From contig JAQUPG010000004.1 in assembly GCA_028716725.1 (NCBI GenBank), positions 66,680 to 103,580 on the forward strand: a stretch of 36,901 nucleotides of DNA, written 5' to 3'. This stretch comes from Patescibacteria group bacterium (lineage in GTDB: Bacteria; Patescibacteriota; Patescibacteriia; Patescibacteriales; JAQTRU01). This document shows positions 1 through 36,901 of the stretch, in pieces; position 1 is the stretch's first letter, and the number at the start of each line of letters is the position of its first letter. Under the pieces are notes generated by a model that was given only the letters and a program-made list of their open reading frames with translations, was not told the origin of the DNA and did not search any database. A program made the translations under genes and the position numbers.

Positions 1-1185
1 TAAACTGTTTTCGTTGATGTTACCTTCAAAATAATTAATTTTAACGAGCTCTTTCAACAAACTAGATTCAATAGCCTTAAAGGTAGGGTGTATTGGCTCC
101 TTGCCCGCAGCGACTCTTTTTTCATTTTCTCTTCTTCTTTTTTCTTTTTCTTCTTCCTTGTTCTTTTTTATTATTTGACTTATTTCTTCCATTATTTTTT
201 TATAATCTTTCTCTGAGATTTTTTCTTCTATACGCAGCCTCGTATAGAAAGCCGAGTAACTCAAAAAGGTATTATTATGAAGATATTCAATTGCTTCCCG
301 ATAAAAGTTGTTATTTTTTGAAGCTTGACCAAGTTTTTTAAATTTATCTTTTTGATTATTTAATAGAAAATAAAATGCAAAAGTATTACACCATTGCTCA
401 ACCTTATTTTTATTAAAGTTCGTCTTTTCTTCAATCACATCATCAATTTCTTCCTGTTCAAGAATATAATGGGAAAATTCATGCACTAAGGTAAATATTT
501 CTCTCCTTATATGCTGTTTCTTGATTACGATCATATTAGGACCAATGAAAAAACCATTAAAATTTACTTTATCTTTCTTGCGAGGCATTTCTAAGTGTTC
601 AAAAACAAAAATATCTAATTGCTCTAAGGTCCTAATCAAATTTTTCAAATAACCACGGCTGTCGCCTAATTTTATTTTTTGTATAATTTTTTTTTCAATC
701 AAATCATTTTCTATTTTTAAAACAAGGCTAGAAATTTCAAGCGCGACATTCTCGGGGTTATCTACCAATTTATATCTCTTAATTGTCTTGACGGAAACAA
801 AATTTATGTAATTTCCTAAAATTTTGATATCAGTGCTTAATTCCTCGTATTTATTTACTATTTTTATTGATTCTAATTTTATCTCGGAATTAAAAATATC
901 CTTCCTGAAAAAAATACTGCTTTTTTTAACATCGGGTATTCCTCTGTTTGTTACATACCAAGAAATACCTTTCTCAAAAATTTTATCAATTCTCTTTAGC
1001 AGAGATTCACTAACTTTTTCCCTCTGATCTAAAATTTCATTTAAACTTTCTAAACTGACTACATCTCTTTTTTTGTTGCGATTCAACAAATTTAAAAATT
1101 CCCCTTTCGACAACTTGTATAAATCTAAAAGATATCTCAGTCTTGAGGGGTTAATTTTAAACATTATTTTATTTGATGAAGCCAT
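1..1185 (-). CDS. ImmA/IrrE-family zinc metallo-endopeptidase (COG2856-like), C-terminus truncated by window edge
   Basis: Not in the ORF track because it runs off the left edge. Manual minus-strand translation from ATG at 1183-1185 (MASSNKIMFKINPSRLRYLLDLYKLSKGEFLNLLN...) is open to position 1. Contains VHEFSHYILEQ (HExxH at 469-483) followed by VEQWCNTFAFYFLL, the typical E...N.FA motif of IrrE/ImmA peptidases. Confidence 0.85.
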   Translation of the reverse strand, partial: MASSNKIMFKINPSRLRYLLDLYKLSKGEFLNLLNRNKKRDVVSLESLNEILDQREKVSESLLKRIDKIFEKGISWYVTNRGIPDVKKSSIFFRKDIFNSEIKLESIKIVNKYEELSTDIKILGNYINFVSVKTIKRYKLVDNPENVALEISSLVLKIENDLIEKKIIQKIKLGDSRGYLKNLIRTLEQLDIFVFEHLEMPRKKDKVNFNGFFIGPNMIVIKKQHIRREIFTLVHEFSHYILEQEEIDDVIEEKTNFNKNKVEQWCNTFAFYFLLNNQKDKFKKLGQASKNNNFYREAIEYLHNNTFLSYSAFYTRLRIEEKISEKDYKKIMEEISQIIKKNKEEEKEKRRRENEKRVAAGKEPIHPTFKAIESSLLKELVKINYFEGNINENSL

Positions 1186-1324
1186 TTAAATAAGCTTTCG
1201 TTTATTTAAAATATTCTATAAATATATTATAACACATGACATCTTATAGCCGCAACCCTTAGGGAAAAACTTAACACCGAAATGGCAAGGCTAGAACCGA
1301 ACAATAACCCCATTTTTATTACAC

Positions 1325-1346
1325 AAAAAGAGGCTTCCGCCTCTCT
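1325..1346 (-). terminator. Rho-independent terminator downstream of tRNA-Trp
   Basis: Minus strand GAGAGGC-GGAA-GCCTCTTTTTGTG: stem-loop followed by T-run. Confidence 0.6.
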
Positions 1347-1425
1347 TCATCTACGCTAGCAAGGATGAGGGAACCCGCCTTCGCTTCGCTGCGGCGAGGC
1401 AGGTCGAACCCTCTTATTTATCTCG

Positions 1426-1496
1426 CAGGGGAAGAAGGAATCGGACCCTCATCACAGGTTTTGGAGACCCGTGTTCTACCATTGAACTATTCCCCC
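1426..1496 (-). tRNA. tRNA-Trp (anticodon CCA)
   Basis: GGGGGAATAGTTCAATGGTAGAACACGGGTCTCCAAAACCTGTGATGAGGGTCCGATTCCTTCTTCCCCTG folds as a cloverleaf; anticodon loop CTCCAAA; discriminator G as expected for Trp; CCA not encoded. Confidence 0.9.
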
Positions 1497-1500
1497 ATTA

Positions 1501-1547
1501 TTGACAATTGACAATTGACAGTTGACAGTTGACAGTTGACAGTTGAC
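1501..1547. repeat. Heptamer tandem repeat TTGACA[A/G] (about 6.7 copies)
   Basis: ttgacaa ttgacaa ttgacag ttgacag ttgacag ttgacag ttgac, period exactly 7. Confidence 0.95.
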
Positions 1548-1563
1548 TTTTAACCTTTTGACT

Positions 1564-1914
1564 TTATTTTCTTAAATTTTTTATAAATCCGCCTAACTGT
1601 TTTACTATACTTTCTAAATCTTCTTTTAGAACTTCTGATTCTTTATCTGAAATTTTCTTAAAATCACGCATAATATCCAGACAGGCAGCTACTTCGTTTG
1701 CTGAGGCGACAGAAATTTCTAAAAATTTAGCAAAATCTTTATCGGATTTTTTCGCAGAACCTTCTGCAATATTCAAAATTACTGACAGCGCTGCCCGTTT
1801 TATCTGATCTCTGAAAGAATAATCTTGAACTCTTATTGATATAATCAAAATATTTTTGTAACATCTCTTCGCCTGCTCATAAACCGGAAAGTCAAAAAAT
1901 CTAAAAGTCTTCAT
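1564..1914 (-). CDS. Four helix bundle protein (S23 rRNA-intervening-sequence protein family, TIGR02436-like)
   Basis: 116 aa, MKTFRFFDFPVYEQAKRCYKNIL...DQIKRAALSVILNIAEGSAKKSDKDFAKFLEIS; conserved 'R.A..S...NIAEG' core. Confidence 0.88.
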   Translation of the reverse strand: MKTFRFFDFPVYEQAKRCYKNILIISIRVQDYSFRDQIKRAALSVILNIAEGSAKKSDKDFAKFLEISVASANEVAACLDIMRDFKKISDKESEVLKEDLESIVKQLGGFIKNLRK

Positions 1915-1941
1915 AATTAACTATTTTCGTTCTTTAATAAT

Positions 1942-1974
1942 AGTCAATTGTTAATTGTTAATAGTTAATTGTCA
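1942..1974. repeat. Heptad array (GTTAATT/GTCAATT type) downstream of AI-2E gene, overlapping its stop codon
   Basis: gtcaatt gttaatt gttaata gttaatt gtca; inverted relative to array 1501-1547. Confidence 0.85.
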
Positions 1975-3045
1975 TTTCTCCAGCGCTTCTCCGTATTCCA
2001 GCTCGTAAATATGGAAAACCGTGATGGCAATGGAAATTATCAACGGCCCTAAAAATACGCCCCAGAAGCCGAATAAAGAAATCCCGCCCAGAATGGATAA
2101 AATTATAAAAATCGGATGGACCTGGGCCTTGCCTCTGATAACATAAGCCCGGATAAGGTTGTCAATCACGCTAATCACCAAAACGCCCCAAGCCAGAAGA
2201 AAAACTCCCTGCCAGATTTTACCGACAAAAAGAAGATAGATTGCTACCGGAAACCAGATAAAACCGGCACCGATATAAGGAAGGAGAGAAAAAAACCCCA
2301 TAAGCAAACCGGCGAAAAAGGCCGGCAAACCGACAATCATAAATCCGATTGCGCCGGCCGCTCCCTGGGCAATCGCCACCACGAAAGTTGAAATCATGGT
2401 TGAATAACTTACATCGCGGAATTTCTTAAATATTTCCCGGTCATATTTATTGGAAAGGGGCGTCCAATACATTATTTTGTCCATCATCCTGCTGCCGTCC
2501 ACAAAAAAGAAAAACATGGTAAAAACGATTATAATCAGGGAGATAATAAAACTGGTTGTCCCCTTAACTAAAGTCGCCGCTCCGCTTACCAGCCAATTGC
2601 TGGACTTCTTGGCCATGTCAGCGACAAAAACTTTTAAGCTATCGCTGCTTAAGCCCAATAAATTAGCTTTTTCCAAAATACTGTTTCTTATGGTTCCGTC
2701 CAAATTAGTCCTGTTTAAAAAATTAATCGTATCCGAGTAAGCCAGAACCGACCTTTGCGCCGTGTAAATAATTAAATTTATGGCCGGAATAATTACAATG
2801 AGGATCACCAGCAAACACATGACAAGCGAAGCTAGATTCCGGTGGTTGCGGAATTTTTTAACCAGCCATTCATAAGGGGTGTAAAAAATTGAAACCAGGA
2901 TAGCGGCCGCCAGGATTTCCACCAAAAATGGCCGGAAGACCAGATAGCAGGCAAAAATAACAAAAATAATCAGAATAATTAAAAAAACTTTGGAGATAAC
3001 GTTTTTATTCACCCCGTTAGAAATTTTTTTATCTTCTTTCTCCAT
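1972..3045 (-). CDS. AI-2E family transporter (PF01594-like membrane protein)
   Basis: 357 aa polytopic protein with AI-2E-type C-terminal pattern (GLPAFFAGLLMGFFSLLPYIGAGFIWFPVAIYLL...GLGPLIISI-like). The N-terminal ISNGVN is encoded by a repeat arm, so the start (ATG 3045 or GTG about 3010) is uncertain. Confidence 0.88.
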   Translation of the reverse strand: MEKEDKKISNGVNKNVISKVFLIILIIFVIFACYLVFRPFLVEILAAAILVSIFYTPYEWLVKKFRNHRNLASLVMCLLVILIVIIPAINLIIYTAQRSVLAYSDTINFLNRTNLDGTIRNSILEKANLLGLSSDSLKVFVADMAKKSSNWLVSGAATLVKGTTSFIISLIIIVFTMFFFFVDGSRMMDKIMYWTPLSNKYDREIFKKFRDVSYSTMISTFVVAIAQGAAGAIGFMIVGLPAFFAGLLMGFFSLLPYIGAGFIWFPVAIYLLFVGKIWQGVFLLAWGVLVISVIDNLIRAYVIRGKAQVHPIFIILSILGGISLFGFWGVFLGPLIISIAITVFHIYELEYGEALEK

Positions 3046-3115
3046 AATAATATACTATTTAATTTTTTAATATTTTGTATTTCCCCATTATTTCTAGTAA
3101 TATTTCTAACGGGGT
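3011..3115. mobile_element. MITE-like palindromic element (copy 1), TIRs ACCCCGTTAGAAAT...ATTTCTAACGGGGT
   Basis: Half-sites at 3012-3024 and 3102-3114 in inverted orientation; internal ctccataataatat...tttaatttttt shared with the element at 33796-33899. Confidence 0.7.
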
Positions 3116-3128
3116 TCATATATTTGAT

Positions 3129-3518
3129 TTACTCATCCAAAAGACTAGGATGGTTTTTTAAAATATAATCATAACGGTCCACGCTTTCTCCGGTCGCTTC
3201 GTTAAATAAGGGCGTGCCGCCCGCATATATCGTCTCCGCCGGATCGCCATAGCGGTTTAAATTATTTTTTTCTATCCAAATATCAATTTTTTCTTTCTGC
3301 TCTTTAGTCAGGTCTTTGGCCTTTGGCAGGCCTTTCTTCTCGCCGAAAAAATTAATCACTTCTTCCTGCTGCTTCTGCTGCATCTTGTCAAAACTCTGCC
3401 CGACTTTGTCGTCAAGCTTTTTCAACTTTCCGCCAACGTCCTTTAGGCTGCAGCCGGAAAAAAGCAAAACAAAAATCAGCGAGATGGCGAGCTGATTAGT
3501 TTTTTTTAGCCCAAACAT
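3129..3518 (-). CDS. Putative lipoprotein, unknown function
   Basis: 129 aa; signal peptide with lipobox LFSGC (ISLIFVLLFSGCSLKD). Confidence 0.7.
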   Translation of the reverse strand: MFGLKKTNQLAISLIFVLLFSGCSLKDVGGKLKKLDDKVGQSFDKMQQKQQEEVINFFGEKKGLPKAKDLTKEQKEKIDIWIEKNNLNRYGDPAETIYAGGTPLFNEATGESVDRYDYILKNHPSLLDE

Positions 3519-3529
3519 AAAAAACCGCC

Positions 3530-3685
3530 TTACTTAGTTTCTTTGTGCAAAGTATGCTTCTTGCAATGCTTGCAATATTTTTTCAGTTCCAGCCTGTTTT
3601 TTAAAGTTTTCTTATTTTTCCGAGAAAAATAATTGAGCTTTTTGCATTCTTTGCACTCTAATTTTATCATGTTGTCTTGAGACAT
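3530..3685 (-). CDS. rpmG: 50S ribosomal protein L33
   Basis: [51 protein letters not shown] with two CxxC pairs. The 67-aa ORF start (3733) reads into a repeat; the conserved start is ATG 3685. Confidence 0.92.
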
Positions 3686-3693
3686 AACTTTTG

Positions 3694-3734
3694 GTTGCTT
3701 AGTTGGATAGTTGAAAAACCAAAAACTAAGCAAC
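3694..3734. repeat. Inverted repeat GTTGCTTAGTT/AACTAAGCAAC in the rpmG leader, followed by period-8 repeat AACTRATT
   Basis: 11-bp perfect arms (3694-3704, 3724-3734); adjacent aactaagc aactaatt aactgatt aactaatt. Confidence 0.7.
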
Positions 3735-3810
3735 TAATTAACTGATTAACTAATTTACTAAATTATATCTAATTATAGCCATAAGACAGTTAAAAAGTCA
3801 ATCATTTGGC

Positions 3811-4713
3811 TTATTTCTGGCATTTATCACAAAACCTTGTTCCCCGCCCCGCTACCTTTGACTTTTTGATCGCGGCCCCGCATCGCTTACACTTATCCCC
3901 TTCCCGATGGTAAACTTTCAGCATTCTGGTAAAATTGCCTTTTTGGCCGGCTGCATCCACATAATTGCTAAAAGTGGTGCCGCGGTATTTTATGGCCTTT
4001 TTCAGCAAATTATTGATGGCCTTGAAAAGCGCCCTTTTTTCCTTATCTGCCAGACTCCCGGCTCGCCTGCTAGGCCTTATTCTGGCCTCAAAAAGGGCTT
4101 CATCGGCGTAAATATTGCCAATTCCGGCAATTAGGCCCTGATTCAGTAAAACCGCCTTAACAGGGGCATTTTTGCCCTCCAAAACCTTTTTAAAAGCCGC
4201 CAAAGTAAATCCTTTTGTCAGGGGCTCAATGCCATACTCTCCTTTTATCTTTTTCAGCTCTTCCTCGCCAACAATCTTAGCATACCCGAATTTGCGCAAA
4301 TCATTAAAAAATAATTTTGCCCTATTGGCAAAAGAAAAAATCAGATGGGTGTGTTTGCCCGGCAGCGCCCCCGTTTCATTTCCTTCTTCCCCTGTTTCAT
4401 GGCCGCCGGCCACTATTTCCCCTCCTTTACAATAAATCAGCTGGCCGGTCATCTTCAGATGGATTAGCAAAAAATTTTTTTTATCAGCCAGTTCAAAAAT
4501 TAACAGCTTGCCAATCCGGTCCAGGCCGGAAAAAGAATTGCCCTTTAAAATCTTAATAAAATCAGCCGGCTTATTTCTTACCCCGTTTAGAGATTTATCT
4601 CTAATGGGGTTTATCACCTTCTGGCTTCTTATTTCAACCCCGGTTATTTTTTTACCTAAAATCCTTTTTTTTAAATCATTTTTAATTGTTTCCACTTCCG
4701 GCAGTTCCGGCAT
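3811..4713 (-). CDS. mutM: Formamidopyrimidine-DNA glycosylase (Fpg)
   Basis: MPELPEVETIKNDL N-terminus, RIGKLLIF, GIGNIYADEALFEARIRP, C-terminal zinc finger CKRCGAAIKKSKVAGRGTRFCDKC. Confidence 0.96.
   Translation of the reverse strand: MPELPEVETIKNDLKKRILGKKITGVEIRSQKVINPIRDKSLNGVRNKPADFIKILKGNSFSGLDRIGKLLIFELADKKNFLLIHLKMTGQLIYCKGGEIVAGGHETGEEGNETGALPGKHTHLIFSFANRAKLFFNDLRKFGYAKIVGEEELKKIKGEYGIEPLTKGFTLAAFKKVLEGKNAPVKAVLLNQGLIAGIGNIYADEALFEARIRPSRRAGSLADKEKRALFKAINNLLKKAIKYRGTTFSNYVDAAGQKGNFTRMLKVYHREGDKCKRCGAAIKKSKVAGRGTRFCDKCQK
4580..4609. mobile_element. Short palindromic element inserted in frame within mutM
   Basis: ACCCCGTTTAGAGAT-TT-ATCTCTAATGGGGT; encodes most of NPIRDKSLNGVRN in MutM. 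Confidence 0.75.
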
Positions 4714-4824
4714 ATGTTTTTGTTATTTATAATTCCAGTATACAGTATATCATTATAATAAAAATATTGTAAAACAAACAATCCAATTTCAATTTGCTTC
4801 CATTTTACATGTTTAAATCACCAA

Positions 4825-4845
4825 GGGGTTCGGGGGCCGAACCCC
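4825..4845. repeat. Perfect hairpin GGGGTTCGG-GGG-CCGAACCCC
   Basis: 9-bp stem; part of the hairpin-rich mutM upstream intergenic region 4825-4975. Confidence 0.8.
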
Positions 4846-4883
4846 ACAATACTGCGGAGCAGGCTGAGCTAAGAATTGCTTGC

Positions 4884-4916
4884 CCGCCAAATCCGCCAGC
4901 TGGCGGAGACGGCGGG
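4884..4916. repeat. Nested palindrome cccgcc-aaa-TCCGCCAGCTGGCGGA-gac-ggcggg
   Basis: 16-bp perfect palindrome core with outer CCCGCC/GGCGGG arms; related core at 18860-18875. Confidence 0.75.
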
Positions 4917-5002
4917 AGGCCCCCGAAACTTTTGCCTACTTTTGGTTACAAAAGTAAGTCCTAGCGAAACGTCCAAATGTCTTTAAAATTAATCCCTGAA
5001 CA

Positions 5003-5033
5003 AAACGCCCCGGAATGAACCCAGGGCGTTTTT
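5003..5033. terminator. Terminator downstream of giant surface protein A
   Basis: aaaacgccccggaatgaacccagggcgttttt stem-loop with T-runs on both strands. Confidence 0.7.
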
Positions 5034-5053
5034 GTATATATCAATTCCAACTT

Positions 5054-8000
5054 TTAATACTTCGCTAGCGTCTCATCGCTTACATCATAAATCTTTTTCC
5101 CCAAATAATTCTTCCTCAATTCTTCCAAGCTTCTGATATGCTGTTTCTGGCCATTCTTTATCACATAGATTTTGCCGTCCGCTCCCCTGATTAAAGCGCC
5201 GTCAGCCAGAACCTTTGTCCCCAAGACTTCCGGATACTGGATTAAGATTGTATTCTCCACGTCATAAATTTTTTGTCCGGCGTATTTAGCCAGTTCTTTC
5301 AGGTTGGCAATATATTTTTTCTGGCCGTTCTCTATAACAAATATTTTTTTGTCTTTGCCTCGCACTAACGTCCCGTCAGCATAGATTTTTTCACCCAAAA
5401 CCTGCGGGGCTGGCTTTCCGGGAACGGCAGGTGTAGCCGGAGTAGCAGGAACAGCCGGAGAAACCTTGGGAATAGCCGGGGTAGCCGGCTTGGCCGGTTG
5501 TGGCTGCTGCAGCATCCAAAAAGGCGGACCGCCAATGCTGGTAGAAGGAGCAGCCGTAATGCTGAAAGCCTTAGCATTGCTGGCTAAACCATCGGAGTTA
5601 GTCACAACTATATTATAACTGCCAACCCTGATTGAGGGCACGGCAACGGAAATGCTGGTCGTGGTTAAAGAAGAGACAGAGGCTGATGTCGCGCCGAATT
5701 TAACGGTTGCGCTTGTGCTGAAATTTGTACCGGTTATTGTCACGGTTTCTCCAGCCTTCGCGGATGAAGGGGAAACGGAAGTAATGGAAGGATTAACACC
5801 GGCCACGTAGCTGGACATGTGGTCTAAGAGCAAGCCAATCGTATAAGTATAAACGCCGCCGTTATTAACGGTATTTAAGACTGTCCCGCCTTTAGCATAG
5901 GTTATTCCATCTTTCATTCCGTCTTTGCCCGCGATTTCAAAAGTACCATCCGTTTTATAGTACCAAATTAACGGCGCTGTGGTGTTAGTGCTTTCTAAAG
6001 TAACCGTGGTCACGAAATCATTGCTGAAAGTAATTTTTTCATCCGGGTTTCCCATGGTAATAACAATCGCGTCATTACCGGCTTTTTCTTTCATTTCTTC
6101 GGTTGTCTTAACTATCTGCGGCGGGTTGATATTGCCGGTATAGGCCGTGGTGCCGTCAGCTTTTGTAATTTTCGTGGCCGGCGGAATAACTACTTCAATT
6201 GTGGCGACTGTATCGGTGTTAACAATCGTCTCGTCAGACTGCAAAGTTATTTGCACCGGAATAACATTGGTTGTGCTTAAATTAAGCGGCTGATTAGTGG
6301 TCTTGTCTTGTGTTAAGCCAGAGTCTATAGCCACTGGCTCTTTAACATTCAATTTCACAGAACTGATAGCATTAGTACCGCCAACTGTAGTTACTTTAAT
6401 GTTGTAAGTACCGGCTGAAATCGTGCCTAGAATAGTAGCAACAATTTTTGTACTGCTTATTGAAGTGACGGTCAAAGTAGTTTCTGGAGCTGTATCAATA
6501 CTAACTGCAGTCGCTCCGGTGAAATTGTTTCCGTATATAGTTAAACTGATACCAAAATCATTAGAGCCGATATTGGCAGGAATCAAATCACTGACAGTCG
6601 GTAAAGGTGTAGGGGCAACTTTTACTGTATAGGCGGAAGACAAAGCCGCGGAAGCGCCGTTGCCGTTAATAACTTTTAAGCTATAAACGCCTTCCGGAGC
6701 GCCAATCGGCACAGAAGCCGTTAACTGAGTTGCACTATTAACAGTCGCCGCTAATTCAAAAGTATTACTGGAATTAGAGAATCTTAAGGTAGTCGTGCCG
6801 TTATCAAAATTCTTTCCGGTGACTATAATAGCAACCGCTACATTATTTACACCTTCGGTTTTATCAATTGAGCTTATAGTCGGCAGTTTATCCGCAGTAG
6901 TCCGGTTCGTGATGCTACTGTTACCTAAATCAGAAACTTTAGAAACTTTATCTACTGCTTTAATCGCAAAATAATAAGTTGTATTGGCAGACAAGCCGGT
7001 TACCGTAAAGGTTTCGGGAGAACCAGACGATTTAGGAGAAAGAGTATTAAACACTGTGATAGCCGCTTCAAAACTAGCATCATCAGTTATAGCGTTGGTT
7101 GAACGCTTAATAGTATACTTAGTAGCAATACCGTCATTGCCGTCATCACCGGTCGCGGTCCAGGTTAATTTTATCTGGCTGGTAGCCGGACTGCCGGCAG
7201 AAGCGGATAAATTAGTAATAGCGGCCGGTGGAGCACTATCAGAAGGCGTAGCGGTCGGAGCTAAAGTGGTGCCCGAGGTTGTGACAATATCAGAAACATT
7301 TCCCAAAGCATCTGTAACCTGAATGGCAAAATAATAAGTCGTGCCAGCCGTTAAATTTTTCGCTACATATCCCTGACTGCCGCTGGCTACTGTTGGCGCT
7401 CCGCCTAAAGTCATGGCCGCGTCAAAATTTTCCGCGGTTATAGGACTGGTTGAACGCTTAATAATATAATAACTGCCATTGCTTTCGCTATTCGTCCAGC
7501 TTAAGACCAAAGAACTAGCGGTGGCTGAACCAGCGGTTAAACTGGCCGGGGCTAAAGAAGTTGTATCAATCGCAAAACTGCCGGCGTCTGAAAATTCGCT
7601 GTCGCCCATGGAATTAGTCGCTTTCACCTGCCAGGTATAATTTCCGTCAGCCAAAGCGTCAGTCGGAGTAAAAGTCGTTAAATCAGTATCGCCCCCGACA
7701 ACCATTTCGCCAAACATAATTTCTACGGAATAATTTTTAACCTCGGGTTTTGCCGAAACAGCATTCCAGGATAAAGTCGGCTTATTATTCTTTGTCGGCG
7801 TGGTTAAGGAAATTAAAGTCGGTTTAGCCGGAACTTCCGAAGACGGACCGGTAGAAGTTACCCACCAAGGGGAATAATCAACTGCGTCGTAAACTAAAGT
7901 CGCAAAATCAGGATCTTCGCTACCCCACCAGTTATTTTCAGCATTAATCTCTGGTTTGATATCTGGTCCACCATCACCGTCATCGGCATTAATCGCTTTA

Positions 8001-11000
8001 TTAACGACAGAGAATTTATTCTCGCTAACGGTTGCGGATGCTGTACCTTTCTCGAAATTTATAGCTTGATTCAAACTATGGAAATTATTATTAGTAATTG
8101 TCGCTGTGGAATTATCAGTTGTAGCATAATATGATCCCACGATAATACCGCTATCACAATCATATATTTCATTATTGTGGATATTCGCTTGCGAAGCGCC
8201 ATTACCACCATAAGAGGTAACAAATATTCCAGGTGAATCCCAAGTTGGTGTTTCTCCAATAGTAAGCGCGTTATGTAGGATATTATCGTAAATTTCAGCT
8301 GTTGAACCGCCCCACAAATTTACCAAATTCTGTACTCGACTTGTACCATCAACATTGTCGCCAACAACCTCGTTGTCATAAACTTTTCCTTCGGAATTAA
8401 TAAACCTTATACCGCGCTTGTGGAATGAGGAGATGTCGTTATCGTGCATCAATACGTAGCTTCCGGCATCTGCCTCAATGCCATTGCCACTGTTTTTCCA
8501 AATATTCTTAACCATGGAATTCGAAATTTCTATTGGATTATCGGAAGTTCCGGAATTATTAACAAAAATTCCATAATCAAAACCGTTGTCTCCGACACTG
8601 TCTCCTCCGCCATTAATTTCTAAATTATCTATCAAAACGTCGTTCGCACAATTAATTTTTATAATGTAGCTAGTCGATGCCAATCCGGTAATAACCGGCT
8701 TGGTCTCGCCAACGCCTACTAATTTTAATGATTTTTCTATAAGTGGACTTTCATAATAGGTCCCGGCCGCGACATAAACGGTTCCGCCTGGCACAACAGC
8801 ATCAATACCGAGCGCAAGAGTAGCAAAGGGTTCATTAAAATCACCTTTAGCCTCATGCGCAGTCACTCCACCTACTGGATCCACAAAGACATGGCTTCTG
8901 TTTCCAAGTGCCATTGCGTCTGAATTGGTATCTCTGCGATCAACCACGTAAGCATTATTATTAGCAGTAGAAAGACCCAAAACACTTTGCTGATAGTCTG
9001 GGACATAAGTAGCGGAGTTCCAAACAATATCCCATTCATTATGTGTAGTTCCCCAAAAATTATTGCTCACAGTCCTATTATCAGCATCAGTTTGATTATT
9101 AGTATAATTCATTATTCCGCCCTTAGTGTCATAAATCACATTATTGCTAACGGTGGCAATATTGTTGTATTGGACAACCACACCATCGCGGGTGTTATAA
9201 ATCGTATTGCCAGTTATATTGATACCAACCGTGGTACCAGCGCCAACAGTGATAGCTACACCATTCCAAGTGCTCATTGCGCCCGATTGTGCGGGTACAT
9301 AAATTTTGTTGTTTGTGATTGCAATCCCCGACAAACTTGTACCGCTGGGAATGCGGATTAAGCTGTTAGCCAATTCAGTCCATGGAGTCGGTGAAGCAGC
9401 CATTGTGCGGAGCATATTGTGCGTAATTTCCAGATTCTGGATAGTAACATTGCTTGTGGTAATTTCAAAAACCGTAACATAATCTGCGGCCGTACCTTGC
9501 ACTTTAGCAACTCCAGACTCCGGGCCAGTAATAACGACAGCCTTATCAACAACTATCGGACTAGTCACATCATACGTCCCCTCTGCCACATTAACCGTGC
9601 CTCCAGCATCAACAGCGGCTATCGCCTCGGGAATAGTAGCAAATGCGTCATAGCCGAAAGTATGCGAATCAGCGTTTCCCTCGCTATAAGCAGAATCCAC
9701 ATAAACCTGGGTTAAAGTTTCAGAACTAGAGTTATTGCCATTCTCGTCTAAATAATAAGGTTCGAAATCAACCGTGCCATAAACCAAGCCGCTAATTGTC
9801 GCTTTCTTAACAGTCCCCCACCAGTTGTTTTTAGCATTAACTGTTCCTGATTGTGGAACCGCGGTTGTTCTGAATACGCCGCCAGTGCTGTTATTTTCAA
9901 TTTTATTATTATTTATAGTTGGATTTTCGTTGTATAAAACAACTCCATAGTCATTATTATGGATAGCATTATTTCCCTCTATCTTTGTTGAAACTCCAGC
10001 TTCTATATCTATACCAACATTGTTATCGTGAATATTATTGTTTAATATTTCTAAATCAGCTGTGATGTCCGTAATTAATATTCCTGCACCAGTCCAATTA
10101 ATGCTGCCCGGTTCAAGCCCTTCGCCATCATATCCATTTTCGGGAACATAATCTTCCCAAGAAAAACCGCTAATGTCATTATCCTTAATAGTGCCCGCAA
10201 TACCTAAATCTGGAGAATTTCCACCTACAAGATAACCGATTTGTATTCCGTTCGGCGCAAGACTATGATCGGTTGTAGAAATAATATTCCCCTCAATTTG
10301 AACGGAAGAGGCGGTATGAACAACAATACCTGCTTTGCCTAATTTGTTGATTGTATTATCTAAAATTTCGACAATCGCAGCGCTATTATCCACATAGACA
10401 CCAATTCCCTTGCTTCCCACTTCGGTATTTTGTATGGTGAACCCTGAAAGTGTAACTGTTCCATTTGCGGTTATTCTAACTAGTCCTGGATTGGTAAGTA
10501 CGGTATTTCCACCATCTATTATGGTGGTTGCATATCCAACGCCCTGTAGTGTTAATGGTTTATTAATAACAATCTGACTTTCACTATAAATACCCGCCGC
10601 CACATTAACTGTCCCGCCGGCTGGCGCTGAATCAATGCCTTCTTGAATTGTTAAATAAGGATTTGATTGCGAACCATCGCCGGTTGTGTCATTACCGATT
10701 GGTGAAACATAAATATTATTATCAACTTCAAACTGGGTAAAATGATCGGTAGTGAAAGTTAAAACCCCGGCGGCATAACTAATTATATTTAAATCTGGAT
10801 AGTTGGAGTCGTCTGACGGAATAACTGCTCCCTCATCATCTTTTACGATAAGGCCTGGGGCGCTAATAAAACCAAGAGCATCCAAGCCGTACATCTTAAT
10901 TTCCGCTCCGGCGCTTTTAAGCTGCGTAGCAGTTCGCGCATCAAACTTCATGCTTCCGGCAGAAGCGTCCATATATGTTTCCAAATTTTGGAGGAAAATG

Positions 11001-11677
11001 GCCGTGTCTGAATCGGTTAAGTTAAGAGCTGCATTAAATGTCACTCTTCCAAAATCCGTCTTTTCAAAATATAGCCCGGCCGCGGCTGAAGAATCTGGAA
11101 TATCTATCGTACCCCAATTTGTCGTAATATCAGCGGCGTTAATACCAGCTACAATAGTAGAAATTGCAGGAGCTCCATTAAACCAACCTTTGGTCGGAAC
11201 CTGATCGGTTTGCCAAGCGCCGGAAATATAAGCTCCAGATTTTCCAGAGCCAGGAGCAGAAAGATCCACTCCTTCCCCGCTACCATAACTGACACTATGA
11301 ATAGGATTATTGCCACTATCAAAAATCGTTATTGTTTCTATTGGGTCCGGAGTATTATTTAACCAAGCCGAGGAATTTTCAAAAACCACAATGCCTTTAG
11401 CTGGAATAGCGCTAAGCCCAGAAAGAGATTTGGTTGCCCCAGCAAAATCAGAAATTGTCCACCCCGTTAAATCAACTGCACTGTCAGTAGTATTCAATAG
11501 TTCCACCCATTCATTACTGCCTTCTGCCGGATCAGACACAAATTCATTAATTATAACTTGCGGTGCAGGATCAGCTTGGCCAACATTAACTCCTCCGAAA
11601 ATAAAAAAACCGCTTGCTAAAACAATCGCGGTTATAACTAAAAAAACTGCTCTCTTTTGGATAAGACTGTGTTTCAT
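5054..11677 (-). CDS. Giant secreted/surface protein A: lamin-tail-like domain, right-handed parallel beta-helix repeats, FN3-like and IPT/TIG domains, Pro/Ala linker, C-terminal 'ADGTLVRG..KIFVIENGQK' repeats
   Basis: Signal peptide MKHSLIQKRAVFLVITAIVLASGFFIF; VIINEFVSDPAEGSNEWVELLNT (LTD-like); repeated 'NPYLTIQEGIDSAPAGGTVNVAAGIYSES' beta-helix starts; TIG-like 'PSITSVSPSSAKAGETVTITGTNFS'. The track start 11695 is TTG; ATG 11677 is more plausible. Confidence 0.9.
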   Translation of the reverse strand: MKHSLIQKRAVFLVITAIVLASGFFIFGGVNVGQADPAPQVIINEFVSDPAEGSNEWVELLNTTDSAVDLTGWTISDFAGATKSLSGLSAIPAKGIVVFENSSAWLNNTPDPIETITIFDSGNNPIHSVSYGSGEGVDLSAPGSGKSGAYISGAWQTDQVPTKGWFNGAPAISTIVAGINAADITTNWGTIDIPDSSAAAGLYFEKTDFGRVTFNAALNLTDSDTAIFLQNLETYMDASAGSMKFDARTATQLKSAGAEIKMYGLDALGFISAPGLIVKDDEGAVIPSDDSNYPDLNIISYAAGVLTFTTDHFTQFEVDNNIYVSPIGNDTTGDGSQSNPYLTIQEGIDSAPAGGTVNVAAGIYSESQIVINKPLTLQGVGYATTIIDGGNTVLTNPGLVRITANGTVTLSGFTIQNTEVGSKGIGVYVDNSAAIVEILDNTINKLGKAGIVVHTASSVQIEGNIISTTDHSLAPNGIQIGYLVGGNSPDLGIAGTIKDNDISGFSWEDYVPENGYDGEGLEPGSINWTGAGILITDITADLEILNNNIHDNNVGIDIEAGVSTKIEGNNAIHNNDYGVVLYNENPTINNNKIENNSTGGVFRTTAVPQSGTVNAKNNWWGTVKKATISGLVYGTVDFEPYYLDENGNNSSSETLTQVYVDSAYSEGNADSHTFGYDAFATIPEAIAAVDAGGTVNVAEGTYDVTSPIVVDKAVVITGPESGVAKVQGTAADYVTVFEITTSNVTIQNLEITHNMLRTMAASPTPWTELANSLIRIPSGTSLSGIAITNNKIYVPAQSGAMSTWNGVAITVGAGTTVGINITGNTIYNTRDGVVVQYNNIATVSNNVIYDTKGGIMNYTNNQTDADNRTVSNNFWGTTHNEWDIVWNSATYVPDYQQSVLGLSTANNNAYVVDRRDTNSDAMALGNRSHVFVDPVGGVTAHEAKGDFNEPFATLALGIDAVVPGGTVYVAAGTYYESPLIEKSLKLVGVGETKPVITGLASTSYIIKINCANDVLIDNLEINGGGDSVGDNGFDYGIFVNNSGTSDNPIEISNSMVKNIWKNSGNGIEADAGSYVLMHDNDISSFHKRGIRFINSEGKVYDNEVVGDNVDGTSRVQNLVNLWGGSTAEIYDNILHNALTIGETPTWDSPGIFVTSYGGNGASQANIHNNEIYDCDSGIIVGSYYATTDNSTATITNNNFHSLNQAINFEKGTASATVSENKFSVVNKAINADDGDGGPDIKPEINAENNWWGSEDPDFATLVYDAVDYSPWWVTSTGPSSEVPAKPTLISLTTPTKNNKPTLSWNAVSAKPEVKNYSVEIMFGEMVVGGDTDLTTFTPTDALADGNYTWQVKATNSMGDSEFSDAGSFAIDTTSLAPASLTAGSATASSLVLSWTNSESNGSYYIIKRSTSPITAENFDAAMTLGGAPTVASGSQGYVAKNLTAGTTYYFAIQVTDALGNVSDIVTTSGTTLAPTATPSDSAPPAAITNLSASAGSPATSQIKLTWTATGDDGNDGIATKYTIKRSTNAITDDASFEAAITVFNTLSPKSSGSPETFTVTGLSANTTYYFAIKAVDKVSKVSDLGNSSITNRTTADKLPTISSIDKTEGVNNVAVAIIVTGKNFDNGTTTLRFSNSSNTFELAATVNSATQLTASVPIGAPEGVYSLKVINGNGASAALSSAYTVKVAPTPLPTVSDLIPANIGSNDFGISLTIYGNNFTGATAVSIDTAPETTLTVTSISSTKIVATILGTISAGTYNIKVTTVGGTNAISSVKLNVKEPVAIDSGLTQDKTTNQPLNLSTTNVIPVQITLQSDETIVNTDTVATIEVVIPPATKITKADGTTAYTGNINPPQIVKTTEEMKEKAGNDAIVITMGNPDEKITFSNDFVTTVTLESTNTTAPLIWYYKTDGTFEIAGKDGMKDGITYAKGGTVLNTVNNGGVYTYTIGLLLDHMSSYVAGVNPSITSVSPSSAKAGETVTITGTNFSTSATVKFGATSASVSSLTTTSISVAVPSIRVGSYNIVVTNSDGLASNAKAFSITAAPSTSIGGPPFWMLQQPQPAKPATPAIPKVSPAVPATPATPAVPGKPAPQVLGEKIYADGTLVRGKDKKIFVIENGQKKYIANLKELAKYAGQKIYDVENTILIQYPEVLGTKVLADGALIRGADGKIYVIKNGQKQHIRSLEELRKNYLGKKIYDVSDETLAKY
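5057..5389 (-). repeat. C-terminal tandem protein repeat (2 x about 55 aa) of giant protein A
   Basis: KIYADGTLVRGKDKKIFVIENGQKKYIANLKEL... and KVLADGALIRGADGKIYVIKNGQKQHIRSLEEL... Confidence 0.85.
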
Positions 11678-11696
11678 ATTTTTAGTAAAAGGCAAA

Positions 11697-11822
11697 CCCC
11701 ATTAGAAATTCCAGCAGAACATCAAACCCCGCCGGAATTATTTTAGAATCTAATCCCCCGATGCAGAGCAGCGGGGTATTATTTCTAACGGGGTAAAATA
11801 TTAAATTTGTCCCTAACGGGGT
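11697..11822. mobile_element. Compound palindromic element region upstream of giant protein A (half-sites 11697-11709, 11781-11793, 11812-11821)
   Basis: CCCCATTAGAAAT...ATTTCTAACGGGG...CCTAACGGGG. Confidence 0.65.
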
Positions 11823-11948
11823 AAAAATTTAAGCCTTTTTAATTTATAAATAAAAAATATATAAAAGCTTTTTTATTTAAGTATTTAAATATAACCACAA
11901 AAGGAAATTAAAGTCAAGATGAAAAAGTGCATAAAAGGTGCATAAAAA

Positions 11949-11978
11949 GGGCGGGATTTATTATGATAAATCCCGCCC
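11949..11978. terminator. Terminator downstream of giant surface protein B
   Basis: GGGCGGGATTTAT-TATG-ATAAATCCCGCCC, 13-bp perfect stem flanked by A/T runs. Confidence 0.85.
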
Positions 11979-12002
11979 TTTTAGTCAAACTATTTAAACC
12001 GC

Positions 12003-15000
12003 CTAATTATTACACGCGCAAACCCGCAAATAGTTAAATCCGTTTGGATCGTTATTCGGATTTGCCCCGCACTCTCCACCGCCGTTAGACGAGAAACAGA
12101 GATTATCTTTCGGCCGATAGGACGGAGAATTGCTGGCCGGATACTTCCAGCAGCTGCTGCAGCCAAAGAAATGGCTTACTATTGAGCAATCCGCGGGCTG
12201 GTTCGGCCAGGAACAATTCCCTCCGCTTACCCCGCCATGAGAAGCGCAAACGTCAGTACAGCTTTGCGTATAGCTTGTAGCCGCATACCAATTATACCCG
12301 TTGCTGCTCCAACCCTCTGTCTTTGGGGCAGGAGTAACGGTATGGCTTATGCAGGCAGTATCACAATAAGTGCAGGTTCCTCCGTAAGGGGCTGTGCAAG
12401 GTGTATCCGTATTAGCCGCGCCCTTATCGCATTGCTCCCCATTATCAATCGTGCCGTTGCCGCAATAACCTCCTCCGATCGTATGACTTTGGCAATTCGT
12501 ATCACAATAAGTGCAACTCCCTCCATAAAGAGCGGTACAGGGCGTATTGGTATTGGCGTTACCGCTATCGCATTGTTCCCAGCCATTAACTACGTTGTCT
12601 CCGCACTTGTCTCCTTCACTGCACCAATTATCCCCGACATACCAGTCTTTGCATTCGGTGGTCGGATAAACCATGGTTTTTCCCGGGAAGGAATACCAAT
12701 TCCCGCAACCGCCGGTATTATGGTACCCTTTTATAATCATGTAATTTTTGTAAGAAAATCCGTCTTGACCTGGATTAGCCGGGCCGCACTGCGCTCCCCA
12801 CCCATATAGACTGCATTTTCCGCCCGGGCAATTCTTTCGGCAGGCAGCCAGAGCGTTGTCTGACTTTTGGCAGGCTGGCCAAGGTTCCTGGCCAGACCCT
12901 TCTGGCTTTATGCACTTTCCAGTCGTGTAAAAGGTATCCGGGTCATTATATGTTTCGCAGCCATAGGTACATTCATCAACTACAAGAGAAGACGACACCG
13001 GAGTTATCATACACATATAACTGACACATACGCCCCTCACGTTCTTCAACTTGTTGCCATCGCACATATTTCTGGTATATTTACTACAATCATCGTCCGT
13101 TACACATTCCAATTTCTCTACACATTCTTTATAATTTTTTATTACGTCAATAACTTGCGATGAACCGCCAACACAGGTACAGGTACTGTCGCAAGTGCCG
13201 GGATTGCTTTGATAATTATAATAATCCGGCCCGTTGCATCTCCATCCGTTTCCCTCTCCTGCCGGACAAGGATTATTCGCATCGCAGGCTGATCCGCACT
13301 GGGAAGAATCGCAATTTAAAGAAGTTACGGCTACGCAAACATTGCCCGAGCAGGTCCCGGTAACTGTTTTTAATTTATTCCCCTGACAAACCGGGGCTTC
13401 ATCCAAATGAGAACACTCGCTGTTGGCCACGCACCCGGTAGTTGTAGTATAGGCAATAAATTCCGTGAAATGCTTTGTCCAGATGACCAAATCAGCTCCG
13501 GCATTTATATAGCAATCCCCTTCCGCCGCTAAAGCGTCGCCCGCGGCCTGGGTATCAGCGCTACAGATAGCCGTTATCGGCGTGAACACCCCGCCTCGGG
13601 CATAACCGGCTTTGCTTCCGGCCTCTCCCGGGATTAAAAGCCTTACCGCTTTATTAAAAGTTAATTTCACATTGGGAAAGCCAACTTCAACCACTTTCTT
13701 AACCTGGGTCTTTTTGCCCGGCTCTTTCGGGGGCTCAACCGAAGCCGTTACTTTAACTTCAGGGGCTCTTACAGTCCCGTCCCAGTTATTTTTGTCGCCT
13801 GTGACGGTAGTTCCCGAAGGCATAGCCACCACAATGCTGTCTCCCTGAATCGTGGTTTCTTCTTGCAAAGTAAGGGTTTTATTTTCCCCGGAAACGACAG
13901 TTTCTCCTTTTATGCTATCCATGCTTGAAGAAGTAAACCATGGGGAGAAGTCAACCAAACCAACAATCCAGGATTTTATGGTCTCAAAAATATCGCTTCC
14001 CCACCAGTTCTTTTCCGCCTTGACAGTAGAGGAAAAATCAGGATTATGGAATAGATTTCTATAGTTATCATGAACTTTATTATTCTCCACTACGACCCCC
14101 ACCGGGTCAATGTCTCCGGTGCCGAAATTACTACCGACCAAAATCGCGGAATTTTTGTAATTCCGACCGCCGGCATTCTTTTCCGTACCGAAAGAACCGC
14201 CCATGCCGGATATTTCATTATTCTTTATAAAGACATAATCCGACCAGGTCTGGATACCGTTAATTCCGCCCGCGACCGTATTGCCGGTTATAGTGGAATG
14301 TCCGGCTGATTTTCCGCCTTCATCCTGAATGTGAATTCCGGCATAATCCCAATCTCCGGTTCCGTCGGCCCCGTAATAATTACACCCGGTTAAAGTATTG
14401 CCGCTGATTTCCGTATAGGCCTGGCCGAGAACAACGATGCCTTGATATTTTGTAGAGGAAATCGTGTTATTGCTGATAACGCTTTTCTCATAGACGCTCA
14501 ATACGTCCGCCGGGTATAACTGGATGCCCGGTCCGCCGATATTATTGATAACATTGTCTTTTATGGTGTTGGTCTTTGTGTCCGAGAAAATTGCTTCAAA
14601 AGGAGCGCTGATGCCGGAAATTTGGTTGTTGCTAATCTCCGGTCCGGTGCCGCCCCAATAGTCAATGCCTTTGGCGCCGCTGCAGCCGGAAATAATGTTA
14701 TAGGTAATTTTAATGCCTGTGCCGGTATGATTAGTGGATTCAATCGGCTGCTGGTCAGTCACGCCCTTTACGTAGTTATGGGAAATAATTGCTCCGGAAT
14801 TTCCCTGGTTGGAAATGCCCTGCCATTCCGGATTGGCTACCGTATTATAGAGAACCTGGGCATTAGCCGAAGAACCGTCAATGTAAATGCCGTGCATGCT
14901 TGAACCCGAAATAATATTGTAACTCGCCTTAGCGTTGGCCGCGCCATGTATCCAGATTCTGTTGCCGTTAATCTTAAATCCGTTGAAAACAGAATTAGCG

Positions 15001-18000
15001 CCGGCAGACGTAAATTCAACCTGCCCGGTAATAATGGATTCGCCGCCTCTGTCCGCGCTCCCAGCCGGATCAATATCATGTTTAGCTCCCAATAAGGTAA
15101 TTTGCTTGTTAATGGTTATATTTTCACCATAAGTCCCGGCTCCGACATTAACCGTTTCTCCGGCGCTTACTCCGTTAACCGCGGCCTGAATGCTGGAAAA
15201 ATTACATCCGCTGGCGCAGACAGAATACGCGGCTGATAAGGTTGTCATAGCGGCATCCTTATAATAAGGAACATAATCAACATTACTGGAAACCAACCCG
15301 GCAATCACACCGCCGTCAGCCGTTCCCCACCAATTGCTTTCAGCATTAACGGCCGGCGCCGTGCTGTCTACTCCATGGTTTGTTATCCCTGTAAATTTAT
15401 TATTATGGGCGACAACACTGCTTGTATCGGCTCCGTCATAACCAACCGCCACCCCGTCAGTTGAATCTGAAATTGTATTTCCGGTTATCGTGGCCGCCGT
15501 GCCTGCCCCGTAATAAGTTGTAACTAAGATTCCGGCAGAAGTTGAGCCGTCAGAGCTGGCCACGCCCTTACAATTTGAAATTATATTATTTGAAATTGTC
15601 GCTTTTGCTCCTCCCCCGACTTCAACTCCATAATCCAGCCAATCACCCGTTCCTTTGCCGGTATAAGTATTTCCGCTGGCTACAGAATTCGTAGTGATGC
15701 CTGTGCCAAAATAAATAATGCCCAGTCTTTCTATATTGGAAAATCCACAATTAGTTACATCAACATCACCATCCCCCATAGCCGCGACGCCCATACCTAT
15801 ATATTTAGAATATTTGATGTTCTTTATAGCGCAATCTGAAACTGAACCGGAGCCGTTGTATCTTATGGCCTGATATATATTTTTCCCAGAACCATCCAAA
15901 GTGACTTTTTGCAAATTAAGCGTTTTCCCTGCATTAACAAGGAACCAGCCTCTTGCATCTCCGGAACTTCCCGTATTTGCTGAAGGATTAATTATGACGC
16001 TATTCTTATCAGCTCCGACGATATTTAAATTTTTGTTAATCACAATTTGCGGTCCTTCAGTATAGGTTCCGGCTGCGACATTAACGATTCCACCGGCCAC
16101 AGCGGCATCAACGCCCAGGGCAAAGGTAGCATAAGGTAAATTTATATTACCGTTAACCGGGCTGGCTGTGCCGGTCCCGGTGGCGGCATTCACGAAAACA
16201 TGGCTTCTATTGCCAGTTAAATTAGCGCAGGCAGTCGCATCAGCCGCGCGCCTGTCCACCACATAAGCGCCGTTATTAGACGAAGATAGGGCAAGAACGC
16301 TTTGTTGATAATCCGGAACATAATAGGCCGTATTCCAAACGATATCCCATTCATTATGGCTTATTAAACCGGAAACAGTTGAGGTCCAGGAATTGCCAGT
16401 CATAGTGCGGTTATTGGCATCAGCTTGAGTATTGGTATAATTCATGATTCCGCCCTTGGTATCAAAAATAGTGTTATTGCTTATGGTTGCTGTTACATTA
16501 TACCTTGTTATAATGCCGTTTCTGACCCCATATATTTTATTGCCGGTAATTGTGGCTGAACCTGTCTGAAGGGTTAGGCCTCTGGCGGTCCAGGTGGACA
16601 TTCCACCCAAAGAAGATTCATCCGCATAAATGGTATTTTGAGTAATTGTTGCATTCTGGGCATTAATAAGGATCAAAGCGCTATTTAATTCATCGCCGAT
16701 TATACTATAAGGAGATAAACTAGTTGTAATTTTCAATTTCTCCACGGTGGCATTATCCGCGGTTATATTAAATACTGGAGTATTTTCAACTGCGGAAACA
16801 ACCATCGCCGAGGCGTCGGAAGTTATAATTACGCTTTTATTTACGTTAATGGAACTATTTATCGTATAGGTCCCGGCACCAACGTTTATTATATCCCCAG
16901 CAGAAGCCGCATCAATTGCCGCCTGGATTGTCGTATAGCTACAACCGCTGTTGCAGACAGAAAGGCTTGAAGCGCTTGATTTATATAACGGAGTGCTGGC
17001 TGCGGAGCCGGAAGAACCGCCCGAAGACCCGCCAGAAGAACCTGCACCGCTCTGCCCATTGTATAAATTCCCGCTATTGGAATTGTTTCCCTGAAAATTA
17101 TTAACTGGAACCACCGTATTATTAATTTCGGCAGTTATGATATTGTTAGGAGCGCTATTATTTGTTTCATTATTATTATTCTCTTTAATGACATTAATAG
17201 TGACATTGGGGGTAATAATGCTGGTCGCGGTTGATGTGTCTACGCCCGATTCAAATGGCCCCTCTACCGTAACATATCTTATAGCCCCGTCTTGCGTATC
17301 ACTAAATTTAATACCATATAAGGGACCGGTCCCGGTGCTGACTAGAGTAAACCCCTGAAGAGTAACCCCCGGCGTAGTTACGGCAATACCGCTTTTTAAG
17401 CTACCGCCAGTTTCCCCGGAAACGTTAATCGTGACTCTATTTTCCCATTCTCCGCTAATAGTCAAACCGGATTTTGCGATCGTTAGAGTTTCATTATAGG
17501 TTCCGGCCGCCACTTTAATTTCGTCTCCCGGGGAAGCCGCGTCAATTGCCGCCTGGATACTCCCTAAATTACTCGGTACATACCATTTATTATCTACTAG
17601 ACTCTCTATATACCTGCCGTCAGTTATATGGCTTGGCTTGCCGGAAGAAAATGCCGCGGCTGCTTCTACTTCATTAAGCGTCTTATAGAACCAAATTCGG
17701 CTATAACTCGGCGCCTGGTCATCGTTGCCGCGTAAAGCATAGCCAAAATCGGCAGATTGGAGTAGAACATCAGGCGAACCGGAAACGCCGTAAGTTATAA
17801 GAAAAGGTGACCGGGAAGGATTTACATTGCTTTGCGAGAGGTATAATCCCCCGTTATTAGTTCCACTTTCTCCGAAGCTGTTAGCTCCGGAAAAAACAAC
17901 GCCTTTAATGGCGCCTGTCCAGGTTTGGATACGGACACCGCCTCCTGAATTTCCGCTGGTTGTAATATAGCTGACGGAAGAATTGCTAACATCCTGAAGG

Positions 18001-18551
18001 CCTAATCCATTTCCGCCGTTATTCTTGGCCGTAAGATGGAAAATGGTCATATTGATCCCACTCGCCATATCTACGCCGGAGCCAGAAAATCCCTGCACTG
18101 TCACATATCTTATTCTACCGCCAGTTGTATTATTAAATCTGATACCGTATCTGGGGCTAGCGGGCGAACTGGCCCCGTTGCTAATTAAAGTAAGCCCCTG
18201 AAGAGTAACTCCTGAAGCGGTTACGGCAATACCGCTTTCAGGGCTACCGCCGGTTTTTCCGGAAACGTTAATTATTACCTTATCTTCCCATTCTCCGCTA
18301 ATAGTCAAACCGGATTTATTAATAATCAGAGTTTCTTTATAGGTCCCGGCCGCAACCTTAATTTCGTCTCCCGGATAAGCGGCATCAATAGCGGCCTGAA
18401 TTGTCTTATAATTCTGGTCCGAACCGACATTTAATGTAACCGCCCGAGCAATGTCCGAAGGCACAAAAAAACCGCTTACTAAAATAATTGCGGTTACGAT
18501 TGAAAAAATTCTCCTTCCCTTGATTATAATATTCTTATTCTTACAGCCCAT
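12003..18551 (-). CDS. Giant secreted/surface protein B: parallel beta-helix repeats plus Cys-rich C-terminus with '[13 protein letters not shown]' (Myxococcus cysteine-rich/DUF4215-like) repeats
   Basis: Signal peptide [37 protein letters not shown]; repeated '[39 protein letters not shown]'; tandem [38 protein letters not shown] / [38 protein letters not shown]. Confidence 0.9.
   Translation of the reverse strand: [2182 protein letters not shown]
17265..17570 (-). repeat. Internal duplication within giant protein B (copy 2; copy 1 at about 18100-18410)
   Basis: [53 protein letters not shown] vs [53 protein letters not shown]; DNA also closely similar, about 840 bp offset. Confidence 0.85.
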
Positions 18552-18730
18552 ATTTTTGATATAAAAGTTAAGATATTAAATTTTCCCTAAAATTTAGAGA
18601 AAAAATCTAAACCTTTTAATTTAAAAATAAAAATATATAAATTTACATAAGAACATAACTTATGACTTAATTATAAACATCGGCTAAAAATTAGTCAAAT
18701 TAATAAAGTGGATAGGTTGTGCATAAAAAA

Positions 18731-18758
18731 GGCGAAATTTATTATAATAAATCCCGCC
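18731..18758. terminator. Terminator-like inverted repeat, homologous to 11949-11978
   Basis: GGCGAAATTTATTA/TAATAAATCCCGCC with flanking A/T runs. Confidence 0.7.
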
Positions 18759-18851
18759 TTTTATGTCAACGATTAGGTACAGCGGCGAATTAAGCACAAG
18801 AGCTTGTTCTAAAATTTTAGATTTCAGGTCGCCTCGTCTCGCCCCTCGCAG

Positions 18852-18883
18852 TCCCGCAATCCGCCAGCCGGCGGAGCGGGACG
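18852..18883. repeat. Nested palindrome gtcccgc-aa-TCCGCCAGCCGGCGGA-gcgggac
   Basis: Outer 7-bp arms plus inner 6-bp arms; same core as 4892-4907 with different outer arms. Confidence 0.75.
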
Positions 18884-18912
18884 AAGTGGGGTCAAAAATA
18901 GGGTCAAAAAAT

Positions 18913-18945
18913 AAGGGCAATTTGCTTTAAAACAGACTGCCCTTT
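18913..18945 (-). terminator. Terminator downstream of ORF 18944-19300
   Basis: Minus strand AAGGGCA...TGCCCTTATTTTTTG. Confidence 0.6.
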
Positions 18946-19300
18946 AAAGAGGTTCGGTGGGCGATACCTTTCTTGCTCTGTCAGCGCGTTCCTGCGCTAA
19001 CCTTTGAAGTCTTGAGGCCCTTTCTTTCTCCACATCAAACTTCTGCATTATTTGGTCAACAGCCATCTTCATCACAAAAGCGGCAAAGATAGGCGCGCTT
19101 TCCAAAACCCTTTCGGCAAAATCAGGCGTCCGGGAATTAATAACTCTTTTAAAAATGCCTAAAGCATCATCAATTTTATTTCCCGCCATTCCCCTTTCAA
19201 TAGATTTAGCGAGATTGCCCATCGGCGTATTTGGAAATTTAATTCCAGCCTCATCCAGCCTCGTGGTTTGGCTTAAAGGTCTTATGGGATTAACTGACAT
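18944..19300 (-). CDS. Hypothetical protein
   Basis: 118 aa; AAGGAG Shine-Dalgarno before ATG; followed by a terminator. Confidence 0.6.
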   Translation of the reverse strand: MSVNPIRPLSQTTRLDEAGIKFPNTPMGNLAKSIERGMAGNKIDDALGIFKRVINSRTPDFAERVLESAPIFAAFVMKMAVDQIMQKFDVEKERASRLQRLAQERADRARKVSPTEPL

Positions 19301-19394
19301 CGGCTAACTCCTTACCTTAAAGAATGAATTTTTGGTTGTTAATTTTTAATACTAACACGTTCAATATTTTATGTCAAATCTAAAAAATAATTAA

Positions 19395-19425
19395 AAACAC
19401 CCCTCAAACTTGAAGGGTGTTCTGG
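19395..19425 (-). terminator. Terminator overlapping the 3' end of ORF 19404-19742
   Basis: Minus strand AACACCCTTCAA-GTTT-GAGGGGTGTTTTTAATTATT. Confidence 0.7.
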
Positions 19426-19742
19426 CCTTTTGCGAGCCGCGAATAAATTTTTTTGGCTTTTCTCCTTAAAAGATCCCTGAGCGACTTTGAAGGAAGCAAC
19501 ATCTCGTCCTTAACAATAGTCGCAAACCACTCTGGAATTTTATCGGCATTGTCAATGGGTAAAGCCCCTATGACTTCCGCCATCCTTGCTTCAACGGCTT
19601 TTTGGACTCCGGAATCCTTCTTATGTTCGTTCCAAAGCCTCATTAGTTCATTCATATCAGATATGGAAGAAACGCTTTCCGCTAACGGCGTTGGTTTCCC
19701 CAAAAAATCACCCAGCAGGGTCTTTAGAGCTTGCTTGTCCAT
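19404..19742 (-). CDS. Hypothetical protein
   Basis: MDKQALKTLLGDFLGK...; AAGGAGGA Shine-Dalgarno directly upstream of ATG 19742; the track start at 19796 is less likely. Confidence 0.6.
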   Translation of the reverse strand: MDKQALKTLLGDFLGKPTPLAESVSSISDMNELMRLWNEHKKDSGVQKAVEARMAEVIGALPIDNADKIPEWFATIVKDEMLLPSKSLRDLLRRKAKKIYSRLAKGQNTLQV

Positions 19743-19905
19743 AGAATCCTCCTTGTTGCGTATGAAAAACAATTTAAAAAAACAAAATAACAACAAGATA
19801 ATAAATAATAGCGTAAAAAGGTTGTAAAGTCAAATAATCTAAAAAGGTCCACAGAAAATTCCCCATGGACTTTAAAAATTAAAATTCCTTTGCATTTTAC
19901 CGGAA

Positions 19906-21654
19906 TTACAAAACAATCAAAATCACCAATAAGAAAATTAAACCTAAAGCCGAGGCGATTATTTTCGGATGCTGCTTTTTAATTTCTATGAAGATATTTA
20001 AAAGCAGGGCGATAATAACTATGCCTAAAATAATTTTATAATAAATCGAGCTGACGTCAAAAAGCGCTTTCACGAATTTCGGCTGCTCCTTCTTTAGAAA
20101 GAAATACTGGGACAGGAGCGAGGGCTTAACCGGGGTAATGTTCTCCCAGCTGATATCTGACAAAGTCTTGTTGCCGGCCCAGTCAGTAGCGCTTAAGGAA
20201 GGGAGAACAACCGGATTAAAAACCTGATCCTGGTCCTGGTTAAAAATAATAGTCTGCCCGACCCATTTATTATCCTCCGATTCGTCCCGGGATAAAGCCA
20301 TATGATAATTACTGAAAACTACTTCGGCTAAAACCGTATCCGAGCTTAAATAGGCGGTCGCCTGAACAACTTTATCTTTTTGCCCGGCCGCTTCAACAAC
20401 CGTTAGCTTAGTCCTGGCCTGGTCAATCTCCGGCGGGATGGTATCAACCATTAAAGAAAGAATTTCCGATTCCTTATTTTCTTCGCCCCGGGAAGCAACC
20501 GCTTTTAAACTATGCGGGCCTTCGGCTAAATTCGCGGCTAAATCGGCATATCCGCCGGCAAGGGCAACAGCGCCGCCGATTTCTTCGCCATCAATATAAA
20601 CGGCGACTTTTTCCGCTCCCGGGGAAAAAACCTTAATTTTTACTGAACCACCGTCTAATAACCCCTTAGCCGGAGAAATAAAAATAGGCGCTTCCAAGGG
20701 CAGAGGAATAATTTCCTCTTTCTCTCCCATAACGGCCGTCTCGTTCGCACTTCCTAAAATAGCGGGCGCTTCCACCCGAATCTCCGTATTCTTCACCGCT
20801 TCCGAAGCATCCGGCTTTTGAATCTCCGGGCCGGCCGTCGGCTGGTTTTGCGCGCCAAAAAATTGGGCGACTAAAGTCGTATCGTAATTATTATAAAGGC
20901 CGCTCGCCATCCCCACCCCGATTTCGGAAAAATCCGGGTCAATCAGATTGGCGTAATGAGTCTGGCTCTTTACCCAGCCGTTAACGACTTCTTCCGCGCT
21001 GCTAAACCCCATGGCTAAATTCTCTCCGGCAATGGCGTATTTATAATTTACGCCGGCAAGCCAATTTTTGACTGTTTTTTCATCCGGACCGACATGGGCA
21101 AAATATTGCTTTAAGAGCATGTCTTCAGCTTTGTTATAAGCAGCCTGGGTCAATGAACTATTTTCTGTTAATAACTGAACGCCAACACTTTGCCTTATTT
21201 TATTAGTTAACTCAATAATCTTTTTGGCTTGTTCCAAAAGGACATCAGGCGTAAGCCAGGCGCCGACAGGAATAATAACGACAAAAGCGATGACCAGCAC
21301 TTTTACTAAAATCGCGCTTAAAGCATGAAAAAATATCCGCTGCGGGTGAAGGGCCTGCGGTTTATAATCATTGCCGGCATAAGGGATAAATAAATCTTTC
21401 AGCTTCCCCCGCCCGCGCGGGTTCCTGCCCATTTTTACTTCATCCCCGTCAGAAACCCCGTCTTTGTCCGTATCCGGATCATTAGGGTCCGTGCCGTAAA
21501 CATTAACTTCTTCATAATCAGCCAGGCCGTCATTGTCGCTGTCCTTTTTATTCGGATTGGTCCCTAATTTTTTTTCTTCTTCATCAAGCAAGCCGTCGGC
21601 ATCAGAATCTTTTATTTCTCTATTCATATTATTGACCTTGATAAAAAACTTCAT
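19906..21654 (-). CDS. Membrane-anchored CAP/SCP domain protein with N-terminal thrombospondin type 3 (Ca-binding) repeats
   Basis: DSDADGLLDEEEKKLGTNPNKKDSDNDGLADYEE...DPDTDKDGVSDGDE repeats; CAP motifs NKIRQSVGVQLLTENSSLTQAAYNKAEDM...AGENLAMGF...HYANLIDPDFSEIGVG; N- and C-terminal TM segments. Start may be ATG 21627. Confidence 0.88.
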   Translation of the reverse strand: MKFFIKVNNMNREIKDSDADGLLDEEEKKLGTNPNKKDSDNDGLADYEEVNVYGTDPNDPDTDKDGVSDGDEVKMGRNPRGRGKLKDLFIPYAGNDYKPQALHPQRIFFHALSAILVKVLVIAFVVIIPVGAWLTPDVLLEQAKKIIELTNKIRQSVGVQLLTENSSLTQAAYNKAEDMLLKQYFAHVGPDEKTVKNWLAGVNYKYAIAGENLAMGFSSAEEVVNGWVKSQTHYANLIDPDFSEIGVGMASGLYNNYDTTLVAQFFGAQNQPTAGPEIQKPDASEAVKNTEIRVEAPAILGSANETAVMGEKEEIIPLPLEAPIFISPAKGLLDGGSVKIKVFSPGAEKVAVYIDGEEIGGAVALAGGYADLAANLAEGPHSLKAVASRGEENKESEILSLMVDTIPPEIDQARTKLTVVEAAGQKDKVVQATAYLSSDTVLAEVVFSNYHMALSRDESEDNKWVGQTIIFNQDQDQVFNPVVLPSLSATDWAGNKTLSDISWENITPVKPSLLSQYFFLKKEQPKFVKALFDVSSIYYKIILGIVIIALLLNIFIEIKKQHPKIIASALGLIFLLVILIVL

Positions 21655-21714
21655 TTATTTAAAAATAAGGTTTTATTATACTAAACTGTACTACAAAAAT
21701 AGAAAAAAGTCAAA

Positions 21715-21779
21715 CCCCGTTAGAAACTCACCTCGTTGGAAATACATTTCTAATGGGATAAGACATGTTTCTAACGGGG
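21715..21779. mobile_element. Compound (nested) palindromic element, four half-sites
   Basis: CCCCGTTAGAAAC ... CCTCGTTGGAAAT ... ATTTCTAATGGGA ... GTTTCTAACGGGG. Confidence 0.7.
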
Positions 21780-21787
21780 TCAAATAA

Positions 21788-21810
21788 AAAACACTCCCGG
21801 CTTTAAGGGG
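21788..21810 (-). terminator. Probable terminator of the tRNA-Tyr side transcript
   Basis: Minus strand CACCCCTTAAAGCCGGGAGTGTTTTTTATTT. Confidence 0.55.
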
Positions 21811-21847
21811 TGCCTGTCTGATTTAGTAAAATTAAAAAATGATTATA

Positions 21848-21946
21848 TTAAAAAGACTTCAGCAAAACAAATATAACGGCCAAAATAGCCACTCCCAAAG
21901 AAATAATTTTAATCATACTTACGCCCGCTTTGTCTGCGTTAAACAT
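21848..21946 (-). CDS. Possible small single-TM peptide
   Basis: MFNADKAGVSMIKIISLGVAILAVIFVLLKSF; hydrophobic helix; short, no recognised family. Confidence 0.3.
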   Translation of the reverse strand: MFNADKAGVSMIKIISLGVAILAVIFVLLKSF

Positions 21947-22202
21947 GTTGTTTTTTATTTTAATTTTATTAAAAAATGAAGCTTCGCCCCCTACGGTTCC
22001 CCCAGGAGATTTCTCCGGGCGAGAAAACAAAAATCCATGGTGATATATCATGGATCTCTATTTTCTTGTGGGCTTGTCCGCGTGCCGCCGCTAAAGCTAT
22101 GGCGACGTGCGACCGGAGCTTAAGCGTAGGTGGGCCGGGTAGGGTTCGAAAACTCCTCGGTGCCGAAGCGGGGGGGTAGGTTCTTCCAACACCCAACTCA
22201 GC

Positions 22203-22240
22203 AAAACACAAAAATGGCACTGATGCCGTTTTTGTGTTTT
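22203..22240 (-). terminator. Strong hairpin just downstream of tRNA-Tyr
   Basis: AAAACACAAAAATGGC-ACTGAT-GCCGTTTTTGTGTTTT, 16-bp stem (one T/G mismatch or wobble). Confidence 0.7.
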
Positions 22241-22241
22241 G

Positions 22242-22324
22242 TGGGCCGGGTAGGGTTCGAACCTACGAAGGCGTGAGCCAACAGATTTACAGTCTGTCCC
22301 ATTTGACCGCTTTGGTACCGACCC
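22242..22324 (-). tRNA. tRNA-Tyr (anticodon GTA)
   Basis: GGGTCGG acceptor pairs with CCGGCCC; ACAGACTGTAAATCTGT anticodon arm; variable arm; GTAGGTTCGAACCCTAC T-arm; 83 nt. Confidence 0.93.
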
Positions 22325-22330
22325 GGGTGA

Positions 22331-22367
22331 TAACTTTTAACTATTAACAATTAACTTTTAACTTTTA
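22331..22367. repeat. Heptad array (TTAACWW) abutting the stop of the 4HB gene
   Basis: ttaacta ttaacaa ttaactt ttaactt; period 7. Confidence 0.85.
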
Positions 22368-22715
22368 GAATGATAACTGTTTTTTAAAACCGCCTAATTG
22401 TTTGGCTATATTCTCGGACTGCTCTAGCATGATATTATAAATTTTTCCGCTAATCAAGTTAATTTCTGCCATGATCTGTAAACAGGCTACTGCTTCATTC
22501 AGAGAACCTAGGGATTTTTCCAAATAACGCGCAAATTCTTTGTCTGATTTTACCGCCGAACCTTCAGCTATATTTAGGACAACTGATAAAGCCGCTCTTT
22601 TTGTTTGGTCTTTTAAACTATAATCATTAATTCTTTCCGTAATCGTTAAAATATTTTTATAATAAATAACACTCGCCTTATAAACCGGGAAGTCCATAAA
22701 ACGGAATGTCTTCAT
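22365..22715 (-). CDS. Four helix bundle protein (S23/IVP family), close paralog of 1564-1914
   Basis: MKTFRFMDFPVYKASVIYYKNILTITERINDYSLKDQTKRAALSVVLNIAEGSAVKSDKEFARYLEKS. Confidence 0.88.
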   Translation of the reverse strand: MKTFRFMDFPVYKASVIYYKNILTITERINDYSLKDQTKRAALSVVLNIAEGSAVKSDKEFARYLEKSLGSLNEAVACLQIMAEINLISGKIYNIMLEQSENIAKQLGGFKKQLSF

Positions 22716-22722
22716 ATTTTTA

Positions 22723-22757
22723 TGTTAATTGTTAAAAGTCAATTGTTAATTGTTATT
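22723..22757. repeat. Heptad array (GTTAATT), inverted relative to 22331-22367
   Basis: gttaatt gttaaaa gtcaatt gttaatt gttattt. Confidence 0.85.
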
Positions 22758-22762
22758 TCCTG

Positions 22763-22835
22763 AGCCGTTGCGCGGATTTGAACCGCGGACCTACTCCTTA
22801 CCATGGAGTTGCTCTACCAGCTGAGCTACAACGGC
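22763..22835 (-). tRNA. tRNA-Thr (anticodon GGT)
   Basis: GCCGTTG...CAACGGC acceptor; ACTCC-ATGGTAA-GGAGT anticodon arm; CGCGGTTCAAATCCGCG T-arm. Confidence 0.93.
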
Positions 22836-22842
22836 CTTCCTT

Positions 22843-22880
22843 AAATTGTTAATTGTTAAAAGTTAATTGTTAATTGTCAT
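22843..22880. repeat. Heptad array (GTTAATT)
   Basis: attgtt aattgtt aaaagtt aattgtt aattgtc. Confidence 0.8.
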
Positions 22881-22973
22881 AACCCGGCCTTTATTAAAAA
22901 AATACTGTTCTGCACAGCACAAAAATGGTTTAAAACTTTTTTATTTTATTATTTTATTTTTATATTATTTTAA

Positions 22974-23762
22974 CTATAGCCCGTCAATCTGCTTCTTTAA
23001 GTCTTTCAATTTCTGGTTATCCGGATTGGCCTTTGCTAGCTTGCCGTAAGCGTCCAGGGCTAAAACTTTGTCTTTTTTCATTATACTGATTTCCAATATT
23101 GTGTCAAGGTAACGTGGATTATTAGGAACAATCTTTAAAGCCTCTTTTATATGCTCCTGAGCCCTTTCCAGCTGCCCGTCATCCCGGTTAACCAAAGCCA
23201 GCTCAAAATTAACCTCTGCTATTTCCTCGTTGTTTCCCTCATCTTTCAAAAGCCTTAAAGTATGTTCAAACGTCTGCCTGGCATCTTCATAATTCTTATT
23301 GGTAAAATATAAATTCCCCAAGTTTTTGAAGGCCTCAATATTCTGGCTATCAAGGCCGATAATTTCAATCAGCCTTTTTTCCGCTTCCTTAAAATTATCT
23401 TCCCCGATCATTTCTTCGGCTTCAACCGACAATTCTCCGATTTTTTTCTCTTTATCCGCCGTCGGCAGAAATATTTCCGTTCCGTAACTTTCTTTTAGCT
23501 CATGAAGCTTATTATAGGCCCATTTTGAAAAAATCCCTAATTTCCCTCCCAGCCAGGTAAAAACTTTTGTTATCCGGGAACTCCATTTAAAAATATTTCT
23601 CTTTAAGCGGCTGCTTATAATCCGCTCCTTAACCCTGGCTTCTCTTTCCGCCGGGATATTATCCACATCCACTCCGGCTAAAACGGAAAATTTCCTCACC
23701 ACGATAAAAACAATTATGCTCAAACTTATAAGGATTAAAATTAAGGGAATAATATTGTACAT
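22974..23762 (-). CDS. TPR-repeat membrane-anchored protein
   Basis: N-terminal TM segment; TPR-like repeats (NIEAFKNLGNLYFTNKNYEDARQTFEHTL; QLERAQEHIKEALKIVPNNPRYLD). Confidence 0.75.
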   Translation of the reverse strand: MYNIIPLILILISLSIIVFIVVRKFSVLAGVDVDNIPAEREARVKERIISSRLKRNIFKWSSRITKVFTWLGGKLGIFSKWAYNKLHELKESYGTEIFLPTADKEKKIGELSVEAEEMIGEDNFKEAEKRLIEIIGLDSQNIEAFKNLGNLYFTNKNYEDARQTFEHTLRLLKDEGNNEEIAEVNFELALVNRDDGQLERAQEHIKEALKIVPNNPRYLDTILEISIMKKDKVLALDAYGKLAKANPDNQKLKDLKKQIDGL

Positions 23763-23821
23763 AAAAAAAGCTAAAAGCTAATAACTTTAAGAACTTTCTT
23801 AATTTTTAACTTTACCCTAAA

Positions 23822-24697
23822 TTACGTTTCTACTTCTTTTATCTTTACCCGCCCGGCGCTGCCAAATAATTTCATTTTTCCGGCAACTACTTTTTCTACC
23901 GCTTCAATAGTCGGCGCTAGTAATTTTCTCGGATCGGTTTCTTTCTTGTTTTCTAGGCAATGGTTAATCAAAGTTGTGCAGAAAGCAATCTTTATGTCGC
24001 TGCCTATATTAATTATGTCTACTCCTTCTTTTATGGCTCTTTTAACTTTTTCATCGGCTACGCCGGAACCTCCGTGCAGGACAAAGGGTTTTTTTGTCTT
24101 TCCGATTATCTCCTTCAGAAGGGGAAATTTTATATCTTCATTGGTATAAACGCCGTGGGCTGTGCCGACGGCCGCGGCAATCGTGTCAACTTTCGTCACT
24201 TTTACGAACTCCAGCACATCTTTAACTTCGGCTAAAGGAATATTTTTTAATTTTTTTCCATTATCGCCGTGCCCTCCAACCATGGCTCCCACTTCCCCCT
24301 GCACCCAAACGCCGCGGCTATGAGCCACTTCAACCACATGCTTGGTTAAACTAATATTTTCGTCCAAAGGCAGGGAAGAAGCGTCAATATGAACCGAGGT
24401 AAAGCCGGAATTAATGCATTCAAAAATAGAATCAAAGCTGCTGCCATGATCTAAGTGCAGGGCAATCGGCACCCGGGCGGCAATATTTTTGGCGATAGTG
24501 GAAACAATATGGGTAATCGGTTTTAAACCCATATATTTAATGGCTCCCTCCGAAACCTGGATAATAGCCGGCGACTTCATTTTATTGGCCGCCCGGGCCA
24601 CGCCCAGAGCCGATTCTAAATTATGAATATTAAAAGCCCCGACGGCATAACCGCCCCTCTCCGCTTCCTTAACTATTTCTTTAATGTGGACAAGCAT
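23822..24697 (-). CDS. fba: Class II fructose-bisphosphate aldolase family
   Basis: AVGAFNIHNLESALGVARAANKMKSPAIIQVSEGA; LHLDHGSSFDSIFECINSGFTSVHIDAS; LHGGSGVADEKVKRAIKEGVDIINIGSD. Start trimmed to MLVHIKEIV. Confidence 0.9.
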   Translation of the reverse strand: MLVHIKEIVKEAERGGYAVGAFNIHNLESALGVARAANKMKSPAIIQVSEGAIKYMGLKPITHIVSTIAKNIAARVPIALHLDHGSSFDSIFECINSGFTSVHIDASSLPLDENISLTKHVVEVAHSRGVWVQGEVGAMVGGHGDNGKKLKNIPLAEVKDVLEFVKVTKVDTIAAAVGTAHGVYTNEDIKFPLLKEIIGKTKKPFVLHGGSGVADEKVKRAIKEGVDIINIGSDIKIAFCTTLINHCLENKKETDPRKLLAPTIEAVEKVVAGKMKLFGSAGRVKIKEVET

Positions 24698-24709
24698 AAA
24701 ACAATAATA

Positions 24710-24845
24710 ATCAATAATCAAATTCCAAACATTTTAGTCAATTGGTTATTGAATATTGAAATTTGTCCCACCACTTTATTATAGTTTTTATTGTGGGCGG
24801 GATCCCGCCAAGGCGGTGATTTGGTTATTGTTTCTTGGTTATTTA
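24710..24845. repeat. Intergenic heptad-phased repeat region (AATAATC / ATTGGTT type)
   Basis: aataatc aataatc aaattcc aaac ... attggtt attgaat attgaaa ... ggttatt gtttctt ggttatt. Confidence 0.7.
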
Positions 24846-25613
24846 CTATCTTAATATTCCTTTGGCAATTTTATAAAACTCCTCCGGGTCTAAACTGGCG
24901 CCACCCACAAGCAAGCCGTCAATATTTTCTAAATCAGCGAAACTCTTTACATTTTTACTGGTTACGCTGCCGCCATAAACAATCCGAAAATTTTTATTAA
25001 CCACGCCAAGGCCGAACATATCATTTAGAGCCAACCCAATAATTTTATGGGCGTATTCGGCTTCTGACGGTTCAATCGCCAAGCCGGAGCCGATCGCCCA
25101 GACCGGCTCATAAGCAACAACCACCTGCTGGTTTTCCATAATATTGATGCCGCCAAGGGCCTGCTGTAATTGGTCAACTAAAACAAAATCCCGTTTATCC
25201 GTTTTTCTTTCCTCGCTTTCTTCGCCGATGCAGACAATCGGAGTCAGGCCGACGATATTCAAAACTTCTTTCACTTTCTGGTGGATCATGGCGTAATTTT
25301 CTAAGAGGAAGCGGCGGCGTTCGCTGTGGCCGATAATAACATATTGGCAGCCGGCTTCAAGGAGCATTTTCGGCGAAATTTCACCGGTATAAGCTCCGCT
25401 TTCTTCAAAAAATACGTCTTGAGCCCCTAATTTTAAACCGGTTTTTTTAAATAATCTTCCGATTTCGTCCAAAACTATGAACGGCGGGCAAACTACAACT
25501 TCGCCCCTGGAAAAACCTTTAAATTTTTCTTTAAATTTTTTTGCCTTCTCCAGACTTTCAGCTAAGGTTAGCTTCATTTTCCAGTTAGCAATAATGATTT
25601 TATTTTTTGCCAT
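24846..25613 (-). CDS. tpiA: Triosephosphate isomerase
   Basis: IIIANWKMKLT; VIIGHSERRR; VAYEPVWAIGSG; IVYGGSVTSKN. Confidence 0.97.
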   Translation of the reverse strand: MAKNKIIIANWKMKLTLAESLEKAKKFKEKFKGFSRGEVVVCPPFIVLDEIGRLFKKTGLKLGAQDVFFEESGAYTGEISPKMLLEAGCQYVIIGHSERRRFLLENYAMIHQKVKEVLNIVGLTPIVCIGEESEERKTDKRDFVLVDQLQQALGGINIMENQQVVVAYEPVWAIGSGLAIEPSEAEYAHKIIGLALNDMFGLGVVNKNFRIVYGGSVTSKNVKSFADLENIDGLLVGGASLDPEEFYKIAKGILR

Positions 25614-25707
25614 ATTATATGGACTAACTAATAATTATCTTTTTCTATTATACCACTTATCCCCAAAATCCCAAATATTCTAAAAACTCTTGAGACCTCC
25701 CCGCTGA

Positions 25708-26751
25708 CTACCATTCGTAATTTTCATAAATCCATTCCGCCAGGTCTTTTGTTTCTTTAAACCGGCTGCTGCTGGTCGGACCGCCTAATATAACCGTAAC
25801 GATTTCCTGGCTGTCTTCGTGGGCGAATTCTCCGGCAAAGCAGTATCCGGCCAATTCCGTATAGCCGGTTTTGCCCCCGATGATTTTTAGGCCGTTAGCC
25901 GGGAAATTTTCCAATAAATAATCGGTGGTTAAAACCTTCTTTCTCTTTCCTCCTAAGGTTTTAAATTCATATTCTTTATTTAAAGTCGCCTGGCGGATAT
26001 CTTCCGAGGAAAAAGCGGCTTTAGCCAGCTGGGCGATTTCCCTGGCCGTGGAAACATTATTATTATTTAAGCCAATCGGGTCGCTGAATTTCGTTTTTGT
26101 TAAACCAAGGCTTAAAGCTTTCCGGTTCATCTCTTTAACAAATTCTTCTTCGCTAAGCAGCGAGGATCGGACTAAAGCAATGGCGGCCGTATTATCCGAA
26201 GCCACTAAGCTTAAATAAAATAAATCTTTAACTGTCACCCTTTCCCCGAGAAACAAGAAAATTTTTCCGCCCTCCCGCCTGTCTTCCCGTTTTATTTCAT
26301 AAACCGAATCCCAGCCCGGATTATGGTCAAGAAAAACCAAAGCCGTCATTAATTTGGTCAGACTGGCAATAGGCGTTATTTCGTCAGGCTGATAAGAAAA
26401 AAGCAGGGCGCCGCTTTCCCGGTCAACGGCCGCCGCGCTTTTAGCCGTAATTATAAAATCGCCAGCGTCCGGCCCGCCTAGATTGGCTGGCGAGGCTGGC
26501 AACTTTTGCGGCCCGGCCGGCTTGTCCGGGCTTTCCGGCAAAATTCTCCCGGCGAGCGGCACCCTTTTTATTTCCTCAACCGCCCGGCCGACCGCCTCGC
26601 CCATTTCCTGTTCATCCACGCCCAAAACCTCTCCCTTGTCTCCGGCTAAAGCGCCAAAAATATCAAAACTAAAACCCGGCTTAGCCGGAGAAATGGCAAA
26701 GCTGAAAATCATGGCTGTAATTATTAAACTTGTTAAGGCGGATATTAACAT
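25708..26751 (-). CDS. D-alanyl-D-alanine carboxypeptidase (S11 family PBP5/DacA-like)
   Basis: SLTKLMTALVF (SxxK), SDNTAAIALV (SxN), IGGKTGYTELAGYC (KTG); N-terminal TM. Track start 26781 reads from a repeat; ATG 26751 preferred. Confidence 0.92.
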   Translation of the reverse strand: MLISALTSLIITAMIFSFAISPAKPGFSFDIFGALAGDKGEVLGVDEQEMGEAVGRAVEEIKRVPLAGRILPESPDKPAGPQKLPASPANLGGPDAGDFIITAKSAAAVDRESGALLFSYQPDEITPIASLTKLMTALVFLDHNPGWDSVYEIKREDRREGGKIFLFLGERVTVKDLFYLSLVASDNTAAIALVRSSLLSEEEFVKEMNRKALSLGLTKTKFSDPIGLNNNNVSTAREIAQLAKAAFSSEDIRQATLNKEYEFKTLGGKRKKVLTTDYLLENFPANGLKIIGGKTGYTELAGYCFAGEFAHEDSQEIVTVILGGPTSSSRFKETKDLAEWIYENYEW

Positions 26752-26766
26752 AATAAACTTCTGAAA

Positions 26767-26893
26767 ATAATCAAGAAACAATAATCAAATTCCAAACAAT
26801 ACTCAATAACCAAATTTCAATATTCAAATTTTTATTTAATTGGTTATTGAATATTAAAACTTGTTTGGTTATTGTTTCTTGATTATTGGTTAT
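26767..26893. repeat. Large heptad-phased inverted repeat between scpB and the carboxypeptidase gene
   Basis: Left aataatc aagaaac aataatc aaattcc...; right ...ggttatt gtttctt gattatt ggttatt; arms reverse-complement each other. Confidence 0.8.
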
Positions 26894-26911
26894 TATACTT
26901 TATTCTCTCAC

Positions 26912-27454
26912 TTATTGGGCATTATCACTTAATACTCTATCCAAAGTATCATCTTTATTAAGCCTTTCATAATCCGGCAGCTCTCCCACATTATTAACCC
27001 CCAAAAAACGAATGAAATCAAAAGTAATATTATAATAAGTTTCTTTTTTTCTCTTATCTTGTTTGCCTTCCACTAAGCCCCGCAAAAGCAGGTTATGGAG
27101 AATCAAGGAGCAATTTACTCCCCTGATTCTTTCCAAATCTAATTTAGAAATCGGGCCGCGGTAAGCGATAATGGTTAAAGTTTCGAGGCTTGGCCGGGTC
27201 AGCTCGCCCGTAGTTTCGTCTTTAATAAAATCGCGGACTAAGCTCGAGTTCTCCGGAGCGCTAACCATCTGGTAAGAGGAGCCGTTTTTTATTATGGCCA
27301 GCCCCTCCCCTCTTTTTTTATAATCATCCGCCAATTCCTTCACTGCCGCTTCCACTTCTTTCGGGTCTTTCTTAGTCAACTGGGCGAGCTGCTTAACCGC
27401 CATCGGCTTGGCGGAAATAAAAAGCAAAGATTCAATTTTTCCTTTTATAGACAT
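26912..27454 (-). CDS. scpB: Segregation and condensation protein B
   Basis: KIESLLFISAKPMAVKQLA...RPSLETLTIIAYRGPISKLDLERIRGVN...LLLRGLVE; next to scpA. Confidence 0.95.
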   Translation of the reverse strand: MSIKGKIESLLFISAKPMAVKQLAQLTKKDPKEVEAAVKELADDYKKRGEGLAIIKNGSSYQMVSAPENSSLVRDFIKDETTGELTRPSLETLTIIAYRGPISKLDLERIRGVNCSLILHNLLLRGLVEGKQDKRKKETYYNITFDFIRFLGVNNVGELPDYERLNKDDTLDRVLSDNAQ

Positions 27455-27455
27455 A

Positions 27456-28178
27456 TTAATTGTTTTTGTTTATAGTAATTTCGCCGAAAAGGCCCTCCTG
27501 TTCGGCAAAAACGTCGCGCTGTTTTATTAATTCTAAAATGGCCAGAAAACTTACGATAATTTCCGTTTTTGACCCGGCTTTGGCTAAAAATTTAGAAAAA
27601 TTTACCTTGATTGTATCTAAAAGCGCCTTTTGGATAGCCAAAATTTTATCCTCAATATTTATTTTCCTCTCTAACTTCTCCTCCTCTAACTTCTCCTCCT
27701 CCGGCCTTATTTGGCTTATTAAATTTTTAAAAACAAGGGCTAAATCTTCCTTGTTCAACTTTGTCGGAGGAGAAAAAATCTTTAAATTGGCTAAAATCGC
27801 TTTTTTATCAAACTCCCGGGCAAACGTAAACTTCTTTTTGCCGATCATCGCTTCTATAACTTTCATCGCTTCCAGAAATTCTTTATACATCTTAAGCTGC
27901 TGCTCCAGTTCTTCAATTCCCTCATCCTCCTCCGTATATAAATAAGGCAGAAGCGCCTTAGATTTGATATATAATAATTTTGCCGCAATAACTAAAAAAT
28001 CCGCCGTCTCGTCCGGATTAGCTACAACCAACTCTTTCATATAATTAATGTATTGGTCGGCAATCTTGGCCAGGCTCACTTCCGTAATATCAAGCTCTTC
28101 CTTTTCAATCAGCTGCAGCAATAAACCCAAAGGCCCCTCGAATTTTTCGGTTTTAACTTGAAGCATAATAGTAAACAA
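27456..28178 (-). CDS. scpA: Segregation and condensation protein A
   Basis: KFEGPLGLLLQLIEKEELDITEVSLAKIADQYINYM; C-terminal VSFLAILELIKQRDVFAEQEGLFGEI. Confidence 0.95.
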   Translation of the reverse strand: MFTIMLQVKTEKFEGPLGLLLQLIEKEELDITEVSLAKIADQYINYMKELVVANPDETADFLVIAAKLLYIKSKALLPYLYTEEDEGIEELEQQLKMYKEFLEAMKVIEAMIGKKKFTFAREFDKKAILANLKIFSPPTKLNKEDLALVFKNLISQIRPEEEKLEEEKLERKINIEDKILAIQKALLDTIKVNFSKFLAKAGSKTEIIVSFLAILELIKQRDVFAEQEGLFGEITINKNN

Positions 28179-28206
28179 ACAACAGTAAACAGTAAAAAGT
28201 AATAGA
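28171..28206. repeat. Heptad array (AACAGTA)
   Basis: aacaaac aacagta aacagta aaaagta. Confidence 0.75.
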
Positions 28207-28259
28207 AAACCAAAATATAATTAAGAATTAGAATTGAGTAGAATTTGAATCTTTCTCTT

Positions 28260-28637
28260 TTAAAAATCCCTAAATTTTTCCGTACTTTGAATAAGACCGC
28301 AGATTAACTTATAACCCTCAAAACTTATCACTTTTATCTGATTAAACTCATCATCTGTTATATAACCTAAATCTTTAGCTATAATTAAATAATTCTGCAC
28401 TTCGGAGGATGAACCTCTAGCCATGACATAAAATCTCATCTTGTCATTATAATGGTATCGGCCATAACCTTCGGCGATATTCCCGGTAATGGAACAAACA
28501 GCTCTTCTTATTTGACTTACCAGCCCGAACAATTCATCGTTAGGAAATTTTTTAGTTAATCTATAAATTTTTAAAACCAAATCGTGATTCTTTTGCCAGG
28601 TATCTAAATGTGTAAAGTGCCTAATTTGCGTTGACAT
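28260..28637 (-). CDS. Four helix bundle protein (S23/IVP family), third copy, divergent
   Basis: FTHLDTWQKNHDLVLKIYRLTKKFPNDELFGLVSQIRRAVCSITGNIAEGYGRY; typical TIGR02436-like pattern. Confidence 0.9.
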   Translation of the reverse strand: MSTQIRHFTHLDTWQKNHDLVLKIYRLTKKFPNDELFGLVSQIRRAVCSITGNIAEGYGRYHYNDKMRFYVMARGSSSEVQNYLIIAKDLGYITDDEFNQIKVISFEGYKLICGLIQSTEKFRDF

Positions 28638-28670
28638 AAAAATAATATTTTGGTTGCCAAAACAAATTAT

Positions 28671-28707
28671 CTGTTTACTGTTGTCTATTTACTGTTTACT
28701 ATCAGTT
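28671..28707. repeat. Heptad array (TGTTTAC), inverted relative to 28171-28206
   Basis: tgtttac tgttgtc tatttac tgtttac tatcagt. Confidence 0.75.
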
Positions 28708-28714
28708 AATTTTA

Positions 28715-29260
28715 TTATCTCTTTTTGCTTTTCTTTATTTTATTCACCTTCTGCATTTTAATCCTCTTCCTCACCCCGAAACTTCCCAAAACCGCATTTT
28801 CCAGTTTTATAAAATCCTTGACCGCCATTTCTATGGAATGGTTAAAGCCCCCGGAAGAAAAAACCGCTTTTTTTACTCTCGTCAAAGCTTTGTCCGCGAC
28901 TACCGGCAAATTATGGAGTTTGCCAAAAGCGCTCATTGTCCCGGATTTAATCTTTAAAACCTTGCTCATTACCTTCTCGCCCGGAATTTTCACCGTTTTT
29001 ATCTTTTTGCCGGTTTGCGCCCCCAAGCATTTGCCTAATTTTTTAAAATCCAAATTATAATCAGCCGGCAAAAGCACTAAAAAATAATCTCTGTCCGCCT
29101 GGACCAGAAGCGACTTGGCAATTTCGCCCATTTTTTTCTTCATGGTCGCGGCCGCATCCATGGCTGTATAAACTGTCCTATGCTCTAAAACATTATGCTT
29201 TACCCCGGCTTTATTTAGATATTCTTCTAACTTAGCCGGTAGCTTAGTTTTTTTACTCAT
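28715..29260 (-). CDS. YbaK/aminoacyl-tRNA editing (deacylase) domain protein
   Basis: VLEHRTVYTAMDAAATMKKKMGEIAKSLLVQADRDYFLVLLPAD; positively charged C-terminal tail. Confidence 0.8.
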   Translation of the reverse strand: MSKKTKLPAKLEEYLNKAGVKHNVLEHRTVYTAMDAAATMKKKMGEIAKSLLVQADRDYFLVLLPADYNLDFKKLGKCLGAQTGKKIKTVKIPGEKVMSKVLKIKSGTMSAFGKLHNLPVVADKALTRVKKAVFSSGGFNHSIEMAVKDFIKLENAVLGSFGVRKRIKMQKVNKIKKSKKR

Positions 29261-29264
29261 ATGT

Positions 29265-29300
29265 TTGTTAATTGTTAAAAGTTAATTGTTAACTGTTAAC
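29265..29300. repeat. Heptad array (GTTAATT)
   Basis: gttaatt gttaaaa gttaatt gttaact gttaaca. Confidence 0.85.
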
Positions 29301-29333
29301 ATTATACCTTAATTTTAGCCTAAAAGCAAAGAA

Positions 29334-29362
29334 AAAAGGCCAACCCGATAGGTCGGCCTTCT
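29334..29362 (-). terminator. Terminator downstream of the OPRT-like gene
   Basis: Minus strand AAGGCCGACC-TATC-GGGTTGGCCTTTTTTC. Confidence 0.85.
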
Positions 29363-29399
29363 TTTTATTCTCTCCTTTTTATTTCCTCCTTCGTTTGTC

Positions 29400-30155
29400 T
29401 TATAACTGCGAGGTGGTGATATCTCGCCAGCTCGCCTCGTCAACCTTGGGCTTAATGGCGACAGAACCAAATCTGCAAGGACCGGAATGCGGGCACTCTT
29501 CCTTAGTCCATTCTCCAATCCGGTGATCAGCGACCGAGACGATGGAAAAAACACCAATATCATCTACCTCAATCTTCTTCAGACCACCACGATTCACGAT
29601 CACCATCTCATAGGGTAAAATTTCTGCTTCGGGCTGCTTGGAATTTATCAGGACTACAGTTTCTTTGAAACCCGTACCCTTCGTGCAAAAATCTTCGACA
29701 ATGAGCAGTCTTTCGCCCGGCTTGAATGGCGTTATCACGGTAATACGGCCGCCTTCAACCTTTTGTAAAGCCGCCACCTTAACCCCCATAATGCGGCCCA
29801 AATCTTCAGCCAGAGCGGTAGCGCCGTCAGGGATACCGACCAGCCAATCAGGTTTCATTATGTTTAAGTGTCCAAACAGCTGCTTAAGCTGATAGGCCAT
29901 AATCAACCTGATATTATCCGGCTTAAGAAGAATTTTTGATATCAGGAAACCGTCACTATGCAAGCCGGACTTGAGCAGAGCGTGTTTGCCTGGTTTCCCC
30001 TGCTCTGCCGCCGCGTAGTTGTAGCGCCAAAAAGCATCTAAAACCTCAGCGACATAAATAACCTCTTTGGCAGACAACAGCTGTTCCGCGAAATCAAGTG
30101 GATTGAGCAAGAGGAGCTCATCTTTGCCCATTCCCAAAAGATTCAATTTGGTCAT
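29400..30155 (-). CDS. pyrE: Orotate phosphoribosyltransferase-like protein
   Basis: KHALLKSGLHSDGFLISK; PRPP-loop-like LLIVEDFCTKGTGFKETV; adjacent to the pyrF homolog; SD AAGGAGGTGA. Confidence 0.75.
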   Translation of the reverse strand: MTKLNLLGMGKDELLLLNPLDFAEQLLSAKEVIYVAEVLDAFWRYNYAAAEQGKPGKHALLKSGLHSDGFLISKILLKPDNIRLIMAYQLKQLFGHLNIMKPDWLVGIPDGATALAEDLGRIMGVKVAALQKVEGGRITVITPFKPGERLLIVEDFCTKGTGFKETVVLINSKQPEAEILPYEMVIVNRGGLKKIEVDDIGVFSIVSVADHRIGEWTKEECPHSGPCRFGSVAIKPKVDEASWRDITTSQL

Positions 30156-30183
30156 TCTCTCACCTCCTTAAATCGAAAAAGGG

Positions 30184-30876
30184 TTAAACTGCGTTTCCGC
30201 CCGCGACCGAAATTTCCTCCTGCGTCTTTCTCACCGCTTCCGCCGGATCTTCGGCTTTGACGATCGGCCGTCCGATAACAAGGTAATTAGCGCCCATTTT
30301 CACCGCATCCGCCGGCGTCGTCACCCTGGCCTGATCTTCCGTACCAAGATGCCAAACCGGCCGGATCCCCGGAGTTACCTTGATCAAACCTGCCAGTTCC
30401 GGGAATCCCGACAGGAATTCAAGTTCTTTCGGCGAGCAGACGATGCCATGCACCCCGGCCAAGACAGCATCTCTGGCGAACTGCAGAACCTTGGCCTTAA
30501 CCGGAGCGCCGAAAGTAAGTTGGCACTCGTCTTCGCCCAAAGATGTTAACACGGTAACCGCCAGAATCCGCGAATCACCGCATTTTTCAACTGCTGCCCG
30601 CATCATCGGGATTCTGCCTGAAGCATGAACAGTGATAAATCTTGGACCGTAATTAGCCATCTTTTTTACCCTGTTTCCCACGGTATTGGGGATATCATGG
30701 AATTTTGGATCAGCCATGACTCCACCAAAGACGGACAACTCTTCGATAATATTCGGCCCCGGGTCGTCCAGCAAATCGTTTGCTTTGAAAAGCACTCCGG
30801 TTCCGGACAACTTTTCGGCTAACGCCAAAGCCTTTTCAGCCGTTAAATCGTCCAAGGCTACAATGATGTCTGCCAT
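30184..30876 (-). CDS. pyrF: Orotidine-5'-phosphate decarboxylase
   Basis: IIVALDDLTAEKALALAEKL; DPKFHDIPNTV active-site motif; VTPGIRP; GANYLVIGRPI. Confidence 0.92.
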   Translation of the reverse strand: MADIIVALDDLTAEKALALAEKLSGTGVLFKANDLLDDPGPNIIEELSVFGGVMADPKFHDIPNTVGNRVKKMANYGPRFITVHASGRIPMMRAAVEKCGDSRILAVTVLTSLGEDECQLTFGAPVKAKVLQFARDAVLAGVHGIVCSPKELEFLSGFPELAGLIKVTPGIRPVWHLGTEDQARVTTPADAVKMGANYLVIGRPIVKAEDPAEAVRKTQEEISVAGGNAV

Positions 30877-30906
30877 CTCTTTACTTCTCCTTCCTTTCTT
30901 TACAGG

Positions 30907-31104
30907 TTAAAATTGCCGAGGAACTGTGATTTCTCTTGCTATTCTTCCGAGTCTGAATCGTTGGTGCGAGCAGTTGCGGCAGACCAAAAGAGACTTTCTT
31001 GGATGGTGTCTCCGCCAGATTTGGCAACCTTTTGTGGTCTTGCTGTCGCATTTTTGTGTCTTTTCCGCTTTACGAGGTCTCCTGTTTTTTAGCCTTACTG
31101 CCAT
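30907..31104 (-). CDS. Small basic Cys-containing hypothetical protein
   Basis: MAVRLKNRRPRKAEKTQKCDSKTTKGCQIWRRHHPRKSLLVCRNCSHQRFRLGRIAREI; strong SD (GGGGGAGGAAGT) before ATG. Confidence 0.5.
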   Translation of the reverse strand: MAVRLKNRRPRKAEKTQKCDSKTTKGCQIWRRHHPRKSLLVCRNCSHQRFRLGRIAREITVPRQF

Positions 31105-31129
31105 ACTTCCTCCCCCTTTCTTTTTCTGT

Positions 31130-31708
31130 TTATTTTATCTTCCGGTAAGCCAGTTTTTCCTTGGCAAAAAATAAAATAAAAAACACTATACCCAAAACAA
31201 CAGCCGCTAAAGCAGTCAGGAATAAACCCATGATCCCAAAAATAACGGCCAAGAAGATTATGCAAACTCCCAGTGTTGATATACTGTCCATTTTCTCCAT
31301 CTTTTTCTTGGCCTCACTGCCGGTAGAAAAGGCATGTTTTGGGTCAGTAGCGACAACTATGCCAATTAACAACGCCGCTAACGCCAGAACGCCGAATGCT
31401 TTAAAAGCATCCCTCCCTAATTTTAAGAACTCAACTGCCAATTTTGAGTACTTGGCTATACCTCTGCGGAGCTTACTCTTGGGGTCAATAAAAATGGCGA
31501 CGATCCAAAGCCCGGCTGCTATCGTGAGAAGAAAAAACATCGCCAGGCAGAAACCCAGAAATACAAAAAATCCTTTTACCGCCCGGAGGATAGACAAAAG
31601 GATAAGCCCGATCACATAAAGGATAAGAAGAAAAAAATCAATCAGTCCTTGATGTCGCTTGCCCCAGGCCGTATCACATAACCTACCAATCAAAGGTCTC
31701 CCTCTCAT
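31130..31708 (-). CDS. Multi-pass membrane protein, unknown function
   Basis: 192 aa with several hydrophobic segments; upstream GGAG-like SD. Confidence 0.6.
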   Translation of the reverse strand: MRGRPLIGRLCDTAWGKRHQGLIDFFLLILYVIGLILLSILRAVKGFFVFLGFCLAMFFLLTIAAGLWIVAIFIDPKSKLRRGIAKYSKLAVEFLKLGRDAFKAFGVLALAALLIGIVVATDPKHAFSTGSEAKKKMEKMDSISTLGVCIIFLAVIFGIMGLFLTALAAVVLGIVFFILFFAKEKLAYRKIK

Positions 31709-31774
31709 TTCTCCAACCTCGCTTTTTTATGTTTTGTGTGTTTTGCTAGTTGTTCACTTTTTAAAGAACTATAT

Positions 31775-31812
31775 TTAAAAAGCCCAAAGAATAAATCCTC
31801 CTTGGACTTTTT
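31775..31812 (-). terminator. Terminator downstream of ORF 31843-32778
   Basis: Minus strand AAAGTCCAAGGA-GGATTTA-TTCTTTGGGCTTTTTAAA. Confidence 0.65.
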
Positions 31813-31842
31813 ATATTACTATATTTTTCTCTTTTGAGCAAT

Positions 31843-32778
31843 CTATCTCACCGGCACAGAAATGGGGGCCTTCAGGTTGTCTTCGGTATGAACTTTTTGC
31901 TGCAAGCACTGGTAGCCGGCATCATGCGTCCACTTATCCTTATAATAAGTATATTCCTGTATATTCTCATTTTTATTTGAGGCCTTAAAGGTAGCGCAAA
32001 GCTCATAAGTATTTTTATCAACTATGCGATAGTCAAACAAAATCTTAGAAGCCGGGTCTTTTATGGTCTCTTCGCCTAAATAGCTGTATTCGGTTTTAAG
32101 CTCGTTCAGGCCTTCCGGCAATTTCTTAAATTCCTGATAATAGCTGGTAATGGCCATATCTATGCTATTAAAATTATCCAGGATAAAATTATCAAATTTC
32201 CGGTTCCTAGTCTGGGTCGGGGACTCCACGATAAAAAGAGAAGCGACAAAAATTGCTATTACCAAAACTAAAGAAGCATAAAAATAAACCTGGATAACCC
32301 GGTTTTTCTTTTTTACGTCTTCCCGCCGGATATCATAAAAATAAAAAGTAAAAACCGCGGCCGCAATAAAAATCGCGGTAATGGCTTTTAGGATAAACTT
32401 GGTGGTCAGCTCCCCGTCCAAGAAACTGTTAATTGTTGCAATCAGCCAGCCCAGCATTACGACGGACGAAACCAGGAGAATAAAATAAGTAAGCCATTTC
32501 CTTATGCCGGAGTCCTTATCCAGGGCGCCCGATAATAAACTTTTGCAAATCCGCCATATACAAATATAAAATATGGGCGCGGAAATTATTAAAGCGGAAA
32601 TCGCGAATTTAAGCTGGCTCGGGGAAAACTGGCCCTGATAAAGGTTCAGGATATCCGGGATGTTTTTGTTGATAATCTGAAAAATAATCATGCCCGAAGT
32701 AAGCGCCATGAAAATTAGCGCCACCAGGGACAGCATGTAAAAAAAGGCGAATTTCGCCGCATTGCTTTTTGTTTCCAT
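31843..32778 (-). CDS. Multi-pass membrane protein (DUF5671-like)
   Basis: 311 aa, about six TM helices, then an extracellular-type C-terminal domain (FDNFILDNFNSIDMAITSYYQEFKKLPEGLNEL...TYELCATFKAS). Confidence 0.55.
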   Translation of the reverse strand: METKSNAAKFAFFYMLSLVALIFMALTSGMIIFQIINKNIPDILNLYQGQFSPSQLKFAISALIISAPIFYICIWRICKSLLSGALDKDSGIRKWLTYFILLVSSVVMLGWLIATINSFLDGELTTKFILKAITAIFIAAAVFTFYFYDIRREDVKKKNRVIQVYFYASLVLVIAIFVASLFIVESPTQTRNRKFDNFILDNFNSIDMAITSYYQEFKKLPEGLNELKTEYSYLGEETIKDPASKILFDYRIVDKNTYELCATFKASNKNENIQEYTYYKDKWTHDAGYQCLQQKVHTEDNLKAPISVPVR

Positions 32779-32796
32779 ATATTTTTTATAAGTTAA

Positions 32797-33099
32797 TTAT
32801 TTAATCGGCAGTTTTCTCTGCCTTTGTTTTATTATTTCTTTGGCCGCCCGCTTCCCCGCCGGCGTCAGCTTAACTTTATTTATAAACCATTTCTTAGCGG
32901 TTTTCCGGCCGAAAGCCACCAACAAGTCTTTAGCCACTAAACCTTCCAGACTGTTATGGATTATATCCTGGATGCTTTTTTTATTTTCCTCGAATTCTTC
33001 TTTCGGATAAAAGCCGTAAAAATCCGCCTTCGCGACCAGGCCGTTTTTATTAAGATAGCATTGGCCTAAAATATATTTTTGCAATCCGGACAGCCGCAT
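32797..33099 (-). CDS. Hypothetical, possibly winged-helix-like
   Basis: 100 aa; MRLSGLQKYILGQCYLNKNGLVAKADFYGFY...VKLTPAGKRAAKEI. Confidence 0.5.
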   Translation of the reverse strand: MRLSGLQKYILGQCYLNKNGLVAKADFYGFYPKEEFEENKKSIQDIIHNSLEGLVAKDLLVAFGRKTAKKWFINKVKLTPAGKRAAKEIIKQRQRKLPIK

Positions 33100-33108
33100 A
33101 TTTTTAAT

Positions 33109-33438
33109 TTATTTTTCGTCTTCTCCTCCGTCTTCAGGTTCTTTTTGCTCCTCCTCTAATCTTTTTATAAACTTTTCTATTGAATGTTCATCGTCGGGAA
33201 ACTCAAAATATTTACATTTTTTATAATCGGGGGAGTTCAAGACATAATATAGAGCATATTCTTCATAATCATCATATTTATTTTTTAAATACCTAGAAAA
33301 CTTAATCATTTCACTATTAGTCTTTTGCCAGTCTTTATCCAAAAGGTTTAACAATCTACCCTTCAAATTATCAAATTTTTCTTTTTCTACCAGCTCCTTT
33401 TCTTTTTCATTCCCTGGTTTTTCAATTTTTTCCTGCAT
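33109..33438 (-). CDS. Hypothetical protein, paralog of 33450-33830
   Basis: Shared EKIEKPxNEKE N-terminus and FPDxxxSxEKFIxxLEEEQ C-terminus. Confidence 0.6.
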   Translation of the reverse strand: MQEKIEKPGNEKEKELVEKEKFDNLKGRLLNLLDKDWQKTNSEMIKFSRYLKNKYDDYEEYALYYVLNSPDYKKCKYFEFPDDEHSIEKFIKRLEEEQKEPEDGGEDEK

Positions 33439-33449
33439 ATTTTTAAAAA

Positions 33450-33830
33450 TTATTTTTTATCTTTCTCTTCTTTCTCTCCTCCTTGCTCCTCTTCTAATTT
33501 TTCTATAAATTTTTCTACTGAATAATCGAAATCAGGAAAATCCAAAAACTTAACAATATCTTCGTAGCCATCGCTTCCTGCTAGAGCATGATACAAAACA
33601 CATTCGCGGACTCCCTCCATGCCGTACTTTTTTAATAAATCATTTTTAAAATGGCCCATTTTTTCACTAATAGCAATTTTTTCCTGGATGGTTATGCCTT
33701 CTCTATATAAAATTCGGTGCAATCTTTCCCTTAAAAGGGCGGCTTCCTTAAACCATCTTTCCTTTTCATTATCTGGTTTTTCAATTTTTTCGTTCACCCC
33801 GTTAGAAATTTCCTGTTTTTCTCTCTCCAT
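33450..33830 (-). CDS. Hypothetical protein, paralog of 33109-33438, with element-derived N-terminus
   Basis: MEREKQEISNGV-NEKIEKPDNEKE...; FPDFDYSVEKFIEKLEEEQ. The start could instead be the GTG at about 33796. Confidence 0.6.
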   Translation of the reverse strand: MEREKQEISNGVNEKIEKPDNEKERWFKEAALLRERLHRILYREGITIQEKIAISEKMGHFKNDLLKKYGMEGVRECVLYHALAGSDGYEDIVKFLDFPDFDYSVEKFIEKLEEEQGGEKEEKDKK

Positions 33831-33899
33831 AATAATATTGTTTATTTTTTAAATATTTTCCCTGTTAACCACACTTTAGAAAACTATTTCTAACGGGGT
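33796..33899. mobile_element. MITE-like palindromic element (copy 2)
   Basis: CCCCGTTAGAAAT 33797-33809 and ATTTCTAACGGGG 33886-33898; interior shared with 3011-3115. Confidence 0.7.
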
Positions 33900-33916
33900 T
33901 CATATTTTCCATAATC

Positions 33917-33950
33917 ATTGTCAATTGTTAACTGTCAAATGTTAAAAGTT
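33917..33950. repeat. Heptad array (GTYAAYT) upstream-side neighbour of the element, next to the asnS stop
   Basis: gtcaatt gttaact gtcaaat gttaaaa gtta. Confidence 0.75.
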
Positions 33951-33953
33951 ATT

Positions 33954-35366
33954 TTAAAACTCCGCATTCTTCGGCGTGCGCGGGAAAGGAATAACGTCGC
34001 GGATATTGGCCATGCCCGTTAAATACATTATGGCTCTTTCAAATCCAAGCCCGAACCCGGCGTGCTTTACTCCGCCATATCTTCTTAAATCCAGATACCA
34101 CTCGTAATCCTCCCTGTTTAAACCAAAGTCTTTTATCCTTTTTTCCAAAACGTCCAGCCGCTCCTCCCTTTGGCTGCCGCCGATAATTTCCCCCACGCCC
34201 GGCACTAATAAATCCATGGCGGCCACGGTCTTAGCGTCGTCATTTAAGCGCATGTAAAAAGCCTTAATCTTTGCCGGATAATCCGTAACAAAAACCGGTT
34301 TATTGAATTCTTTTTCCGTCAGATAACGCTCATGTTCGGTCTGCAAATCAATCCCCCACTTAACCGGGTATTTAAATTTCTCTTTGGCGTTTTTTAAAAT
34401 CTCAATCGCCTTCGTATAAGTTAAGCGCTGGAAATCAGATTTTACGACATTATCCAGGCGCTTTTCCAGATCTTTATCAATGAATTTAGAAAAAAATTCC
34501 ATCTCGGCCGGGCAATTTTTCCTGACATAATCTATTAGATATTTTACCATCTCCTCCGCCAAATCCATATTATCCCCTAAATCAGCAAAAGCCATTTCCG
34601 GCTCTATCATCCAGAATTCGGCCGCATGGCGCGGCGTATTGGAGTTTTCCGCCCGGAAAGTCGGGCCAAAAGTATAAATCTTGCGGAAAGCCAGGGCAAA
34701 AGCTTCGCCATTAAGTTGCCCGCTTACCGTCAGGTTGGTTTTCTTCCCGAAAAAATCTTCTTCATAATTAATTTTCCCCTTTTCATTTTTCGGCGGCTTA
34801 TTCATATCAAGCGTGGTCACGGAAAACATCTCCCCGGCCCCTTCGCAGTCGCTACCGGTGATAATCGGGGAATGAAGATAAATAAATCCCCTTTCCTGAA
34901 AAAATTTATGGAGAGCGAAAGCCAGAACCGAACGCAGCCGGAAAACCGCGGAGAAAGTATTGGTCCTTGGCCGCAAATGGGCAACCGTGCGCAAAAATTC
35001 AAAAGAATGGTGCTTCTTCTGCAAAGGATAGCCTTCGGCAGTTAAACTGATGACTTCAATCTTATCCGCCCTTAATTCAAAGGCCTGCCCGGCCGCCGGC
35101 GATTTTATAAGCTCGCCCTCCGCCGTAATCGCCGAACCAATAGATAATTTTGTAAGCTCTTCAAAATTATTCAGCTTATCTCCGTAAACAACCTGCAAAT
35201 TATTCAAAAAAGTTCCGTCATTTAATTCAATGAAACCGACATTAGCGGACGACCGCCCGGTTCTTACCCAGCCGGAAACAGAAATTTTTTCCGCCTTAAT
35301 TGAAAAATGGCCGGATAAAAATTTCTCCGGTTCCTTATAAATTTGTTTTATCAAAACTTTTTGCAT
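33954..35366 (-). CDS. asnS: Asparaginyl-tRNA synthetase
   Basis: [53 protein letters not shown]-like class II core; [29 protein letters not shown]. Confidence 0.96.
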
Positions 35367-35377
35367 TTTTTATTTTG

Positions 35378-35422
35378 TGCGATATGCGATATGCGATATG
35401 CGATATGCGATACGCGTTATGT
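35378..35422. repeat. Heptamer tandem repeat GCGATAT (about 5 copies, decaying into the aspS 3' end)
   Basis: gcgatat x4, gcgatac, gcgttat, gtgat; the aspS stop (35417-35419) is inside it. Confidence 0.9.
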
Positions 35423-36901
35423 GATTTTAATCCCCAGCTCTTTCAGCTGCTTTTCGCTTACTTCGCTCGGGGCTCCCATCATCACGTCGCGCGCTTGCCC
35501 GTCTTTAGGAAAAGCGTAAATATCGCGGATTGACTCGCAGTCAAGTAAAATCATAAGAAGCCGGTCAAGGCCCGGCGCAAACCCGCCGTGCGGCGGAGCG
35601 CCGTAGCTAAAAGCTTTTATCATATGCCCGAATTTTTTATCAACTTCCTTTTTCGAATAACCAGCAATGGCAAAAGCTTTGTACATAATTTCCGGCTCGT
35701 GGTTCCTGATAGCGCCCGAGGATATTTCGTACCCGTTGCAGACCAAATCATATTGATAAGCTAAAATTTCCAGCGGCTTCTTGGTCTCCAGGGCTTTCAT
35801 CCCTCCCTGGGGCATGGAAAAAGGATTATGGGAAAAATCGATTTTACCTTCTTCAAGTTCCGAATAATCAAACATGGGAAAATCATAAATCCAAGCCCAG
35901 GCGACTTTCCCGTTATCTTTCAAATTTAACTTTGTTCCGCATTCGCTGCGAACCGCACCCAAGACCTGGCAGGCCGACCGCCAGCTATCAGCGCTAAAAA
36001 ATATTATATCGCCGTCTTTAGCCCCCACTTTTTTCACTATCTCTTTTGCCAGCTTATCGCCCAAAAATTTTACTATCGGGGAATGCAGTTCGCCTTTTTC
36101 TTTAATAATTAAATAAGCTAATCCTTTGGCGCCTTTTGCCTTAGCCACTTCGGTTAACTCATCAATTTCCTTGCGGGTAAACTTGGCCCCGCCATCAAAT
36201 TTTAAGGCCTGAACGGTTCCGCCTGATTTTATTGCATCTTTAAATACGCTAAACCCGCAACCCTTGGTTAAATCCGTGATTTCGGCAATCTCCATATTAA
36301 ACCTTAAGTCCGGTTTGTCCGAGCCGTATTTGCCTATGGCCTCTTTATAAGTTAAGCGCGGAAATGGCTTAGTTAAAATCTTTTTCTTCCCGAATTTTTC
36401 TGATAATTCTATCATCAGCGGCTCAACCGCCTGCCAGATATCTTCCTGCTTGACAAAACTCATTTCCAAGTCAATTTGGTAAAAATCTCCCGGATGCCGG
36501 TCCGCCCGCGTGTCTTCGTCCCTAAAGCAGGGCGCTATCTGAAAATATTTATCAACTCCGGCGACCATCAATAATTGCTTAAATTGCTGCGGCGCCTGCG
36601 GCAGGGCGTAAAATTTTCCCGGATAAAGCCGCGACGGCACTAAATAATCGCGCGCCCCTTCCGGCGAGGAATTAGCCAGAATCGGCGTCTGCACTTCAAT
36701 AAAATCGCGCTTGTGAAAATACTCCCGAATATATCTTATTATTTCATCGCGGGTCTTAATTATTTTCTGCAGTTCCGGACGGCGCAAATCCAAAAACCTG
36801 TATTCCAACCGCAGGGCCTCGTTAGCCCCTTTGGCTTTTTCTTCATCAATCTCAAACGGCGGAGTCTTAGACTGGCTTAGAATTTCCAGACCCAGAACCA
36901 G
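35417..36901 (-). CDS. aspS: Aspartyl-tRNA synthetase (bacterial type with GAD insert), 5' end truncated by window edge
   Basis: The frame stays open past the track start to 36901 (LVLGLEILSQSKTPPFEIDEEKAKGANEALRLEYRFLDLRRPELQK...); LPQAPQQFKQLLMVAGVDKYFQIAPCFRDED; GGFAPGLDRLLMILL. Confidence 0.96.
   Translation of the reverse strand: MVLGLEILSQSKTPPFEIDEEKAKGANEALRLEYRFLDLRRPELQKIIKTRDEIIRYIREYFHKRDFIEVQTPILANSSPEGARDYLVPSRLYPGKFYALPQAPQQFKQLLMVAGVDKYFQIAPCFRDEDTRADRHPGDFYQIDLEMSFVKQEDIWQAVEPLMIELSEKFGKKKILTKPFPRLTYKEAIGKYGSDKPDLRFNMEIAEITDLTKGCGFSVFKDAIKSGGTVQALKFDGGAKFTRKEIDELTEVAKAKGAKGLAYLIIKEKGELHSPIVKFLGDKLAKEIVKKVGAKDGDIIFFSADSWRSACQVLGAVRSECGTKLNLKDNGKVAWAWIYDFPMFDYSELEEGKIDFSHNPFSMPQGGMKALETKKPLEILAYQYDLVCNGYEISSGAIRNHEPEIMYKAFAIAGYSKKEVDKKFGHMIKAFSYGAPPHGGFAPGLDRLLMILLDCESIRDIYAFPKDGQARDVMMGAPSEVSEKQLKELGIKIT

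Follow-up and report, generated by a model that had tools for sequence, protein, structure and literature searches.

The in-frame palindrome in mutM of this patescibacterial genome represents an inverted-repeat element, usually ~100 bp long, in its shortest form. With a probability of roughly two in three, we read it as a miniature, non-autonomous copy of a transposable family whose full-length form encodes a GIY-YIG nuclease, the presumed mover of the family. More broadly, we lean towards the view that these elements constitute a new class of transposon, ~0.28–0.31 kb in length, that uses a single-domain GIY-YIG nuclease as its transposase, spreads from one bacterial phylum to another and reshapes gene starts by inserting at ATGAA. 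Empty sites show that the elements have moved. We refer to the whole 36,901-nucleotide stretch analysed as the window, to its own genome (1.08 Mb) as G000, and to two congeners as G001 and G002.

A palindromic element inserted in mutM

The coding (minus) strand of mutM reads TAAA[CCCCATTAGAGATAAATCTCTAAACGGGG]TAAG (plus-strand flanks CTTA[..]TTTA), a near-perfect palindrome encoding the peptide NPIRDKSLNGVRN, as reported in the initial annotation (Table 1). Alignment of the three congeners reveals a clean empty site in G002, with the DNA sequence AAAGCGGTAAAGAG; the G002 MutM (80% identical) reads KKAV-KSRPVDF where that of G000 reads QKVI-NPIRDKSLNGV-RNKPADF. The net insertion comprises the 29-bp palindrome and one 4-bp flank copy, 33 nt or 11 aa in all, and is in frame. 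G001 carries a diverged filled copy of 36 nt (HPVRNRESSNGV), and the insert is absent from all 27 further MutM homologs aligned, which come from other families of the order. The extra MutM peptide is genuine and adds 11 residues net; the initial annotation recognized the segment and overestimated its size (12–14 aa). In a sequence alignment with the Fpg structure 1l1t, the insert lies after the second strand and before the next helix, opposite NIIRHPRDSEA-FAARMIG of 1l1t, and is predicted to form a surface loop. The two arms co-vary inside single copies (AGAGAT/ATCTCT in mutM; TCCC/GGGA).

The MutM of another genome (G035, locus L043) has a different in-frame insert, with the peptide GPCLPAGRD, probably encoded by a CTGCCGGCAGG-type palindrome (compare window positions 4880–4915), which suggests that these genomes contain further palindromic families.

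Table 1. Features of the window, in plus-strand coordinates
Feature	Position	Strand	Remarks
AI-2E family transporter gene; start and first ~12 codons from element	1972..3045	-	PF01594, E 3e-53
Start-codon (class A) element, 103 bp	3012..3114	-	Duplication TTCA/TTCA (coding strand TGAA); gives next gene ATG and MEKEDKKISNG
mutM (Fpg), 300 aa, insertion host gene	3811..4713	-	Matches Fpg structures, e.g. 1l1t, E 6e-48
Right-hand 4-bp target duplication copy, one substitution	4577..4580	.	TAAG on coding strand; G002 empty target GCGGTAAAGAG
Minimal 29-bp palindromic element in mutM	4581..4609	-	Empty in G002, filled in G000 and G001
Left-hand 4-bp target duplication copy	4610..4613	.	TAAA on coding strand
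Class B element, intergenic, 97 bp	11697..11793	.	Flanks CAAA/TAAA
Extra solitary half-site, 2 mismatches	11809..11822	-
65-bp element; second, diverged palindrome inside (about 21731–21758)	21715..21779	.	Flanks CAAA/TCAA (TCAAA on both sides, one-base offset)
Small tagged gene, 126 aa, no Pfam match	33450..33830	-
Start-codon (class A) element, 102 bp	33797..33898	-	Duplication TTCA/TTCA; supplies MEREKQEISNG

Elsewhere in the window, two very long ORFs (5054–11695 and 12003–18551; 2213 and 2182 aa) have many internal repeats in common, and near-identical terminator-like hairpins lie beside them (11946–11982 and 18726–18762). Repeats of 7 bp, of the TTAACAATTAAC type, occur at several gene boundaries (1922–1975, 22717–22880, 29246–29299 and 33919–33954).

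The ~100-bp form and its distribution

The ends of the element form an inverted repeat, CCCCGTTAGAAAT...ATTTCTAACGGGG. Exact copies of the half-site ACCCCRTTAGAAAT number 60 in G000, 62 in G001 and 15 in G002, against none for the reversed control pattern in those genomes, a frequency far above chance; the half-site is sporadic in other families of the order. Within the window it recurs at the four other loci first noted (the class A, class B and 65-bp elements of Table 1). Nearly all copies are inward-facing pairs of arms, that is, inverted terminal repeats, and at least 115 stretches in named genomes have pairs 58–88 bp apart. The short elements range from 29 to 130 bp, with length peaks at ~94–95 and 101–102 bp that also appear among unrelated genomes with unrelated spacers (L198–L277); spacers are related within genomes and unrelated between genomes. 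In being short, with inverted ends, a target duplication and many copies, these elements resemble MITEs, and we use that term for them.

The matches listed include many Patescibacteria groups together with Deltaproteobacteria/Syntrophaceae, Omnitrophota, Planctomycetota, Nitrospirae, Elusimicrobia and Stahlbacteria. The cross-phylum cases are MAGs, some of which may be mis-binned; others belong to long contigs, such as that of L268 (400 kb).

In two copies (L248, 5600–5706; L257, 766–861) the spacer between the arms reads by eye as a tRNA gene, as if captured. At G000 C9:22511 and C12:35977 (L089 and L094) a 33-bp short element is nested inside an older half-site (ATTTCTA[..]ACGGGGT); because both sites hold the same nested composite, the composite itself may have moved. 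A candidate 0.9-kb element (L261, 602–1536) was actually two palindromic copies around an ordinary gene.

REPINs, which are linked to RAYT genes (PMC3116915), are likewise dispersed inverted pairs of ~100 bp. This genome and its relatives do have Y1 transposase genes, yet movement of the elements by a RAYT, a Y1 HUH transposase, is improbable: a flanking pair occurs at none of 20 Y1 loci (the genome's one and 19 in relatives), one of which contains a lone half-site. In sequence the arms are simple inverted repeats that pair with one another, with no hairpin within an arm, and the element lacks RAYT linkage and has a 4-bp target duplication. HUH single-strand insertion is not known to make such a duplication.

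Target-site duplication and reading frame

An exact direct repeat of the flanking 4 bp is present in 97 of 208 copies, where shuffles predict 16.7. In the named set, 4-bp identity is found in 44 of 82 copies and a 5-bp repeat in none of the 82. The duplications are mostly TNNA (TAAA, TGAA, TCAA and their complements), and empty orthologous sites agree with a 4-bp duplication. The flanks TTCA[..]TAAA (or the complement), not a direct repeat, are seen in eight GIY-YIG units (see below) and 13 MITEs, and weigh against the GIY-YIG reading.

We counted a copy as intragenic when at least 30 residues precede the element and at least 100 follow it. Twelve of the 13 such copies have a length of 2 mod 3; copies without a long ORF are distributed 52/42/34 across the mod-3 classes. 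Together with a 4-bp duplication, a length of 2 mod 3 is the only class that keeps the reading frame; 12 of the 13 intragenic copies are in frame. Only two of the three reading frames stay open across the 3' arm, and ISNGV is the predominant one.

In-frame insertion of a palindrome into housekeeping genes recalls the Rickettsia palindromic elements (RPEs) with which the mutM palindrome had been compared, a group of ten families of ~150 bp with conserved peptides (PMC10969869). What survives of that comparison is a mobile palindrome, in frame and dispersed in the genome and its sisters. Neither the size nor the taxon of RPEs matches, and the 29–130-bp length, the TNNA duplication, the usual form of ~100 bp and the GIY-YIG full-length form set the family apart in size and structure from the described RPEs and from an RPE-like stand-alone palindrome. 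An RPE-like selfish palindrome propagating on its own or through gene conversion would account for the short in-frame copies in genes and for arms that co-vary copy by copy, but is very improbable in view of the target duplication, the ~100-bp and ~285-bp forms, the start-codon location and the GIY-YIG content.

Insertions at start codons

About 20 copies in G000 lie at gene 5' ends, typically with a left flank TATGAA and a right flank TGAA, from which it follows that the element split a native ATGAA. By a stricter rule, which demands 100 or more codons of ORF downstream of the element, the three congeners have 20 copies with the gene start inside the element. The element supplies ATTATTATGGAGAAAGAAAA.AAAAAATTTCTAACGGGG, giving MEKENKKISNG and then V (GTG) at the native Met position; the new ATG and ~12 codons are read in frame through the element 3' end (..ISNG-V), and the resulting N-terminal tag is "MEKENKKISNGV-". 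At ten start-codon sites the G002 ortholog is empty, with its native ATG exactly at the V codon and with conserved flanks on both sides (for example, G002 ATCTTTAAGGT/ATGAGAAAAGACTTGCC vs G000 ATCTTTAAGGTATGAA[..]TGAACAAAGATTTGCC). The site of the 103-bp element of the window is empty (ATGAA) in both G001 and G002, where the native starts are MNKNIISRIF and MNKNVISKIF. Tagged genes include adk (..ISNGVNIIIMGPQGSGKG) and a thioredoxin-reductase-like gene (..ISNGVYDTIIIGAGPAGM); in a MurG-like gene (..ISNGVKVLLTGGGTGGS) translation begins a few codons before the copy and continues through it. The start-codon arrangement recurs with unrelated spacers in 17 further copies in named genomes.

At three loci (L171, L128 and L196) a short element sits on the start codon of a GIY-YIG gene, producing N-termini of the type MNPVRN..ISNGVKEERNYYVYILASK.

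Full-length units encode a GIY-YIG nuclease

Full-length relatives of the element, 275–315 bp, contain a single ORF for a GIY-YIG nuclease of ~85–95 aa (PF01541, E 1e-15 to 1e-17) between ends of the same type. A de novo search that assumed no end sequence (inverted repeat with at least 11 matches plus an exact 4-bp direct repeat) detected such a structure around 10 of the 81 unique GIY-YIG loci and in none of 458 windows shifted within these loci; in one of the ten, L316, the repeat is long, GC-rich and of a different type. Elements of 275–315 bp with (C)CCC-type ends were tabulated at 29 of the 81 loci, the other 52 being without such ends, which counts against the GIY-YIG reading. The ends fall into several differing families (CCCCGTTAGA.., CCC(T/C)GT(T/G)AAATAA, CCCCGCACCTTTT, CCCCGCCC.. 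and.CCCAA.TTTTTGGAT), all of which enclose GIY-YIG and nothing else. In the reverse direction, a search for ends 240–270 bp apart, regardless of content, gave GIY-YIG units at 6 of the 10 places returned; the reversed pattern returned none. The idea that GIY-YIG genes are insertion targets only was dropped once units with both ends appeared. Mapped on the GIY-YIG protein tree, the end families are clustered, with 7 changes where shuffled data have 15.6 (0 of 200 shuffles as low). Part of this agreement is inherent, since in many units the protein C-terminus is encoded by the 3' end.

Two units in G000 have empty sites in G002. The C3 unit (G000:C3:80454-80732) is inserted in a start codon; its ORF takes the host ATG as its start, and the GGGA end together with TGAA restores an ATG for the host gene. 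The C4 unit, of the CCCCGCACC end family, has TTTTA on both sides. The GIY-YIG protein is under purifying selection (dN/dS 0.07 between the G000 and G001 copies), and the catalytic-type Y, Y, G, H and E columns are invariant across 28 GIY-YIG proteins. Patescibacteria of the Moran, Giovannoni, Harrison and Kazan types and a Syntrophaceae MAG have relatives at 66–73% identity, with visible ends. GIY-YIG relatives were present in all 30 MITE-bearing genomes searched, with up to 16 matches per genome; co-occurrence alone is weak evidence, since most genomes without the CCCCGTTAG MITE also have GIY-YIG genes (77/111 genomes of the order).

The two forms are connected through their ends: AAAACAGGTTGAAATATTATTATGAGCGAAGGAAATAACAAAATTTCTAACGGG, the GIY-YIG 3' end in G001, matches AAATAGATAAAATATTATTATGAAAGAAAAAAACAAAAAAATTTCTAACGGGG in a start-codon MITE (G000 C4:999), which uses the codons for YYYERRK-stop of the GIY-YIG gene in the +1 frame, giving M-S-E-... 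The 3' end of the 100-bp start-codon form is the 3' end of the GIY-YIG gene in the +1 frame, and from sequence these forms look like internal-deletion derivatives.

The elements might instead be ordinary MITEs moved by an unseen DDE transposase, with GIY-YIG genes as passengers or frequent targets. Perfect inverted repeats and a duplication of fixed length are typical of DDE elements, and piggyBac and IS1380, kilobase elements with a DDE transposase, have CCC..TAGAAA-like ends and a ~4-bp duplication, as here. Some GIY-YIG genes merely bear a MITE on the start codon, and we know of no GIY-YIG enzyme that acts as a transposase. Against this, a search of 2.46 Mb for ends 180–3500 bp apart with matching duplications yielded ordinary genes, nested MITEs and two GIY-YIG units only, and no longer element encoding another transposase, DDE or otherwise. 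Together with the exclusive GIY-YIG content of the differing end families and the GIY-YIG ORFs at 6 of 10 places found from the ends only, this makes a hidden DDE transposase unlikely.

Free-standing homing endonucleases spread by cutting and recombination in phage T4 and relatives (PMC2988022), and GIY-YIG homing endonucleases (T4 Seg type, group I intron) place a nuclease on a mobile unit, as here. With this precedent and the recurrent target ATGAA, the GIY-YIG protein could be imagined to cut empty targets into which the element is then copied by homologous recombination. We give this little credence: GIY-YIG homing is site-specific, whereas these targets are many, dispersed and unrelated, share only TNNA, which is far too short, and acquire 4-bp duplications around inverted ends.

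Proposed mechanism

We propose that the GIY-YIG protein binds the ends of the element, cuts them and integrates the element with a stagger of 4 nt, and that it would move the short forms in trans. On the simplest reading, internal deletion of a GIY-YIG unit would give the ~100-bp form and then the end-plus-end form in mutM. A full element at a start codon would use the host ATG to express its nuclease, with GGGA and TGAA giving the host gene a new ATG. Elements may persist because the gene comes to depend on the supplied start, so that loss of the element would cost the gene.

Relation to known systems and significance

Short MITE-like elements fused in frame with genes have been reported (PMC10969869). 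The present elements differ from MITEs in often lying on start codons and supplying the start, and in having an apparent autonomous partner of the GIY-YIG type in place of a DDE or HUH insertion sequence; the GIY-YIG elements share the MITE ends and 3' sequence and are presumably autonomous. By sequence their proteins belong with the small UPF0213/YazA-like GIY-YIG proteins (PF01541, E 2e-17), the best solved relative being 1zg2 (BH0048; E 4e-7), and differ in being mobile, enclosed by inverted repeats with a target duplication. The searchable, non-subscription literature yielded no description of a GIY-YIG transposon or of this element family, in keeping with the initial annotation, whose author knew of none for such genomes.

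A 2025 study lists GIY-YIG proteins among the genes inferred to have been donated by Patescibacteria to other bacteria (PMC12455944), and GIY-YIG insertions in CPR rRNA genes were judged not to be spread by homing (PMC11270868); both results fit the proposal of a GIY-YIG transposon. Uncultured bacteria contain many small free-standing GIY-YIG genes with a patchy distribution, and we found no described mechanism for the spread of these genes. If such genes are transposons, the patchy pattern would be explained, GIY-YIG would be added to the short list of known transposase chemistries, within an element of ~290 bp, and the units would be among the smallest autonomous transposons. The start-codon insertions mean that mobile DNA repeatedly rewrites the N-termini of housekeeping proteins (adenylate kinase and, by sequence, MurG-like and thioredoxin-reductase-like proteins), and they matter for the calling of gene starts in Patescibacteria.
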